Source of the DNA: Deltaproteobacteria bacterium
GTDB lineage: Bacteria > Desulfobacterota > BSN033 > UBA1163
Direction of reading: 5' to 3'
NCBI GenBank assembly: GCA_020059605.1
Contig: JAGVBT010000136.1
Location: 1-63,158, forward strand
DNA length: 63,158 bases
Part shown: positions 1 to 63,158 of the stretch, piece after piece
Layout of the letters: each line of letters starts with the position of its first letter
Position numbering within the stretch: position 1 is the stretch's first letter
Position numbers and translations under genes: made by a program
Notes under the pieces: generated by a model
What the model was told of the DNA's origin: nothing
Seen by the model: only the letters and a program-made list of their open reading frames with translations
Databases searched by the model: none

Positions 1-132
1 CCAGGTGCGTCTAATCTTGCTTGCCTAGGCATATAAACCTTCTACCACATTTACCAAGGGATGTAAAGTGATTATTTTCATCAACGTCCCCCAAATTTTC
101 CGCACAAATAAATGCCTTATCCCTACCCCTAT

Positions 133-197
133 AGTCCTTTCAATACCTTACGATGTCTCTGGACACCGGTTTTCACCGGTGTGACGACTTTTTACGA
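133..197 (+). repeat. Dispersed repeat A, partial copy 1
   Basis: About 65 bases match copy 3 (52908-53077, opposite strand) almost perfectly and copy 2 (24154-24299) in part. It keeps one terminal inverted repeat, GACTTTTTACGA at 186-197, and the internal palindrome ACCGGTTTTCACCGGT. The other end is missing. It is non-coding. Confidence 0.85.
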
Positions 198-237
198 ATG
201 CATCTTATATCGGAGTTCCAGAAACCATATTCAGATA

Positions 238-266
238 TTGACAAAGAAGAAAAACCCCTTTATATT
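238..266 (+). promoter_or_regulatory. Sigma-70 promoter of the fur-cbi operon
   Basis: TTGACA at 238-243 and TATATT at 261-266 are separated by exactly 17 bases. Transcription would start near 273. That lies downstream of the first possible ATG (270) and so argues for the later start at 303. Confidence 0.7.
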
Positions 267-268
267 TA

Positions 269-286
269 AATGAAAAGATTTTCATT
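269..286. promoter_or_regulatory. Fur-box-like operator
   Basis: An AT-rich perfect inverted repeat, ATGAAAA-GA-TTTTCAT with one further A/T pair outside, lies just downstream of the -10 box over the predicted transcription start. Its composition resembles Fur/PerR/Zur boxes, so autoregulation of the downstream regulator is likely. This is inferred from position and symmetry only. Confidence 0.5.
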
Positions 287-302
287 ATCATCTCAACCTA
301 TT

Positions 303-740
303 ATGAATAAAGGACTTATTAGAGATATATTTAAAGAAAAAAAGCTCAGGATGAGCCATCCCAGGCTTCTGATCTATCGGGAACTTTCCGATGCAGAAAA
401 TCCCGTAAGTCCCCAGGAGCTTTATCACTCTCTCCTTCATCAGCGAAGAAAAATCGGGCTCACCTCGATCTATCGTTCTCTCGATCTCTTTGAATCGTTT
501 GGAATGATCTTTAAAATCATCAACGGATCGAGCGTGAAGTATAAACTATGCCAGACGGGAGATCACCACCACCATATTGTTTGTAAGGCATGCGGAGATG
601 TGATGGAGTTAAATTTCTGTGACATCGCCGATTGGTCGGAGAAGGTTATGGAATCAACCGGCTATAAGGTGACCGATCATCAACTCAGTTTTTACGGACT
701 TTGCCCGTCCTGTCGAGAAGGGGCCGAAAGGAGAGACTGA
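303..740 (+). CDS. fur: Fur-family metal-dependent transcriptional repressor
   Basis: This is a 145-residue Fur-superfamily regulator (Fur/Zur/Nur/PerR). It has an N-terminal winged helix (LTSIYRSLDLFESFG), the His-rich hinge motif DHHHHIVCKACG with the first CXXC, and a C-terminal CPSC giving the second half of the structural zinc site. An ATG at 270 is also in frame, but it lies inside the promoter/operator, so 303 is preferred. The stop overlaps the cbiM start by one base, so the regulator is translationally coupled to a cobalt/nickel importer. The context therefore points to nickel, cobalt or zinc sensing rather than iron, but the sequence alone does not settle the metal. Confidence 0.85.
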   Translation: MNKGLIRDIFKEKKLRMSHPRLLIYRELSDAENPVSPQELYHSLLHQRRKIGLTSIYRSLDLFESFGMIFKIINGSSVKYKLCQTGDHHHHIVCKACGDVMELNFCDIADWSEKVMESTGYKVTDHQLSFYGLCPSCREGAERRD

Positions 741-1471
741 TGTCCCATATCCATCTTCCGGATGGGGTTTTACCCATATGGCTCTGGGGCTCCGGATTTG
801 CCGTCGCCATTCTGATCGGATTCGTTCTTTTCCGATTCATTAAGAAAGAGGAGTTGACCAGGCGACTTCCCCTGTTAGGAATGATGAGCGCTGCGATGGT
901 GCTTGGCGCCTCGGTCGAGATCGTTCCCATCGCTTACCATGTTAACCTGACGGTGATCTCCGGCATCCTTCTGGGGCCCTCACTTATCTTCATGGCGACC
1001 TTTATCGTCAATGTCGTCTTAGCCCTTTTCGGACATGGCGGGATCACCGTTATTGGCCTCAATACCCTCACCCTCTCCATTGAAGGGATCTTCGGTTATC
1101 TCTTCTTCCGTCTCTTCTGGAAAATATTGAGGAGATTGATGCCGGCTACCTTTATCGCCACCTTCCTGGCCCTCTGCCTTTCCACATTCTCCATGATCGG
1201 CGTGGTGGGCTTGGGGGTGCCCCATTACGAGGAATTGCTCCATAAGAACGGAGGGCACGGAGTTTTCGAATTCAAACTTATCAAGGAGAAAGACGATCAC
1301 CACGGGGAAAACAAAGAAAAGGGGGAGATCAATTTCAAGCGGTTTATCGCCATAGTCCTTCCCCTAAGTTTAATGGGATGGTTATTGGAAGGGGTGATCA
1401 CAACACTGATGACCCGGTATATCCACCGACTGAGGCCGGATTTGCTGAAATTGGAGAAAGAGGCGCGATGA
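740..1471 (+). CDS. cbiM: ECF transporter substrate-binding membrane subunit CbiM
   Basis: This 243-residue integral membrane protein is the S component of a cobalt/nickel energy-coupling-factor importer. It begins MSHIHLPDG, the conserved N-terminal metal-binding motif of CbiM/NikM, in which the histidines near the N-terminus bind the metal. Several hydrophobic helices follow. A His/Lys/Glu-rich loop near residues 155-195 (including KEKDDHHGENKE) may be a metal-gathering segment. It starts with RBS GGAGAG and overlaps fur by one base and cbiQ by ATGA. With cbiQ and cbiO it forms a full importer. Co2+ and Ni2+ cannot be told apart here, but a B12-regulated receptor nearby favours cobalt. Confidence 0.9.
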   Translation: MSHIHLPDGVLPIWLWGSGFAVAILIGFVLFRFIKKEELTRRLPLLGMMSAAMVLGASVEIVPIAYHVNLTVISGILLGPSLIFMATFIVNVVLALFGHGGITVIGLNTLTLSIEGIFGYLFFRLFWKILRRLMPATFIATFLALCLSTFSMIGVVGLGVPHYEELLHKNGGHGVFEFKLIKEKDDHHGENKEKGEINFKRFIAIVLPLSLMGWLLEGVITTLMTRYIHRLRPDLLKLEKEAR

Positions 1472-2094
1472 TCCAACTCTCCTATCTCGATTATCTGGCT
1501 GTTGAAGGAAAGAGTTTCCTCCACTGCCTCTCACCCGGCTGGAAGATCGCTGGGATGCTCCTGGTCTTATCGGGCATTGTTCTCCTAAGAAACCCCTCCG
1601 GACTTCTTCTCCTGTATGGAATGCTCCTCAGCCTCTTCTTCCTTTGCCGCCTTCCTCTGAGAATATTCCCTCTCACCCTCTATCCCCTTCTTTTTGCCGT
1701 ACTCTTCATCTTCGTATCCGGATTTCAGGGTCGTTTCATCCTGCTTGTTTTTTTAAAGGTTCTCTCGGGGTCGACAGGGGTGGTTCTTCTTCTGGTCACC
1801 ACTCCCTACCCTTTGATCTTTCGAACTCTGGACCGGATTCTTCCCTCCATCTTTGTGACTGCCCTCTTTCTCACCTACCGGAGTATCTTCATCCTCATCA
1901 ACGTATTGGAGGAGACACGGCATGCCCTCTATCTCCGTAGGGGCTTCCAGTGGAGGCACCCCTGGAGGAGCCTCGTCAATATTTCAAATGCCTTCGGACA
2001 TCTGGTCATCAAGGGAATCGAGGCAAGCGAAAAGATGTACGAGTCGATGGTCCTGAGAGGGTTTAAGAATAAGATTCATTACAGAGGAGAATGA
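1468..2094 (+). CDS. cbiQ: ECF transporter transmembrane subunit CbiQ
   Basis: This 208-residue membrane protein is the T component coupling CbiM to the ATPase. The ATG at 1468 overlaps the cbiM stop (ATGA). Several hydrophobic helices are followed by an amphipathic C-terminal region containing ALYLRRGF and a second short coupling motif near SMVLRGF, the arginine-containing helices that contact the ATPase in this family. A longer frame opens earlier (1378), but that part lies inside cbiM and is a shadow. The gene is separated from cbiO by about 230 bases holding repeat B. Confidence 0.88.
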   Translation: MIQLSYLDYLAVEGKSFLHCLSPGWKIAGMLLVLSGIVLLRNPSGLLLLYGMLLSLFFLCRLPLRIFPLTLYPLLFAVLFIFVSGFQGRFILLVFLKVLSGSTGVVLLLVTTPYPLIFRTLDRILPSIFVTALFLTYRSIFILINVLEETRHALYLRRGFQWRHPWRSLVNISNAFGHLVIKGIEASEKMYESMVLRGFKNKIHYRGE

Positions 2095-2103
2095 GAGTCA
2101 AGG

Positions 2104-2258
2104 GTTTAAAGGTAACGGTAAAGATGCCCGTATAGGTCATAGAAGGCTACGGTTGTCGTCTTTTAATTCAACCGTTGCCGGTAACCGAAACGCCTGCCTG
2201 CGCGAAGCCCCGCCTCCAGAAGCCTTGCGGAGGGCAGGGGCTTCGTCACCCTAACCGA
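2104..2258 (+). repeat. Dispersed repeat B, copy 1
   Basis: This fills most of the cbiQ-cbiO gap. The blocks GCCCGTAT, AAGGCTAC-GTTGTCGTC, GTAACCGAAACG and GGCTTCGT-ACCCTAACC recur in the same order on the opposite strand at 41996-42117. This copy carries an extra GC-rich insertion (about 2195-2240). It is non-coding and of unknown function. Confidence 0.75.
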
Positions 2259-2325
2259 TAGACTATTTAAGATCATGTATGGGAGGCCATGTGACCATGA
2301 TTAATGACAGGAGAGAGTTGAAGCC

Positions 2326-3177
2326 ATGAAGAATGGGGAAAGAATCGTCGAAGTGGACTGTATCACCCATGTCTATCCCGATCAGACCAAGGTCCAGATC
2401 TGCGGTCTTGACTTTGTTGTGAATCGGGGGGAAAGGGTTTCCATTCTCGGATCGAACGGTTGCGGGAAGACGACCCTGCTCAAACACCTCCTGGGCATCC
2501 TTGTCCCGAGGGATGGGAGCGTGAGAGTGTTTGGTCTTGACCCGGGGAAGGAATATTCAAAGATCAGCCGGAAGATCGGAGTGGTCATGCAGGATGTGGA
2601 TGAACAGATTCTCGGCCCAACGGTCTTTGATGATATTCTTTTTGCCCCGCTCAATTACGGCGTCGGGAAGAAGGAAGCGGTGAGACTCGCCCAACATGTG
2701 ATTGAAAGATTGGGCCTGGAGCCGATCCAGAAAAAGATCGTCAATTACTTGTCGGGCGGAGAGAAAAAGAAGGTGGCCCTGGCGGGGGCACTGGTTATGG
2801 AACCGGACCTGCTGGTCCTGGATGAACCCTTTACAGGGCTGGATCCACTGTCGAGGAGGGACTTCATTCAGGTCTTGAATGAATTGAACCGGGAGAAGGG
2901 GATCACCTCCATCATGACCCTTCACGAAGTCGATCTCGCGCCCGAGGTGGCTGATGTCCTTTATCTCATGCACGGCCATGGAGATCTCAGCGAAAGAGGA
3001 ACTCCCGGCGAGATATTCGGAAAATTTAAAGACCTGGGGAGTTTTAATCTCGAAGAACCCACCCTGACAAGACTCTTCAAAGGATTAAAGGAAGAGGGAC
3101 TCGATTTCGGAGATCCTCTCGGTATCGATGAAGCGATCGGTTTGATCAAGAAGCACTGGAACGACACCCAAAAATGA
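2326..3177 (+). CDS. cbiO: ECF transporter ATPase CbiO
   Basis: This 283-residue ABC ATPase energises the cobalt/nickel importer. The Walker A is GSNGCGKTT at residues 42-50, followed by a Q-loop (VVMQD), the signature LSGGEKKKVALAGAL, the Walker B LLVLDEP and the switch histidine in TLHEVD. Length and motifs are normal for CbiO. It follows cbiQ at a distance, with repeat B in between, but is on the same strand and is probably the same operon. A good GGAGAG sits upstream of the ATG. Only one ATPase is present, so a homodimer is expected, as in other CbiMQO systems. Confidence 0.9.
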   Translation: MKNGERIVEVDCITHVYPDQTKVQICGLDFVVNRGERVSILGSNGCGKTTLLKHLLGILVPRDGSVRVFGLDPGKEYSKISRKIGVVMQDVDEQILGPTVFDDILFAPLNYGVGKKEAVRLAQHVIERLGLEPIQKKIVNYLSGGEKKKVALAGALVMEPDLLVLDEPFTGLDPLSRRDFIQVLNELNREKGITSIMTLHEVDLAPEVADVLYLMHGHGDLSERGTPGEIFGKFKDLGSFNLEEPTLTRLFKGLKEEGLDFGDPLGIDEAIGLIKKHWNDTQK

Positions 3178-3263
3178 AAGTTCTTCGTTCGGAGTTCGGT
3201 GTTCGGGGCTTGAAACGGCAATTCCCAAGTTGCATTTAAAGTATTTTACTCCGAACTCTAAGT

Positions 3264-4235
3264 ATGATGAGACTCGGAAACCTTCAACTCCGGAGCAACC
3301 TTGTTTTGGCCCCGATGGCGGGGATTACGGACTATCCCTTCAGGCAGTTGGCCAGAGAGATGGGCTGCGGTCTCACGTTTACGGAAATGGTCAGCGCCGA
3401 GGGGTTGCTGCGAAAAGGAGGGTCTTTTTTAAAAATAGGAAAGGGCGAACACCCGGTTTCCGTGCAACTATTCGGCTCAAAACCCGAAGTTTTGGCCGAG
3501 GCTGCATCTATCGCCGAAACCCTGGGGGCCGATGCCATTGATCTCAATATGGGTTGTCCGGCCAAGAAGGTGGTCAAGACCGGGGCGGGTGTGGATTTGA
3601 TGCGTTTTCCGGAAAAGGTCGAGGGAATACTGATTGCGATGAGAAAGAAGGTCACCTGTTCCCTGACCGTCAAAATTCGCTCCGGATGGGATGGAACACA
3701 GATCAATGCCGTCGAGATTTCCAGGCTGGCCGAAGGCTGTGGCGTAGATGCAATCACAGTTCATCCCCGGACAAAAGAACAGGCTTTTCGAGGCCGTGCG
3801 GACTGGAACGTGATTGCAATGGTCAAGAGGGCAGTGCGGATTCCTGTCATTGGAAATGGGGACGTGAATACACCGGTTTTAATACAGAAGATGTTTGAGG
3901 AGACAGGGTGTGATGGAGTGATGATTGGAAGAGGGGCTCTGGGAAACCCATGGGTTTTCAGTCCAAGACTTTCGGAGCCTCCGGACAAAGGGACGGCTAT
4001 TTCTCTCGAAGAGAGAAAGCGGATGATCCATCGTCATCTCTCGCTGATCCAGAACCATTATGAGGAAAGGAATTTGACGCCCGAGATCCGCAAACACCTT
4101 TACTGGTACACGAAGGGGCTTCCTAACTGTACCGTCTTCCATTCCAAATTGTCATGCTTGAAAGGGAAGGAGAAATTGGAACAGGCGTTTCATTCCCATT
4201 TCGATTCGATTCAAAGGAGAGAGCCATGCCAATGA
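3264..4235 (+). CDS. dusB: tRNA-dihydrouridine synthase DusB
   Basis: This 323-residue FMN enzyme reduces uridine to dihydrouridine in the tRNA D-loop. A TIM barrel opens with LAPMAGITDYPFRQLA. The catalytic cysteine is C98 in DLNMGCPAKKV. KIRSGW, the HPRTKEQAFRG loop and the phosphate-binding GNGDV and GVMIGRGALGNPW motifs follow in the family order. Family length is 320-330 residues. A second ATG lies one codon downstream. The last 10 bases overlap the next gene, suggesting coupling. Confidence 0.9.
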   Translation: MMRLGNLQLRSNLVLAPMAGITDYPFRQLAREMGCGLTFTEMVSAEGLLRKGGSFLKIGKGEHPVSVQLFGSKPEVLAEAASIAETLGADAIDLNMGCPAKKVVKTGAGVDLMRFPEKVEGILIAMRKKVTCSLTVKIRSGWDGTQINAVEISRLAEGCGVDAITVHPRTKEQAFRGRADWNVIAMVKRAVRIPVIGNGDVNTPVLIQKMFEETGCDGVMIGRGALGNPWVFSPRLSEPPDKGTAISLEERKRMIHRHLSLIQNHYEERNLTPEIRKHLYWYTKGLPNCTVFHSKLSCLKGKEKLEQAFHSHFDSIQRREPCQ

Positions 4236-5023
4236 TCAGCGCCGGAGGGGGACAGATCAGTCACTGGATGGGGAGAAAAGGCTTTATAGAAGTAAGGGAA
4301 GTAATTCTCTTCATCCACGGAGCAGGAGGGGGGCAATATACCTGGAGCTGTCAGAAGGGTTTTTTTGAAAAGCATTTCAATCCCATCATTATCGAACTCC
4401 CAGGCCACGGAGAGTCAGAAGGTGAAGGGGAGAGAGAAATCGGAAAGTATGCCGAACTTGTTCACAGTTTTTTAAAGGCCCTCCATCTTTCAAAGGTCTT
4501 TCTGGTTGGCCATTCCATGGGGGGAGCCATTGTTCAGACGATGGCGTTGAGATATCCGGAGGTGATCAAGGGGATTGTCCTGGTTGGAACCGGAGCGAGG
4601 TTAAAGGTTCTTCCGATGATTTTGAACGGACTCAGAGAGGATTTTGAGGAGACCGTTCGCAAGGTCAACGAGTTGCACTATTCTCGAAAGGTTTCCCCTG
4701 GCATGCTGGAGAAGAGCCTTGATCGAATGCTGCAAGTCCGGCCTGCAATCATGCACGGAGATTATCTGGCCTGTGACCGGTTCGATATGATGGACAAGGT
4801 GGGAAAGATCGATCTTCCGACGCTCATTCTCTGCGGCGATGAGGATCAGCTCACCCCTGTAAAGTATTCTCAATTTCTCCAGAGCCGGATCAAGGGCTCG
4901 CGGTTGGAGATCATTCCGAATGCAGGCCATATGGTGATGATGGAATCCGCATCGGTCTTTAATGAAAAGATGTTGGAATTTATAGAAGAAGTATTAAAGG
5001 GTTCGAGGATTCAAGAGTTTTAG
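4226..5023 (+). CDS. Alpha/beta-hydrolase
   Basis: This 265-residue cytosolic hydrolase has the oxyanion-hole motif HGAGGG, the nucleophile elbow GHSMGG, an acid residue in ILCGDEDQLTP and the catalytic histidine in NAGHMVMMESA. The start at 4226 has RBS AAAGGAGAG and overlaps the dusB stop. An earlier in-frame start inside dusB is unlikely. The substrate is unknown: lipases, C-C hydrolases and esters are all possible in this fold. No signal peptide is visible. Confidence 0.8.
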   Translation: MPMISAGGGQISHWMGRKGFIEVREVILFIHGAGGGQYTWSCQKGFFEKHFNPIIIELPGHGESEGEGEREIGKYAELVHSFLKALHLSKVFLVGHSMGGAIVQTMALRYPEVIKGIVLVGTGARLKVLPMILNGLREDFEETVRKVNELHYSRKVSPGMLEKSLDRMLQVRPAIMHGDYLACDRFDMMDKVGKIDLPTLILCGDEDQLTPVKYSQFLQSRIKGSRLEIIPNAGHMVMMESASVFNEKMLEFIEEVLKGSRIQEF

Positions 5024-5163
5024 GGTTCGAGTGACCTAAAATAATATTTAAGAACATAAGAAATTGAGTGGTTATTGATAAGTGACAATCAGAGCAATAG
5101 GTTCAAAGTTTACTTGGCCCCTTGGCCCCTCGAATCCTTGCCCCCTTTATGTATGAGGCGCTT

Positions 5164-6042
5164 ATGAAACGCTGGTTGGTTCTCTCTCTTGTCGTTCCCG
5201 GAGAATTCACGGAACCGGTCTCAAACTTCCTGATGGAGAGGGGGGCCACAGGCATCGAAGAAGTTGAAGAAGGCTTTGGACCGGTAAGACTAAAGGCCTA
5301 TTTCCTGCAGGACGGAGGAGAGCGGAAAGCTTTACGGTCACTCCGCCGGTATTTAAAATCGCTTGCCAAGATCGATCCTGGGCTTGTTCCTACCATCGAC
5401 ATTGAAACCGCTTCGATTCCCGAGCAGGATTGGGGTGAAAACTGGAAGAGGTTCTTTAAACCGCTCCGGATAGGGTCAAGGTTTATCGTAAAACCACCCT
5501 GGACCGGAATCCGATTAAAAAAGGAGGATCTCCCGATCGAGATCACTCCCGGGATGGCTTTTGGCACAGGGAATCATGCCACGACCCGGCTCTGCATGGA
5601 ATCACTGGAGAAGACGTTGAAAAAGAAACCCCTCTCTGTTCTAGATGTCGGAACGGGGTCGGGTATTCTCGCTATCGCCGCCAGCCGATTGGGGGCGGAG
5701 GATGTTGTAGGCATCGATATCGATGCAATGGCCGTAGAGATCGCAAGAGAGAATGTGCATCGAAATAAGGTTTCCGAAAATGTCAGAATAAGGAAGGCAA
5801 GGATCGGAGATGTTCGAAAGACGTTTGACTTAGTGGTGGCAAACCTTGACTTCAAAAGTTTGAAAAAAGCGAGAATCCCCCTGATTCGCCACCTCAAGCG
5901 GCAGGGGGTCCTCATCCTCTCGGGGATATTGGCAGAAGAGGAAGAGATGCTGTGCCAACTCTACCTCAAAGGAGGGAACCTCCGGCGGCTTGAAACCATC
6001 CGTGAAGGAGAGTGGGCCTGCCTCACCTTTCAGGAGAGGTGA
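5164..6042 (+). CDS. prmA: Ribosomal protein L11 methyltransferase
   Basis: This 292-residue S-adenosylmethionine enzyme trimethylates ribosomal protein L11. An N-terminal substrate-recognition domain (about residues 1-110) is followed by the linker motif FGTGNHATTRLCMESLE and the SAM site VLDVGTGSGILAIAA, then GIDID. The family NIL-type motif appears as VVANLDF, a mild variant. The start at 5164 gives the typical N-terminus (MKRWLVLSLVVP). In-frame ATGs at 5149 and further upstream would add non-conserved residues. It is followed by rsmE, a pairing common in bacteria. Confidence 0.88.
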   Translation: MKRWLVLSLVVPGEFTEPVSNFLMERGATGIEEVEEGFGPVRLKAYFLQDGGERKALRSLRRYLKSLAKIDPGLVPTIDIETASIPEQDWGENWKRFFKPLRIGSRFIVKPPWTGIRLKKEDLPIEITPGMAFGTGNHATTRLCMESLEKTLKKKPLSVLDVGTGSGILAIAASRLGAEDVVGIDIDAMAVEIARENVHRNKVSENVRIRKARIGDVRKTFDLVVANLDFKSLKKARIPLIRHLKRQGVLILSGILAEEEEMLCQLYLKGGNLRRLETIREGEWACLTFQER

Positions 6043-6093
6043 ATTTGGCTATGCGTAAAGCGCTGAGCACTTAGCGTCTTTTAGGAGAGAGTG

Positions 6094-6831
6094 ATGCCGA
6101 GATTTTATGTTTCCGCCCCTCACCCCGAAAACGATCTGTTAACAATCGGGGGAAATGAAGCAAGGCATATCCGGCAGGTGCTTCGTCTCAGGACAGGAGA
6201 CGAAATCATCGTCTTCGACGGTTCGGGCAAAGAGTATGAAGGAACCATTGTTGAAGAGGGGCCTACCTCTGTGTTGGTGAGCATCCGCAATGTTTTTCCC
6301 CCGAAAAAGGAATTCCGTCTCGAAATCACCCTTGCACAGAGCCTCCTCAAGGGCGAGAAAATGGACTATGTGATACAGAAGGCTACCGAGTTAGGGGTCA
6401 GGAAGATTATCCCCTTTTTTTCCTCCCGCTCCATTCCCTTTCTGGATAGGTCGAAGCGATTGGAAAGGCATCGGCGCTGGGAAAGGATTGCTATCGAAGC
6501 CTCCAAGCAGTGCGGGAGAAGATTCATCCCGAAGATCGAGGCCGTTCAGGATTACCACAGCATGCTTTCCCAGGCATTCCGCTCATCCCTGCCCCTGATC
6601 CTCTGGGAAAAAGAGGGAAAAAGGTTGAAGGAGATTTTGAAGGGATCAAAAAATAAGAAGGATGTTTTTTCCATCGTTGGACCCGAAGGAGGATTGAGCC
6701 CGGAAGAGGTTGAGACATCAAAAACGATGGGATTTGTTTCCGTGAACATGGGGGAGAGGATATTGAGGGCGGAAACCTCAAGCCTCTGTCTGATCAGCAT
6801 TCTTCAGTATGAATGGGGAGATATTGGGTAA
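6094..6831 (+). CDS. rsmE: 16S rRNA m3U1498 methyltransferase
   Basis: This 245-residue SPOUT-class methyltransferase modifies U1498 of 16S rRNA. It has an N-terminal PUA-like domain and the sequence EARHIRQVLRLRTGD. The C-terminal trefoil-knot SAM site shows SIVGPEGGLSPEEV and NMGERILRAETS, the family hallmarks. RBS AGGAGAG sits at about 6083. A GTG at 6091 is an alternative start. The gene converges with the small minus-strand gene at 6936-7073, whose terminator abuts its stop. Confidence 0.9.
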   Translation: MPRFYVSAPHPENDLLTIGGNEARHIRQVLRLRTGDEIIVFDGSGKEYEGTIVEEGPTSVLVSIRNVFPPKKEFRLEITLAQSLLKGEKMDYVIQKATELGVRKIIPFFSSRSIPFLDRSKRLERHRRWERIAIEASKQCGRRFIPKIEAVQDYHSMLSQAFRSSLPLILWEKEGKRLKEILKGSKNKKDVFSIVGPEGGLSPEEVETSKTMGFVSVNMGERILRAETSSLCLISILQYEWGDIG

Positions 6832-6864
6832 AAAAAGGGGCAATCTCCAAGAAGAAATTGCCCC
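6830..6864 (-). terminator. Intrinsic terminator of the small Cys-rich gene
   Basis: On the minus strand, GGGGCAAT pairs with ATTGCCCC (6864-6857 with 6844-6837) and is followed by seven Ts (6836-6830). The plus strand has no T tract, so it serves the minus-strand gene. Confidence 0.8.
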
Positions 6865-6935
6865 TATCAGAAAGGAGGGGTATGAAGGGCCTGTCCGCAC
6901 TCTGCCCACAATAGGCAGGCGTAAACAGGGAGGTG

Positions 6936-7073
6936 TTAAGCAGCCTTTTTCTCCGTATTGTCCACAAATTCTTTATACGTTTTGCATTCACTCAGCTGTT
7001 TACATTTTCTCCGGCACACTTCAATGTGAATTTTAGGACTCCCTTTTCTCTTATCGCAGATCAGGTAACTCAT
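6936..7073 (-). CDS. Small Cys-rich protein (45 aa), unknown function
   Basis: This is a 45-residue ORF beginning MSYLICDKRKG and ending EKKAA. It carries four cysteines (C6, C20, C24, C30), with the C20-C24-C30 group inside a basic segment (VCRRKCKQLSEC), which suggests a small zinc or iron-sulfur knuckle. RBS AAAGGGGAT lies at a good distance. It has its own consensus promoter (7132-7161) and a strong terminator (6830-6864), so it looks like a complete monocistronic gene despite its size. I do not recognise the family. No signal peptide or membrane segment is seen. Confidence 0.7.
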   Translation of the reverse strand: MSYLICDKRKGSPKIHIEVCRRKCKQLSECKTYKEFVDNTEKKAA

Positions 7074-7131
7074 ATTTTAAAATCCCCTTTCAGGTAAAAA
7101 TCGGTTAAAACCTATATATTGAACAATGAAT

Positions 7132-7161
7132 ATATTAGAACACAAAATATAGAAATGTCAA
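7132..7161 (-). promoter_or_regulatory. Sigma-70 promoter of the small Cys-rich gene
   Basis: On the minus strand, TTGACA (7161-7156) and TAATAT (7137-7132) are 18 bases apart. Transcription would start about 50 bases before the ATG. The surrounding 7085-7260 stretch is very AT-rich and otherwise empty. Confidence 0.65.
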
Positions 7162-7328
7162 GAAAAAAATTCATAATTTTATAAAAATAATTATCTTTAA
7201 TATCAATGGGTTACAAAACTAAAGAGAAGTAAAACCGGAAGTTTTTAAATCAATTTAAAGAAATTATAGGTTATTCCTTGTTTGGGGGGCAAGAGGGAAT
7301 GAACCCCCTTTCCAGGGGATATAATTTT

Positions 7329-7772
7329 TTAAGGGGTCGAAGGGGGTAAAGGCGGTTTTTCTTCGATGGCGATACTCAGTCTTTCTACGCCTGAATTGTT
7401 TGCCACATCGAGAACCTGGACCACCCTGTCAAAGACAACGCTTTTGTCCGCCCTTACGATGACAGGTCTTTCCTTATTGAAGGCCATCATGGTCTCCAGT
7501 TCCTTCTTAAGTTGCCTGAGGTTGACGGATTTATTGGTCAAAAAGACTTCATTTCGGCTGTTGATGTTGACTATGATGGGCTCCTTAGAGTCAGGGGGCG
7601 TCCTGATCTGGGCCTGCGGGAGTTTAACGATGATTCGCGATTCTCTCATCGGGTTGAATGTATAGATCAAACTGAAAGCCGTAAAGAAGAAGATGAAGAT
7701 GTTGAGGATGATGTCGGTGAAGGCAAGGGATTCCAGAGTGACCCTGAACTCACGACGGACTTTTATTTTCAT
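7329..7772 (-). CDS. exbD: Biopolymer transporter ExbD
   Basis: This 147-residue inner-membrane protein forms the proton channel with ExbB and powers TonB-dependent receptors. A short cytoplasmic N-terminus precedes one transmembrane helix (about residues 17-40) containing the conserved aspartate in LAFTDIILNIFIFFF. A periplasmic domain follows (PVIVRADKSVVFDRVVQVLD is typical). The start overlaps the exbB stop by four bases (ATGA). No tonB gene is seen in the window. A Tol-type or other role cannot be excluded, but the upstream TonB receptor supports ExbD. Confidence 0.85.
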   Translation of the reverse strand: MKIKVRREFRVTLESLAFTDIILNIFIFFFTAFSLIYTFNPMRESRIIVKLPQAQIRTPPDSKEPIIVNINSRNEVFLTNKSVNLRQLKKELETMMAFNKERPVIVRADKSVVFDRVVQVLDVANNSGVERLSIAIEEKPPLPPSTP

Positions 7773-8395
7773 CGAACACCTCCCTCCCGGGCTTGGGATA
7801 GAAGATCGAGGAGCTCGTTTCCGTAATAGGTCATCTCCTGGGCCTGGCTCTTAATCTTTCCCATGATGAGGTGATAGATGATAAAACCAGGGATGGCGAC
7901 CGAAAGACCAGCGGCCGTGGTGATCATCGCCTGGTAGATGCCTCCGGCCAAGGCATTGACCGTGATATCGGTGCCCATCTGCTCCCAGGTCATGAAGGCA
8001 TTAATGAGTCCGATGATGGTCCCTAAAAATCCCATCATCGGTGCCACCCCGATGATAATGATGAGGGCGCCAAGATATCGCTCCAGATACTGGATCTGTT
8101 CGTCGCCCTCCCGTTCCATCATGGCCTCAACCTCTTCTCGTTTCGATGCCCGGTGGGTAATGCCCAGTTTAAAGACATCTGCAATAGGATGCCTCACCTT
8201 TGCACATCGTTCCAGCGCTTTTTGAAATTGTCCCCTCTCGAGATAGAGGAAGACTTCCTGGGCAAACAGGGGGATATTGAGCCGGATTTTCCAGAGGGTC
8301 CAGCACCTCTCCAGGATGATGGCAAGGGCAATAACCGACCCGAGGATGATGGGGATCATGATGGGTCCGCCTTTGATGATAAGCGAGAAGAACAT
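7769..8395 (-). CDS. exbB: MotA/TolQ/ExbB proton-channel protein
   Basis: This 208-residue membrane protein has three helices: one near residues 3-27 and a closely spaced pair in the C-terminal half (IIIGVAPMMGFLGTIIGLI and the AGLSVAIPGF region). This is the usual ExbB/TolQ arrangement. The ATG at 8395 has RBS GGAGGT. The longer frame to 8464 runs through a terminator and is rejected. It is coupled to exbD by ATGA. It lies downstream of a tRNA terminator, so it should have its own promoter, not identified here. Confidence 0.87.
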   Translation of the reverse strand: MFFSLIIKGGPIMIPIILGSVIALAIILERCWTLWKIRLNIPLFAQEVFLYLERGQFQKALERCAKVRHPIADVFKLGITHRASKREEVEAMMEREGDEQIQYLERYLGALIIIIGVAPMMGFLGTIIGLINAFMTWEQMGTDITVNALAGGIYQAMITTAAGLSVAIPGFIIYHLIMGKIKSQAQEMTYYGNELLDLLSQAREGGVR

Positions 8396-8433
8396 GGCAT
8401 ACCTCCGCGCCTGCCTTCGGTCGGGCAGGGATG

Positions 8434-8460
8434 AAAAAATAGGGCAATCGAAATTGCCCC
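8434..8460 (-). terminator. Intrinsic terminator of tRNA-Phe
   Basis: On the minus strand, GGGCAAT-TTCG-ATTGCCC forms a UUCG-capped 7-bp stem followed by TATTTTTT. It lies just after the tRNA and before exbB. Confidence 0.85.
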
Positions 8461-8475
8461 GCATGAAAAAGAAAG

Positions 8476-8548
<73 letters not shown>

Positions 8549-8564
8549 ATTTAAATGTACCCAA

Positions 8565-8593
8565 AATATATTATAACCTATTCAACGTGTCAA
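8565..8593 (-). promoter_or_regulatory. Sigma-70 promoter of tRNA-Phe
   Basis: On the minus strand, TTGACA (8593-8588) and TATATT (8570-8565) are separated by 17 bases, placing the start about 10 bases before the mature tRNA. Confidence 0.7.
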
Positions 8594-8594
8594 G

Positions 8595-8648
8595 AGTCAG
8601 TTTTTGAGTCAGTTTTTGAGTTGTGTTTTTGAGTGTCAGTTTTTGAGT
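8595..8648. repeat. Short tandem repeat, GTCAGTTTTTGA-type units
   Basis: Four imperfect units of about 12 bases (cores CAGTTTTTGAG or TGTTTTTGAG) lie in tandem between the tRNA promoter and the end of the receptor gene. They are non-coding. Confidence 0.8.
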
Positions 8649-8678
8649 TTTCTAACGTACCCAGAAATCTCTGCTCTC

Positions 8679-10667
8679 TTAAAAAGTGTAAGAAACTCCT
8701 CCGAAGAAATTTCTTTCGGGAGAGGGATAATAAAGCCGGGAGGTGCCAGCGGCATTGGTCACGGCCCACTCCGCATATTTCCTGTCAAAGAGGTTGTTGA
8801 TGCCAACAAAAGCCTTCAATCCTTTCCAGGAATAAGAGAGTTTGGCGTCGAAGGTGTAGTATCCCTCGAGTCGACCCAGACGATTGGCCCAGTCGCTGAT
8901 AAGATGGCGGGAACCGATGACATTGGCCCGGGTATTGAGTAGAAATCCCTTTCCGAAATCGATGTCGACTCCTAAAAAGCCTTTATGTCTCGGCACCCCG
9001 GGAATGTCATTTCCCGAGAAAGAGCCTCCTCGCAGAGTGGGTCGGGTATACCCGTAATTTCCTGACACGGAAAGCCAGGATAGAGGTTTGACCTTCACCT
9101 CTGCCTCTATCCCTTGGCGGCGTGTCCCTGGAAAATTTTCATTGGCAAAGGTCTCAGGATTAAAGAAAATTTCATCATGGAGGTCCATCCAGAAAACGGT
9201 GAGGTTTGTTTCAATCTGTTCCGTAAAAGCATGGCGAACCCCTGCTTCGTAATGGTATCCTTTCTGAGATTTCATCCCGGGGTTTATGCTGAACGCCGGG
9301 AAAACCAAAATTAATTCGTCCGTGACGGGATACCGGAAACTTCTCTTGAGACTGACAAAAGCGGATGATCGCTTCCCAAAAAGATAATCCAATGAGAAAC
9401 TGAAAGCGGATTCCTTGTCGTCCGTTTTGTCTTTTGCCGTCGGAGCCCGTTGAAAGACCTCGTAATCCACCCATTCGTGACGGTAACCCAAGGAGAGGAG
9501 TAAATTGTCCCGTATGGAAAATTCATCGAGGACATAGAGACCGGTTGACCTCTTTTTAATCTCAGACCGGTTCGTTGAGAGGAAGCCGAAGAAGACTGTT
9601 TCTGAATCGACCTCTGCATCGGATTGATAATGGTCGAGCCCCAGGGTCAGTTTGTTGGAGAAGTTGAACAAGGGTTTTTCGAGGATATATTTGGGAGTCA
9701 CTCCCCAGGTCTCCAGTGTTCGTTCATCTTGATAGGTATATAGGAACAAGGGGAAATTGAAGAAGTTGTCCACCTTTCGACGGCGATATGAAAGGTCGGT
9801 TTCCACCCGGCCCCAATTCCCCAGTTTGGCCTTCATTCCAATGAGGCCATAACCGTCATTTGTTCCCGCCTGATTCTCAGGGTTGAGAGTAGCCCGCCGG
9901 TTCAGTTTATAAAGGTCCGTGGGAAGGCCTCCCGGAAGTCCCACGTCATCCCAGTGCAAATTTCCGCTGAAATGAAAGCTTAGCGAATCGGTTAAATCGT
10001 AGATTACTTTTCCTCCGACGTCTTTGGCCCTCAAGAAACCATTGTGACGATAGCCTTCCGTGGCGTTGTAGTTGGCGTGGAGGATGGCGGAGAGCGGTCC
10101 CCATGTCCCACTCACCGAACCGCTCTCTCTGTTGAAGTGGTAACTGCCCAGGACGATTTCTCCCTTGGCGGAGAGGGCTTTTTGGGGTTTCCGGGTGATG
10201 ATGTTGATGACTCCACCCACCGCATTGTCTCCGTAAAGGACGCTGCCGGCGCCCCGGACAATCTCGATTCGTTCCACCTGGTCCATGGGAATCTGGGTCC
10301 AGTCGGCCCCACTCAGGTCGATTTCGTTGACTCTCCTGCCATCCACTAGAACAAGGGTGTTGAGTGTGCCCGTTTCTCCGAAGCCCCTGACATCTACGGA
10401 GGCGGTTTTCCCGGTTCCATAATAATCGCGGACGACCACTCCCACCTCCTTTCTAACGAGATCGATCACCGATTGAGCATTGGATCGTTCGATTTCCTCC
10501 CGGGTGATGATCGTGACATTTGCAGGGACCTTTCGGATTTCCTGAACATCCCGGGTGGCGGTAACGACGACCCTTTCAAGGGTGACCTCTTCCTCCTGTG
10601 CGGATAGCAGAAAGGGAATCGAAACAAACAGAAGGAGAGAAGCAATTAAGTAAATAAATCGTTTCAT
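8679..10667 (-). CDS. btuB: TonB-dependent outer-membrane receptor, cobalamin (BtuB-like)
   Basis: This 662-residue receptor starts with a signal peptide (MKRFIYLIASLLLFVSIP to about AQ, residue 23). The TonB-box region is EVTLERVVVTATR. The plug domain follows (VPANVTIITREEIE, RGFGETG, VERIEIVRGAGSVLYGDNA, GGVINIITRK), then a 22-strand-type barrel ending in the terminal aromatic F. RBS GGAGGT precedes the ATG at 10667. It lies directly behind a cobalamin riboswitch and terminator, so the ligand is most likely cobalamin or a cobinamide. ExbB and ExbD are encoded just downstream past the tRNA. Iron chelators are the alternative ligands of this family, but the riboswitch argues against them. 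Confidence 0.85.
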   Translation of the reverse strand: MKRFIYLIASLLLFVSIPFLLSAQEEEVTLERVVVTATRDVQEIRKVPANVTIITREEIERSNAQSVIDLVRKEVGVVVRDYYGTGKTASVDVRGFGETGTLNTLVLVDGRRVNEIDLSGADWTQIPMDQVERIEIVRGAGSVLYGDNAVGGVINIITRKPQKALSAKGEIVLGSYHFNRESGSVSGTWGPLSAILHANYNATEGYRHNGFLRAKDVGGKVIYDLTDSLSFHFSGNLHWDDVGLPGGLPTDLYKLNRRATLNPENQAGTNDGYGLIGMKAKLGNWGRVETDLSYRRRKVDNFFNFPLFLYTYQDERTLETWGVTPKYILEKPLFNFSNKLTLGLDHYQSDAEVDSETVFFGFLSTNRSEIKKRSTGLYVLDEFSIRDNLLLSLGYRHEWVDYEVFQRAPTAKDKTDDKESAFSFSLDYLFGKRSSAFVSLKRSFRYPVTDELILVFPAFSINPGMKSQKGYHYEAGVRHAFTEQIETNLTVFWMDLHDEIFFNPETFANENFPGTRRQGIEAEVKVKPLSWLSVSGNYGYTRPTLRGGSFSGNDIPGVPRHKGFLGVDIDFGKGFLLNTRANVIGSRHLISDWANRLGRLEGYYTFDAKLSYSWKGLKAFVGINNLFDRKYAEWAVTNAAGTSRLYYPSPERNFFGGVSYTF

Positions 10668-10764
10668 GGATACCTCCCCGGCCCGTAAGAAGGGCCTAAA
10701 ATAGATTAATCGACCAGTCTTCCCCGCCGAAGCAATGACTTCGCGCAGGCGGGGGGAAGGGCTT

Positions 10765-10806
10765 AAAAAAAATCCCCGGCCTTCGCATCGGAAGACCGGG
10801 GATTTT
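10765..10806 (-). terminator. Rho-independent terminator of the cobalamin riboswitch
   Basis: On the minus strand, ATCCCCGG-(TC)-TTC and GAA-(GG)-CCGGGGAT pair around a short loop and run into eight Ts. It sits between the aptamer and btuB, so cobalamin binding would promote premature termination. This mechanism is inferred. Confidence 0.8.
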
Positions 10807-10857
10807 ACCCGCATGCACCCTTCACAGTCTTAGCCTCGAAGACCTTTTCGCGAAGAA

Positions 10858-11029
10858 TATCCAGGCAGGTTTTCTGACTCTCGGATCATCCTAATCCTTG
10901 CGCCTTCCCAGTCGTTACGACCAGTGGTCTATTGCAAGTTTCGTCCCCGAATACAGCGGCGGGTCCGTCCCCGATTTTCTCCATCTTAACGGAAATTACG
11001 GGGTTCCCTTCACCTGGATACCACTATTT
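10858..11029 (-). ncRNA. Cobalamin riboswitch (B12 element)
   Basis: On the minus strand the conserved blocks occur in order: GGTGAAGGGAA near the 5' end, GGGACGGACCCGCCGCTGT, GGGACGAA, then CACTGG, GGGAAGGC, GGATGATCCGAGAGTCAG and the B12 box AGTCAGAAAACCTGCCTGG. It controls the BtuB-like receptor through the terminator at 10765-10806. Confidence 0.93.
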
Positions 11030-11041
11030 TAATAAATTCTC

Positions 11042-11070
11042 ATTTAACAGATCATCAAAGGAATTGTCAA
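11042..11070 (-). promoter_or_regulatory. Promoter of the btuB riboswitch transcript
   Basis: On the minus strand, TTGACA (11070-11065) and TTAAAT (11047-11042) are 17 bases apart, just upstream of the aptamer. The -35 box overlaps the end of the sugar-kinase gene. Confidence 0.6.
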
Positions 11071-12020
11071 GAGTTTCTCCCGGGAAGCAAAGATTCATTT
11101 TTTCTTAGGAATTTTTCGACCTCTTCTATAATTGGAATGCCTTTTCTTCCGCCAAGGTCAAGACATTTGAGGGCAGCTGCGGCATTGGAAAACCTTAAAA
11201 TCTCTTGTAACTTCCAGTTTTGGAGGAGGCCATAGATGAACCCGGCGTGAAAGACATCGCCAGCCCCGGTGGTATCAACAGCCTTTATTTTAAACCCCTC
11301 TACGTATAGAATTTCCCCATCTACCAGGGCCATCGCTCCTTCATGCCCCAAAGTGGCGCAGAGAAATCCGGGGATCTGTTTCTGAATTTCCTTAAGGGCT
11401 TTTTCCCTGTCTGAAATTCCAGTAAAGAGGGCAGGGAAGCGCGAAGAGGTAACAATAAGGTCAATCTCTTTGATCAATTCTTCGGTAAGCGGCTCCACTT
11501 TATCAAGATCAACGACCGTTGGAATGCCTTCCTCCTTTGCCCACCTCGCACACTGAAGGGCCGCACGGATATCATGTCCATCCAGATGGAGGATTTTACC
11601 GGAACAAACCTCTTCTTTATGAAGCTCTCCTTCGCGATACATCAATCCTTCATCCCTGTCCCAGAGGATTGTCCGTTCCCCCGAGGTGCCATCCACAAGG
11701 ATCATGGCAAACTGATTGGTGGTATTGGGTTCGATCGTGACGGAGGAGACATCGACCCCCTCCTCCTGAAGGGAATGAAGAGAGAATTGACCGAGTTCAT
11801 CAGTGCCCAGTTTTCCGATATATTTCGTTTTTACTCCCCAGCGGCTCAAAGTCACCATGGCGGTTGCAACCTGGCCTCCTCCCTGTTTCGAAAACTGGAG
11901 GAGCTTCATCTTTGAGTTGATGGTGGGGAATTCAGGAACCAGACCGATGAAGTCGACAGAGTTAAGCCCCATCCCGACCACATCAAAAGGTTTATCTCGA
12001 AGATGGAGATTGAATCGCAT
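11067..12020 (-). CDS. PfkB-family carbohydrate kinase
   Basis: This 317-residue ribokinase-like kinase phosphorylates a sugar or nucleoside with ATP. Substrate-side motifs are GLNSVDFIG and KQGGGQVATAMVTLSRWG. The C-terminal ATP and catalytic-base motif is DTTGAGDVFHAGF, with the catalytic aspartate in GAGD. Length is normal. The substrate cannot be read from the sequence: ribokinase, fructokinase and tagatose-6-phosphate kinase types share these motifs. It stands alone on the minus strand, with aminosugar genes a few kilobases upstream. Confidence 0.82.
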   Translation of the reverse strand: MRFNLHLRDKPFDVVGMGLNSVDFIGLVPEFPTINSKMKLLQFSKQGGGQVATAMVTLSRWGVKTKYIGKLGTDELGQFSLHSLQEEGVDVSSVTIEPNTTNQFAMILVDGTSGERTILWDRDEGLMYREGELHKEEVCSGKILHLDGHDIRAALQCARWAKEEGIPTVVDLDKVEPLTEELIKEIDLIVTSSRFPALFTGISDREKALKEIQKQIPGFLCATLGHEGAMALVDGEILYVEGFKIKAVDTTGAGDVFHAGFIYGLLQNWKLQEILRFSNAAAALKCLDLGGRKGIPIIEEVEKFLRKNESLLPGRNS

Positions 12021-12188
12021 GCCTATCTTTTACAAACTTTTTATTTATTTTTCAAGGTCTTCACCTGCTGGTATTTCCGCAGGGGGCAGCTCAAATAATG
12101 TTGGAATTATTCACAGACCATAGTCGTCGGAGCCAATGAGGAGTTGCGATAGTGTGCTAAGGTTTCAGTTGTGGGATCATATCGCTTT

Positions 12189-12586
12189 TCATTCGGGTAT
12201 CTCCTCCCATGCTGGAGTATCAGTATCCATGGGTGGACGTCTAATCCGAACACGTGTAGGGTCAACGATAACAGTGCATCCTGAAAAGGCAGTCATATCT
12301 ATTTCTTTAACAAAATTGACGATGAAACGGTTCGTAGCGAGAGGGCCCATGCTTTGAGGCCGAAACAAAATAATACCCGGATGCGTTCCGGGGGGAAATT
12401 TTCGGAGGTCTGCAAATTCAAGGTCAAGGGTAAAAAGAATCATCCCTTCGGACTTTGCGGCAGCTCCGACTTCAACGTCGGACTTTCCCAATAAGCCTTC
12501 GTCCGCAGCAGTGAAGACGTCATGGCCTGCCTGCTGAAGGTGTGGCTTCAAATGGCGCGAAATGTTTTCGTCGAGTTTGATTTTCA

Positions 12587-12587
<1 letters not shown>
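12189..12587 (-). CDS. DUF5615 PIN-like putative toxin
   Basis: This 132-residue protein begins MKIKLDENISRHL, the conserved start of DUF5615 PIN-like proteins. The acidic residues D6 and E7, a later Asp in GLLGKSDVEVG, and LFTLDLEFADL form the putative metal site. Its start overlaps the stop of the upstream DUF433 gene (TAATG), which is the usual DUF433-DUF5615 arrangement interpreted as toxin-antitoxin. The C-terminus runs about 15 residues beyond the conserved core. Ribonuclease activity is a family-level inference. Confidence 0.75.
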
Positions 12588-12994
<407 letters not shown>

Positions 12995-13033
12995 TCAACG
13001 AGTGCGTTCCCTCATTGAATCTCCATAGCAACT

Positions 13034-13234
13034 TACTGTATGGCCTCCCAAGCCTGATCATCAGGGGAGAGAGGGGTATCGGCCCAGGTTTCCGTCTTAA
13101 ATTGAACGTTGAGGTCAAATTTCTTAAGTTGCATGCGAGCAGCAGGCCCCATGAAGCAACGTAACAGTTCCACCCAATTCTCCAGCGACACAGACCCTCC
13201 GATGTTGTTGAAGAGGAAGGTTGAATCGCATGTT
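13034..13234 (-). pseudogene. Possible decayed coding remnant, unknown family
   Basis: About 66 codons remain open on the minus strand, ending in TAA. They read through TFLFNNIGGS, ENWVELLRCFMG and TWADTPLSPDDQAWEAIQ and have a protein-like composition. There is no credible start because a palindrome lies immediately upstream. The rest of 12899-13316 holds nothing I can assign. It could be a 5'-deleted gene or chance. Confidence 0.35.
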
Positions 13235-13240
13235 TTCCTT

Positions 13241-13275
13241 TACCCCGTTAGAGATTTATCTCTAAACGGGGTTAA
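13241..13275. terminator. Strong palindrome, possible bidirectional terminator
   Basis: ACCCCGTTAGAGA and TCTCTAAACGGGGT form a nearly perfect stem (one bulged A) around a TTTA loop. No long T tract follows on either strand, so termination is uncertain. Confidence 0.45.
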
Positions 13276-13316
13276 CAAAGTGTCGGTTACATTTATTTTG
13301 TGAGAGAAGTAATAGC

Positions 13317-14231
13317 TCATTCAAACTCCTCTGATTCCTCAGCGGGATAGAAGAAAAAGAGGTCTTCCCGGTTGATTAATTTTACATCGCATTGGATTAG
13401 AAATTCTTCCTCCCGCTTACGGAATTTTATCGCCGCCTCTTGCAACCGGTCCAGCTTGTTCAGGACTCCATTATCCTGCAGCAACCTCATCACTTCATCA
13501 TGAAGGTTTTTACTCCCCCCGATGAGCTTACCTTCCTGGAGGATTTTGCAAGCCACCATATTTTTAAACGTATCAAAACGCACTTGTTCCCGGACCCGCT
13601 CCATTTTTTTTACCACGTAGTCAATCTCTTCATTGATCGAAGGTGATTTGAGGAACTTATATTTCTCCTGATAAATGGCGCTATCCAGCCTCCTGATAAA
13701 ATCGTCGGGGACGTTGTCGTCCAGAATAACGACCAGGTCGATGTCGGATCCCCGGACCAGCCTTCCCGTGCTTCGCTCCGGTCGGGGGACGTCATGGGCC
13801 ATGTCATATATAATGTCACCGGCCAAAATGAAACAGATTTGTTCGTTTGGCCAGGTCTCTCCAAGCTGGGATTTCACGGCCGCTACGAGATAACGAGCGA
13901 GCTCCCATTTCGATCGACTCACTCGCACAATATGAGAAAATATTTCCCCCCCTTTTTCTTCGATGAGAGTTGGTTTTTCAGCCAATCCTATTGCGGAGTA
14001 AGTTAGGAATTCCCTGAGGATAGATGGAGAAAGACGTGCAAAGCCATTCACCTGCCGATCGAATCTGAGATATCTTACCCCTACTGACTTCACTTGCAGG
14101 CGACTCGAGGTTTTGCATGTTTGCCACAGGAGAAGGTGATCGCCACGTAAGATTTTTTTTATCTCTGATCCTGTGAGAGGCCCGTGGGTGCGGATGAGGT
14201 GGACAATCTCTTCTTCCATAGGACCGTTCAA
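13317..14231 (-). CDS. Winged-helix / nucleotidyltransferase-fold protein
   Basis: This 304-residue protein has an N-terminal winged-helix-like region (about residues 1-75, LIRTHGPLTGSEIKKILRG). A Pol-beta-type nucleotidyltransferase domain follows, where AGDIIYDMAHDV precedes RGSDIDLVVILDD, the DXD metal-binding pair. A helical C-terminal part follows. The usual GS motif is replaced by AGD, with the DXD about 25 residues later, so activity is uncertain. It is followed on the same strand by no obvious partner. It may be a DNA-binding nucleotidyltransferase, but I do not recognise a named family. Confidence 0.55.
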   Translation of the reverse strand: MNGPMEEEIVHLIRTHGPLTGSEIKKILRGDHLLLWQTCKTSSRLQVKSVGVRYLRFDRQVNGFARLSPSILREFLTYSAIGLAEKPTLIEEKGGEIFSHIVRVSRSKWELARYLVAAVKSQLGETWPNEQICFILAGDIIYDMAHDVPRPERSTGRLVRGSDIDLVVILDDNVPDDFIRRLDSAIYQEKYKFLKSPSINEEIDYVVKKMERVREQVRFDTFKNMVACKILQEGKLIGGSKNLHDEVMRLLQDNGVLNKLDRLQEAAIKFRKREEEFLIQCDVKLINREDLFFFYPAEESEEFE

Positions 14232-14257
14232 TCGAAAAAGTTGAAGAGCAATCTCAA

Positions 14258-15214
14258 TTACACTATTTTGATTTCTACCCTCTTCTCTTTGAGGACCTTT
14301 TTATAGGCCAAGAGTTCTCTCGCAGCGATCTGATCCAATACATAGATCAGGTGCCCGCCCTTTTGGGCATATACCTGTCCGTATGAGATGGGAACGTCCG
14401 GACTGACTTCTTTTAAAAGGGAGTCTGCCACGGGCTTGGTTTTTCGTTCACCGTTTGCCAGCAACACCACTGCCCCCGCCTGGTATACCAGCTCCGCCCC
14501 CATACTTACCGCATAATGGGGAGGTTCTTTTTTTGACATAAAATGGCCATCGGCCACGGCATTGGCGATCGTGTTATCATCCAGTTTTACGAGCATGACC
14601 TGGCTATTTTTAAATGGGATGCCTGATTCGTGAAATGCCACGTGGCCTCTTCCGCCTACGCCGATCACCTGGAGATCAATCCCTCCGACGCTCCTGATCT
14701 TGCGTCTGTAGCCGTCGAGGATCGCCGTTTTTACCCAGGCGAGGTACTTGGATGTGGGCCTTGCTTTCATCACGATTGATTTCCCGGCCTCCCTGCCCAG
14801 TTCCTCCCAGTCCTCCGGATAGGCTTTAAGCTCCTGAATCAACTGCTTCTGCTCAATCAGGGATCCATAAGGTAAGTATGTTTCTATGAACTTCTTTTGG
14901 AGAAGGCCGAAAAATTCTTGAATCATGAAGTAACAGTAGCTTTCCGGGTGAATCACCCGCTGTTGTACGTTTTCTCCCGGAAGCCCCACATATTCATCGA
15001 GATTGAAACTCCTGATCCGTCCGCTGTCGAAGGCTCCCTCGTTTGCCGCCCTTGCTAAGCGTTTATAGAGACCGGTAGGCGAGTTGCCCGTGGCCAACCC
15101 CAGAACAGCCTCCCTCTTTTTTCGAAGGATCCGGACAAGAGTTTTTTTAACGATATCCGCAGCTACCTCACTCATATGCTCGGCATCATGAGTGATCAAC
15201 ACGGTAATTGGCAT
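14258..15214 (-). CDS. nagB: Glucosamine-6-phosphate deaminase-like protein
   Basis: This 318-residue protein belongs to the NagB/6-phosphogluconolactonase family. It has GLATGNSPTGLYKRL (phosphate loop), NLDEYVGLP (catalytic Asp) and GVGGRGHVAFHESG, the equivalent of the NagB GIGXXGHIAFNEP motif with Asn replaced by His. At 318 residues it is longer than classical NagB (about 266), with an insert around residues 120-165. It would convert glucosamine-6-phosphate to fructose-6-phosphate plus ammonia. Its position beside glmM fits aminosugar turnover. Confidence 0.75.
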   Translation of the reverse strand: MPITVLITHDAEHMSEVAADIVKKTLVRILRKKREAVLGLATGNSPTGLYKRLARAANEGAFDSGRIRSFNLDEYVGLPGENVQQRVIHPESYCYFMIQEFFGLLQKKFIETYLPYGSLIEQKQLIQELKAYPEDWEELGREAGKSIVMKARPTSKYLAWVKTAILDGYRRKIRSVGGIDLQVIGVGGRGHVAFHESGIPFKNSQVMLVKLDDNTIANAVADGHFMSKKEPPHYAVSMGAELVYQAGAVVLLANGERKTKPVADSLLKEVSPDVPISYGQVYAQKGGHLIYVLDQIAARELLAYKKVLKEKRVEIKIV

Positions 15215-15296
15215 AACCTTCCCTTTTCATACAACATTCAGGTTGACACTGGGTTCGAGGATGGCAGCGATCTTTTTGCCACATCGAATCGCACTG

Positions 15297-16646
15297 TCAC
15301 CCAATGGTCTTCTTGATCACCTCAGCAATCTGATGGCAGTATTTCTCCGTAAGTTGGTGGGTCGGGCCCTCCACCATGACACGGCACATGTTTTGGGTAC
15401 CCGAATACCGCACCAGAACCCGGCCATTGTCGCCGAGTTCAGATTCCACCTGTTTGATAACCTCCATGACCTTTGGCAATGAAGAAATGTCCGGTTTGCT
15501 CTTGACATCCACATTGATCAATTTTTGGGGGTAGATTTCCATCATTTGTGAAAGTTCTGACAAAGGTTTGCCTGCTTCCACCATCGCGGCGATCAATTGT
15601 ATGGCGGTAACGATCCCATCCCCCGTGGTGTGGTGGTCAAGGAAGATCATATGACCGGCCTCCTCTCCTCCTATCATTGCTCCCAAACGGACCATATCTT
15701 CTAAAACATAACGATCCCCTACTTTCGAGGCATGGTGTTTAATGCCAAACCTCTTGCAGGCCACCTTGAGCCCGAGATTGCTCATCACTGTACTCACAAG
15801 CAGGTCGTTCTTCAACCCCCCCTTTTCCTTGAGTTTCCGGGCACAGATGATCAGGACCTGATCCCCGGAAATTTCCTGCCCTTTCTCATCCACAGCAATC
15901 AGCCTGTCACCATCACCATCAAAAGCAAGTCCGAGATCCGCTTTCGCCTCCACCACCTGTTTCCTGAGATCCTGAGTATGCTGGGATCCACAATGATCAT
16001 TGATATTGAGACCATTGGGGGTATTGTGGATGACCTCCACGTTGGCGCCAAGTTCAAAGAATGTGGCCGGGGCAATTTTGTAAGTCGCTCCATTGGCCGT
16101 ATCGATGACAATCTTCAATCCTTCCATCGTTAAATTCCGGGGGAAGGTATTCTTCAGGAAGACGATGTAACGACCATGCACATCCTCCAACCGGAAGGCC
16201 TGTCCCATCTCTCCGGCGGGCGGGACCATCTCCGGCAATTTATTTTCAAAAATGAGCTTTTCTATCTTTTCTTCCTCGTCGTCAGAGAGCTTAACGCCGT
16301 TGCCGGAAAAAATCTTGATTCCATTGTCCTGATATGGGTTGTGGGAGGCAGAGATCACGATGCCCGCATCCGCTCGCATGCTATGTGTCACAAAAGCGAT
16401 GCCCGGCGTGGGAAGCACTCCCACAAGGTAAGGGCACCCTCCCATCGAAGTAATTCCGGACTCCAGAGCGCCTTCCAGCATATAGCCTGATATGCGGGTA
16501 TCCTTTCCGATAATAATCCTTGTCCTATGGTTCGGTTTTTTCAATAGGTACGTCATCGCCTGACCCACAGAAAAGGCGACCGAAGCATCCATCGGATATC
16601 GATTTGCCTCTCCTCTTATCCCGTCTGTTCCGAACAACTTCCCCAT
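15297..16646 (-). CDS. glmM: Phosphoglucosamine mutase
   Basis: This 449-residue enzyme interconverts glucosamine-6-phosphate and glucosamine-1-phosphate for UDP-GlcNAc synthesis. It has the canonical start GKLFGTDGIRGEAN, the phosphoserine loop VISASHNPYQDNGIK (Ser101), the metal loop DGDGDR, the sugar loop GEEAGH and the phosphate site RYSGTQNMCRVMVEG. Length and order are standard. It lies 12 bases downstream of the beta-helix gene and forms one transcription unit with it. The other UDP-GlcNAc genes, glmU and glmS, run divergently from 18135. Confidence 0.93.
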   Translation of the reverse strand: MGKLFGTDGIRGEANRYPMDASVAFSVGQAMTYLLKKPNHRTRIIIGKDTRISGYMLEGALESGITSMGGCPYLVGVLPTPGIAFVTHSMRADAGIVISASHNPYQDNGIKIFSGNGVKLSDDEEEKIEKLIFENKLPEMVPPAGEMGQAFRLEDVHGRYIVFLKNTFPRNLTMEGLKIVIDTANGATYKIAPATFFELGANVEVIHNTPNGLNINDHCGSQHTQDLRKQVVEAKADLGLAFDGDGDRLIAVDEKGQEISGDQVLIICARKLKEKGGLKNDLLVSTVMSNLGLKVACKRFGIKHHASKVGDRYVLEDMVRLGAMIGGEEAGHMIFLDHHTTGDGIVTAIQLIAAMVEAGKPLSELSQMMEIYPQKLINVDVKSKPDISSLPKVMEVIKQVESELGDNGRVLVRYSGTQNMCRVMVEGPTHQLTEKYCHQIAEVIKKTIG

Positions 16647-16658
16647 ACCTTTTCCTCC

Positions 16659-17948
16659 TCACGTAAGATGTGAACGATATTTTTTAAACATATTTAACGA
16701 AGGTAGAATATTTCCAGCTTGCTCACAGATGAGATTTACAATGGCATCGAGCCATTGCGTCCCCCCCGCAGAGACAGAAGGTGGTAAACTCTGGATTACC
16801 TCGATATAGTTGCCACCCTGTTCCCCCTTATGTTTCACCAATGCGTTGAGGAAGGTGTCCCGCTTTTCTTCACCAGCTGTTTTGCCTGCATCACCGGCCA
16901 ATAGCTCTTCAAGCCATTTCACTTTTTCATAAAGCTCCTGTTTCGCCCTTCTCGGTTTAGCCCTGGTTTTTTCTTTGTCAGGGGAGACGGGCATTTTGGC
17001 TGCCATATCCTTGATCCGCTTCATCCTCTCCTCTCTGGCGATCTGAAGGTTTTCAAGTATGGCTGCCAAAATCAGATGACCCCATTCCTGATGTTCAAAG
17101 AACCTTCTTCGCACTTGGCCATACCACTGCTCTAAAGCGATCAAATTTGCAATATAAATGATGTTGTTTTCAACCATACGGGAAAGGGTTGGATAGGCCC
17201 TGGGAATGAGGTCAACGACCTTGCCTGCGTAGGATTTTCCTACGATGAGTTGTTTTTCGATGTCCACATCCTTACGGAGGATTGATCCGGCAGCCACGAC
17301 GTTGCCATAACCCATCCGGAGAGGGCCAACCATGCCACCCTGTCCCCCGAGGAAAATGGGCGGTTTATTGAGCATGACGCCACGAGGAACATCGCCGATC
17401 AAGGATGCCGTGGTTTTGTCCCCTTCCGGAGTAAAGTTAAAGTGGATATAGGAGCTCCCCACTTCGCTATGGTCCTTACGGCTCGTTCCTCCAGCCATGA
17501 GGCAATCACAAAAATTGATAAGGCTCCCAAGGGTAACGAAAGGAAAGAGAATCGTATGTTTCAGACCAACGCAGTGTGCGCCATTTGCCTGTTCTTCCAG
17601 CAAACACGCCTCGCGAACCTGTCCACCCAGTCCCATGCTCGCCTTTTCAAGAAATACGGATTTTTTAAAATATCCCCCTTTCAATTCAACCTTGGGCCCG
17701 AGCTGGCAGTTTTCCACTGTTACAGGGGCCTCATAACCAAGCTGGACCCCTGAAGAGAGGATGGTCTTTTCCCCGTAAATCCGGCAACCCGGGTAGATCT
17801 TGACGCCGTTGCCCGAGATTTGATCGATATTGACTTCATCGCCCACATCGAGGGTGAGCGGACTCGGAATATTGACCCCTTTTCTGATAAGTTGTTCAAT
17901 TTTTTGGAAAGACATGGGTTTTAGGTCCACCTTTTGCTCCTCAAACAT
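16659..17948 (-). CDS. Left-handed beta-helix protein, nucleotide-sugar acyltransferase-like
   Basis: This 429-residue protein has an N-terminal half (about 40-250) built of hexapeptide-like repeats (GNGVKIYPGCRIYGEKTIL, SGVQLGYEAPVTV, GYGNVVAAGSILRKDVDI), the left-handed beta-helix of GlmU-type acyltransferases. The C-terminal half (about 260-429) is helical and charged. No pyrophosphorylase GXGTRM motif is present. It resembles proteins loosely annotated as UDP-GlcNAc pyrophosphorylase-related. Its place between glmM and the divergent, acetyltransferase-less glmU makes a supporting role in UDP-GlcNAc synthesis attractive, but this is inference. Confidence 0.55.
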   Translation of the reverse strand: MFEEQKVDLKPMSFQKIEQLIRKGVNIPSPLTLDVGDEVNIDQISGNGVKIYPGCRIYGEKTILSSGVQLGYEAPVTVENCQLGPKVELKGGYFKKSVFLEKASMGLGGQVREACLLEEQANGAHCVGLKHTILFPFVTLGSLINFCDCLMAGGTSRKDHSEVGSSYIHFNFTPEGDKTTASLIGDVPRGVMLNKPPIFLGGQGGMVGPLRMGYGNVVAAGSILRKDVDIEKQLIVGKSYAGKVVDLIPRAYPTLSRMVENNIIYIANLIALEQWYGQVRRRFFEHQEWGHLILAAILENLQIAREERMKRIKDMAAKMPVSPDKEKTRAKPRRAKQELYEKVKWLEELLAGDAGKTAGEEKRDTFLNALVKHKGEQGGNYIEVIQSLPPSVSAGGTQWLDAIVNLICEQAGNILPSLNMFKKYRSHLT

Positions 17949-18134
17949 TTAGACCATATATTTAAACCAGTATCAATGAATTTTCAATATGTACAGAGTC
18001 AGATGTCAGAGTCAGACCTCGGCAGGGCGTGAAAGAAAGGGATAAACATCTGTTCTTTAAAATATCCAATGGGGTTGACCAGAGATATAAGGCATTGTAT
18101 AAATAGTAGAAAATCCCCCTAAGAAGGAGTTTCT

Positions 18135-19178
18135 CTGGAAAGCATTGTCACGATTATTCTTGCCGCGGGGAAAGGCACCCGGATGAAGTCAGACCTGGTA
18201 AAAGTCCTTCATCCCGTTCTGGGACTTCCCATGCTCTCCTATACGATCGATCTCTCCCTGAGCGGGATCGAAGCTGAGAAGACCATTGTGGTTGTAGGCT
18301 ACCAGGCCGATCAGATCCGGGAAAGATTTGAAGACCTCAAGATCGAGTTCGCTCTCCAGGAAGAACAACTGGGCACAGGACATGCTGTCCTCCAGGCCAT
18401 GCCCCTCCTCCATGGATGTACGGGGACCATCCTGATCCTCTGTGGCGATGTTCCGTTGGTGAAGGCGGAGACGCTGCGTTCTTTTATCCATACCTTTTCA
18501 AGAAATGATTCCACACTTGCCGTGCTTACCGCTGCGGTGAAAGACCCCTCCGGATATGGACGAATCCTGCGGGGCGAGGAAGGCTGGCTGGGAAAGATCG
18601 TGGAAGAAAAAGATGCCTTGGAAGAAGAGAGGCCGATCCGGGAAATCAATACGGGAATCTACTGCGTGAGAGCCCCCTTTCTGAAGGAAGGCCTCAAAGA
18701 AATCGGCAAGGAAAACGCCCAGGGCGAATACTATCTGACCGATCTGGTCGAGGTGGCGAGGAAGAGAGGTTTGAGATGTTCCGCCCACATGGTTCCTGAT
18801 CCGGCGGAGGTGATGGGAATCAATACCCGGGTGGACCTGGCTGCGGCCGACGAAGTGCTCAGGCAGGAGAAAATTAAAGAGTTGATGCTTTCCGGGGTAA
18901 CGGTGGTCGATCCTAAAAATACTTATGTGGAAAAAAGGGTTGAGGTTGGGAAAGATACCATCATCTATCCTTACTGCGTTCTTCAGGGAAAGACGAAGAT
19001 CGGCGAACGGTGTATCATTGAACCGAACTCAAAGATTTCAGACACTGAAATCGGCAATGGAGTAACGATCCGTTCCCACTCCGTCATCACGGAGAGCAGG
19101 ATCGAAGATGGAGCCATCATCGCCCCCTTTTCCCACCTAAGACCACTGAGCGAAGTGAAGGGGGGGGGAATTTTTTAA
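18135..19178 (+). CDS. glmU: N-acetylglucosamine-1-phosphate uridyltransferase (GlmU), C-terminally truncated
   Basis: This gene encodes the uridyltransferase half of GlmU, with the nucleotide site TIILAAGKGTRMKSDLVKVLHPVLG. An in-frame TAA at 18120 and the need to include the ILAAGKG strand place the start between 18123 and 18160. There is no ATG, GTG or TTG in that stretch. CTG at 18135 with AAGGAG six bases upstream is the best choice, and the first ATG (18183) would cut through the active-site loop. The product is about 347 residues against about 455 for the family. It ends within the first beta-helix coils (IIAPFSHLRPLSEV) after a run of nine Gs, so the acetyltransferase site (Lys, His and Asn further along) is missing. 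Confidence 0.82.
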   Translation: MESIVTIILAAGKGTRMKSDLVKVLHPVLGLPMLSYTIDLSLSGIEAEKTIVVVGYQADQIRERFEDLKIEFALQEEQLGTGHAVLQAMPLLHGCTGTILILCGDVPLVKAETLRSFIHTFSRNDSTLAVLTAAVKDPSGYGRILRGEEGWLGKIVEEKDALEEERPIREINTGIYCVRAPFLKEGLKEIGKENAQGEYYLTDLVEVARKRGLRCSAHMVPDPAEVMGINTRVDLAAADEVLRQEKIKELMLSGVTVVDPKNTYVEKRVEVGKDTIIYPYCVLQGKTKIGERCIIEPNSKISDTEIGNGVTIRSHSVITESRIEDGAIIAPFSHLRPLSEVKGGGIF

Positions 19179-19248
19179 TATCTTTGTCTCCTTTTTTTGT
19201 GGGATTAAAAGAGACTTTGCATTTTTCATTTTGCAATGAGGTTTAAAA

Positions 19249-21078
19249 ATGTGTGGGATTGTCGGATATGTGGGCTTCAGGAAGACCGCTGAGGTCCTCA
19301 TGAATGGATTAAAGAGGCTTGAATACCGGGGATACGACTCCGCAGGCATTGCGGTCTTTCATCAGGGAAAGATCGAGATCCGGAGAAGATTAGGCAAGCT
19401 GACCCATCTCGAAGAATTGGTGGGAGAAGAGGTCTTTAATGGGAGGGCGGGAATTGGCCATACCCGGTGGGCCACACACGGAAGGCCCTCCGATGAAAAT
19501 GCCCATCCCCATAAGGCAGGCAGGATCGCTGTGGTCCACAATGGAATCATCGAAAACTATCTCCCCTTAAGGGAATTCCTGAAAAAAAAAGGCCGGATCT
19601 TCACCTCTGAGACCGATACGGAGGTGATCTCCCATCTGATCGATGGATTCGTTGAAGAGGGGTCTTCTTTTCCGGAGGCCGTGAGAATAGCTCTGGATAA
19701 GGTTCGAGGCTCTTATGCACTGGGTATCCTTTTTGAAGGCGACGAGAAGGGCCTGATCGCCGCCCGGAAGGAAAGCCCCCTGGTGATCGGCCTTGGAGAA
19801 GGAGAATATTTTATCGCCTCCGATATCCCGCCGATATTGCCCTATACCCGGGATTTTATCTTTATGGAAGATGGAGAAATAGCCCACCTGTCTCCGGAGG
19901 GGATCAGGATCTTCGATGCTAGGGGAACCGAGGTATCGAAGGAACCGAAGCGAGTAAACTGGAACCCCCTCATGGCTGAAAAGGGAGGCTTTAAACATTT
20001 CATGCTCAAGGAGATTTTTGAACAGCCCAGGGCCGTGATCGATACGATCCGGGGCCGCCTTTCAGAGGAGATGGGCGATGTGTTCCTCGAAGGAGTGCCC
20101 TTGGACGCACCGGTTCTTAAAAGGATTCAACGGATCTTTCTCATTGCCTGCGGCACCTCTTATCATGCAGCCCTGGTGGGCAAATTTTTAATCGAAGGGC
20201 TCTGCCGGATTCCGGTGGAGGCTGATATTGGTTCCGAGTTCCGGTATCGAAATCCGATTCTCGGAGACGATACGCTTCTGGTGGCCATCTCCCAATCCGG
20301 TGAGACCGCAGATACTCTGGCCGCCCTGAGGGAAGGGAAGAGGCGGGGCGCCATGACCCTTGCCATCTGCAATGTGGTGGAATCAAGTCTGGCCAGGGAT
20401 GCCGATCATGTCATTTATACTCACGCCGGTCCGGAGATCGGCGTGGCCTCGACCAAGACTTTTGTCACCCAGTTGGTCATCCTCTTTCTTCTTGCTCTCC
20501 GGATGGGAAGAGGACTGGGCATTGTTTCCCAACGGGACGGGAGGGGATTGATCGAGGAATTGGTCAGGATCCCTCATCTGATGGAGGAGATGCTTAAAGC
20601 TTCCCAGCAAGTACTTGAGGTTGCAAAAAAATACCTCCCCGCCAGGGATTTTCTCTATCTCGGAAGGGGGATCAACTATCCCATCGCATTGGAGGGAGCG
20701 CTGAAGTTGAAGGAGATCTCGTATGTTCATGCCGAAGGCTATCCGGCCGGCGAGATGAAACATGGTCCCATTGCCCTGATTGATCGGGAGATGCCGGTTG
20801 TTGTTCTTGCCACGCGGAACAATGTTTATGAGAAGGTGATCTCCAATATCGAGGAGGTCAAAGCGAGGGAAGGGAGAGTGATTGCCCTTGTCTCTCAATC
20901 CGATAGAGAGATCATCCATAAGGCCGACGATGTCCTCTTCATTCCCGAGACCCATCCTTTCCTGACTCCGATCCTGCTCACCCTTCCCCTTCAGCTTCTG
21001 GCTTACCATATGGCTGATTTAAAAGGCACGGATGTGGATCAACCCCGGAACCTGGCCAAAAGCGTCACCGTTGAATAA
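19249..21078 (+). CDS. glmS: Glutamine-fructose-6-phosphate aminotransferase
   Basis: This 609-residue enzyme makes glucosamine-6-phosphate from fructose-6-phosphate and glutamine. The N-terminal nucleophile is Cys2 in MCGIVGYVG. The glutaminase motifs HTRWATHG and HNGIIENY follow. The two SIS domains carry [21 protein letters not shown] and STKTFVTQL, and the C-terminal tail is [11 protein letters not shown]. Full length. It lies 70 bases after the truncated glmU and probably shares its transcript. No glmS ribozyme is visible in the short leader. Confidence 0.95.
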
Positions 21079-21129
21079 ACATCATTGCTTAGCATTGAAC
21101 ATTGTTAATTTTGCAATTTACAATTTTAA

Positions 21130-23388
21130 ATGATTTCTTTGCTTAATGACCTCAATCCCATACAACAGAAGGCGGTTTTAGAAACCGAAGGGCCGCTTCT
21201 CGTTTTTGCGGGGGCCGGTAGCGGGAAGACCAGGGTTCTCACTTACCGCATCGCCTACCTGATTAACGAAAAGGGCATTTCGCCCAGGCATATCTTCGCC
21301 GTCACGTTTACCAACAAGGCGGCCGATGAGATGCGAGAGAGGGTGGAACGTCTTCTCAGGGGATCGGCCAAAGGGATCTGGATCTCCACGTTTCACTCCG
21401 CCTGCGCCCGGATTCTGAGGCAGCATATCGAACAGCTCGGATTCGGGAGGAATTTTGTCATCTATGACGAGGAGGATCAGGAACGGCACATCAAGGCGGT
21501 CATGAAAGAACTGGACCTGGACTTCAAGCTGTTCCACCCCAGGGCCATGCAATCCTCCATCGACCGGCTGAAGAACGAAGGGATCACCCCGGATCAATAC
21601 CATCCCTCCCAGTTCAATATCTTTGAAAAGAGATTGGCCCTCGTCTATCAGCGATACCAGGAGGATCTCGTTCGGAATAACGGGGTCGACTTCGGAGATC
21701 TCCTTCTTTTCGTCACCCTTCTTTTTAAAAAGCATCCGGAGATCCTATGGACCTATCAAAACCTCTGCCGGTATGTGATGGTGGATGAATTTCAGGATAC
21801 GAACCTCATCCAGTACCAGTTGATCAGGCGATTGGTGGAGAGGCACCGCAATGTCTGCGTCGTCGGGGATGACGACCAGTCGATCTACCGGTGGAGGGGG
21901 GCGGAAGTGGGCAATATCCTGAATTTCGAAAAAGACTTTCCGGGGACAAAGGTGATCACCCTGGAGCAGAACTACCGCTCCAGCCAATATATCCTCCAGG
22001 CGGCCAACCACGTGGTCAAGAAAAACTGTTTGAGAAAAGAGAAGGCCCTCTGGACCGAAAATCCGGAGGGCGAACTCCTCACTCTCTATGCGGCCGAGGA
22101 TGAGGCGGATGAGGCGCGTTTTGTCGTCCGGAAGATTGCGGAACATATCCAACCCTCTGACATGGAACACACGGAAAACCCGGGCAGGCCTTACCGGGAT
22201 ATCGCTGTCTTCTACCGGATCAACGCCCAATCACGGGCCATCGAAGAGGAACTCGTCAAGCATCAGATTCCTTATACCATCGTGGGAGGGTTGAGGTTTT
22301 ATGAGCGTAAAGAGATCAAAGACATCCTGGCTTACCTGAAGCTGATTTCCAATCCATCGGATGGGATCAGCCTGAAGAGGATCATCAACCGTCCCCCGAG
22401 GGGGATCGGTGAGAAGACGGTCGAAAGGATCGCGGTCTTATCGAGAGAGAAAGACATTTCTCTTTATGAGGTCATGAGAGAAACCCTGAAAGAAGACTGG
22501 CTGCCTCCCGCGGCAAGAGAAAGGATCGGAGGGTTTGTTCATCTGATCGAGACATTTCGGGAAGAAGCCGGGACGCTCTCCCTCAGCCAGTTGACCCTGA
22601 ATCTCCTGGCCAGGACAGGATATCTTCAACGCTTGAAGGAGGAAGGAACCGATGAGGCGCTTTCCAGGACAGAGAACATCGATGAATTGATCAATGTAAT
22701 GGCGGAGCTTGAGCGCGGAGACGAAGGAGTCTCGCTCGAAACCTTTCTGGAGAAAGTTTCGCTGGTTACCAGCGGGGACCTTTACGAGGATAGAGAAAAC
22801 CGGGTCTCCCTGATGACCCTGCATTGCGCCAAGGGCCTGGAGTTTCCCGTCGTCTTCATCGTTGGAATGGAAGAGGGCCTTCTTCCTCACTACCGGAGGG
22901 GAGAGGAGACCGAAGACCTCGAAGAGGAGAGGAGGCTTTGTTATGTCGGGATCACTCGCGCAAAAGAGAAACTCTCTCTCTCCCGGGCGGAGAAGCGTTC
23001 CACGTTCGGAGTAGGAAGGGCCAACCTTGCCTCCCGGTTTCTGGACGAGCTTCCCTTTGAGTTGATTCAGGTCGTTGAGAGGGAAAAAAGGACGGAGACT
23101 TTGTTCTCTCAGGAAACCTTCTGGCCCGATAATGTTGACCGTTACGGAGATGAAAAGCATATCGCCATCCGGGAGGAGGACGGTTCGAGAAATGAAGAAA
23201 TTGTATTGAGCCCCAACGGATTCTATTCCCTCCGGACAGGAATGAAGGTGCGGCATCCCAAGTTCGGCGATGGAAGGGTGAAATCGATCGAAGGGATGAA
23301 CGAAGACCAGAAGGCCACCATTTTTTTTCAAAGTGTTGGGCCGAAGCGATTAAAAACGCGATATGCGAATCTGGAAATCCTGGAATAA
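21130..23388 (+). CDS. pcrA: UvrD/PcrA-type DNA helicase
   Basis: This 752-residue SF1A 3'-5' helicase for DNA repair has a Q motif (LNPIQQKAV), Walker A AGAGSGKTR at about residues 27-35, motif Ia TFTNKAADEM, Walker B with VDEFQDTN, motif III GDDDQSIYRWRGA, motif IV QNYRSS, motif V LMTLHCAKGLEF and motif VI CYVGITRAK. A Tudor-like C-terminal tail (VRHPKFGDGRVKSIEG) is typical of PcrA/UvrD. Several long antisense frames inside it are shadows. It begins about 50 bases after glmS. Confidence 0.93.
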   Translation: MISLLNDLNPIQQKAVLETEGPLLVFAGAGSGKTRVLTYRIAYLINEKGISPRHIFAVTFTNKAADEMRERVERLLRGSAKGIWISTFHSACARILRQHIEQLGFGRNFVIYDEEDQERHIKAVMKELDLDFKLFHPRAMQSSIDRLKNEGITPDQYHPSQFNIFEKRLALVYQRYQEDLVRNNGVDFGDLLLFVTLLFKKHPEILWTYQNLCRYVMVDEFQDTNLIQYQLIRRLVERHRNVCVVGDDDQSIYRWRGAEVGNILNFEKDFPGTKVITLEQNYRSSQYILQAANHVVKKNCLRKEKALWTENPEGELLTLYAAEDEADEARFVVRKIAEHIQPSDMEHTENPGRPYRDIAVFYRINAQSRAIEEELVKHQIPYTIVGGLRFYERKEIKDILAYLKLISNPSDGISLKRIINRPPRGIGEKTVERIAVLSREKDISLYEVMRETLKEDWLPPAARERIGGFVHLIETFREEAGTLSLSQLTLNLLARTGYLQRLKEEGTDEALSRTENIDELINVMAELERGDEGVSLETFLEKVSLVTSGDLYEDRENRVSLMTLHCAKGLEFPVVFIVGMEEGLLPHYRRGEETEDLEEERRLCYVGITRAKEKLSLSRAEKRSTFGVGRANLASRFLDELPFELIQVVEREKRTETLFSQETFWPDNVDRYGDEKHIAIREEDGSRNEEIVLSPNGFYSLRTGMKVRHPKFGDGRVKSIEGMNEDQKATIFFQSVGPKRLKTRYANLEILE

Positions 23389-23390
23389 GG

Positions 23391-23570
23391 AAATCCGAAA
23401 TTCGAATATCGTCATGCCTGAGGCAGATCCGCCTCTGGCGGAAAACTCGAAACAATTTCAAATGACCCAATTTCCCAAACAGTATCAAAGAAGACATAAG
23501 TTTTGAACATTCAAACATTTGAATTTCGAATTTGTTTCGGATTTCGTGCTTTGTATTTCGAGTTTAATAG
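23391..23570 (+). repeat. Dispersed repeat C, copy 1
   Basis: This fills the pcrA-ACT gap. The outer blocks (GGCATGACGATATTCG complement at the left, AATTTGTTTCGGATTTCGTG at the right) and the inner block GGCGGAAAACTCGAAACAATTTC recur at 43906-44118 on the opposite strand. It is AT-rich and non-coding. Confidence 0.8.
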
Positions 23571-23583
23571 TTAAGGAGGTTTC

Positions 23584-24123
23584 ATGAAAACCTACTTCAT
23601 CCTGTCGGCGATAGGGAGAGACCGGCCGGGGATTGTGGCGGATGTTTCCGAAGTTATCTATGAATGCGGAGGCAATATCGAAGATTCCAGCATGAGTCTT
23701 CTCCGGAATCACTTTGCCCTTCTCCTGCTCTTTTCGACGGAAAGAGAAGAAATGAATCAGAAACTTTCATCCGGCCTGAATCGTCTCGAACAGGAGAAAA
23801 ACCTATCGGTCTTCTTCTCTCCTGTCACGTTTGAGCAGGCCCATACCGAGGTCAAAAGAGAATGTGACCACTTTAAAATCACCACTTCAGGGATCGACCA
23901 TGCGGGAATCGTCTTCAGGGTCTGCCGCCTTCTGGCGGACCGGGAGGTGAACATCATTGACATGAAAACACAGCGGCTCACCTCGGCGGAAAGCGGGACT
24001 CCGTTCTTTGAGATGGAGATGGAGGTGGAAATTCCCCGCTCCATATCCGAAGAGGGGTTGAGAAATGGACTCCACCGCCTGGCCGACGGATTGATGATCG
24101 ATTTGGTGTTGAGGAAGGTGTGA
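23584..24123 (+). CDS. ACT-domain regulator, GcvR-like (paralogue 1)
   Basis: This 179-residue protein has two tandem ACT domains. The first starts KTYFILSAIGRDRPGIVADV (about residues 2-75), the second ISGIDHAGIVFRVCRLLADREVN-type (about 95-175). Each carries the glycine-rich ligand loop (DRPGIV, DHAGIV). It is about the size of the glycine-cleavage repressor GcvR and would sense an amino acid such as glycine or serine. It has no DNA-binding domain, so it should act through another protein. RBS AAGGAGG is strong. A same-length paralogue lies at 26112. A link with the gcv genes at 42-58 kb is inferred from the family. Confidence 0.75.
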   Translation: MKTYFILSAIGRDRPGIVADVSEVIYECGGNIEDSSMSLLRNHFALLLLFSTEREEMNQKLSSGLNRLEQEKNLSVFFSPVTFEQAHTEVKRECDHFKITTSGIDHAGIVFRVCRLLADREVNIIDMKTQRLTSAESGTPFFEMEMEVEIPRSISEEGLRNGLHRLADGLMIDLVLRKV

Positions 24124-24153
24124 AGAGATCTCTGAAAAACTACTTTGATAGTC

Positions 24154-24299
24154 TCGTAAAAAGTCTCAATTAACGCTTTTTCATCATTCCGGCAAAAGCT
24201 CGGTTTTCCGCCCGAGGCGGACCCACTCCTGGTGGGCGGGTCGCAACGACCGGAATCCAGTTCTTTCAATACGTTATGATGTCTCTGGACACCGGTTTT
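24154..24299 (+). repeat. Dispersed repeat A, copy 2 (truncated by a MITE)
   Basis: It begins with the terminal inverted repeat TCGTAAAAAGTC and runs through the common GC-rich core. It breaks off after ACCGGTTTT, six bases before the MITE-like element at 24306. The other end is missing, consistent with disruption at that junction. Confidence 0.85.
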
Positions 24300-24305
24300 G
24301 GCAAA

Positions 24306-24437
24306 GAGACTGTGTCGTAATTCCGCTCATGGTTCGAGAGTCTCACCCCGAACGGAATACAACATGTTAAAAGTCAATCACTTAGCCGTTCGTCCCGAGC
24401 CTGTCGAAGGGCGAATGGCCAATTACGACACAGTCTC
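24306..24437. mobile_element. MITE-like element, copy 1 (132 bp)
   Basis: Perfect 17-bp terminal inverted repeats, GAGACTGTGTCGTAATT and its complement, bound a 132-bp non-coding element. A second element of identical length lies at 25813-25944. No transposase is present in the window. Its right end supplies the stop codon of the neighbouring ATPase gene. Confidence 0.85.
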
Positions 24438-25578
24438 AAAAGGGGGGGTTGACAAAGAAGTCGGGGTGGAAGTAGGAAAGCGGATCTGTTACCCGGATAC
24501 GCCCCTGGCTGTAAGGCCTTCTAAGTTGGGCAGTAATTTGAGTGGCCTTCTCGGGCTCCAATCGTTCAGTATAATAGAGAAGCGATTTTGAAATCTCATC
24601 ATCCGACCACTTGGCTTCAATCAGTTCCTCGATGCGATTTTCCTTGATAATGACAAAATCGATCTCCCGCCCCTCCTTGTCACGAAGATAACGGAGTTCA
24701 TACCGGTATCCATCACGGTCTTCCAAAAAGTGGAGTCGTTTCAGCAGGGAAGTCGCCACCAGGTTCTCAAACCGTTCCCCTTCACCCGCAAGAACATCTC
24801 CATTGTCGAAGAAGTAGACTTTTGGGGGCTTAAGCACAGCCCTGGGCAGAGATTTTGTATAAGGACGGACTGTAAAAAGAAGATACATCCTTTCAAGGAC
24901 GTCAAGCCAGACCTTCGCCGTCTTCGGTGAAATCTGGAGATCCGTTGCTATGTTTGAAAGGGTGACCAACCCACCCACTCGTTGACGCAGCAAATCAACA
25001 AAAAGTCCGAGAAGTTGAATGTTTCGTATGGATTCCAAATCCCGTATGTCTTCACGCAGAACGCGATCAAAGCGCTCTCTTCTCCATCGTCGAGCAGCCC
25101 GCTCATCTCCAGCAAGGAAAGGTTCTGGAAAACCACCAAGCGCCATTAACCTTTGAAATCCCTCTTTTGGGGCAATCCCATTTGGCAGCTCGTCGAGAGT
25201 AAAGGGATGGAGTCGCCAGGGATGATACCGTCCCATGAGCGAATCCCCTCCACGCCGGTATATATCGAGACGCGCGGAGCCCGTTATAAGAAAGGCATGG
25301 GATGGGTGAGATACATCGTAAATACCTTTGATCCATGTCTTCCATTTAGGGAATTTGTGCAGTTCATCAAAAATCAAAAGCCTGTCATCTCTATCCCATC
25401 TCTTTTTGAGGATGTCCTGGCGATCTTCATCCAGATCCCAGTCCAGGTATCTGCCTGAAGGAAAATGGTCTGAAAGAATTCCTTTGGCGAGAGTAGTTTT
25501 CCCCACCTGGCGGGGACCGCTTATAAAAACCATTTTTGAGCCAAGATCCTCAAGGATATAAGGGGTTATGTATCGCAT
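24436..25578 (-). CDS. DUF4143 AAA-type ATPase
   Basis: This 380-residue protein has Walker A SGPRQVGKTTLA at about residues 19-30, Walker B LLIFDELHKF, sensor ITGSARLD, and a C-terminal DUF4143 nuclease-like region (EIDFVIIKENRIEELIEAKW resembles the PD-(D/E)XK core D-X-E-X-K). Such ATPases are common mobile or accessory genes of unclear function. The TGA stop is formed at the border of the MITE-like element, so the natural C-terminus may have been altered. The likely promoter lies at 25585-25612 and predicts an almost leaderless transcript. Confidence 0.78.
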   Translation of the reverse strand: MRYITPYILEDLGSKMVFISGPRQVGKTTLAKGILSDHFPSGRYLDWDLDEDRQDILKKRWDRDDRLLIFDELHKFPKWKTWIKGIYDVSHPSHAFLITGSARLDIYRRGGDSLMGRYHPWRLHPFTLDELPNGIAPKEGFQRLMALGGFPEPFLAGDERAARRWRRERFDRVLREDIRDLESIRNIQLLGLFVDLLRQRVGGLVTLSNIATDLQISPKTAKVWLDVLERMYLLFTVRPYTKSLPRAVLKPPKVYFFDNGDVLAGEGERFENLVATSLLKRLHFLEDRDGYRYELRYLRDKEGREIDFVIIKENRIEELIEAKWSDDEISKSLLYYTERLEPEKATQITAQLRRPYSQGRIRVTDPLSYFHPDFFVNPPF

Positions 25579-25584
25579 GTGGCT

Positions 25585-25612
25585 ATAATAACCTAAACTA
25601 CAAAATAGTCAA
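25585..25612 (-). promoter_or_regulatory. Promoter of the DUF4143 ATPase
   Basis: On the minus strand, TTGACT (25612-25607) and TATTAT (25590-25585) are 16 bases apart. The start point would fall at or next to the ATG at 25578, i.e. a leaderless message. Confidence 0.5.
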
Positions 25613-25642
25613 GGCTATTCTGTAGTAGACTACAAAATAGCC
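25596..25642. promoter_or_regulatory. Operator-like inverted repeat upstream of the ATPase
   Basis: GGCTATTCTGTAGT and ACTACAAAATAGCC form an inverted repeat with one mismatch and a 2-base centre (25613-25642). A third half-site, ACTACAAAATAG, lies at 25598-25609 inside the promoter. The binding protein is unknown. Confidence 0.5.
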
Positions 25643-25812
25643 ATACCTGCCAATTGCAAAAAAACAGATGCGGAAACCGGGGGCAGTCCTGATTAAATTC
25701 CTACTCTAATTGAGCGAAAAAGAATATCCCTTTTCTTATAACGATCTTTTTCGACAAGGGGGCTCTGGATGAACCTGATTGTTTCTTATCTCATCTCCTT
25801 CCCCCTTACAAT

Positions 25813-25944
25813 GAGACTGTGTCATAATGCCGTCCATGCTTCGAGAACCTCACCACGTGGGGATAACGGCATGTTAAAAGTCAATCACTTAGCCGTTCGT
25901 CCTGAGCGTATCGAAGGGCGAATGGCTCATTACGACACAGTCTC
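25813..25944. mobile_element. MITE-like element, copy 2 (132 bp)
   Basis: This has the same length and layout as 24306-24437, with terminal repeats GAGACTGTGTCATAAT / ATTACGACACAGTCTC (15 of 16 pairs). The internal block ATGTTAAAAGTCAATCACTT is identical. The region between it and 25680 shows no gene. Confidence 0.85.
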
Positions 25945-26017
25945 CGTGGGGGGGAGGAACTATTGTTTGGCTCAATTGGGGTCCTATTTTTTCAGCAGGG
26001 AACAACATCACGACGCC

Positions 26018-26095
26018 ACCGTCAGACGTATCCTTCCCGCAGAAAGTGGACCCCTATTTTCGAGATGGACATCAATATTGAGGGTTCCCGTTCCT
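26018..26095 (+). pseudogene. 3' fragment of a third GcvR-like ACT gene
   Basis: The sequence matches codons 137-162 of the neighbouring ACT gene: ESG(T)PIFEMDI can be read after restoring one deleted base, followed by NIE and a degraded tail. It ends just before the ATG of paralogue 2. It is the remnant of another tandem copy, cut at its 5' side near the MITE-like element. Confidence 0.7.
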
Positions 26096-26111
26096 TTAAA
26101 TGGGAGTTCCT

Positions 26112-26651
26112 ATGAAGACTTATTTCATTCTGTCGGCGATTGGGAAGGATCGACCAGGGATCGTGGCAGATGTTTCGGAGGTGATCTTTGGATGTGGGGG
26201 GAATATCGAAGATTCGAGCATGAGCCTTCTCCGGAACCATTTCGCCCTTATGCTTCTCTTTTCCACTGACAAGGAGGAGGTAGATCAGAAACTTTCGTCC
26301 GATCTAAAGCGTCTCGAATGGGAGAAAAACCTCACTGTCTTCTTTACTCCCATTTCTTTTGAGGAGGCCCATCCCGGAGACAGGGGAGGAAGCGACCGGT
26401 TTAAAATCAACACATCAGGGATTGACCATGCAGGGATCGTGTTCAAGGTCTGTCGGCTTCTGGCTGATCGTGAAGTCAATATCATCGACATGAAAACCCA
26501 CCGTATCACCTCTGCGGAGAGCGGAACCCCTATCTTTGAGATGGACATCGATCTTGAGGTTCCCCGTTCCCCATCGGAAGAGAGGTTGAGAAATGATCTC
26601 CATCGCCTCGCCGACGAACTGATGATCGATTTAGTTCTGAGGAAAGCATGA
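26112..26651 (+). CDS. ACT-domain regulator, GcvR-like (paralogue 2)
   Basis: This is a 179-residue double-ACT protein of exactly the same length as the protein at 23584 and very similar along its length (MKTYFILSAIGKDRPGIVAD). The differences cluster in the linker, where EEAHPGDRGGSD replaces EQAHTEVKREC. An ATG at 26100 is in frame, but 26112 matches the paralogue start. It arose by tandem duplication, after which the ATPase and MITE-like elements came to lie between the copies. A regulatory role in glycine metabolism is a family inference. Confidence 0.75.
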   Translation: MKTYFILSAIGKDRPGIVADVSEVIFGCGGNIEDSSMSLLRNHFALMLLFSTDKEEVDQKLSSDLKRLEWEKNLTVFFTPISFEEAHPGDRGGSDRFKINTSGIDHAGIVFKVCRLLADREVNIIDMKTHRITSAESGTPIFEMDIDLEVPRSPSEERLRNDLHRLADELMIDLVLRKA

Positions 26652-26671
26652 TCCTTATCGATTCCCTTCTT

Positions 26672-27751
26672 TCACACTCTACGAAGCAGTTCTTCTTTGT
26701 TCAGCCCTGAAAGCCCCATTGCATCTAAGTTGCGACCGGTCGCCCTGTATTCCTCCCCCATTATTTCTGATGCCATAAGGATAGCGCTATCCATGAATGG
26801 TGTAGGAATATCCGCGATCTTAGCTATCTCAGCCATGGGAACCAAGCCCATTGGGACATCTTGTGTGAGAAAACGATTATCTTTGGAGCGGGGAGACTGA
26901 ATCTCTTCGTAAGAACGATTTGAATGCAGAGCTTGGGGCAATGTATCTCCCTTTGCTCCATATAACTTTTTTTGCCATTCAATCGCACTGACCGTCCAAA
27001 CTCCAAAAGATTGACAAAGCGCTATCCGTTCTCTATCAACAGCCTCAATCAATCTGGCCACGGAGGCAGTTATACCATCATAGTAGAATCGAAAATTTCC
27101 TTGAGTCGCTTCCATCCAACCGAGGTTTGCAAGGGTTGGAAAGACGTGGAAAATGGGGTTCATATTATTCAGTCCAGTAAAGAGAACATTTTTTTCAGCA
27201 TAAGCCTGAGGATAAATCTCCTTCAAGGGTTCTAAAAGGGTCTGAGTATCTTTTGCTGGGAGTGCTGCCATACCTAGGTGATCTTTGACTCCCATGATTT
27301 TAACTTGACCTGGGCTAGTAATTTGGCAAGTGTAGATGAGCGTATCCGTTTCTCCCACCTTCACGCCTTCTGGTGCTCCATGCTCTACGAGAATCTTGCG
27401 AAATTCGAAAGCTCCTCCGGTTGAGCCAGGAGAAAGGATCAGCCTATCGTTTTTTTCTAGAAGGGGGGCAATGTGTTCGGCGATATAGGCGTGGGCAAAA
27501 GCTGGAAGAACGACTAAAATAAGACCTTTTTCAATAAGAGCTTCCTTAAGATCTGTTGTCACTTTTTCGAGACGGGCGAAGCCTTGGGTCGACACACCGG
27601 AGAGCTCAATTCCCTGTCTTTGCAAAACCGGAGCGATAACTTCCTCAAAACGATCATACAAGACGACCTCATAGCCGGCCAATGCAATCGCAGCAGCCAT
27701 GGCCTGGCCTCCGTTTCCTCCTCCAATGATGATAATGCGATTCGCTTTCAA
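26672..27751 (-). CDS. NAD/NADP octopine/nopaline-type (opine) dehydrogenase
   Basis: This 359-residue oxidoreductase has an N-terminal Rossmann motif IIIGGGNGGQAMAAAIALAG and a C-terminal opine-dehydrogenase domain with the conserved substrate segment NNMNPIFHVFPTLAN holding the catalytic histidine. Family members oxidise opines (N-carboxyalkyl amino acids) to amino acid plus 2-oxoacid. The neighbouring Liv importer, racemase and acyl-CoA enzymes suggest it opens a catabolic route for an imported amino-acid derivative. It converges with ACT paralogue 2, 20 bases away. Confidence 0.8.
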   Translation of the reverse strand: MKANRIIIIGGGNGGQAMAAAIALAGYEVVLYDRFEEVIAPVLQRQGIELSGVSTQGFARLEKVTTDLKEALIEKGLILVVLPAFAHAYIAEHIAPLLEKNDRLILSPGSTGGAFEFRKILVEHGAPEGVKVGETDTLIYTCQITSPGQVKIMGVKDHLGMAALPAKDTQTLLEPLKEIYPQAYAEKNVLFTGLNNMNPIFHVFPTLANLGWMEATQGNFRFYYDGITASVARLIEAVDRERIALCQSFGVWTVSAIEWQKKLYGAKGDTLPQALHSNRSYEEIQSPRSKDNRFLTQDVPMGLVPMAEIAKIADIPTPFMDSAILMASEIMGEEYRATGRNLDAMGLSGLNKEELLRRV

Positions 27752-27872
27752 CCTTATTTTGACGATAAATCTGTGAACGGTTAAAAAATATTTTCTGCCG
27801 AAGAACTAGGCCTTGATTTTTTGTCAGGTTTTAAAAAGTCATATTTAAACACTTTCGTCGTATTGAACTATC

Positions 27873-28916
27873 TCAATCAAATTCCAGGACGACCCTAATC
27901 AGGTTACCGACATCATTTTTGACGATTTCAAGGCCTTCATTAATCTTTTCAAAAGGCAATTTTAAGGAAACTGAGCGGGAGAGATCAATCTTTTTTGTTC
28001 TCACCAATTCAATCAATTGGGGCATTTCATCCTTGCGATTGGTGATGCTGGACGTCATTTTAATTTCTTTAAAGAGAAAACTCTGTCGATAATTTTCAAA
28101 CTCAAAAGAGATCTTCCCAAAGGGCGCTCCCATAAAAACCAATCTTCCTGCTTTTCCCACACTTAAGATCGCTTGATTGATGGTTTGATTGAGTCCCACG
28201 GCCTCAATTACAACATCTGCGCCTCTTCCCTCGGTCAGCCCAAGAATTCTCTTGACGGGATCTTCTCTCGACGGATTCATCACCTCGGCCGCCCCCGCTT
28301 TCCTGGCCAATTCCAGTTTTTTATCTACGGTATCGATCATGAAAACTCGTACCGAATCATAGGATAAGGCGCCAAGCATCGCATGATAACCGATCGCACC
28401 CCCTCCATAAACAACCACGGTATCTCCCCTGTGTATGTCTGCAATTCGGACTCCGTGATAAGCGGAAGCCAAAGGACTGGTGATGACCGTTGCCTGGTCA
28501 AAGGGAATCTCTTCCGGAAGGTGATACACATTTCCCTCGGGCAATTTGTAATATTCTGCAAATGCTCCCTGGGTCCCTCCATCCGTGCCCACGATGGTGT
28601 GTTTGTTACATACTTGTTCCAAATCATTCTTGCAGTAGTAGCACTCATTACAGGTGATGATAGCGTTTCCTAGAATTCGATCCCCAGTCTTAAACTTTTT
28701 TACCTTGCTTCCCACTTCTGCTACGACCCCCGACGCCTCATGACCCAAAATATGCGGTAATTTAATGGGCCGTTCACCTCTCAAGGTATACATGTCCGCA
28801 ATACAAATTCCTGCCGCTTTGACCTTCATCAAAACATCATTTTCCCCTACCTGTGGCTTGGGGATCTCTTCAATCGTGAGGAGGGTTCCTAATTTCTTCA
28901 ATATAGCTGCTTTCAT
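27873..28916 (-). CDS. Zinc-dependent alcohol dehydrogenase, paralogue 1
   Basis: This 347-residue medium-chain dehydrogenase has a catalytic zinc site (C37 and GHEASGVV), the structural zinc cysteines CNECYYCKNDLEQVC, and the NAD motif YGGGAIGYHAMLGAL. It resembles the threonine dehydrogenase/sorbitol dehydrogenase branch. Its neighbour at 28960 is a diverged paralogue, and both sit between the opine dehydrogenase and the Liv importer. The substrate is unknown, probably a hydroxy acid or alcohol produced in this pathway. Confidence 0.83.
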   Translation of the reverse strand: MKAAILKKLGTLLTIEEIPKPQVGENDVLMKVKAAGICIADMYTLRGERPIKLPHILGHEASGVVAEVGSKVKKFKTGDRILGNAIITCNECYYCKNDLEQVCNKHTIVGTDGGTQGAFAEYYKLPEGNVYHLPEEIPFDQATVITSPLASAYHGVRIADIHRGDTVVVYGGGAIGYHAMLGALSYDSVRVFMIDTVDKKLELARKAGAAEVMNPSREDPVKRILGLTEGRGADVVIEAVGLNQTINQAILSVGKAGRLVFMGAPFGKISFEFENYRQSFLFKEIKMTSSITNRKDEMPQLIELVRTKKIDLSRSVSLKLPFEKINEGLEIVKNDVGNLIRVVLEFD

Positions 28917-28959
28917 ATTTCTTCTCCTTTGCCTCTTGGGTTCTCCGTAAAAGTCTTAA

Positions 28960-30006
28960 CTAGAATTCAATGATGACTCTTGTATATTTTCCTTCGCCGG
29001 TCCATTTTATGCCTTCATTCACTTCCTCTAAAGGAATCACCTTCGTTCGACAGGGCGAAAAGTCGATGAGGCGTTTCTTTACCATATTTAACATCATTGG
29101 AAACTCCTGTCGGGTATACCCCCACGCGATGATAATGGAGGCTTCTTTTTCAGAAAGTTCGTGAAAAAAACCCAAAGCATCTTTGAAATCGATAACCACA
29201 TGGTAAAAAGGAACTCCCAAAATACACGTTCTTCCTCCATGTCTCGTGCTGTAAATGGCCTGCAAGATGGTTTCGTGATTGCCCACAACCTCGAATGCTA
29301 CGTCCACTCCTTTCCCGCCGGTTAGTTCCCTTATTCTCTTTACGGGATCTTCCTTTTTGGAGTTGATCACATAATCCAGGCCAAACTTCTCTGCGTTTTT
29401 TAGAGCCTGCTCATTAATGTCGACGCCGATAATCTGAGAAGCCCCAAATGCTTTCAGGGCAAGGATCGTCATGGTCCCGATCGAGCCCAAACCATAGACG
29501 CATGCTGTTTCAGAGGCCTTAAAATCCATCCGCTTGACGCCGTGAAAGGCAGGGGACAAAAGACTGTTAATAAGGACGCCATCACTAAAGGAAACTTCAT
29601 CAGGCAGTTTGTATAGATTTCTCTCCGGAATGACTCCATATTCTGCGTAAACACCCGGAGTTTCGTTGGTGATGCCGATTAATCTCCGACTTTCACACAT
29701 GTTATCCCTCCCAAAGCTGCAATTCAAACACATTCCGCAGCTCAACAGGGGATCCATTAATACCCTTTCTCCCGTTTTAAAGTGAGTTACTTCTTTTCCA
29801 ACGTCTTCGACAATCCCTACCCCCTCATGCCCAATGATAAAAGGCAAATTTCCGGTCGGTCTTACACCGCTGACCATCTTGATATCCGTAATACAGATAC
29901 CGCACTGTTTAACCTTCATTAAGACATTCTTTGGCCCAAGGGTAGGGAGAGGAACATCCTCAATGACCAAAGGTTCCTTCAATGTTTTTAAAACCGCTGC
30001 CTTCAT
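28960..30006 (-). CDS. Zinc-dependent alcohol dehydrogenase, paralogue 2
   Basis: This 348-residue medium-chain dehydrogenase carries GHEGVGIVEDVG, the structural-zinc cysteines CGMCLNCSFGRDNMC and the nucleotide motif GLGSIGTMTILALKAFG. The start at 30006 is set by RBS AAAGGAGC. An upstream in-frame start at 30030 would include the RBS. It shares the MKAA-LK start and overall layout with the gene at 27873. Two such enzymes side by side could act on stereoisomers or on successive alcohols; this is inference. Confidence 0.83.
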   Translation of the reverse strand: MKAAVLKTLKEPLVIEDVPLPTLGPKNVLMKVKQCGICITDIKMVSGVRPTGNLPFIIGHEGVGIVEDVGKEVTHFKTGERVLMDPLLSCGMCLNCSFGRDNMCESRRLIGITNETPGVYAEYGVIPERNLYKLPDEVSFSDGVLINSLLSPAFHGVKRMDFKASETACVYGLGSIGTMTILALKAFGASQIIGVDINEQALKNAEKFGLDYVINSKKEDPVKRIRELTGGKGVDVAFEVVGNHETILQAIYSTRHGGRTCILGVPFYHVVIDFKDALGFFHELSEKEASIIIAWGYTRQEFPMMLNMVKKRLIDFSPCRTKVIPLEEVNEGIKWTGEGKYTRVIIEF

Positions 30007-30117
30007 TTTATCTGCTCCTTTCTCTGTCAATAATTTATTTCGAATTTCTTTTATCTTAGATTTCTATATAAAAATCCTTTGCTGCCAGAAAATTATCTCT
30101 CTTTAGATAGCATGTAA

Positions 30118-30834
30118 TTACTTATCAATAAGCGATTCTCTTATGATTTCCCGTATATTTCCTTCAAAATCTTCCTTGGGACCCGCCTGTTTGACCTGCC
30201 CCATCTCAATAAGGTACATATAATGTGAAATTTCAAGTACTTTCATAATATTTTGGTCGACTATGAGTATGGTTGCCCCTTGTTCAGCGATTTTTTTGAG
30301 AAAACCATAGATTTCCTTAACAATCATTGGTGCAAGGCCCGAAGAAGGCTCATCAACCAAAAATAGTTTTGGCTTTGACATGATTTCTTTCCCAAGAGAA
30401 AGCATTCGTAAGATTCCCCCGCTCAAGTAGGTGGCCTTTTCCGTTTGCCTCTCCCAGAGCAAAGGGAAAAATTCATAAACCTCTTCCAATCTCTTTTTTA
30501 CTAAATTACGATCACTTCGGAAAACCCAAGCCCCTAAAGACAAGTTATCTCTTACGGTCATCTGTGGGAATGTACTGAATTCTTGAAGCATATAACTTAT
30601 TCCCATTTGCTTTAGATGATAAGGATGGTAGTCTTGAATTTCCTTGTCTTCAAACTTAATTTTGCCTCGATGTGGATGAAGAAAGCCAAAAATAGTTTTC
30701 AGTAAGGTGGATTTTCCTGCCCCGTTAGGCCCAATAATTCCAGTAATAAGGCTATTCTTTACATCAAGAGAAATATCCCATAAGATATCAATCCCTTCGA
30801 CATAGCCTGATGTTATTTTTTCGATGGTGAGCAT
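30118..30834 (-). CDS. livF: Branched-chain amino-acid-type ABC ATPase LivF
   Basis: This 238-residue ABC ATPase has Walker A GPNGAGKSTLL, the Q-loop YMLQE, Walker B LFLVDEP and the H-loop position occupied by Gln-Asn (IVDQN), as in LivF. The signature reads LSGGILRML instead of LSGGEQQML, a notable variant. It is the last gene of the transporter set livK-H-M-G-F, with 3 bases to livG. Together they import an amino acid or a related compound, not necessarily a branched-chain one. Confidence 0.88.
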   Translation of the reverse strand: MLTIEKITSGYVEGIDILWDISLDVKNSLITGIIGPNGAGKSTLLKTIFGFLHPHRGKIKFEDKEIQDYHPYHLKQMGISYMLQEFSTFPQMTVRDNLSLGAWVFRSDRNLVKKRLEEVYEFFPLLWERQTEKATYLSGGILRMLSLGKEIMSKPKLFLVDEPSSGLAPMIVKEIYGFLKKIAEQGATILIVDQNIMKVLEISHYMYLIEMGQVKQAGPKEDFEGNIREIIRESLIDK

Positions 30835-30837
30835 ATG

Positions 30838-31572
30838 TTATTCTCCCCCAAGATAGGCATCGATTACCAAGGGATCATTGGCAACCTCCTCCATTGTACC
30901 TTGGGAAATCAATTCCCCTTTATGAAGAACCGAGATCCGATGACAAAGATTTCTAACGGTAGTCATTTCATGGCTAACAATAAGAAAAGTTATCATTTTT
31001 TCTTGGTTCATCGCTTTAATGTTCTTAATGATGATACCCTTGATAGATTCATGAACTCCTGAAAAAGGTTCGTCCATCAAGTATAAACGAAGGTCCTTTT
31101 TCATAAAACCCCGGACAATTTGAAGCAACATATTTTGACCACCCGAAAGGTTTTTTGCGGGTTCATCTTTCATTCTGGTAAGAAGCGAAAATTCAAGTAG
31201 TTCTTCAGCACGGGCTTTTGCCTCAGCCATACTTTGTTGTTGGCAAAGCGCGGGGACCATCATATTTTCAAGGACGGTCATATCTTTGAAAACCCTGGGA
31301 ATCTGAAAGGTTCGTATCACACCCCTTCCTGCAATAACATTAGGTTGCAATCCATCAATCCTATCTTGGGAGAAGTAAATTGCCCCTCCGCTGATGTTGT
31401 AGATTCCGGTAATTAAGTTGATCATGGTTGTCTTGCCGGATCCGTTCGGCCCAATGAGTCCTCGAATCTCCCCCTTTTGAATATTTAAGGAGACATTGCT
31501 CAAAGCCCTTAATCCGCCAAAATCTTTTACCAAATTTTTTATGTCCAATAGTGGGCGGCTTTGGCTATTCAT
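30838..31572 (-). CDS. livG: Branched-chain amino-acid-type ABC ATPase LivG
   Basis: This 244-residue ABC ATPase has Walker A GPNGSGKTTMI, then IRTFQIPRVF (the LivG Q-loop region), signature NLSGGQNMLLQIV, Walker B LYLMDEP and the H-loop VSHEM. The start at 31572 follows a GAGGAAAT site. The longer frame to 31641 would overlap livM. It lies between livM and livF. Confidence 0.88.
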   Translation of the reverse strand: MNSQSRPLLDIKNLVKDFGGLRALSNVSLNIQKGEIRGLIGPNGSGKTTMINLITGIYNISGGAIYFSQDRIDGLQPNVIAGRGVIRTFQIPRVFKDMTVLENMMVPALCQQQSMAEAKARAEELLEFSLLTRMKDEPAKNLSGGQNMLLQIVRGFMKKDLRLYLMDEPFSGVHESIKGIIIKNIKAMNQEKMITFLIVSHEMTTVRNLCHRISVLHKGELISQGTMEEVANDPLVIDAYLGGE

Positions 31573-31594
31573 TATTTCCTCGATGCCTTTGCCT

Positions 31595-32563
31595 CTACTC
31601 CATTTTTTGAAAAACAGAAACAGATTCTCCGTCTTTCCCATGACGAATTCGTTGATACACTTTTCTTAAAAATTCAATAAGCCCACCATTAAAAAACCGC
31701 ATAATAAGTATGACCACAGAAGCAAAAATAACCATTCTCACTTCAGGCCATTTTCTTAGAACTTCAGCAAGAAAACGAACGGATATAGTTCCCACAACTG
31801 GCCCAGCTTGACTCCTCATGCCACCTATGACCACAAAAATGATGATAAAGGCCATTTCACTAAATTCGCCTAATACAGGACTGACCAATCCTATAAAATG
31901 GCCATAAAGGGTTCCAGCCATACTGGCAAGAACACTGGCTACCATAAAGGAGAAGACCTTCCAGCGAACTGTGTTGACACCCATAGCTTGAGCTGCCAAT
32001 TCGTCGTTTCGAATTGCTCTAATGTAATAACCGATCCGTGAACGCATGATGATGGCAATGATAAGAATCGTTATTACAGCAAATGCCAGGAAGAGGTAAT
32101 AGTAGGGGAGAGGATCTATGGTCTTAAAAAATAAAGGTGTGTTAAGTCCTCTATCTCCACCGGTAAATTGAAAATCCATACGGATATAACTCTTGACAAT
32201 TTCTGCAAAGGCCCAGGTTGTCAGGGCAAGATAGATGCCTCGCATCCGAAGGCATAGAATGCCGAGTAATAAGCTAATGAAGGCATTGAAAATGCATGAA
32301 GATACTATCCCCATCCATAAGGGGGTGCCTATTCTAATAATTAAGAGGGCCGACGTGTAACTACCTATGACAGCAAAGGTATGATGGCTGAGGGAAAATT
32401 GCCCGGTATAACCTCCCAGAAGATTCCATGTAACAGCCATAATCACATAATATAAGGCCACAGTTAATGAGTGTATCCAATAGTCAGCAAGGTAAAAAGG
32501 AAGGACAATGGCAATTAAAAGAAGAAGTAATAGTCCGACGGAATTGAATCTATATTTTAACAC
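31595..32563 (-). CDS. livM: Branched-chain amino-acid-type permease LivM
   Basis: This 322-residue permease has about eight hydrophobic segments and the family motif GYTGQFSLSHHTFAVIGSYT (the LivM GGXXGQXSLGHXXF signature). AIRNDELAAQAMGVN is the coupling loop to the ATPases. The start overlaps the livH stop by one base. The partners are LivH, LivG and LivF. Confidence 0.88.
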   Translation of the reverse strand: MLKYRFNSVGLLLLLLIAIVLPFYLADYWIHSLTVALYYVIMAVTWNLLGGYTGQFSLSHHTFAVIGSYTSALLIIRIGTPLWMGIVSSCIFNAFISLLLGILCLRMRGIYLALTTWAFAEIVKSYIRMDFQFTGGDRGLNTPLFFKTIDPLPYYYLFLAFAVITILIIAIIMRSRIGYYIRAIRNDELAAQAMGVNTVRWKVFSFMVASVLASMAGTLYGHFIGLVSPVLGEFSEMAFIIIFVVIGGMRSQAGPVVGTISVRFLAEVLRKWPEVRMVIFASVVILIMRFFNGGLIEFLRKVYQRIRHGKDGESVSVFQKME

Positions 32564-33453
32564 TACACGCTCCGTTCAGGCTTTCCGAACAGTCCATAAG
32601 GTTTTATCAATAGGATAAGCATAAGTAGTCCAAATCCGTAGATATCAACAAAGGAAGGGTTGATGAAAGCTGCTCCGAGGCTTTCAGCTATTCCTAAAGA
32701 AAGCCCAGCCACAAAGACACCTGGTATCGAACCCAATCCACCGATGACAATGATTTCAAACCCTCTTACTGTGGGAATTACACCGCAAAGAGGATAAACA
32801 AGGAGGACTGGGGCTAAAAGGGCTCCACCTGCCCCGGCCAAGGCAGTTCCAATACCAAAGGCGATCATATCGAATTTTAGAACGTCAATCCCGGCTGTTA
32901 AAACTCCAGGTCGGTTTTGAGAAACAGCCTGGAATGCTTTCCCAATCCACGTTCTTTTCAAAAAGTAAAAGAAGAAAGCGAGGATAATAATTGTTCCGAT
33001 AAACGCAATGACATTGTTTCCACTTACTGGGAGTGGTCCAATACGGGTGGGAGGTGCGTAATCCGGTGGCGTGTAGATAAAAGGGCCTCCTATAAAAATC
33101 GCAAGATTTCGAAATAGGATGGCCATAGCAATGGTGACAATGGTAGCATATTCCATCTTTTCCTCGATAATACCGACAAACATGGGCTTAATAAGTATTT
33201 TTTGAACGAGGGCCCCAAGGAGGAATGTGCAAAGGGCTGCGATAAGAACGCCGATGTACCAGTATCGGACTCCCAAGAAAAAGACAATCAAAAGATACTG
33301 GACATAGGCGCCGATCATGAAAAACTCGCCTATGGCCCAGTTGATGACTTTCATAATTCCGTAGATAAAATTTACCCCCAAGGACATCAAACAATATAGG
33401 ACGCCCATGATGATCCCTGAGATTAAAAATTGTAAGAAGAGGTGGGTATCGAT
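32563..33453 (-). CDS. livH: Branched-chain amino-acid-type permease LivH (probable AUC start)
   Basis: This inner-membrane permease has LivH motifs: YGIMKVINWAIGEFFMIGAY near the N-terminus and FEIIVIGGLGSIPGVFVAGL near the C-terminus. The first ATG (33408) leaves only 281 residues. Upstream in frame, 15 codons encode THLFLQFLISGIIMG, which is the usual first helix of LivH. They follow a strong AAAGGAG at 33462-33468, but no ATG, GTG or TTG lies between that site and 33408. The codon correctly spaced from it is ATC at 33453. I therefore propose an AUC start (296 residues); 33408 is the conventional alternative. Confidence 0.8.
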   Translation of the reverse strand: MDTHLFLQFLISGIIMGVLYCLMSLGVNFIYGIMKVINWAIGEFFMIGAYVQYLLIVFFLGVRYWYIGVLIAALCTFLLGALVQKILIKPMFVGIIEEKMEYATIVTIAMAILFRNLAIFIGGPFIYTPPDYAPPTRIGPLPVSGNNVIAFIGTIIILAFFFYFLKRTWIGKAFQAVSQNRPGVLTAGIDVLKFDMIAFGIGTALAGAGGALLAPVLLVYPLCGVIPTVRGFEIIVIGGLGSIPGVFVAGLSLGIAESLGAAFINPSFVDIYGFGLLMLILLIKPYGLFGKPERSV

Positions 33454-33486
33454 CTGCTTATCTCCTTTGGGATGAGAGTTAAGGTA

Positions 33487-33529
33487 CCCCTCCGGAATTG
33501 TAAGCCTTTGCTCTCAAGTTCCGGAGGGG
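33487..33529 (-). promoter_or_regulatory. Hairpin between livK and livH
   Basis: A perfect 11-bp stem (CCCCTCCGGAA with TTCCGGAGGGG) has a 21-base loop and no T tract. It likely stabilises the livK message or partly terminates it, so that the binding protein is made in excess over the permeases. This role is inferred. Confidence 0.6.
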
Positions 33530-33568
33530 CCAATTGGGTTTGTCACTTATGCGATAACTCTTCATAAA

Positions 33569-34792
33569 TTATGGAATCAGGATTTTTTCAGTGCCGCCCA
33601 AAGAGGGAGGCCATACAGTAATAGATTCCTTACTCAGTTGTCTCACTTTCGTCATTTGAAGGATTAACAAGGGTGGTGAAACATTGTGCCACCTCATCCC
33701 CGGATGTTCCTCAAACTTCACCGTGCCAATCCAATCGGTGAACGTCTTGGTTTTGAGAGCCATGATGACATCTTTTGCTTTAGCCGATTGAGCAAAATTG
33801 ACAGCCTGGGCCACAATCACGACTTGACCGAAAGCATTCAGGGCGTAAAACGTAGGATCTTCTTTGTATAATTCGACATATCTGCGTATCATCCAATTCC
33901 CTGAATCTGTAACAGGCATTCCCGGTTTGTAATAAACCTGATAAAGAATATAGTTACCCTTATCTCCAACTGCATCCCAATATTCTGGTCGTGTAGGGAA
34001 GTCAAAAGTAGCGAGCATCGGGACTTTGGGGACAAGACCTACATCAAAAGCCTGCTTGACCATCAGATAGGCATTTGCTCCAACCCCTACATTGATTAGA
34101 AGGTCTGGATTCCATGCCTTTATAATTAAAAGCGATGGGGTTAGGTCTAAGCTCGTTCTTGGAAAGATGATGCCTTTTACTTCAATTCCTCCTTTCTTTC
34201 CGTATTCTTTGATCCACTGATCGAACCCTGTCCCGTAGTCTGTGTCTTCTGATAGAATTGCTACGCGCTTAAATCCCATCTTTTTTGCAAATTCCATGTA
34301 AAACTCTGCCCTAGGTGGAGTGAGTCCCATGATGCTGAATATGGTGGGATAGCGTGATTCCGTAATCTTTGCAGCTGAAGCGCCTGTAGAAAATAATGGA
34401 ACACCTAATTCCTTTGCCACTTCGTTTACGGCAAGGCATACCGAACTGTGGAATTGCCCAATGACAGCGACCACTCCCTCTTTTGTAACCAGTCTTCGGT
34501 AACCAGTCACTCCTTCTGCAGGGACACCTTGATCATCTTCAACAGCCAGTTTCAAGGGTCTTCCGTCCAAAACACCACCCATGACCTCGTTCACATATTT
34601 GACGGCTAGTTCTCCTCCCCAAAGCATTCTCTTACCAGAGGCATGGTCACCAGGCGGTGAAAGAGGTGTTAGGAAACCAATCTTCACCGGTTCCTTTGAC
34701 TGTGCCTGGACCATTAGCGGAACTGCACTCCCCACGATCAAGGCCAGCCCGCTCAACAAAACGATAATCAGCATTCTTTTCTTAGATTCCAT
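33569..34792 (-). CDS. livK: ABC transporter substrate-binding protein (LivK-type)
   Basis: This 407-residue periplasmic protein has a signal peptide (MESKKRMLIIVLLSGLALIV to VQA, about residue 30). A Leu/Ile/Val-type type-I binding fold follows (VKIGFLTPLSPPG, KLAVEDDQGVPAEGVTGYRRL, GVVAVIGQFHSSV, RVAILSEDTDYGTGF). It is the receptor of the LivHMGF importer. The ligand is unknown, and the gene content suggests an amino-acid derivative. Its 5' end has been tandemly duplicated just upstream (34815-34961). Confidence 0.88.
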   Translation of the reverse strand: MESKKRMLIIVLLSGLALIVGSAVPLMVQAQSKEPVKIGFLTPLSPPGDHASGKRMLWGGELAVKYVNEVMGGVLDGRPLKLAVEDDQGVPAEGVTGYRRLVTKEGVVAVIGQFHSSVCLAVNEVAKELGVPLFSTGASAAKITESRYPTIFSIMGLTPPRAEFYMEFAKKMGFKRVAILSEDTDYGTGFDQWIKEYGKKGGIEVKGIIFPRTSLDLTPSLLIIKAWNPDLLINVGVGANAYLMVKQAFDVGLVPKVPMLATFDFPTRPEYWDAVGDKGNYILYQVYYKPGMPVTDSGNWMIRRYVELYKEDPTFYALNAFGQVVIVAQAVNFAQSAKAKDVIMALKTKTFTDWIGTVKFEEHPGMRWHNVSPPLLILQMTKVRQLSKESITVWPPSLGGTEKILIP

Positions 34793-34814
34793 TTTGATCT
34801 CCTTTCTTGGTTTA

Positions 34815-34963
34815 GTGTTAGGAAACCAATCTTCACCGGTTCTTTTGACTATGCCTGGACCATTAGCGGAACTGCACTCTCCACGATCAAGGCCAGCCCG
34901 CTCAACAAAACGATAATCAGCATTCTTTTCTTAGATTCCATTTTGACCTCCTTTCTTGATTTA
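34815..34963 (-). repeat. 147-bp tandem duplication of the livK 5' end (free signal-peptide ORF)
   Basis: Bases 34668-34814 (livK 5' end plus RBS) are repeated at 34815-34961 with five mismatches. The extra copy has its own RBS and ATG at 34941 and encodes the livK signal peptide exactly. Then a CAG-to-TAG change stops it after 30 residues (ORF 34849-34941, ending MVQA). It therefore encodes a free signal peptide in the livK leader. Confidence 0.85.
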
Positions 34964-34985
34964 AATGTTCTCTATTCTATTCTCC

Positions 34986-36137
34986 TTAAATGTTGACACC
35001 ATGTTTTCTGGCAAATTCGTGGAACTTTTTCCTCAATTCCATGGCTTGTTCATATGAATCTTCTATGGTGATCACCTTGCAATCAATATTCAGCATTTCT
35101 TTAAAAGTGTAATAGGCTTCATCTGTCACAATCACATCGCCATTGGCCTTTATCTCTTGGACGCCATCGTACTGTTGCGCCTCCAGGTTATACTCTCTGG
35201 CTTGTTTAAGAGTAACCCCCTTAGGTAAAACAACTTCGGCACCCTTACGACTCAATCTTACTGGATAACCACCTTCTAATCCTTGAGGCCCTGGAGCATG
35301 GGTGATCTCTCCGGTGTCGTTAAAGATGCCCATAATATTTTTCAGGCATGAACCTGCCACAACAAACTGGCCATGACGTCCAGCTGGCCTCATACCCCGT
35401 TTGGGGAGTTCCGCAATAAATTGTTTCATGTCACCTAATTGGTTTGTCACATCTTCTTTACCCATATAGACCCTCAGATAAAAGGGGACTTCGGAGCCTG
35501 TTCCATAGCGGCACCAATAATAAGCATGATAATGATGGGCGATCAATTCCACTCCAATGTTTCTAATAGGAACTTTCAATAGCTCTGAAGTGGCTTTTTG
35601 TATATAGGGAACGGCTAAATCCATATTGCCTATACCCACGGTCGGTGCCAAACCAATTCTGTCAAGACTGGGATTGGTTACATCTGGATAAGAGGTATTC
35701 ACCACATAGGTATCAATACCAGATATTTTAACAGCCTTCATCAGCTTTGCAGATAAAGCAAGATGCATGGCCGTCCATGGCCCAATCGCGCATCTATCTT
35801 TATATATTTTTGCATTGACTTCCGGAGGCAGTTCATTGACCACCCACCAGGATTGTAGAGTGGTTCCATTACAAATGATCGTGGGATTGGTTTTTTTAAG
35901 TAACTCGGCCGTTTTCTCGATGTTTAGCAAATCGATGTGATGAAACTGGATATTCGGATACAATCCCATATAGGAAGCGCCTTCAATCGCACTGTTCGTT
36001 TTCCTTAAGCCCCAATCCGCATTTGAATCAGCGATCACAATTTCGCAGATGCCTGGGATCCTACACATATATTCAAGCACGATTCCTCCCAGTTCTCCAA
36101 TGCCAATGAGCATAATCTTTTCTAATTCTCTGGACAT
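34986..36137 (-). CDS. Rossmann-fold dehydrogenase-like protein (saccharopine-dehydrogenase-type layout)
   Basis: This 383-residue protein has an N-terminal NAD-binding motif MLIGIGELGGIVLEYM, an acidic end of strand 2 (IVIADSNADWG), and CNGTTLQSWWVVNEL further on. The C-terminal domain is not recognised. The layout resembles saccharopine-dehydrogenase-like or homospermidine-synthase-like enzymes, which act on amino-acid adducts. It lies between livK and an Asp/Glu racemase homologue. A decayed copy of its 5' part is found at 41108-41270, on the far side of the catabolic cluster. The exact reaction is unknown. Confidence 0.55.
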   Translation of the reverse strand: MSRELEKIMLIGIGELGGIVLEYMCRIPGICEIVIADSNADWGLRKTNSAIEGASYMGLYPNIQFHHIDLLNIEKTAELLKKTNPTIICNGTTLQSWWVVNELPPEVNAKIYKDRCAIGPWTAMHLALSAKLMKAVKISGIDTYVVNTSYPDVTNPSLDRIGLAPTVGIGNMDLAVPYIQKATSELLKVPIRNIGVELIAHHYHAYYWCRYGTGSEVPFYLRVYMGKEDVTNQLGDMKQFIAELPKRGMRPAGRHGQFVVAGSCLKNIMGIFNDTGEITHAPGPQGLEGGYPVRLSRKGAEVVLPKGVTLKQAREYNLEAQQYDGVQEIKANGDVIVTDEAYYTFKEMLNIDCKVITIEDSYEQAMELRKKFHEFARKHGVNI

Positions 36138-36495
36138 GGTTTCCCCTTTATGTAACTGAAGTGGTTATCTCGAAAAATCTCTTTGCTTCTTTGATTCCTA
36201 ATCCATTGACCATGAGACACGACCCTATGTGGCGCCATCTGTCCTGACTTCAAAAGATGTTTACAAACTGACAATCCAAAGCAACCTTGTTTCATTTCAT
36301 AGGATACAATCTACATCATATTTAAACGGAATCACAGGCTCAATTGAAGCTCTCTTGCACCTCCCTTCGGCCTCTGATCGATTCTCTTATTTTCAATTTA
36401 TCACTTTTTTTTTCCAATGCAAAATCTCTTAAAGATTATTCCTTTTCTTGTATCCAAACTGGCATCTCTCTCCTCAAATGAAATTTTTCGTTTTA
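36138..36495. other. Intergenic region without assignable features
   Basis: This is 358 AT-rich bases between the racemase homologue and the Rossmann gene. I see no coding sequence, RNA or repeat, and no clear promoter. Confidence 0.5.
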
Positions 36496-37239
36496 TTAAC
36501 GTGGCATGATCCCCTGGTAACTTGTCCTGACTACGGCTTCGTATACCATATTGGTCAAAGTAATGATATCAAAAATAGGGAGATTGATCTTTTGTTGAAT
36601 CGAATGGGCAAAAGGAGGCAAATCAGTGCACTCAATGACGAGGGCACCCATCTCAGGATTTTCCTTGACAAGGTTATCAACTACGGAAAGGACTTCTTTT
36701 TCAAGTCTATCTAAGTCCATTTCCTTTTTTCTCCCCCCCAAAATGGTTTCGGAGAATTCCTCCTGATCATCCATTCCAGCTATGCAAACCGGTACAGACT
36801 CAGCCCCTACAGCGCGGAGATGGTCTTCTGTCAGTTTGCTTTTGCTTGCTGTTAAAATCCCGACCTTTTGGTTCCGTCTAAGCATAAGATGAACCATAGG
36901 GACCTGAATCAGGCTAGATATAAAAACGGGTATGTTAACTGCTTCTGCGAGCTCCCTTTGAAAAAGGACCATGAACCCACAGCTTCCCGTAATAGCTCGA
37001 ACCCCTTCTTGTTCCAGCTCCCGAACGGCTTCTATGAAAGGCGCAAGAAGACTTGGATCTTGTCGATTAATCAGTCTCTCAATACTGGCTCCAATGACAA
37101 CCTTATAAAGCACCGGAAACTTGAACGTGGATGCATTTCTGAGAATCCCTGGGACTTTTGCATGGTAAGCTTCAAGGCACAGGACACCGATTGGAATCCC
37201 ACATATGCTAAACCTCTTGGCCATATTTGGAATAATCAC
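36496..37239 (-). CDS. Asp/Glu/hydantoin racemase superfamily protein
   Basis: This 247-residue protein has the two-cysteine layout of the aspartate/glutamate racemase superfamily: the first Cys in GVRAITGSCGFM, the second in GALVIECTDLPPF. It may racemise or isomerise a small acid (racemase, maleate isomerase or arylmalonate decarboxylase types). In the cluster it could set the stereochemistry of an imported amino acid before the opine-type dehydrogenase. The start at 37239 (MIIPNMAKRFS) is the longest; the Met at residue 6 is an alternative. Confidence 0.75.
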   Translation of the reverse strand: MIIPNMAKRFSICGIPIGVLCLEAYHAKVPGILRNASTFKFPVLYKVVIGASIERLINRQDPSLLAPFIEAVRELEQEGVRAITGSCGFMVLFQRELAEAVNIPVFISSLIQVPMVHLMLRRNQKVGILTASKSKLTEDHLRAVGAESVPVCIAGMDDQEEFSETILGGRKKEMDLDRLEKEVLSVVDNLVKENPEMGALVIECTDLPPFAHSIQQKINLPIFDIITLTNMVYEAVVRTSYQGIMPR

Positions 37240-37394
37240 TGTGATTTGACCTCCTTTCTTTCCTTTTGGTTGGTTGCCCTTCTTCCCTCCTGATCAATCA
37301 TCACTTCCAAACCAACCGTATCTTCCCCAAAAGTTCAAGGGTCTGAACTGTATCAAACGAAATCTTGGTGTTTTCTTAAGACCCAATTTGGCTT

Positions 37395-38981
37395 TCACCT
37401 ACGCTCGATTTTGTATCCAGAGCTTTCAAGGTCCCAGCAATCGGTTGTCTCTTTTGGAAGATTTTCTTTCCGGATACGCTCTGTTGGAGTTTTTTCAAAA
37501 AAGGCCACAAAAGTCACATAACGTGGTATTTGATAATAGGGCAAAAGGGACTCGCACCATTTTATGATTTCAAGAGGTTCAAGAGTTGAACCGGCAGCAC
37601 ACTTTATAAAGGCTTTCAGCTCTTGCTCCCCCACATCAGCATCGACGCCAATAACAGCACTTTCCTGAATTTTTGGATGGGAGTTCAGTACACGCTCTAC
37701 CTCCCACGCGGAGATGTTTTCACCGCGGCGACGGATACTATCTTTCTTGCGCCCTTTATAATAAAAATCTCCTTCTTCGTCATAACACCCTAAATCTCCA
37801 GTATAAAGCCAACCACCCCGAAATGCGTTGGCTGTTGATTCAGGGTTTTCGAGATAACCCTGTGTGATCAGTCCTGGTTCCTTCTCGCGAATGACAATTT
37901 CACCAATTTGTCCAGGGTCTAATGGTTTCCCTTCATCGTCAACGATTTTAACCTCAAAATAGGGATAAGCTTTTCCAATGGAGCCAATTTTCTCGGATTT
38001 GTTGATTGTGGAAAAGCCGGATGCCTCGGTCAAGCCGTAGACTTCTTGGATTCTTACACCAAATCGGTTTTGAAACGCTTTCCAGCCGTTGATGCTGCAT
38101 CCCCCGCCAAAAGCAAGTTGGATGCTGTGATCCTTATCGTTTGGATTCGCGGGGTATTTCAACAGAATGTCAATGATACCTCCAAGGTAATGCATTTTCG
38201 TCACTTGGTACTTCCTAATTTGGTCCCAAAAACGGGATGCACTAAATTTCGGTACAATCACTAATTTCACTTGTTCCATGAGTCCGAGGATACACATCTG
38301 TACGCCGCTGTTGTGATAAAGGGGTTCCCAGAGCAGAAAAACATCTCCTTGGCGGACCTCTGACGCAATCGCAGCGCCTCTTGTAAAGGTCATTAGCATC
38401 CGTTCGGTCAGCAGTACCCCCTTAGGTTCGCCCGTTGTACCGGAAGTAAAACTAATGCAGCGAATCTCGCCCAACGTCGGGGTTGGGAGCGACGGGGGTG
38501 TCTCTCCTCCGGTGACTGCAGAAAAATCCATAATCCTCATCCGGTCCGATGGACTCACAATGTTGGAAACATTGCGAACAATAACCGTCTTCGTATTTTT
38601 ATCGGCCAAGACAGGCCCCAGCCGATCCCAAAATGCGGCATCTACGATTACTGTATGAGGGGCAGATTTTTCGAAAAGAAAGTCAAGGCTGGGCCCCCGT
38701 AAGTTCACATTGACTGGGACCCAAACGGCACCGAGCTCCGCAAGGGCAAAGATTGTAAAAATGTGGTCCGGATGGTTCCCGAGCATCACGGCTACATGTT
38801 GCCCCGAGGTGACCCCGGCCTCCGTAAGACCATTTGCCAAACGGTTCACACATGCTTGCAAAGTGCTGCAAGAAATTTCCCAATCCTCATGGACCCCAAA
38901 GACCCAATCGGGTGTGGAGTGTGCACGATATTCCAATAACTCACGTATCGTCCTATATTCCATGTGTTGGTTGCATTTCAT
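37395..38981 (-). CDS. AMP-binding acyl-CoA ligase (CaiC-like)
   Basis: This 528-residue adenylate-forming enzyme has the P-loop-like SFTSGTTGEPKGVLL, the A5 motif YGLTEASGFS, A7 GWLYTGDLG and A8 YKGRKKDSIRRRGENIS. It would activate a carboxylic acid as its CoA ester. The usual A10 catalytic-lysine motif (PXTXXGKXXK) reads KTPTERIRKENL, with Glu-Arg in place of Gly-Lys, a variant of the crotonobetaine/carnitine ligase branch. It is followed by an enoyl-CoA hydratase in the same orientation, consistent with degradation of the carbon skeleton. Confidence 0.85.
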   Translation of the reverse strand: MKCNQHMEYRTIRELLEYRAHSTPDWVFGVHEDWEISCSTLQACVNRLANGLTEAGVTSGQHVAVMLGNHPDHIFTIFALAELGAVWVPVNVNLRGPSLDFLFEKSAPHTVIVDAAFWDRLGPVLADKNTKTVIVRNVSNIVSPSDRMRIMDFSAVTGGETPPSLPTPTLGEIRCISFTSGTTGEPKGVLLTERMLMTFTRGAAIASEVRQGDVFLLWEPLYHNSGVQMCILGLMEQVKLVIVPKFSASRFWDQIRKYQVTKMHYLGGIIDILLKYPANPNDKDHSIQLAFGGGCSINGWKAFQNRFGVRIQEVYGLTEASGFSTINKSEKIGSIGKAYPYFEVKIVDDEGKPLDPGQIGEIVIREKEPGLITQGYLENPESTANAFRGGWLYTGDLGCYDEEGDFYYKGRKKDSIRRRGENISAWEVERVLNSHPKIQESAVIGVDADVGEQELKAFIKCAAGSTLEPLEIIKWCESLLPYYQIPRYVTFVAFFEKTPTERIRKENLPKETTDCWDLESSGYKIERR

Positions 38982-39157
38982 CTTGCAGAAGTCTTACCGC
39001 TTACTCCAGCCATTTTACAAATCATGGATTTCTGGTGGGGCCCATTCATTGTGCTCGAAGGGCTCCTGCAGTCACCCGCCCATTGATACAACGATGGATA
39101 CGGCCAATCTATTTCTTTACCCTCGAGGGGTTCACCCTTAGGATATAAACCCAATAC

Positions 39158-39925
39158 TCAACGTTTAACTGCTCGCTTCTGAAGAAACTTTTTCATTTCT
39201 GCTTGAGGTTCTCCAGTTCCATATGCTTCACGATCTATTCTTGCAGCCGCCTGAAGAACATCTTCTAAACCCTTTTCCAATACCTCTCGGAACCGTTGCT
39301 TGGTAAGACGCATCGCCAACGGCGGTTTCGATGCAAGAAGCCTTGCCATATTAAGTGCTTCGGTCATCAGTTCCTCTTGAGCAACGAGCTTATGTATCAG
39401 CCCAACACGGTAGCATTCCTCAGCATCCATCATTCGGCCTGTTAAAGCCAATTCAATGGTTCGAGAAAGTCCCAGCATTTCCTTCATGATCCATGGACCG
39501 GTAATGCTTGGAATACCTGAATTGATCTCAGGTTGCCCCATTTTAACGCCCGGATGACCAACCCGAACATCCGTAAGGAGAGCCACTTGGAATCCAGATC
39601 CCGCAGCCACTCCATTCAAAGCAGCAACCAATGGTTTGGATAAGCCGATGAGTAAACCATACACCACTCGCCACTCCGCAATCCATTCTTCTGCCCGATC
39701 TGAGTCGAAGGTTTTTGCCTCTTCAAGGTCTTGGCCGGCGGAAAAGGCTCGATTTCCCGCTCCGGTTAGAATCATAGCCCTGATATTTTGATTTTTTTCA
39801 AAATTTCTAAGCCCATCGATAAGTTCATCTCGCATTGCTTTGTGCCATGCATTCAATTTCTCAGGCCGATTCAATGTAATGATCCCTATATTTCCCTCTT
39901 TCCTAGTTAAAATAAACTTATACAT
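39158..39925 (-). CDS. Enoyl-CoA hydratase/isomerase family protein
   Basis: This 255-residue crotonase-fold enzyme has GNRAFSAGQDLEEA (oxyanion loop and CoA contact) and NGVAAGSGFQVALLTDVRVG. A catalytic Glu is in place near INSGIPSITGPW. The start at 39925 is set by GGAGGT seven bases upstream; the ATG at 39940 would include the RBS. It acts on the CoA ester made by the neighbouring ligase. Whether it is a hydratase, isomerase or dehalogenase type is open. Confidence 0.83.
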   Translation of the reverse strand: MYKFILTRKEGNIGIITLNRPEKLNAWHKAMRDELIDGLRNFEKNQNIRAMILTGAGNRAFSAGQDLEEAKTFDSDRAEEWIAEWRVVYGLLIGLSKPLVAALNGVAAGSGFQVALLTDVRVGHPGVKMGQPEINSGIPSITGPWIMKEMLGLSRTIELALTGRMMDAEECYRVGLIHKLVAQEELMTEALNMARLLASKPPLAMRLTKQRFREVLEKGLEDVLQAAARIDREAYGTGEPQAEMKKFLQKRAVKR

Positions 39926-40144
39926 TTCTTTCACCTCCATCAGTCGTTAAAAATTTACTTTTTTCTTATTTTGATCTGGCGAATCATGGCTATAAACACG
40001 ATTGTTGATTTGAGTATTTAGAATTTTTGTATTGCATTATAATACTTTTTATTTTAAAAATTGTAGAAATGCTACCATATCCAATTTAACCTGTCAAGCA
40101 CATTTCAGGAATTTAAGAATTTTAACTTGGGGCAAGATCGAACA

Positions 40145-40966
40145 ATGAAAACTCGTAAACGTTTCTCAGCGCGGACTAGTAAGATTGTGTCATCGCGGGA
40201 GGATCCTCTATCGGTTCAATCCGTCGAGAAGGCATTTCGTGTTCTCACCGCGTTTGACGGCGCAATTCCCTCGATGGGCCTCACCCAGCTTGCTGCATCG
40301 GTCGGGTTGGATAAGAGCGCAGCACAGCGCTTCACCCATACACTAATGAGGCTCGGCTACTTACGAAAGGACCCGGACACGAGACGGTTCGAACTCACGG
40401 TAAAGATGCTTGATCTCGGTTACCGTTACACGCGTGCAAACCCACTCATTCAACGGGCATTGCCTTATCTTCTCCACCTCAGCAAGACAACCGAAGAGAC
40501 AGTCAATCTTACCGTTCTGGACGATACTGACATCATTTTTGTTTCGCGTTTCATGAGCAGGCACGTTCTGAACAACGACGTCATCATCGGAACAAGGATG
40601 CCAGCGTATTGCACAGCGCCTGGCATCGCCATCCTGTCGCGACTCCCCCCCAATGAAGCCCGCAACATCCTCAAACGGTCCGATCTAGTGGTGTTCACCC
40701 CGTATACGACATATCGAATGGATGATTTACTCAAGAAGCTCGAAATATCTGCGGCACAAGGATATGCAACAGCCTTTGATGAGTTTTATCATGGTGATCT
40801 CTCGATTGCAGCAGCCATCCTTGGTCAAAACAGGTGGCCGATAGGTGCAATTAACATTGCAGTGTCACGAACGCGGTTCTCTCCAGAGGAAGCGGTAGAA
40901 AGATTTTCGTCTCTTGTTGTGGCTGCTGCCTTATCGGTTTCACAGATATCAAATTTACGCCGATAA
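40145..40966 (+). CDS. IclR-family transcriptional regulator
   Basis: This 273-residue regulator has an N-terminal winged helix (about residues 25-90, MGLTQLAASVGLDKSAAQRFTHTL as two blocks) and a C-terminal effector-binding GAF-like domain (ETVNLTVLDDTDIIFVSR, CTAPGIAILSRL, GYATAFDEFYHGDLSIAAAI, INIAVS). It is transcribed divergently from the enoyl-CoA hydratase, so it most likely controls the catabolic cluster to its left. A TTG at 40127 is an alternative start. The 220-base divergent region is AT-rich and holds the imperfect palindrome GTATT-gcattat-AATAC near 40035. Confidence 0.85.
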   Translation: MKTRKRFSARTSKIVSSREDPLSVQSVEKAFRVLTAFDGAIPSMGLTQLAASVGLDKSAAQRFTHTLMRLGYLRKDPDTRRFELTVKMLDLGYRYTRANPLIQRALPYLLHLSKTTEETVNLTVLDDTDIIFVSRFMSRHVLNNDVIIGTRMPAYCTAPGIAILSRLPPNEARNILKRSDLVVFTPYTTYRMDDLLKKLEISAAQGYATAFDEFYHGDLSIAAAILGQNRWPIGAINIAVSRTRFSPEEAVERFSSLVVAAALSVSQISNLRR

Positions 40967-41107
40967 CAATCTGGTTACTGGGGGGCCCGAACATCATAAG
41001 AAAAGAAGGGCGGATTGTCCGGGAAGGGTGGACGGTTATGAATTCTATTCATTCTTTATCAGGATGTCAGAACCTCAATTGCTTAAGGTAATCGTGTCAC
41101 TCCATTG

Positions 41108-41270
41108 CAATTAAACATTAAACCCATGTAAGAAGGTTCCTTGATCGCGCTGTTCGTTTTTCTGAAATCTCAGGCTACGTTAACGTCAACGTCACGATTT
41201 CCCAGATGCCTGGAATCCGGCACAGATGTGCCAGTCCAAGATGGTTCCCTAAGTTCTCCAACGCCGACTC
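41108..41270 (-). pseudogene. Decayed fragment of the Rossmann dehydrogenase-like gene
   Basis: About 160 bases align with the 5' part of the gene at 34986-36137 (its codons 8-60). Recognisable pieces are VGVGEL at the nucleotide-binding turn, CRIPGI and the block around CGCGCTGTTCGTTTTTC. Stops and frameshifts are present. 40967-41107, upstream of it, holds nothing else I can identify. Confidence 0.75.
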
Positions 41271-41281
41271 ACAATTTTTTC

Positions 41282-41310
41282 TTGACATCCCTCTCTATTT
41301 GGAACAAAAT
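41282..41310 (+). promoter_or_regulatory. Promoter of the glycine riboswitch operon
   Basis: TTGACA (41282-41287) and CAAAAT (41305-41310) are separated by 17 bases, just upstream of the aptamers. The -10 match is 4 of 6. Confidence 0.55.
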
Positions 41311-41321
41311 TTTATAGGTTA

Positions 41322-41503
41322 CAGGAGAGACCCTGAAATAGATTAACGGGCGCCGAAGGGGCAAGTTCCGCTGAAAGCGGGATGAAACTCTCAGGCAAAA
41401 GGACTGTAACTTAAGAGATTCCTGGAAAGATCCCGTTTTTAATTGGGACACCGAAGGGGATAAATCCCTTTTTCAGAAGGGATAATCTCTCAGGTTAAAA
41501 GAC
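41322..41503 (+). ncRNA. Tandem glycine riboswitch
   Basis: Two glycine aptamers lie in tandem. Aptamer 1 (about 41324-41405) runs from GGAGAGACC through GCCGAAGGGGCAA to GAAACTCTCAGGCAAAAGGAC. Aptamer 2 (about 41415-41503) runs from GAGATTCCTGG through CACCGAAGGGGATAA to AATCTCTCAGGTTAAAAGAC. They are followed at once by a terminator. Glycine binding should allow read-through into the SerK-like and gcv genes. Confidence 0.95.
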
Positions 41504-41504
41504 A

Positions 41505-41549
41505 GGAGGAAGGCGATGCGGATAAGATTGCCTTCCTCCTTTTTATTTT
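41505..41549 (+). terminator. Expression-platform terminator of the glycine riboswitch
   Basis: GGAGGAAGGC pairs with GCCTTCCTCC (41505-41514 with 41530-41539), followed by TTTTTATTTT. The 5' strand of the stem overlaps the end of aptamer 2, the usual ON-switch layout. Confidence 0.88.
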
Positions 41550-41563
41550 GACAGGAGATGAGT

Positions 41564-41980
41564 ATGGTTGATATTGTTTTTATCAGAATCGAGGAGTTGA
41601 GAGAACATGAGGAGATCCGGCCCGATTATCTCGAGGAGTTGAAGAACGAGATCCTTTCGGATGGGATGCTCAAAATGCCCATCGCCGTGGATAGGAGCAC
41701 TTACATCATCCTGGATGGGCATCACCGGCTCCATGCTTTGAAAAAGATCGGCTGTAAAAAGATTCCAGTCATTCTGGTCGACTATCAATCGCCGGAGATT
41801 GAAGTCATTCCCTGGCGGGAGGGTGAAATGATTACAAAAGAATTGATCATCGATACGGCCCTGACCGGGAAAAGAATGCAACCGAAAACCTCCAAGCACA
41901 TGATCATGGTTGAAGGAGAATTGAAGCATATCTCCTGTATCGAGATATTCATCAATGTTCCACTGGATGAGTTGAAGTAA
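41564..41980 (+). CDS. ParB/Srx-fold protein, probable free-serine kinase (SerK-like)
   Basis: This 138-residue protein has the ParB/sulfiredoxin nucleotide-binding motif YIILDGHHRLHALKKIG, preceded by EELREHEE and followed by VILVDY and a C-terminal PKTSKHMI block. I recall the same order of blocks from the archaeal ADP-dependent serine kinase SerK (acidic catalytic residue after PHE, DGHHR, PKTTRH). This protein lacks a middle insertion present there. Its position, first gene behind a glycine riboswitch and ahead of gcvH, fits phosphorylation of free L-serine. RBS AGGAG favours the ATG at 41564 over 41558. DNA-binding ParB function is unlikely because the HTH domain is absent. Confidence 0.65.
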   Translation: MVDIVFIRIEELREHEEIRPDYLEELKNEILSDGMLKMPIAVDRSTYIILDGHHRLHALKKIGCKKIPVILVDYQSPEIEVIPWREGEMITKELIIDTALTGKRMQPKTSKHMIMVEGELKHISCIEIFINVPLDELK

Positions 41981-41995
41981 TAAAAGAGCAGGTTC

Positions 41996-42117
41996 TAAGG
42001 TTAGGGTTACGAAGCCCGTTTCGGTTACTGGTTACGGTAACGTGTAAAGAATCAGGAGACGACAAACGTAGCCTTTTTATAACGATACGGGCCTCATTAC
42101 CCTTTATCGTTAGACTA
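41996..42117 (-). repeat. Dispersed repeat B, copy 2
   Basis: Read on the minus strand it matches 2104-2258: GCCCGTAT, AAGGCTACG-TTGTCGTC, GTAACCGAAACG and GGCTTCGTAACCCTAACC, in the same order and without the GC-rich insertion. It lies between the SerK-like gene and gcvH. Confidence 0.75.
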
Positions 42118-42168
42118 TTTTTTGAGAAATTTTCAATTGGCAATGATCAATGACAGGAGGAGGAGCGA

Positions 42169-42555
42169 ATGGAATTTCCTGAAGAGTTGCTTTATTCAAA
42201 AGATCACGAGTGGGTGAGGGATGAGGGAAATCAGGTGACGATCGGGATCACCGATTTTGCCCAGAGCCAGTTGAAGGATATCGTCTATGTGGACCTTCCG
42301 GAGACCGGATCCGAGTTTAAGAAAGGGGAGAGCATGGGCGTGGTCGAATCGGTGAAGACCGTGGCCGATATTTTCTCCCCGGTCACTGGCAAGGTGGTCG
42401 AAAAAAATCTTGAGCTGAAGGATCATCCTGAATACGTCAACAAAGATCCCTATGGGAAAGGGTGGCTCCTCAAATTGGAAATGAAGGAGAAAGAAGAGTT
42501 AAGGGAGCTCCTTTCTCACCAGGCCTACCAGGGGATTCTTTCAGAGGAATCATGA
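42169..42555 (+). CDS. gcvH: Glycine cleavage system H protein
   Basis: This 128-residue lipoyl carrier shuttles the aminomethyl group between GcvP, GcvT and Lpd. The lipoylated lysine is K63 in VVESVKTVADIFSPVTG. SKDHEWVRDEGN begins the fold, and YGKGWLLKLEM closes it. RBS AGGAGGAG is strong. The stop overlaps gcvPA by ATGA. Lipoate is supplied by lipB and lipA downstream. Confidence 0.93.
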   Translation: MEFPEELLYSKDHEWVRDEGNQVTIGITDFAQSQLKDIVYVDLPETGSEFKKGESMGVVESVKTVADIFSPVTGKVVEKNLELKDHPEYVNKDPYGKGWLLKLEMKEKEELRELLSHQAYQGILSEES

Positions 42556-43904
42556 TGGAAAGCTATTTCCGCTACATTCCCCACACGAAAGAAGATGTCC
42601 GTAGGATGCTCGAAGCGATTGGTGTGAGGAGTATCGAGGACCTCTTCGGAAACATTCCTCAACAGCAAAGACTCTCAAAACCCTTGGACCTTCCCGGACC
42701 TCTTTCCGAACCCGACCTTCTGAGCCACATGGAAGGTCTCCAGGGTACTCTTTTTTCCAGTTTTTTGGGGGGAGGGGCCTACCGCCATTTTATCCCATCC
42801 GTGATTTCACACCTGGTCTCCCGTTCTGAGTTTTATACCGCCTATACCCCTTATCAGCCCGAGATTAGCCAGGGGACGCTCCAGGCCATTTTCGAATTTC
42901 AGACCTTGATGTGCCAATTGACCGGGATGGAGGTGTCGAATGCCTCAATGTATGACGGGGCGTCAAGTTTAGCCGAGGCAGTGTCGATGGCCGCTCGTGT
43001 CACAGGGCGAAAAAAGGTTCTGCTTTCACAGGCCGTCCATCCCGAGTACCGGCAGGTGATTCGGACCTATCTTGACGCCGAACAGCAGGAGATCGTTCCG
43101 ATTCCGTATCTAAAGGGGAAGGGGGCAACGGATGAGCGGGTCCTGGCCCAATGCCTGGATGAGGATGTGAGTGCGGTCGTCATTCAGAGTCCCAACTTTT
43201 TCGGTGTGGTTGAAGATTTCCAAGGCGTCGCTGAAAAGATTCATGAGAAAGGGGGATTGATGGTCGCCGGTTTCAACGAGGCGATTGCCTATGGAATGCT
43301 GAGACCCCCGGGTGAATTCGGAGCCGATATTGTTGCGGGCGAAGGGCAGAGCCTTGGAATTCCCCTCTCCTTTGGCGGCCCTTACCTTGGCATCTTCACG
43401 ACAAGAGACAAGTTTATCCGGAACATGCCCGGACGCCTTGTGGGCGAAACCGTTGACCTGGAAGGAAAGAGAGGTTTTGTCCTCACCCTTGCGACCCGAG
43501 AACAACATATTCGCAGGGAGAAGGCAACCTCCAATATCTGCACAAATGAAGGTCTCTGCGCCCTGATGGCAACAATCTTTCTATCGTGTCTCGGAAAGAA
43601 GGGACTGAGGGAATTGGCGTTGATGAACCTGAGCAAAGTGGAATATGCAAAGAAAACCGTTTCTCAAATAGAGGACTGCAAGATCGCCTTTTCCTCTCCC
43701 ACCTTCAACGAATTTGTCCTGGAGATCAGAGGCAACCCCGAAAAGGTGGTGAAGAACATGATGACGGAGGAAATTCTGGGAGGTTTAGACCTTGTACGTT
43801 TCTACCCGGAACTTGATCACCACCTCCTCGTCACGGTGACGGAGATGAATACGAAAGAAGAGATCGATCGATGGGCCGAAGTCCTGGAGAAAGCAATGAA
43901 ATGA
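42552..43904 (+). CDS. gcvPA: Glycine dehydrogenase (decarboxylating) subunit 1
   Basis: This 450-residue N-terminal-type subunit of the two-subunit P protein starts YFRYIPHTKEDVRRMLEAIG. It has SHLVSRSEFYTAYTPYQPEISQGTLQ, in two blocks, and the family motif NASMYDGASSLAEA. It lacks the PLP lysine, which sits in GcvPB. It overlaps gcvH by four bases and is separated from gcvPB by repeat C. Confidence 0.93.
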   Translation: MMESYFRYIPHTKEDVRRMLEAIGVRSIEDLFGNIPQQQRLSKPLDLPGPLSEPDLLSHMEGLQGTLFSSFLGGGAYRHFIPSVISHLVSRSEFYTAYTPYQPEISQGTLQAIFEFQTLMCQLTGMEVSNASMYDGASSLAEAVSMAARVTGRKKVLLSQAVHPEYRQVIRTYLDAEQQEIVPIPYLKGKGATDERVLAQCLDEDVSAVVIQSPNFFGVVEDFQGVAEKIHEKGGLMVAGFNEAIAYGMLRPPGEFGADIVAGEGQSLGIPLSFGGPYLGIFTTRDKFIRNMPGRLVGETVDLEGKRGFVLTLATREQHIRREKATSNICTNEGLCALMATIFLSCLGKKGLRELALMNLSKVEYAKKTVSQIEDCKIAFSSPTFNEFVLEIRGNPEKVVKNMMTEEILGGLDLVRFYPELDHHLLVTVTEMNTKEEIDRWAEVLEKAMK

Positions 43905-43905
43905 G

Positions 43906-44118
43906 TAATATCGAAATTCGAAGCACGAAATCCGAAACAAATTCGAATTACCAAAGCACAAAATCCAAAACGATTAAATGAAAAGTTTTTTGAAAATTTC
44001 ATCATTTGTATTTAGAAATTGTTTCGAGTTTTCCGCCAGCCGCCAAAGGCGAGCCTCGCCAAGGGCGGGAGGCGGATCTGCCTCAGGCATGACGATATTC
44101 GGATTTCGGATTTTTAAG
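43906..44118 (-). repeat. Dispersed repeat C, copy 2
   Basis: This is the reverse-oriented counterpart of 23391-23570. It is longer because the GC-rich centre (GCCAGCCGCCAAAGGCGAGC-type) is expanded. It fills the gcvPA-gcvPB gap. Confidence 0.8.
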
Positions 44119-44164
44119 TCAAGGTAAGAAAAAGAGAATTGAGCTGAATTAGGTGGAGAATTCG

Positions 44165-45652
44165 ATGAAAGACATAAAGGATACGGGTCTCCTTCAGGAT
44201 GAACCCCTTATCTTCGAGCAGGGCGGGGAAGGGAGAAAAGGATATTCCTTGCCGCGATGGGATGTTGAACAAGTCAAGGAGGAAGAACGAATCCCCTCCC
44301 ACCTTTTGCGGAAAGAGCTGGAAGGATTCCCGCAACTCAGTGAGGTGGAGGTCGTGCGTCATTATACTCGTCTTTCCCAATGGAACTTCGGCGTCGATAG
44401 CGGTTTTTATCCATTGGGTTCCTGCACGATGAAATACAACCCCAAGATGAATGAGGAAGTCGCCAGGATGAGAGGGTTTGCACATCTTCATCCCTATCAA
44501 CCAGAGAGTCTCGTCCAGGGGATTCTTAAATTAATGCATGGACTTGAAGGGTATCTTGCAGAGATCACAGGGATGGACCGGGTCACACTTCAGCCCGCAG
44601 CCGGGGCCCATGGCGAGCTGACCGGAATGATGATGATCAGGGCCGCTCTTCAGGCCCGTGGCGAAAAGAGGAAGAAGGTGCTGGTGCCAGACACCGCCCA
44701 CGGGACGAACTGCTCGACCTCGGCCGTTGCCTCCTATCAGATGGTCGAGATCAAATCCAACGAAAAAGGAGTGATCCCACCCGGGAAAGTGGCCGAGCTG
44801 ATGAATGAAGAGGTGTCGGCCATCATGGTCACCCATCCGAATACCCTCGGGCTCTTTGAGGAACATCTGGCGGAGATCGCTGAAATTGTTCACCGCAAAG
44901 GAGGGTTTGTCTACTGCGATGGAGCCAACCTCAACGCCCTGATGGGAATTGCAAGGCTGGGCAATCTCGGAGTGGACATGGTTCACCTCAACCTCCATAA
45001 AACCTTCTCTACGCCTCATGGCGGAGGAGGCCCCGGCTCCGGGCCCCTGGCTGTAAAGGAAGAGCTTATCCCCTTTCTTCCGGTTCCGGTCATTGAGAAG
45101 GAAGGCGAGACTTTCCGGTTCGATTACAATCGGCCCAAAAGCATCGGCAGGATGAAAGCATTCTACGGAAACTTCGGAGTCCTTCTCAAGGCCTATGCTT
45201 ATATCCTCTCCATGGGAGCGGAAGGGCTCAAGAGGGCGAGTGAGATGGCAGTGCTCAATGCCAATTACCTGATGACGGGATTGAAGGGTTCTTACTATCT
45301 TCCCTACGACCGGCCCTGCATGCATGAGTGTGTCTTCACCGACCGCTACCAGGAAAAAGATCATGTCTCAACCCTCGATATTGCAAAGAGATTAATCGAT
45401 TATGGATTTCATCCGCCGACGATCTACTTCCCCCTGGTCGTCAAGGGCGCCCTGATGATGGAGCCTACGGAAACGGAGAGCAAAGAGGGGCTCGATCGGT
45501 TCATCGAGACGATGATCATCATTGCGAAGGAGGCGGAGGAGAATTCGGACCTTCTCCGGCAGGCGCCCCGGAAGGTGAAGGTGAGGCGGCTCGACGAGGT
45601 TTTGGCGGCGAGAAAACCGAAATTGAAATGGAACAGGGATCAATCCCAATAA
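44165..45652 (+). CDS. gcvPB: Glycine dehydrogenase (decarboxylating) subunit 2
   Basis: This 495-residue PLP subunit completes the P protein. The Schiff-base lysine is K279 in LNLHKTFSTPHGGGGPG. GSCTMKYNPK and PAAGAHGELTGMM are typical. The ATG at 44165 is set by AGGTGGAG; the in-frame GTG at 44153 would lie inside that site. With GcvPA it decarboxylates glycine onto the lipoyl arm of GcvH. The reverse direction, glycine synthesis, is also possible in anaerobes. Confidence 0.93.
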   Translation: MKDIKDTGLLQDEPLIFEQGGEGRKGYSLPRWDVEQVKEEERIPSHLLRKELEGFPQLSEVEVVRHYTRLSQWNFGVDSGFYPLGSCTMKYNPKMNEEVARMRGFAHLHPYQPESLVQGILKLMHGLEGYLAEITGMDRVTLQPAAGAHGELTGMMMIRAALQARGEKRKKVLVPDTAHGTNCSTSAVASYQMVEIKSNEKGVIPPGKVAELMNEEVSAIMVTHPNTLGLFEEHLAEIAEIVHRKGGFVYCDGANLNALMGIARLGNLGVDMVHLNLHKTFSTPHGGGGPGSGPLAVKEELIPFLPVPVIEKEGETFRFDYNRPKSIGRMKAFYGNFGVLLKAYAYILSMGAEGLKRASEMAVLNANYLMTGLKGSYYLPYDRPCMHECVFTDRYQEKDHVSTLDIAKRLIDYGFHPPTIYFPLVVKGALMMEPTETESKEGLDRFIETMIIIAKEAEENSDLLRQAPRKVKVRRLDEVLAARKPKLKWNRDQSQ

Positions 45653-45654
45653 CC

Positions 45655-45812
45655 AAATCCCAAACTCCAAATAAATTCCAATCACCAAATAACCAATAAC
45701 CTAAACCACCCTCTCCCCTGGGTGGGAGAGGGATGGGGTGAGGGGATTATAAGATTTTGGTCATTGGAATTTGGTAATTATTTGGTTATTGGTACTTGGA
45801 TATTGGTTATTC
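45655..45812. repeat. Large imperfect inverted repeat between gcvPB and lipB
   Basis: The left arm repeats CCAATAACCAAAT-like units and the right arm has the complement (ATTTGGTTATTGG). They flank a GC-rich centre with CCCTCTCCC / GGGAGAGGG. It would fold into a long hairpin. Non-coding. Confidence 0.7.
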
Positions 45813-45834
45813 TACCGATTCAAACTTGGATCGT

Positions 45835-46509
45835 ATGGACAGAAAAGGATACGTTATAGACCTCGGCACAGTGGATTACGCTAAGGCCTGGGACCTTCAA
45901 CATCATCTCTGGTCCATGAGGGTGGAGGGGAGGATCCCCGATCTTCTTCTTATCCTCGAGCATCCCCATGTGATCACACTTGGAAGGCGCGGAAACCGGT
46001 CCTATCTGCTCATCTCCCCGGATGAGCTAAAAGCAATGAAAATCCCCCTTTTTCATGTGGAGAGGGGAGGCGATGTGACCTATCACGGTCCGGGGCAGAT
46101 GGTGGTCTATCCCATCCTCAACCTGAAGGATTACGGATATCGTCTCATTCACTACATTGGCCAACTCGAGGAGGTGATCCTCTCCGTCCTGAAAGATTTC
46201 GGGATCGGAGGGAGCAGGGACTCCTCCAACCGCGGGGTCTGGGCAGAGGGAGATAAGATCGCCTCGATCGGCGTGGCGATCAAACGCTGGACCTCCTTTC
46301 ATGGATTTGCATTAAACCATGCAACAGACTTAAGATATTTTGAACTCATCCATCCCTGCGGTCTGGAGGGGATAAGGATGACTTCCATGGAGAAACTGCT
46401 TGGGAAGAAGGTTTCAAGAGAGCCATTAACCGAGAGGGTGTGTTTTCATTTTAAAGAAATTTTTCAAAGGGATTGGGAGGTAAAGGAATTAAAGGAAGTT
46501 GAAAGATAA
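45835..46509 (+). CDS. lipB: Octanoyl-[acyl-carrier-protein]:protein N-octanoyltransferase
   Basis: This 224-residue enzyme transfers octanoate from ACP to GcvH or other lipoyl domains. Motifs are LEHPHVITLGRRG, GGDVTYHGPGQMVVYPI, the lysine in GDKIASIGVAIKRW and the thioester cysteine C175 in HPCGLEG. The start at 45835 is the first ATG giving the normal N-terminus (MDRKGYVIDLG), although no strong RBS is visible. It works with lipA at 48161. Confidence 0.9.
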   Translation: MDRKGYVIDLGTVDYAKAWDLQHHLWSMRVEGRIPDLLLILEHPHVITLGRRGNRSYLLISPDELKAMKIPLFHVERGGDVTYHGPGQMVVYPILNLKDYGYRLIHYIGQLEEVILSVLKDFGIGGSRDSSNRGVWAEGDKIASIGVAIKRWTSFHGFALNHATDLRYFELIHPCGLEGIRMTSMEKLLGKKVSREPLTERVCFHFKEIFQRDWEVKELKEVER

Positions 46510-46611
46510 ATCCGGTGGCACAGGCTTCCAGCCTGTAGCCTCAGGTTTGAGGGTTTAAATCAAAAAAGGTTCTTACGGTTTTTGTGTGGATTCTTTCCTT
46601 TTTAGACTTCC

Positions 46612-46642
46612 ACCCCTCCCCTTAATCTAAGGGGAGGCTGGG
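46612..46642. repeat. Palindrome upstream of lpdA
   Basis: CCTCCCCTTA and TAAGGGGAGG form a 10-bp inverted repeat with a short centre in the lipB-lpdA gap. Neither side has a convincing T tract. The role is unknown. Confidence 0.6.
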
Positions 46643-46691
46643 TGGGGTTATTATAGAGGAGGCGGAAGTAGTATTGTTTACAAAATAACCT

Positions 46692-48098
46692 ATGATTCCT
46701 AAAAAGATTGTAATCATCGGCGGTGGTCCTGGTGGTTATGTGGCAGCCATCCGGGCCGCCCAATTGGGGGCAAAACCCATCCTCGTTGAGAAAGATCGTG
46801 TCGGTGGGACCTGTCTTAATCAAGGCTGTATTCCCACGAAAGCCCTTCTTCACGATGCCGCCATTCTCCGCTCTCTGAAGGGCTCTCCTGTTTTCCGGGC
46901 CTTTACCTGCGAAGCCTCCGGACTTCTGGAACCCATGATGGGTCGCAAGAATAAAGTCGTTGAAGAACTGGTTCATGGCGTGGAGATTTTGCTTGAATCC
47001 CACCGGGTGACGATAAAAAAAGGAAGGGCGGACCTCTTCAGCCCGAATCAAGTGATTCTCCTCGACGGAGAAGAGCGGAAAGAGGTTCTTGAAGCCGATG
47101 CGATCATCCTTGCTCCAGGTTCAACATCAAAATCCATTCCCAATATTGCCCCCGATGGCAAAAGGATCATCACCAGCGAAGAAGCGCTGGAGATGACAAG
47201 GGTTCCCCGGGAGTTGGTGATCATCGGAGGAGGATATATCGGCATGGAGCTCGCTACACTCTTCAATACCCTCGGTTCAAAGGTGACGATTGTGGAGGTT
47301 CTGGAAAATATTCTTTCTGGCCTTGAGGGAGAGTTGATCCGGAATCTCAGGCGTTTTCTGGAGAGGGACGGGATAAAAATTTTTACCCAATCCTCAATGG
47401 AGGAGGTCCGATACGGCGAGGATGAATTGAAACTTACGGTTAAAACCCCGCAGGGAATCCAGGAAATCCATGCTGAAAAATTACTGATGGCTGTGGGAAG
47501 GGGGCCTTTCCTGGATCTCAGTTTTCCAAAGGCCGGCATTGAGACCTCTCCCAAAGGAATCAAAGTCAATCCCCGCATGGAGACGACCTGTCCCAATATT
47601 TATGCGATCGGGGATGCGACCGGGGGAATCATGCTCGCCCATGTGGCCATGGAGCAGGGAGTGGTGGCCGCAGAGAATGCGATGGGAATGGACCAGGAGA
47701 TGAAAGACAAACTGATTCCCCTTTGCATCTTCACCCATCCCGAGGTTGCCTCCATCGGAGCCACTGAGAAAGAAGCAAAAGCAAAAGAAGAGATAAAAAT
47801 TGGCCGGTTTCCGTTTAGGTCGAACCCCAAGGCCGTAATTTCAGGGGAGACCGATGGTCTGATGAAGGTGATTGCCAGCCGTGAGAATAATGAGATCCTG
47901 GGAATTCATATCATCGGACCCGAGGCAAGCGTTCTCATCTCCATTGGATCCACGATGATTGGGAGTAAATTGAAAGATTTTACCCGGTTCATTCAGGCCC
48001 ATCCAACGATCCCGGAGGCGTTAAAAGAGGCATGTCTCGATGTGGATGGGTTGGCGATTCATTTGCCAAAACCGCTACGTCCTCCAAAAAGCGCATAG
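46692..48098 (+). CDS. lpdA: Dihydrolipoyl dehydrogenase (L protein)
   Basis: This 468-residue flavoprotein reoxidises the dihydrolipoyl arm of GcvH. It has the FAD motif GGGPGGYVAAIRAAQLG, the redox disulfide C41/C46 in GGTCLNQGCIPTKALL, the NAD motif VIIGGGYIGMELATLFN, a second FAD motif YAIGDATG and the C-terminal dimer-interface histidine in QAHPTIPEAL. It lies in the gcv-lip cluster, so it should serve the glycine cleavage system. Confidence 0.93.
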   Translation: MIPKKIVIIGGGPGGYVAAIRAAQLGAKPILVEKDRVGGTCLNQGCIPTKALLHDAAILRSLKGSPVFRAFTCEASGLLEPMMGRKNKVVEELVHGVEILLESHRVTIKKGRADLFSPNQVILLDGEERKEVLEADAIILAPGSTSKSIPNIAPDGKRIITSEEALEMTRVPRELVIIGGGYIGMELATLFNTLGSKVTIVEVLENILSGLEGELIRNLRRFLERDGIKIFTQSSMEEVRYGEDELKLTVKTPQGIQEIHAEKLLMAVGRGPFLDLSFPKAGIETSPKGIKVNPRMETTCPNIYAIGDATGGIMLAHVAMEQGVVAAENAMGMDQEMKDKLIPLCIFTHPEVASIGATEKEAKAKEEIKIGRFPFRSNPKAVISGETDGLMKVIASRENNEILGIHIIGPEASVLISIGSTMIGSKLKDFTRFIQAHPTIPEALKEACLDVDGLAIHLPKPLRPPKSA

Positions 48099-48160
48099 AG
48101 CATAGCGCATAGCACATAGCAAAAAAAGATCATTGCAAATTGATAATTGGTAATTGAAAA

Positions 48161-49024
48161 TTGAAGAATTTAAAAAAACCTCCCTGGCTTAAAAAACGAA
48201 TTCCTCCTCTCCAGGATCTGCAAAAAGTAAAGACGATCCTGGATAAGGGAGGTCTTCATACTGTTTGCGAGGAGGCTCGTTGCCCCAACCTCGGAGAGTG
48301 TTTTTCACAAGGGACGGCAACCTTTTTAATCCTGGGGGAAGTTTGTACGAGGAATTGCGGGTTCTGTGCTGTGGAACACGGAATACCTGTCCTGCCCTAC
48401 GAAACAGAATCAGAAAAAGTGGCCCAGGCCGTAAGGAAGATGGGACTCCAATACGTCGTCATTACCTCCGTCACCCGAGACGATCTCCCCGATGGCGGGG
48501 CCTCCCATTTTGCCAAGACGATCCAAGCCATTCGTAAACAGGATCAAGGGATAAAGATCGAGGTGCTAATTCCTGATTTCAAAGGTGATCACTCTTCTTT
48601 GGGGAAAGTCCTCGAAGCCTCACCGGATGTCCTGAATCATAATGTTGAAACCATTCAACGGCTTTATTCAGAGGTCCGACCGCAAGCCAATTATAAAAGA
48701 TCTCTTAATCTCCTGAAAAAGTCAAAGGAACTTCATCCCAACATCCACACCAAATCAGGTTTCATGCTCGGGCTTGGAGAAACTCATCAGGGGATTATCG
48801 AACTCATGGAAGGCCTCAGGGAAGCAGAGTGTGATCTCTTAACCATCGGCCAGTACCTGCAGCCCCGTCGCGACCGTCTGCCGGTCGAAAAATATATCTC
48901 CCCGGAAGAGTTCGAAGAGTATCAAAAGATAGGCATGGAGATGGGCTTTAAAGCAGTCGCCTCCGCCCCCTTCGTCCGCAGTTCCTTTCATGCCTCGGAG
49001 ATGTTTGCGGACACTTCAAATTGA
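48161..49024 (+). CDS. lipA: Lipoyl synthase
   Basis: This 287-residue radical-SAM enzyme inserts sulfur into octanoyl groups. The auxiliary cluster cysteines are C36, C41 and C47 (CEEARCPNLGEC). The SAM cluster is C62, C66 and C69 (CTRNCGFC). The C-terminal RSSFHASEMF carries the conserved Arg-Ser. Translation appears to start at TTG 48161, as no ATG gives the N-terminal helix. The preceding gap holds a short GCATAG-type tandem repeat (48092-48120). Confidence 0.92.
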   Translation: MKNLKKPPWLKKRIPPLQDLQKVKTILDKGGLHTVCEEARCPNLGECFSQGTATFLILGEVCTRNCGFCAVEHGIPVLPYETESEKVAQAVRKMGLQYVVITSVTRDDLPDGGASHFAKTIQAIRKQDQGIKIEVLIPDFKGDHSSLGKVLEASPDVLNHNVETIQRLYSEVRPQANYKRSLNLLKKSKELHPNIHTKSGFMLGLGETHQGIIELMEGLREAECDLLTIGQYLQPRRDRLPVEKYISPEEFEEYQKIGMEMGFKAVASAPFVRSSFHASEMFADTSN

Positions 49025-49083
49025 CCTCCTCTGCGCGATTTGGTAAATTTACTGATTAAGAGGGTTTAACAAGGAGAAGGTAG

Positions 49084-49974
49084 ATGTCCTTTAGCAGATT
49101 ATGCTGGATTTTAGGCCTTTTTATCGCCATCACCTCTTGCACCCTGAAAGAAACTCAACCTCCTCCGGTGCAGCCTCCGCCGAAGCCGGCGAAGATTGCG
49201 CTGGTCCTTGGAGCGGGGGCGTCCAAGGGGTTTGCCCATGTCGGCGTGCTCAAAATCCTTGAGGCCAATAAAATTCCGATTCATATGATCGTCGGAACGA
49301 GCGTGGGCAGTGTGGTCGGCAGTCTCTATGCATATGGGTGCAATGCCTTTGATCTTCAGAAAGTATCTTTTTCTATCGAGCAGAAGGATATCGTGGACCT
49401 CGCGATCCCGGACAATGGATTCATCAAGGGGGAGAAACTGGAGGAGTTTGTCAATAAGACATTGAAGCATACGCCGATGGAGAAATTGAAGCTTCCTTTT
49501 TACGCCATTGCCACAGAGATTCAAAACGGCCAGGAGACCGTCTTCAGCCGGGGGAATACCGGGCAGGCGGTGAGGGCAAGCTCCGCCATCCCGGGCGTTT
49601 TTAGACCGGTCAGAATAGGGGATAAAGTCTATGTCGATGGAGGCGTGGTCAGTCCAGTGGCGGTGGAGGCAGCAAAACGGTTGGGGGCGGACCTGGTCAT
49701 CGCCGTGGATATCTCTGCCGGGTCGGACCGGACCCCTCCCGGGAATACGATTGAAACCCTTCTCCAGTCGGTCAACATCATGTATTCGAAACTTGCGGCC
49801 ATCCAACTTGTCCGGGCCGATGTGGTAATCCGGCCGAAGGTGGGCCACATTGGATCCGCCGATTTTTCAAAGAGGCATGAGGCGGTTCTGGAGGGAGAGA
49901 AAGCAGCGATCGAAATGCTCCCGCAGATTGTGGGGCTTGTGACTCAACTCCGACAGGAGGGGAGGTTGGAATGA
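49084..49974 (+). CDS. Patatin-like phospholipase lipoprotein
   Basis: This 296-residue protein has a lipoprotein signal (LFIAITSC, lipid-modified Cys near residue 19) and a proline-rich linker. The patatin catalytic dyad follows: the serine in GTSVGS and the aspartate in VDGGVVSP, with the oxyanion motif [13 protein letters not shown]. It is related to the RssA/NTE type and probably membrane-anchored in the periplasm. It is coupled to yjbQ by ATGA and follows lipA on the same strand. The substrate is unknown. Confidence 0.83.
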
Positions 49975-50387
49975 GGAGCTACCGGAAAGAACTTTGGTTT
50001 GAGGCGCCGACGCGCCGGGCATTTATCAATATGACCCCGGAGGTTGAGAGGTGCCTTAAGGAGAGTGGTATTCGCGAAGGGCTGGTGCTCGTGAATGCCA
50101 TGCATATTACGGCCTCTGTGTTTATCAATGACAATGAATCGGGCCTTCATCATGATTTCGAGATCTGGCTTGAAAGACTTGCTCCTCACGAACCGGTCTC
50201 TCAATACCGGCACAACGTCGGAGAGGATAATGCGGATGCCCATTTGAAGCGTCAGATTATGGGAAGGGAGGTCGTGGTGGCCATCACGGATGGCAAGCTC
50301 GATTTCGGCCCCTGGGAGCAGATCGTTTATGGGGAGTTTGACGGAAGGCGAAAAAAAAGAGTTCTCGTCAAAATCATAGGGGAATAA
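49971..50387 (+). CDS. yjbQ: YjbQ/UPF0047 family protein
   Basis: This 138-residue member of UPF0047 carries the hallmark block [20 protein letters not shown] and the C-terminal [17 protein letters not shown]. The E. coli homologue has weak thiamin-phosphate synthase activity, but the true role is unsettled. It overlaps the patatin gene by four bases. Confidence 0.85.
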
Positions 50388-50420
50388 ATCTGTGAACAGA
50401 TTGAGGAAAAGGAGAATAAG

Positions 50421-50909
50421 GTGAATTTATCTTCCGACCAGCTTTTAGAGATTGCGCAATATTCCATTGTCCGTTTGGACGGAGCATGGTTTTTGGCTTT
50501 GGCTCAAAAACTTGGAAAAGAGACCGCATGGGAGATGGACATTGAAGCGTGGAAACAGTTCTCCTATGTATTTGGGAAAAAGATCAGACAAGAGGTAATC
50601 CTTGATCCAGTGTGGCCCGATAGTTTTCTGGATGCTCTCGATATTCTGAGCAAGGTTCTAAAAATTGAAGGCCGGAAGATAAGTATCAAGGACGAAATCA
50701 TCACCGTTCAGACAGCAGACTGTGAAGTCCAGAAAGCCATCGCCAAGGCTGGTATTGCGGATTGCGGAATTGCGACGGTGCACACCTATCAGGGACTGGT
50801 AAGGGGTTTATTTGGGAAGGAGATGAATGTACTCGTCCGGCACAAAAAAAATCTGAATCAGGGCGATGACTGTTGTGAGGTAGTAGTCTCAAAACAGACT
50901 CAAGAGTAG
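50421..50909 (+). CDS. DUF6125-like protein
   Basis: This 162-residue soluble protein has an N-terminal block VRLDGAWFLALAQKLGKETAWEMD that resembles DUF6125 proteins, distant relatives of L-2-amino-thiazoline-4-carboxylate hydrolases. The C-terminal part carries several cysteines, including a CC pair (GDDCCEVVV). The start is at GTG or ATG 50421 behind AAGGAG. Function unknown. It is followed 10 bases later by a DUF6868 gene on the same strand. Confidence 0.55.
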   Translation: MNLSSDQLLEIAQYSIVRLDGAWFLALAQKLGKETAWEMDIEAWKQFSYVFGKKIRQEVILDPVWPDSFLDALDILSKVLKIEGRKISIKDEIITVQTADCEVQKAIAKAGIADCGIATVHTYQGLVRGLFGKEMNVLVRHKKNLNQGDDCCEVVVSKQTQE

Positions 50910-50919
50910 CGAGGATCTC

Positions 50920-51162
50920 ATGGATATTCAGATGGTTCGATCATTCTTCATGTGGTGTACGATCATCAACGGAGGGTTGCTCATTTTCTCATTCCTGACC
51001 TGCGCATATGCCAAAGAATGGGTATACCAGATGCACGGCCAGTGGTTTCCAATGCGGAGAGAAGCCTTTGATGTGGTGATCTATTGTTTTATCGGGTTCA
51101 TGAAGATTTTTGTTCTTCTGTTGAATCTGGTCCCATATGTCGCTCTTGTGATCATCGGCTGA
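50920..51162 (+). CDS. Small membrane protein (DUF6868-like)
   Basis: This 80-residue protein has two hydrophobic helices (about residues 8-28 and 52-78) separated by a loop with WVYQMHGQWFPM. It resembles DUF6868 proteins, conserved two-helix membrane proteins of marine and anaerobic bacteria. Function unknown. Confidence 0.6.
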   Translation: MDIQMVRSFFMWCTIINGGLLIFSFLTCAYAKEWVYQMHGQWFPMRREAFDVVIYCFIGFMKIFVLLLNLVPYVALVIIG

Positions 51163-51336
51163 AAGAAACTTCTTCTCTCGGGCCTTTCAGCGGGATGATC
51201 TACAATCCACCCGGCTATTTCGATAGCCCAATAACGGGAAGGAGCGATGGGCTAAGCCTCCGGTATCTTGATGTCCTTAGGAAACCATTCCGAGAATCTA
51301 TCGCATTTTTATGTTTTCTTTGTTATGATTTTATGC

Positions 51337-51573
51337 ATGAGAACGACCATCGAAATTACGGATGAGCTTCTCCGTCGGGCAAAGGAAAAAGCAACGGCAG
51401 AGGGAACCGCTTTGCGCCAAGTGGTTGAGACAGCACTTCGATTCTACCTGGCCAAACCTCGCCGTGCTGCCGGCTATAAGCTACAGTGGCGAACAGAGCG
51501 TGGGCGAATGCTTCCGGGGGTATGTCTCGATGACCGGGATACCCTTTTTGATCTAATGAACGGCCGGACATGA
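51337..51573 (+). CDS. VapB-like antitoxin
   Basis: This 78-residue protein opens with RTTIEITDELLRRAKEKATAEG, a ribbon-helix-helix DNA-binding start typical of type II antitoxins paired with PIN toxins. The stop overlaps the vapC start by four bases. An earlier in-frame ATG (51268) adds a non-conserved segment and is rejected. Confidence 0.75.
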   Translation: MRTTIEITDELLRRAKEKATAEGTALRQVVETALRFYLAKPRRAAGYKLQWRTERGRMLPGVCLDDRDTLFDLMNGRT

Positions 51574-52034
51574 TCGCCATTGATACCAATATTCTCGTGT
51601 ATGCTCGGCGCGAGGAAACTCCTTTCCACAAAGAAGCCAAGGAATTGCTGAGAAACCTGGCGGAAGGAGACAGTCCTTGTGCTCTGCCTTGGCCATGCAT
51701 TTACGAATTTCTTCGAGTCATCACCCACCCCCGGGTTTTCGACCCGCCAACACAACTGGAAGTAGCTCTTGAAGATCTCGAATCGCTAACGGAGGCCCCT
51801 TCTCTTGTTTTACTGGGTGAAGGACATGGACATTTCAATCATCTGTGCCATATGGTCAGGTCCGGACAAACCATAGGGAATTTGGCCCATGATGCTCATA
51901 TTGCCGCTCTGATCCGTGAGCATGGGGTCGACGAATTAGGACCACCGAAAAGGACTTTGCACGGTTCAGGGGTCTTCATATTCGAAATCCATTCCTCCGA
52001 TAGCGCGCTGCTACCATCGAGGGTTTTAAGTTAG
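51570..52034 (+). pseudogene. VapC-like PIN toxin, 3' frameshift
   Basis: This is a PIN-domain RNase with AIDTNILVYA (first Asp), YEFLRVI (Glu) and LAHDAHIAAL (Asp). After GVDEL the frame departs from the family (GPPKRTLHG). Inserting one base after 51938 restores W-TTEKDFARFRGLHIRNPFLR, the normal VapC ending, with a stop at 52001. The toxin therefore appears inactivated by a one-base deletion, or the sequence has an error there. The antitoxin upstream is intact. Confidence 0.75.
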
Positions 52035-52111
52035 TTTCCAATTAAGACGATTAGAACTTTAATATAAAATTTTAGCTCACTAACATTACGAAACTTCAGA
52101 GGAGGGAGACC

Positions 52112-52819
52112 ATGAGCAATCCCAACATGCTTGACAGAACGTTTCATGTGATCATGAAGCGTATGGTAGAAACCGGACAGGCACCCTTTTATACGGAACT
52201 TGCCGCCGTACTCGGTCTTTCCGTTGAAGAAGGTCGGAAGATCCTGCACGACCTTTTCTCCTCGGGAATCCCCGGATGGTTGTACCCTCGAACCGATCTC
52301 ATCGTCTCATTCGCACCCTTTAACAGCCTTCCGACCCAATACCGGATCACCATCGATGGTCAGCAGAAATGGTTCGGCCAGTGAGCCTTTGAATCGCTGG
52401 CGGTCTGCTGGCTATTCCCTGGCAAGACACTGACGGTGGATTTCCCTTGCCTGGATTGTGGCAAGCCTCTTAGGGTGGTCATCCGTGACGGGAAGGTTTT
52501 AAATGATGAAGCTTTAGGATACATGGCCTATGTGGCCGTGCCGTTCTGGAAATGGTTTGAAGACCCGGGCTATGCCTGAAGCACCATGAATCTCTTCCGG
52601 TCGGAAGAGCACATCCGTAACTGGAAATCCTTTGTCGAAGGCACCGACGAGGGCATCCTGTCACTGTCCGACCTGCTTAAGCTGTTCTCCGGATCTTACT
52701 TTAGGCGGCGACTAGATGAGGACTACGTTTCCCATATGCACGAATATGTTCGCGAGATGGTCCAGACCATGAAAGAAATCGGCAAAACTGGCCCATTTTG
52801 GAAAAAGCCGAAAACGTGA
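52112..52819 (+). CDS. merB: MerB-like alkylmercury lyase homologue with two in-frame UGA (selenocysteine) codons
   Basis: One reading frame of 235 codons is interrupted only by TGA at 52382 (codon 91) and TGA at 52577 (codon 156). The whole frame aligns with organomercurial lyase. An N-terminal winged helix (FYTELAAVLGLSVEEGRKIL) leads to WFGQ-U-AFESLAVC at the MerB Cys96 segment (WCALDTL). GKTLTVDFPCLDCGKPL matches the GRTARV segment. GYA-U-STMNLFRSEEH matches the Cys159 segment (FCCHVHFFAS). Both catalytic cysteines are thus UGA, and the MerB Asp99 position is Glu. Each UGA is followed by a hairpin with a GG-starting loop. RBS GGAGGGAG precedes the ATG. Selenocysteine is inferred. Two nonsense mutations are far less likely. 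Confidence 0.85.
52385..52417 (+). promoter_or_regulatory. Bacterial SECIS-like hairpin 1
   Basis: This follows the first UGA. GAAU pairs with AUUC, then after a C/U mismatch GCUGGC pairs with GCUGGC (two G-U pairs), closing a GGUCU loop at 52402-52406. The loop GG lies 17 bases after the UGA, inside the known range for bacterial SECIS elements that bind SelB. Confidence 0.75.
52580..52609 (+). promoter_or_regulatory. Bacterial SECIS-like hairpin 2
   Basis: This follows the second UGA. CUCUUCC pairs perfectly with GGAAGAG (52592-52598 with 52603-52609) around the loop GGUC. The loop GG lies 19 bases after the UGA. It is independent in sequence from hairpin 1 but has the same architecture. 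Confidence 0.8.
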
Positions 52820-52907
52820 TTCGGCCCTGTGTTGGACAAACCCTTAACACCAGCATGATTGGGGTTTCGACCAGTGAATTTTTTTTGTAAAACCAAGGAT
52901 GATGCAT

Positions 52908-53077
52908 TCGTAAAAAGTCGTCACACCGGTGAAAACCGGTGTCCAGAGACATCGTAACGTATTGAAAGGACTGGATTCCGGTCGTTGCAACTCGCCCACC
53001 AGGAGTGGGTCCGCCTCGGGCGGAAAACCGAGCTTTCGCCGGAATGACGAAAAAGCGTTATTTGAGATTTTTTACGA
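52908..53077 (-). repeat. Dispersed repeat A, complete copy 3
   Basis: This 170-bp element is bounded by TCGTAAAAAGTC and GATTTTTTACGA. It contains the ACCGGTGAAAACCGGT palindrome and a GC-rich core (CCACCAGGAGTGGGTCCGCC-type). It is the most complete of three copies and lies in a 520-base gap that otherwise holds nothing recognisable (52820-53340). Confidence 0.85.
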
Positions 53078-53340
53078 GACTCTCAAGGATAGCTTCCTGA
53101 AATTGAGATCTGACAGATCCGGTTGAAACGCGTAGATTACATTTGATAATTGTGAGGTTGTCCTTGGGAGAACCGGTTAATTACTTGTTCGATGGATGGC
53201 GAAGAGGACCCCAAAATCCCAAAGAGACATTTTCAGGCGGCTTGACTTGCACCCCAATTTTCACTATACTTAAAAAAACCCGAGTTTAATAAGAACCAAT
53301 TCTCGGCAAGCATCATTTAAAACGCCAGCGAGGAGGGTCA

Positions 53341-54168
53341 ATGACAAATTCTGCAGAAACTTCTTTTCCCGACTATGAACGCCCACCGGTGATAGAGGTA
53401 GTGTGCGGAATCCAATTTGACCCGATGCCGACCTTTCACGCGACGACATTTGGGTTATTCTGGCAGACAATCCGGGATGAATATATTCAAGTTCAGGAGA
53501 TGCCACCGTTACCAAGGGTAATTGAACAATTTCCGCCTGTCCCCAAAAAAAGCCAGCCCCAATTAGAAATCCTTGATATGTCACCCCTCCCTCGTATATT
53601 TTTTGTGAATAAGATGCCATCCTGGCTTATCCAGTTGCAGCGTGATAGATTCTTACACAACTGGCGAAAAGAAAAGGATGAAGATATTTACCCACGATAC
53701 CCAGTAATCTTTGATAAGTTTTGGAAAGCCTGGCTGAAATTTTGTGAATTCTGTAAAGATGAGAATTTGGGAGAACCTATCGTCAATCAATTAGAAATCA
53801 CATATATCAATCACATACCCATTGGTGATGGTTGGAAAACCCTTGCCGACTTAGGAAAAGTTTTCCCCGATGTTGGCTGGCGTTGTCAAGAGCGTTTTCT
53901 TCCAATTCCGGAGTCGATAAGTTTGGCGCTGCCTTTCATCCTTCCAGAATCGCAAGGACGACTTCATGTTTCGTTAAAGCATGCCATTCGGGTCGCCGAT
54001 AATCAACCTGTCCTCCTATGTGAACTTACAGCGAGAGGAATTTCTGCCAACAAAGATTCCTCCGCAATAAGAGCATGGTTTAACCTCGGTCGAAAATGGA
54101 TTGTGCTTGGTTTTGCAGACCTTATCGATAAAAAGATCCAGAAGGATCAATGGGGAAGGAAGGTTTAA
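53341..54168 (+). CDS. TIGR04255 family protein
   Basis: This 275-residue protein starts with the typical PDYERPPVIEVVCGIQFDP. LEITYINHIP in the middle and the C-terminal region fit TIGR04255, a sporadically distributed family of unknown function often found in variable regions. It is followed by two small genes (3 bases, then an overlap), so the three form a cassette. Lower GC than the neighbouring housekeeping genes hints at transfer. A defence role is possible but untested. Confidence 0.7.
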   Translation: MTNSAETSFPDYERPPVIEVVCGIQFDPMPTFHATTFGLFWQTIRDEYIQVQEMPPLPRVIEQFPPVPKKSQPQLEILDMSPLPRIFFVNKMPSWLIQLQRDRFLHNWRKEKDEDIYPRYPVIFDKFWKAWLKFCEFCKDENLGEPIVNQLEITYINHIPIGDGWKTLADLGKVFPDVGWRCQERFLPIPESISLALPFILPESQGRLHVSLKHAIRVADNQPVLLCELTARGISANKDSSAIRAWFNLGRKWIVLGFADLIDKKIQKDQWGRKV

Positions 54169-54171
54169 AGT

Positions 54172-54570
54172 ATGCCAGAACAAGCCACTGTGTATGAAAA
54201 CTACCGTGATGTCGATGAAACAACTTCGAGACACTGGCGGGCAGCTGCCACCATAGGTTTTTTTGACCAACAAGCACCTTTAAGAGAAATACAAGAAAGG
54301 TGGAGTAAAGGAAAGCATGCTCTCCGATATTTCTTTAATGAAGGAGAAATTATTTCAGAATTAGCCACTGGCATAAAAGAATATGTTTCTACAATGGCTA
54401 TTACCGAGCCCGGTGTAACTTATACCTTAGCAAGTTCCGTCCCACTCGTTATAATATACGACCCAGAGCAAGAAATAGAATTTTTCGTTAAGATGTCTCC
54501 AAAAGCTATACGTAACACAATTGTAAGAATTACCGCTCGTCATAAAGGAATGCCTAACCCCATACTTTGA
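54172..54570 (+). CDS. Hypothetical protein of the TIGR04255 cassette
   Basis: This 132-residue soluble protein of unrecognised family contains RHWRAAATIGFFDQQAPLREI and ASSVPLVIIYDPEQEIEFFVKM. No signal peptide or obvious catalytic motif. It lies 3 bases after the TIGR04255 gene, and its end overlaps the upstream frame of the next gene. Co-translation suggests a shared function. Confidence 0.6.
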   Translation: MPEQATVYENYRDVDETTSRHWRAAATIGFFDQQAPLREIQERWSKGKHALRYFFNEGEIISELATGIKEYVSTMAITEPGVTYTLASSVPLVIIYDPEQEIEFFVKMSPKAIRNTIVRITARHKGMPNPIL

Positions 54571-54584
54571 AAGTTTTGGACACA

Positions 54585-55142
54585 ATGCAGCAAAACGAAA
54601 AGGAATACCCATGGTATAAAATTATCCAAGGTGACTCCCTTTACCAAGGGGACTTTTTGAATGACTTTGAAGTTCTCATTCCGGAAGTGTCTACGCAAAG
54701 CGATCAAGTTGCCGCACAGTACAAAAAGTTAGATGTGGTCATAATGACTCAAACGTGTGATATCGTTCAGGGTGATGTAGAAAGTTTGCTGCTTTGCCCT
54801 TGTTGGGATCTATGGGACTTTATTGCTGCGGCACAAAAGAAGGGGTTTAACTGGGGAAAAGATCAACGAGAAGCACTCAGGCGCGGAAATCTCCCTGGTT
54901 ATTATCTATCGAACGAAGCTGATCAAGACGGACTCAAGATGCCTTTAACTATTGTCGATTTTCACGAAGTTTATACAGCGCCGACGAATGTGGTAAAAGA
55001 ATGCGCTTCGCGGACCGGTAAGCGTCTTCGGTTACTCCCCCCATATCGTGAGCACCTTGCTCAGGCATTCGCGCGCTTTTTCATGCGCGTCGGACTACCC
55101 GTGGATATAGCGGCAGGAAAACTAAAAACTCGGCCCACTTGA
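54585..55142 (+). CDS. Hypothetical protein with conserved TQTCD motif, TIGR04255 cassette
   Basis: This protein of about 185 residues carries VVIMTQTCDIVQGDVESLLLCPC and, near the end, PPYREHLAQAFARFFMRVGLP, which look like the two conserved blocks of an unnamed family. The Cys in TQTCD could be catalytic or metal-binding. A TTG at 54567 overlapping the previous stop is an alternative start. The gap 55143-55658 that follows contains no gene, RNA or repeat I can identify. Confidence 0.6.
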   Translation: MQQNEKEYPWYKIIQGDSLYQGDFLNDFEVLIPEVSTQSDQVAAQYKKLDVVIMTQTCDIVQGDVESLLLCPCWDLWDFIAAAQKKGFNWGKDQREALRRGNLPGYYLSNEADQDGLKMPLTIVDFHEVYTAPTNVVKECASRTGKRLRLLPPYREHLAQAFARFFMRVGLPVDIAAGKLKTRPT

Positions 55143-55658
55143 AATTCTATTCTGAACCCTCTTCACCGGAAAACTCATTGGTTCAAATATACCTCAGAAG
55201 ATTTGCTTAGGCAAAGATGGTGGATTCATCTACTACGCCTTCGAGAGAGGCCTTAATGAGTATAAAGAAACTCCAACAAACCGTATGCACTGCTGATTCT
55301 GGCGTTATTTATCTTTCAATCGGTAATCTTCAAATCTCACCATGTTCTATTTTTGTTGACTTGGGAAGTTTGTTATAAGGAAATGTAGGGCATGGTTTGA
55401 TCAGCCAATGCGCTGCACCCTCCACTTTTTATCCCATCCTGTCAATCTTTTCTTATTCTTAGAAAGGAACCATATTTTTTTCCCAGTTCCAGGACTTTAT
55501 CATTGATTCCCTCATCCTCAATGGCTGTGGAAGGGAAGTTGGGGGTTTATCTGATCGGATAGATTGGAGTCAACAGGGATCAATTTTCTTTCCAATTCTA
55601 CGAAGAATATGTTAAAAAATGAGACAGGCAGAAAATAAGAAATAAAAGGAGCAGGGGA

Positions 55659-58373
55659 ATGCCAAAAGATTTAAAACGGACGGGACTCTTTTCCTGGCAT
55701 AAGGAGAATGGGGCGCAGATGGTGGAGTTTGCCGGATGGGAGATGCCGGTCTCCTATCCCAAAGGCATCCTTGAGGAGCACCTGGCGACCCGGAAATACG
55801 GAGGCCTCTTCGATATCTCCCACATGGGGCGTTTCTTGATTTATGGGGAAGAAACCATCCCTTTTTTACAGTATGTCCTGACGAACAATGTCTTAGCCCT
55901 GGAACACGGCATGGCCCAGTATACGCTGATCCAGAATGACTGGGGAGGGGCGATCGATGATGCCTATCTCTACCGGTTGGATGAAGGAAATCTTCCCTCC
56001 GAATCAAGATACCTTCTCGTGGTCAATGCTGCCAATAAGGAGAATGACTGGAATTGGTTGATGGACCATAAGAAACGGTTCAGGGGCCTGATCATCGAAG
56101 ATAATAGCGACGAGATGGGGATGATCGCCCTCCAGGGCCCCGTGACCAAGAGGGTGTTGGAAAAGATTGTCATTGAAAGCCATTCAAAGCTTCCGGATCC
56201 CTGGAGGAATCGTTTAAGGGTTTGCGAGATCGAGGGAGTCCGAGTCGCTGTTACCATCTCAAGGACCGGATATACGGGAGAGCCTATCTGCTTCGAACTC
56301 TTTTCCGAAAGGGAAAAGATGAGGATGATCTGGGAGGCGATCCTTGCGGTTGGAGAGAAAGAAGGGATTGCCCCCGTTGGCTTAGGTGCAAGGGATACCC
56401 TGAGGACAGAGGGGGGCCTTCCCCTGTATGGTCATGAATTGGGGGTCGATCAAGAGGGGAAGGAGATACCCATCTATGCGGTTTATTCAGCCGGATTGGC
56501 AGTCAGTTTTTCTCCATTGAAGGGGGATTTTATCGGAAGGGAAGCCCTGAGGCGACAATTTGAAGAATTGAGAGCGAGGGCGGATCGAGTTCCCCCACCG
56601 CCCAGAGAGAAGCAGACGATTCCCAGGCGGGTTGTTCCCGTTGCGATGTTTGGAAGTCAGGGCGGACAGGCGATTGCAAGGCAAGGCTATGAAGTCTTTG
56701 TGAACGGGAAACCGGCAGGCCATGTGACAAGCGGAACGATGGTCCCATACTGGATTTTTTCTGACGAAGGAATTTTGTCAAAACCGACTGACGAAAGAGG
56801 GATGAGGGCCATTGCTTTAGCCTATATCGATTCCGATTTGGAGGAGGGACAGAAGGTCGAGATTCAGCAGAGGGGGAAGACCATTGAAGGGACGATTGTG
56901 GAAAAGCATTTATCCGGGGAGGCTCCTCCCTATGCCCGGCCCATCCTGTTTCAAGAAAGTATTCCAAAAAGGCGTGAGCCGACCAGGGATTTGAAAGATT
57001 CAGCCCGAAGGCTGATCGAGCGGGCCATACAGAATACCCATTGGAGACAAAGAGAGGCCATTAACCTCATCCCTTCGGAACAGACCCCTTCCACACTGGT
57101 GAGGCTCCTCACCATCATGGATCCATCCCACCGGTATGCGGAGCACCGAGTCGTCAAAGCCCTTGGAGAGAAGGATATTTTCTATTACCAGGGAACAAAG
57201 TTGATTGAAGAGGTGGAGGCTTTTCTCGGAGATGAGATGCGAGGCTATCTGGGGTGTTCCGAAGTGGAGGCGAGGGTGATCAGTGGGCAGATGGCCAACA
57301 CGGTTGTCTTTAGCGGCCTGGTGGATTACCTGAACCGGCTTGACCGGAAAAGCGAACCCCGGAGGATCAGAAAAGTGATGAACCATCATCTCGGAAGGGG
57401 AGGGCATCTCAGCGCACAACCCATGGGCGCGCTTAGAGATTTTATAGCCATTGACCCCTTGACGGAGAGGCCATCTGTTGTGCCTTTTCCTGTGATGAAA
57501 GACGACCTCTATCAGATCGATCTCTCAAGGGCAGAGGAACTTTTGGAAATTCACAAACCTGAGTTGATCATCCTGGGCAAGAGCATGGTTCTTTACAGGG
57601 AGCCCCTGAAGGAGATTGCCCAAATGGCATCCGGGATGAAACCAAGGCCGATCATCCATTATGACATGGCCCATGTGCTGGGATTGATCGGGCCTTATTT
57701 CCAGGAACCATTCCAGGAGGGAGCCGATATCGTCACCGGCTCCACCCATAAGACGTTTTTCGGTCCACAGAGAGGGGTTATTGGAAGCAATATGGAAGAG
57801 GGGACAGAATATGAGGATCTCTGGGAGGCTATTGTCCGCAGGGTATTCCCGGGGAGCGTGAGCAATCATCATCTGGGGACGCTTCTGGGACTGCTCATGG
57901 CGGCCTATGAGATGAACGTCTTTAAATTGGATTATCAGAAAGCGGTCATCTCCAATGCGAAGGCCTTTGCCCGCTCCCTTAAGGATCAGGGGTTAATGGT
58001 GGAGGGAGACCCGGAGAAAGGTTACACGGAAACCCATCAGGTCATCGTCAGGGTGGGTTATGGAAAGGGACCGGTGGTGGCTGAAAGATTGGAAGAGAAC
58101 AACATCGTCGTCAACTATCAAGCCGCACCGGACGATGAAGCTTTCACCGCAGCCAGTTGTTTAAGGATTGGAGTCCAGGAGATGACACGCTTCGGAATGA
58201 AGGGAGAGGACTTCGGACAATTGGCGGAGTATATGAGCGAGGTCATCCTTCATGACCGGTCCGTGGGAAAAGTAATTTCTCAGTTCCGAAAGAAATTCGC
58301 GGAGATGAAATATTGTTTGCCTGAAACCGAAGCGGCCTCACTGGTCAGTGGACTCATTGAAGCAATCCGGTGA
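55659..58373 (+). CDS. Fusion of aminomethyltransferase (GcvT) and serine hydroxymethyltransferase (GlyA)
   Basis: This 904-residue two-enzyme protein has GcvT in residues 1 to about 430: GWEMPVSYPKGILEEH, YGGLFDISHMGRF, a DD pair in GGAIDDAYLYRL, RTGYTGEPICFELF, LGARDTLRTEGGLPLYGHEL. From about residue 436 a full SHMT-like domain follows: NLIPSEQTPS, GSTHKTFFGPQRGV with the PLP lysine K698, and HVLG near the cofactor. It would couple release of methylene-tetrahydrofolate by the T protein to its use (or formation) by SHMT on glycine/serine. The SHMT half is divergent and about 50 residues longer than usual. RBS AGGAGCAGGGG. No separate gcvT or glyA is present in the window. Confidence 0.9.
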   Translation: MPKDLKRTGLFSWHKENGAQMVEFAGWEMPVSYPKGILEEHLATRKYGGLFDISHMGRFLIYGEETIPFLQYVLTNNVLALEHGMAQYTLIQNDWGGAIDDAYLYRLDEGNLPSESRYLLVVNAANKENDWNWLMDHKKRFRGLIIEDNSDEMGMIALQGPVTKRVLEKIVIESHSKLPDPWRNRLRVCEIEGVRVAVTISRTGYTGEPICFELFSEREKMRMIWEAILAVGEKEGIAPVGLGARDTLRTEGGLPLYGHELGVDQEGKEIPIYAVYSAGLAVSFSPLKGDFIGREALRRQFEELRARADRVPPPPREKQTIPRRVVPVAMFGSQGGQAIARQGYEVFVNGKPAGHVTSGTMVPYWIFSDEGILSKPTDERGMRAIALAYIDSDLEEGQKVEIQQRGKTIEGTIVEKHLSGEAPPYARPILFQESIPKRREPTRDLKDSARRLIERAIQNTHWRQREAINLIPSEQTPSTLVRLLTIMDPSHRYAEHRVVKALGEKDIFYYQGTKLIEEVEAFLGDEMRGYLGCSEVEARVISGQMANTVVFSGLVDYLNRLDRKSEPRRIRKVMNHHLGRGGHLSAQPMGALRDFIAIDPLTERPSVVPFPVMKDDLYQIDLSRAEELLEIHKPELIILGKSMVLYREPLKEIAQMASGMKPRPIIHYDMAHVLGLIGPYFQEPFQEGADIVTGSTHKTFFGPQRGVIGSNMEEGTEYEDLWEAIVRRVFPGSVSNHHLGTLLGLLMAAYEMNVFKLDYQKAVISNAKAFARSLKDQGLMVEGDPEKGYTETHQVIVRVGYGKGPVVAERLEENNIVVNYQAAPDDEAFTAASCLRIGVQEMTRFGMKGEDFGQLAEYMSEVILHDRSVGKVISQFRKKFAEMKYCLPETEAASLVSGLIEAIR

Positions 58374-58430
58374 TGGATTGACAAAAATATTGGTGATGGT
58401 AAAATAAACCTGGGTATTCAAAATGGGAAA

Positions 58431-58838
58431 ATGATGAAAGACCAGATCATTGAGTTTGCTAAAAAATACGGCCTTCAGATTATCTATGCCTTTGGAAGCC
58501 GCGCGAAAGACGCGCTCGATCTGATTGAAGGAAGGATAGAATGTTTAGCTTCAACATCATCTGATCTTGACATTGGTATCAAACCCGAAGGGCCGCTTAC
58601 CGTAGAGGAAAAGGTCGAAATCGCGATATTCTTTGAAGACCTGTTGAATGTATCCCGGGTCGATGTGGTGGTTATACCAGAAGCTCCGATTTTCCTGGCC
58701 CTTGAAGTCGTTACCGGAGAAATTCTTTACAAACAGGATTCAACATACAAGGCGGAATATCAACTCTATATCATGAGAAGAGCGGCAGAACTCATCCCTT
58801 ATGAACGCATCAAAAGGGAAATGATCTTGGGCAAATAG
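58431..58838 (+). CDS. mntA: MntA-type nucleotidyltransferase antitoxin
   Basis: This 135-residue protein has a minimal nucleotidyltransferase fold: YAFGSRAKDA, the DXD pair in SSDLDIGIKPEG, and a third acid in RVDVVVIPEAP. It is the antitoxin type that AMPylates HEPN toxins. The adjacent HEPN gene survives only as a fragment, so the antitoxin is orphaned. A second ATG lies one codon downstream. Confidence 0.8.
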   Translation: MMKDQIIEFAKKYGLQIIYAFGSRAKDALDLIEGRIECLASTSSDLDIGIKPEGPLTVEEKVEIAIFFEDLLNVSRVDVVVIPEAPIFLALEVVTGEILYKQDSTYKAEYQLYIMRRAAELIPYERIKREMILGK

Positions 58839-58839
58839 T

Positions 58840-58983
58840 ATGGTTCTTTTTTACCATGAAATTACACCGGATGAATTACACGAAATATGCTTAAACCATA
58901 TCGGAGAGATCAGACAACTCCTTGGAAGCATGCTTCAATGGGTCAAAGAGAATAAAATGAAGGGGGGTATTTCAAATGAATAG
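58840..58983 (+). pseudogene. HepT (HEPN) toxin, 3' remnant
   Basis: Only 47 codons remain, reading VLFYHEITPDELHEICLNHIGEIRQLL. This is the C-terminal part of DUF86/HepT proteins, which follows their RX4-6H active-site motif. The first two-thirds, including that motif, are missing. It starts 2 bases after mntA, so an internal deletion joined the genes. Confidence 0.7.
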
Positions 58984-59539
58984 TCGAAAGAAGATAAGGT
59001 GTTGGAGTTTAATGATACTCATCTCTTTTCTTGTTGTTGCGGGATGTTCGAATACTCCCAAAACACTCGATCGCTCCGTGACCGGTCCACAGGTGATCGT
59101 GAATCCTGAATCAATCCGTCTCGGAGTTGCAAAATTGATGGATACCATCATCGTTTTTGAGGGCTCCGGATTTAAACCGGGGGATTCCATGTTTATTACT
59201 CTCATCGGACCCAATGAGACGAAGGCCATCGTGGCGGAAGGTCCGATTCAACCGGATGGAACTTTCAAGGTGGAATTGGGGAAGTCTTCGATAAACAAAT
59301 TGACCAAGGCCATGGAGATTTTGAGGGCGGATATCGTTGCCAATGAGAAGTTTGAACCTGTGGTCGTAATCAGCCAGTCTCCCATCCCCAGGGGAGTTTA
59401 CACGGTGAAAGTGACCAGCATGCTCTCCCCGCTGACCGCCGAAACAAAGATACATGTGAAAGGCCCAACAACCATTGACAGCGTCATGGATTGGATCGGC
59501 GGGCTCACCGGAAAGATCGAACACAAAAAATCAAAATAG
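58976..59539 (+). CDS. Putative lipoprotein
   Basis: This 187-residue protein has a lipoprotein signal (LVVAGC, Cys near residue 24). The mature part contains IIVFEGSGFKPGDSMFITLIG, which resembles an immunoglobulin-like IPT/TIG or adaptor domain, and ends in a Lys-rich tail. Function unknown. It overlaps the hepT remnant by eight bases and ends at a bidirectional terminator. Confidence 0.65.
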   Translation: MNSRKKIRCWSLMILISFLVVAGCSNTPKTLDRSVTGPQVIVNPESIRLGVAKLMDTIIVFEGSGFKPGDSMFITLIGPNETKAIVAEGPIQPDGTFKVELGKSSINKLTKAMEILRADIVANEKFEPVVVISQSPIPRGVYTVKVTSMLSPLTAETKIHVKGPTTIDSVMDWIGGLTGKIEHKKSK

Positions 59540-59546
59540 AAAAATA

Positions 59547-59578
59547 AGAGGGATACCTCCAAAACAAAATAGGGAAGT
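59547..59578. terminator. Bidirectional terminator between converging genes
   Basis: GAGGGATAC pairs with GTATCCCTC around a loop, with ATTTT following on the plus strand and TATTTTTC on the minus strand. It separates the lipoprotein gene from the converging YhhN-like gene. Confidence 0.7.
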
Positions 59579-59583
59579 ATCCC

Positions 59584-60234
59584 TCATTTTAAGAGACCTA
59601 CGGAAAAAGCTAGCATGAATTGGCCGGAGTAATAGAGCGGCAAACCGAGGAGACGGTTTGGGTATTCCTCTTTGATGAATCTCTGACGGGCGACAAAAAT
59701 ATCTGAGACATAAAAACAGAGAGCTCCGGCCAGGATGAGACCTCTTCCTGAAATCGGAAAGGAGGATTTCCAAAACACTGTCAGGGCCCCGATGGCCATG
59801 AGGGTGATGACCACGATGTAAATCAACACGGGAATGAGCATGGATTTTAAATGGGGTTGAAGCCAGAAAAAGATAAGTGTGCTTAAACCCAAAATAATAA
59901 ACACCCCCGCCGAAAACCAATCTGAAACCGGGACCAGAACCGTAAAACTGAAGATATAGAGAACATGGCCAAGCAGAAAAGCGACCAACCCTCCCATAAA
60001 GGCTTTTTTTTGTGGAAGCGCCAGGCAAACATCGCCCACGAGACAAAGCATCAAGCCAGGTAACAGATAATGGAAATAAGCCGGAACCGGACGAGGCTGG
60101 AGCAGGGCGGCGATAACAAAGAGCAATGAGAGAATGGACTTTGTTACCAATAAAGGCTGCCTGTTTTTCTTTTTCTCATGATAAAGCACCCCAAACAAAA
60201 AGATGATCCCCAGGATGATGATCAAACCATTCAT
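59584..60234 (-). CDS. YhhN/TMEM86-family membrane protein (lysoplasmalogenase-like)
   Basis: This 216-residue protein has about eight hydrophobic helices and the family motifs GDVCLAL, LGHVLYIF, VSDIFVARQRF and YYSGQFMLA. Animal relatives hydrolyse lysoplasmalogen, and many anaerobes make plasmalogens, so a similar role is plausible. GGAGGAAAGAGG serves as RBS. Confidence 0.8.
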   Translation of the reverse strand: MNGLIIILGIIFLFGVLYHEKKKNRQPLLVTKSILSLLFVIAALLQPRPVPAYFHYLLPGLMLCLVGDVCLALPQKKAFMGGLVAFLLGHVLYIFSFTVLVPVSDWFSAGVFIILGLSTLIFFWLQPHLKSMLIPVLIYIVVITLMAIGALTVFWKSSFPISGRGLILAGALCFYVSDIFVARQRFIKEEYPNRLLGLPLYYSGQFMLAFSVGLLK

Positions 60235-60456
60235 CCTCTTTCCTCCTCACAAATACCCTTTGATGACCAAAGTTTATAAAAACCAAATGAAAGAGTCAAC
60301 AGGACACTCAAAGAATGCACAGAGGGACAATCTTTATCTATCTGTTAGTAAAATTCTGAAGTATTGGTTCGAAAGCCTGTTTAAAAAATGGGACTTGACC
60401 TTTATTTGGTTCTAAAGTAAGAGTAATACAGGTAAGAATAGAAAGGAGGATGGCCG

Positions 60457-60681
60457 ATGAAAATCACATCGAAGGGGCAGGTTACGATTCCTCTCGAGGT
60501 TAGAGAAAAAATGGGACTTCTTCCTGATACCGAGGTTGAATTTGTCATCTCAGGGAATAACGTGCTGCTGAAGAAGGTCAGGTCTCAATCCAAACGCAGC
60601 CGCGATCTGATTGCCCGCATGCGAGGGAAAGCCACCATTAAGATGGCCACGGACGAGATCATGGCTCTGACACGGGGGTAG
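60457..60681 (+). CDS. AbrB/SpoVT-type antitoxin
   Basis: This 74-residue protein has the swapped-hairpin DNA-binding start MKITSKGQVTIPLEVREKMGL. The C-terminal part is Arg/Lys-rich and ends MALTRG. RBS AAAGGAGG. It is followed 3 bases later by a PIN-domain toxin, forming a VapBC-type pair. Confidence 0.85.
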   Translation: MKITSKGQVTIPLEVREKMGLLPDTEVEFVISGNNVLLKKVRSQSKRSRDLIARMRGKATIKMATDEIMALTRG

Positions 60682-60684
60682 ATC

Positions 60685-61086
60685 ATGGATATGGTTGTGG
60701 ACAGCAACGTTATCCTGGACATCGTCACGGAAGACAAAAGGTGGTTTGGATGGTCTTCTGAAACGCTGGCTCGTTATTCGGAAACTCATGTCCTTGTCAT
60801 CAATCCGGTCATTTATGCGGAGGTTTCAATAGGCTTTGATCGAGTGGAAGATATTGAGGCCGTTTTATCCCCGATGCTTTTCCGTCGTGATCCCATTCCG
60901 TGGGAAGCTGCATTTCTTGCAGGGAAATGTTTTCTCCAATACCGGAAAAAAGGAGGGGGTAAGGGTTCGCCTCTCCCCGATTTTTTTATAGGAGCACACG
61001 CCGCCGTCCTCGGCATTCCCCTGTTAACAAGGGATGCTTCCCGATACCGGACCTACTTCCCCAAATTGAAATTAATCGCCCCCTGA
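60685..61086 (+). CDS. VapC-like PIN-domain toxin
   Basis: This 133-residue putative ribonuclease has acids at VDSNVILDIV, IYAEVSIGF, LPDFFIGAHA and LLTRDASRYR, the four PIN positions, all in place. It is the toxin of the upstream AbrB-type antitoxin. Unlike the pair at 51337-52034 it looks intact. Confidence 0.85.
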   Translation: MDMVVDSNVILDIVTEDKRWFGWSSETLARYSETHVLVINPVIYAEVSIGFDRVEDIEAVLSPMLFRRDPIPWEAAFLAGKCFLQYRKKGGGKGSPLPDFFIGAHAAVLGIPLLTRDASRYRTYFPKLKLIAP

Positions 61087-61149
61087 ATGAGTGAAGAGGG
61101 ATGGAAAGGGGCACCTTCCCGGAAATATGGAAAGTATCCCTTTTCTAAG

Positions 61150-61644
61150 CTATTTTTTGGGCAGCTCAAATGTCCCTACATGTCTGGTGCAGTATTGACT
61201 CGTTCCATGCGATATTGGTTTACCGATCGCTATTCGTCGGACTTTTCCCTCTCCCTTAATTCCTTTCCATTTACCCGTGCCTTGCAGAAACTTACAATGG
61301 GTCTCGTCACCTTCGCGGATCGACTCCAAGATGACAAAGTCTCCATCGGGGGCCAGGTACTTGCTGTAACCATACGCGCTGATCTTGCCAGGCGTCCTCC
61401 TTGAAACCCCCACATAAAAGACGGTGCAGTTGTCGAAAAGTTTGTTCTCGGAATTGCTCCGGGCAATGCCTTTGAAGTCAAACGTGATGGTGGTCAATTC
61501 ATCACTTTCGGAATTGACTGTGAATGTCATGGAGCCGCAGTCCGTGATGTCGTATTGTTGTTCTGCTTGAGCAACCGGAATCATCAGGCTCATGCTCAAA
61601 ACAAAAGTGGCAATGAACATTTTCCAATTGTTGCTGATAAGCAT
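61150..61644 (-). CDS. Secreted protein, unknown family (paralogue 1)
   Basis: This 164-residue protein has a signal peptide ending AQA (about residue 27). The mature part carries DCGSMTFTV, TFDFKGIARSNSENK and GTGKWKGIKGEGK and closes GTFELPKK. RBS AAGGAGGTG sets the start at 61644. A 5'-truncated paralogue lies directly upstream. It is probably a small beta-rich periplasmic protein, function unknown. Confidence 0.7.
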   Translation of the reverse strand: MLISNNWKMFIATFVLSMSLMIPVAQAEQQYDITDCGSMTFTVNSESDELTTITFDFKGIARSNSENKLFDNCTVFYVGVSRRTPGKISAYGYSKYLAPDGDFVILESIREGDETHCKFLQGTGKWKGIKGEGKVRRIAIGKPISHGTSQYCTRHVGTFELPKK

Positions 61645-61672
61645 AGGACACCTCCTTATGTTTTTTAAAGAG

Positions 61673-62053
61673 TTATTTCTTTGGCAGCTCAAATGTTCCC
61701 ATCATTCTAATGCAACCTTGCGCTGTCCCCGGGGTGATTGGTTTTCCTCCCGCTGCGGGCTGAAGTTTTCCTCCCCCCTTGATCCCCTTCCATTTCCCGG
61801 TGCCCTGTAAGAAATTCCAATCAGATTCAGGCCCGGCATCAAGGGTGCGAAGATTCTCCGTAACCAAAATATCTCCGTCGGGATCCATGAACTTGATGTA
61901 ACCGTATCTGTGCCTTCTTTTGTCCGCCAGATCCCGCCCCACACCGATTCCGTGGAAGGTCAGATTATCGAAGGCTTTGTTTTCGAGATTGCTCCTGGCG
62001 ATACCTTTGAAGTCGAAGCTGTTTATGCTCAATTCCTGGGTCTCGGTACTGAT
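61673..62053 (-). pseudogene. 5'-truncated paralogue of the secreted protein
   Basis: It shares SFDFKGIARSNLENKAFDN, GTGKWKGIKGGGK and MGTFELPKK with the gene at 61150. The signal peptide and first domain are missing. Upstream it runs directly into the truncated MalT-like gene. The frame opens at ATG 62065, but sequence similarity begins at about 62053. Confidence 0.7.
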
Positions 62054-62984
62054 ATATGGGTTCATGGTGGAGACGCATCTCCGTAAAATAATTTCTCTTG
62101 CTCAAGCTCGAAAGGATGCGGCTTGCATGGGATATCTCAGTGAGCTCTTCTGCCATTCTCCCAGTCATCTTTGGCAAGAATGCCGTCTTAAGAAAAAACT
62201 CCTGTAGTTCTTTATCCGTTTTATCAAAGAGTTCGGCTCCGAAATAATCGAGAATTTCATCCGAGGTATGCTTCCCGGGTAGCTGGGGCTGAATCCCTCT
62301 TGTTAAACTTTCTAACATCAGGACCAGGCCGGCTGCCCATCCGTCCGCCATTTCATTCAAATGTTTTACTGTCTCCCTTGAGAGCTTCTGCTCTGATCGA
62401 AGTCGGGCCATTCCAACGGATTCCTCAAAGGTGAACCGGAGCTCGTCCCATCCGATAGTCTCCATCTGATGATTGGCGCGCAGGCGTATGAAAGCAGGAG
62501 GTGGCTCGCTGCGGCTGATCAGGATGACGTTGATCCCTTCGGGAATTCTGGATATTCCGTTGAGGATGATTTCATGAAGGGATGAATTCGGGGGGACTTC
62601 CTGATAGTTATCAAAGATGAGGGCGGAGGGAATCTTCAAGCGATTGGAGAGGTTTTCAAAATATCGATAAGTAAAGGTGGGGATGTCTTGAAGATATTCA
62701 GGGGTAAGAAGAGGGAGGGATTTTCGTTTTCGGGGAGAAGCCCTTTTTGCGGCCTGCCCCAGGTAAAAGAAAAAAGTCGCAGGGTCTGCATCAGTTTCAT
62801 CGATCTGGTACCAAAGGCAGGGAATTTTGCGAGCCTGGAGGTAACTGGCAACGAGAGTGGTCTTCCCACAGCCAGGAGGTCCTGAGACCCAGATGGCCGG
62901 CTGTTTTCGCATGTGATTCAGGAGGCCAAACAGCCGCTTCCTTTGAAAAACACCTGTAAGGATGGGACGGGTGATCTTGCTCAT
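61965..62984 (-). pseudogene. MalT/LuxR-type regulator ATPase, 3' truncated
   Basis: The N-terminal STAND ATPase is present: Walker A SGPPGCGKTTLVASYL at about residues 34-49, Walker B ALIFDNYQE, VILISRSEPP, and GWAAGLVLMLESL. Members usually continue for 500 or more residues into repeats and a LuxR HTH. Here the frame leaves the family after about NYFTEMRLHH and reads about 30 residues out of frame through the secreted-protein paralogue. The regulator has therefore lost its sensor and DNA-binding parts. Confidence 0.75.
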
Positions 62985-62988
62985 AGAA

Positions 62989-63030
62989 ATAAAGTGAACT
63001 AAAGTGACTAAAGTGATCTAAAGTGCCTAA
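62989..63030. repeat. Short tandem repeat (CTAAAGTGA-type)
   Basis: Four imperfect copies of a unit of about 10 bases, CTAAAGTGA, lie just upstream of the truncated regulator. Non-coding. The remaining 63031-63158 holds nothing I can identify. Confidence 0.7.
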
Positions 63031-63158
63031 AATTGTTTTTATAGAAGCCTCTATTTAAACCGAAGTTCCCCCGTTATCAAGAAAGTAAGTTACTGATTCC
63101 CCAACTCTTTTTAGGGGGAAAGGGCTACAATTACATGACTACAGCCCAAGAAGCTGGG

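Follow-up and report, generated by a model that had tools for sequence, protein, structure and literature searches.

The DNA analysed here, referred to as the window, is a stretch of 63,158 nt from a Deltaproteobacteria bacterium (GCA_020059605.1, contig JAGVBT010000136.1, forward strand 1–63,158). It contains a gene related to merB in which codons 91 and 156 are both UGA (Table 1). Only UGA interrupts the frame; UAA and UAG are absent. Read with translation table 11, the same region yields separate ORFs of 90 and 77 amino acids. The read-through product is matched by Pfam MerB (PF03243) over residues 72–191 (61.5 bits, E 9.9e-17, gathering cut-off 27). In phmmer comparisons with 5c17 and 3f2g, codons 91 and 156 align to two MerB cysteines. 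We take these to be Cys96 and Cys159 in the numbering of R831b MerB.

Table 1. Coordinates of the gene and its associated signals in the window
Feature	Position	Strand	Basis
Predicted double-Sec MerB-superfamily gene	52112..52819	+	235 codons plus UGA stop; read-through translation
UGA codon 91, putative Sec at the MerB Cys96 position	52382..52384	+	Alignment; UGA 83/86, TGC 3/86
Codon 94, Glu at the MerB Asp99 (proton donor) position	52391..52393	+	Glu 85/86, Asp 1/86
Candidate SECIS hairpin 1, loop GGUCU 52402–52406	52396..52412	+	Window fold, frozen codons 95–99, stem pairing
UGA codon 156, putative Sec at the MerB Cys159 position	52577..52579	+	UGA 86/86 distinct genes
Candidate SECIS hairpin 2, loop GGUC 52599–52602	52592..52609	+	Window fold, shuffle test, frozen codons 161–164, covariation
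Third UGA, taken as stop	52817..52819	+	Close homologues terminate here with TAA, TAG or TGA
AGGAGG 5' of the ATG, resembling a ribosome binding site	52100..52105	+	Sequence only (function putative)

We modelled the protein with AlphaFold2, using a 61-member alignment and Cys in place of selenocysteine (Sec). The model had a mean pLDDT of 94.0 and a pTM of 0.89. A Foldseek search of the PDB returned 11 chains at E ≤ 0.001, all of them MerB, and the next match had an E value of 0.32. All 61 family members match Pfam MerB. The protein is predicted, from this model, to have the MerB fold, with a winged helix and core. A first-pass annotation of this DNA had proposed a MerB homologue in a frame broken solely by UGA at codons 91 and 156, with both UGAs on Cys96 and Cys159. 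Read-through of the frame, the Pfam score, the phmmer alignments and a fold search with no significant match other than MerB all agree with that proposal, the residue numbers being those of R831b MerB.

Just 5' of the double-UGA gene is a PIN-domain gene (51570–52034, over the Pfam cut-off), itself preceded by a VapB-like antitoxin gene that scores below the cut-off. The pair spans 51268–52034. By eye, the segments 44153–49024 and 55659–58373 hold glycine cleavage and lipoate-related genes and a 904-aa ORF resembling a GcvT–GlyA fusion.

Conservation of the two UGA codons

Across 99 genomes, comprising the window's own and relatives, we found 13 full-length copies of the gene, the window's included. 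Each has exactly two TGA codons in the matched stretch. The same was true of 26/26 full-length copies, again including the window's, in 395 genomes of the phylum, where 25 genomes carry the family (E ≤ 1e-20). Four of these 26 matches also span a TAA or TAG, located at the end of the gene. Broken or partial matches in genomes G015, G040 and G393 have one TGA or none per piece. Among 72,556 plasmid records there was no match to the family.

A scan of named genomes identified 256 confirmed relatives, and loci were analysed for the best 80. The search patterns require conserved stretches of the window's family, and the remaining 176 of the 256 are outside the analysis. By record title, the best 80 come from Syntrophaceae, Desulfobacterales, Desulfomonile, Desulfarculus, Nitrospirae, Nitrospinae, Tectomicrobia, Poribacteria, Lambdaproteobacteria, Chloroflexi, Dehalococcoidia and, once, Acidimicrobiia. 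The 105 genes extracted reduce to 86 distinct sequences, including the window's. Loci L077 and L103 were left out, the best frame being a piece without the motifs, and the broken or partial copies L034, L035, L044, L058 and L060 are not among the 86.

UGA occupies both columns in 83 of the 86 distinct genes. The other three (L122, L132 and L134) have TGC at the first column and UGA at the second. No gene of the 86 has a residue other than Sec or Cys at either catalytic column, and the more distant MerB relatives L036, L037, L038, L039 and L045 have Cys at both. Selenoproteins are usually recognised by single columns at which Sec and Cys replace one another. Throughout the 86 genes UGA is confined to the Cys columns, except for one more in L140 that is probably its stop. 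Values of dN/dS were 0.05–0.31 before, between and after the UGAs (8 pairs, only where dS was unsaturated). Judged from these codon comparisons, purifying selection is acting on all three segments, also downstream of both UGAs.

Other MerB proteins in the phylum were also surveyed. Pfam MerB matches 59 places in 49/395 genomes; 35 places contain two TGA codons, seven contain one, 16 contain none and one has a TAA. Two of the seven places with one TGA are broken copies of the window's family. The 35 double-TGA places are the 26 of the window's family plus nine of a second group, here called subfamily B and not known to be named (L186–L194, in genomes G071, G067, G131, G097, G392, G322, G108, G260 and G355). 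Its motif is AAUA.D.........F.Q, then F U ...VFF.SE. Single-Sec forms, with Cys then Sec, are L041, L160, L164, L165 and L195. The near-identical sisters L195 (G363) and L171 (G329), from another subfamily, differ by Sec versus Cys at the second catalytic position. L164 (G315), L157 (G279) and L158 (G317) have Cys at the first position; the second is Sec in L164 and Cys in the other two.

We built a tree from 59 of 120 unique rows, hand-picked, by a quick method without bootstrap; its root and long branches are uncertain. The window's family forms one clade (SH-aLRT 100). With that uncertainty, the well-supported branches of this sequence tree require double Sec to have been gained or lost at least twice.

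Recoding signals and selenocysteine machinery

Each UGA is apparently followed by a SECIS-like hairpin, to judge from comparative evidence that is strong at the second site and weaker at the first. The loop and distance of both hairpins appear to resemble those of the E. coli fdhF SECIS. We scored excess synonymous identity at 166 codon columns of the 86 genes. Eleven of the top 12 fall within codons 95–99 or 157–165, the sole exception being codon 23. Codons 161–164 are invariant among genes carrying the majority residue. GGTC is found at the loop position in 66/86 genes at site 1 and 85/86 at site 2. The genes with Cys at site 1 differ in this respect; L122 and L132 keep GGTC there and L134 has lost it.

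Stem pairing was compared with controls in which one side of the stem was slid. At site 1 the stem is paired in 99.6% of cells (83 genes) versus 12–60% in the controls. At site 2 the figures are 98.8% (85 genes plus nine of subfamily B) versus 45–63%. Base changes on both sides of the stem number three at site 1 (0–1 in slid controls) and 35 at site 2 (0–5). When synonymous codons were shuffled across the 86 genes, folding at site 2 was clearly better than expected (mean z -1.86), whereas site 1 gave a weak signal, only slightly better (mean z -0.49). Also counting against hairpin 1, the RNAalifold consensus there is another structure, and the hairpin forms in 7/14 of the single folds shown. 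Taken on its own, the window's sequence at site 2 is no more stably folded than its shuffled versions (z about -0.7), which counts against hairpin 2. Of the 2509 TGAs in the window, 30 are followed by a GGT loop closed by a 6-bp stem. Hence, the hairpins are not decisive without their conservation.

The window's genome encodes selA, selB and selD, the last of these (L019, contig C150:37026–37952) with one in-frame TGA. We did not find selC in this assembly, which is 93.7% complete; all 11 matches to RF01852 are other tRNAs according to ARAGORN, and no tRNA-Sec lies in the stretches around selA, selB and selD. ARAGORN did detect tRNA-Sec in four of five relatives having the gene (G003, G008, G012 and G293, not G365). 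All 25 family genomes have selA, but this co-occurrence is uninformative because selA is already present in 359/395 genomes overall.

These results bear on the checks suggested by the first-pass annotation, and none of the three conditions it gave for refutation was fulfilled. It asked whether homologues have Cys or Sec at both columns, and this holds for 86/86 distinct genes. That the UGAs are not sequencing errors is upheld by their recurrence in many independent genomes, a comparison of genomes and not of reads. It suggested a SECIS search, and SECIS-like hairpins were found 3' of both UGAs, with less support at the first from the shuffle test and RNAalifold. Of the four genes it listed, selA, selB and selD are present and selC was not found in this assembly. 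Its central claim, that both positions are Sec, is supported by the recurrent UGAs, the exchange of Cys and Sec, the hairpins and the signs of selection; the lyase activity and substrate it named are only inferred. We regard it as nearly certain, without protein data, that the gene encodes a MerB-superfamily selenoprotein with Sec at both metal-binding positions.

Association with HgcA and possible functions

At E ≤ 1e-50, HgcA is found in 118 of the 395 phylum genomes. It is present in 20/25 genomes with the window's family and 98/370 others (odds ratio 11.1, p 1.2e-7). With a curated cut-off the counts are 18/25 and 95/370 (p 4e-6). The association remained when stratified by taxonomic family (12 families, 96 genomes; odds ratio 8.5, p 0.002, permutation 0.0006). 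For this test genomes were assigned by hand, 16 unplaced genomes were left out, and genome size and completeness were not covariates. Two observations count against the link. The window's own taxonomic family has no excess of HgcA (3/6 versus 3/7), and 5/25 family genomes have no HgcA match. Genomes with PF03243 but lacking a double-Sec copy have HgcA in 8/20 cases (p 0.32). For subfamily B the count is 6/9 (p 0.02). This is no independent support because four of the nine also carry the window's family; among the five that do not, only G260 and G355 have HgcA.

In the window's genome, an hgcA gene with the motif NVWCAAGK adjoins an hgcB-like ferredoxin gene with CMECGA, the product ending Cys-Cys (contig C121, L202:6312–7701). 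Both motifs are those used for hgcAB in the accessible part of PMC12997803. The genome is predicted, from these genes, to be that of a mercury methylator. The methylation genes are not linked to the double-UGA gene. None of the 80 named loci (the best 80 of 256 relatives) contains hgcA, and neither linked mer or hgc genes nor conserved neighbours were seen. The commonest neighbour cluster is in only 7/80 loci, at +1 in four (L082, L087, L088 and L089), and we rejected the neighbourhood as a functional clue since this is too thin. By eye, the double-UGA gene in those four loci is followed by an Fe-S protein gene and then, in three, one for an FAD oxidase-like protein. MerA is over the cut-off in 2/25 family genomes. 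The best MerA match in the window's genome, at 46704–48038 of the window, looks by eye like lipoamide dehydrogenase, judging by its neighbours.

On the best reading, the gene encodes a di-selenocysteine organomercurial lyase whose substrate is probably methylmercury. We give this a probability of roughly 0.7; catalysis and substrate are inferred and there is no biochemical or peptide evidence. Taken by itself, function as a carbon–metal lyase is probable, by analogy with MerB. Methylmercury as the main substrate is inferred from co-occurrence and only somewhat favoured. Each UGA would be decoded as Sec via its own downstream hairpin, for which the comparative evidence is strong and protein data are lacking. 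By analogy with MerB, R-Hg+ would be captured by a pair of selenolates standing where MerB has Cys96 and Cys159, the leaving carbon would be protonated by Glu94 in the role of Asp99, and Hg(II) would stay bound between the selenolates. The role inferred from co-occurrence would be demethylation of methylmercury in anaerobes that often methylate via HgcAB and mostly lack MerA. How Hg(II) would leave without MerA is unexplained; thiols, sulfide or selenide might take it over, but this is a guess.

Asp99 is replaced by Glu94 in the window's protein, which counts against the reading above. It is one reason to consider that the protein is a di-Sec lyase acting on some other organometal or an organometalloid, such as an organotin or organolead compound or an alkylated arsenic or selenium species, in line with the SAO proposal described below, the HgcA link then reflecting shared anoxic habitats. 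In MerB variants Ser at this position alters metal preference (PMC8261052, in the portion available), the related single-Sec protein SaoL is described as an organometallic lyase (PMC13188914, likewise in part), and mer genes were not found alongside. We consider this unlikely, though it is the likeliest of the alternatives, as the HgcA association persists within taxonomic families and both Hg-binding positions are kept.

The same replacement would suit a protein that does not catalyse at all. Hg is held more tightly by selenols than by thiols, and product release would be slow because of this. The di-selenolate site could be a trap that holds Hg(II) or methylmercury tightly, as a sink or carrier, and the scarcity of MerA, the usual acceptor (2/25 family genomes), fits such a role. 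This seems improbable when position 94 is acidic in 86/86 genes (85 Glu, 1 Asp), the entire MerB core is conserved and subfamily B retains Asp99. Finally, while two in-frame stops in a metagenome-assembled contig with no selC found could suggest a pseudogene, sequencing error or reassigned code instead of Sec, this is rejected on the recurrence of both UGAs in 83/86 distinct genes, whose record titles name several phyla, the frozen hairpins and purifying selection downstream, and the restriction of UGA to the Cys columns (bar the probable stop of L140) and the presence of selA, selB and selD also speak against it.

The di-selenocysteine organomercurial lyase remains the preferred reading. It addresses the open question of what genes carry out methylmercury demethylation in anoxic sediment when there is no mer operon. 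PMC12997803, as far as its text was available, speaks of mer-independent pathways, and the available part of PMC7319479 refers to genes that await discovery. If the enzyme is active, it is a demethylase that gene-based views of methylmercury turnover overlook, and mercury–selenium antagonism acquires an enzymatic component. The family raises a chemical question as well, namely the effect on C-Hg cleavage of changing both thiolates to selenolates.

A broader proposal is tentative and, in our estimate, falls a little short of even odds. The family would be a widespread, overlooked di-selenocysteine organomercurial lyase, serving as a mer-independent methylmercury demethylase of anaerobes, with double Sec having arisen in at least two MerB lineages. 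It would have been overlooked because UGA splits the gene and because surveys demand Cys96, Asp99 and Cys159. HgcAB methylators would often carry their own selenium-dependent demethylase and, therefore, net methylmercury would depend on selenium supply. Ordinary gene finding would probably miss family members. A survey that screened MerB by Cys96, Asp99, Cys159 and Cys117 reported that no MerB-only genome codes for HgcAB (PMC8261052, from the part accessible). The family fails this screen by construction, and 20/25 of its hosts in the phylum sample have HgcA.

Comparison with SaoL, subfamily B and canonical MerB

The first-pass annotation knew of no earlier description of a MerB with Sec at both positions, and we found none either. 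Double-Sec MerB is absent from the 119 selenoprotein families and subfamilies inventoried in PMC13188914 and from PMC9312934, so far as the text of each was available. It is also absent from NCBIfam and from the literature searched, the coverage of which is incomplete. What appears to be new is Sec at both MerB positions; the single-Sec relative SaoL is already known.

SaoL (NF040728) is listed, in the portion of PMC13188914 available, as a selenoprotein whose single Sec lies in a CU motif; it is described as the MerB-like lyase of a Sec-assisted organometallic (SAO) system. Both it and the window's protein are MerB-superfamily selenoproteins of anaerobes. The window's protein differs in having two Sec and no CU motif. 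Membership of SaoL was rejected at 30.3 bits against a cut-off of 140. The best SaoL-model E value among the 61 family members is 1.2e-12, and the family scores far below the cut-off. A protein from the same phylum (L196:236–913, genome G144), with Cys then Sec, does pass (175 versus 140 bits); G144 also has HgcA. In the tree, the clade of the window's family is apart from L160, which is the same gene as L196.

Like the window's family, subfamily B has the Pfam MerB domain and UGA at each of the two positions, the second followed by a GGUC hairpin in 9/9 members. It differs in its low identity (23% over 184 columns, one comparison), in keeping Asp99 and in forming a separate clade (SH-aLRT 99).

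Membership of the canonical MerB equivalog was likewise rejected (25.8 bits against an NCBIfam cut-off of 193). In canonical MerB, Cys96, Asp99 and Cys159 are essential and strictly conserved (PMC8261052, available in part). The window's protein has Sec, Glu and Sec where this signature stands, shares about 20% identity with MerB and was not seen with a mer operon around the gene. What it keeps of MerB (PF03243; for example 3f0o, 3f2f and 5c17) is the domain, the fold and both metal-binding positions.
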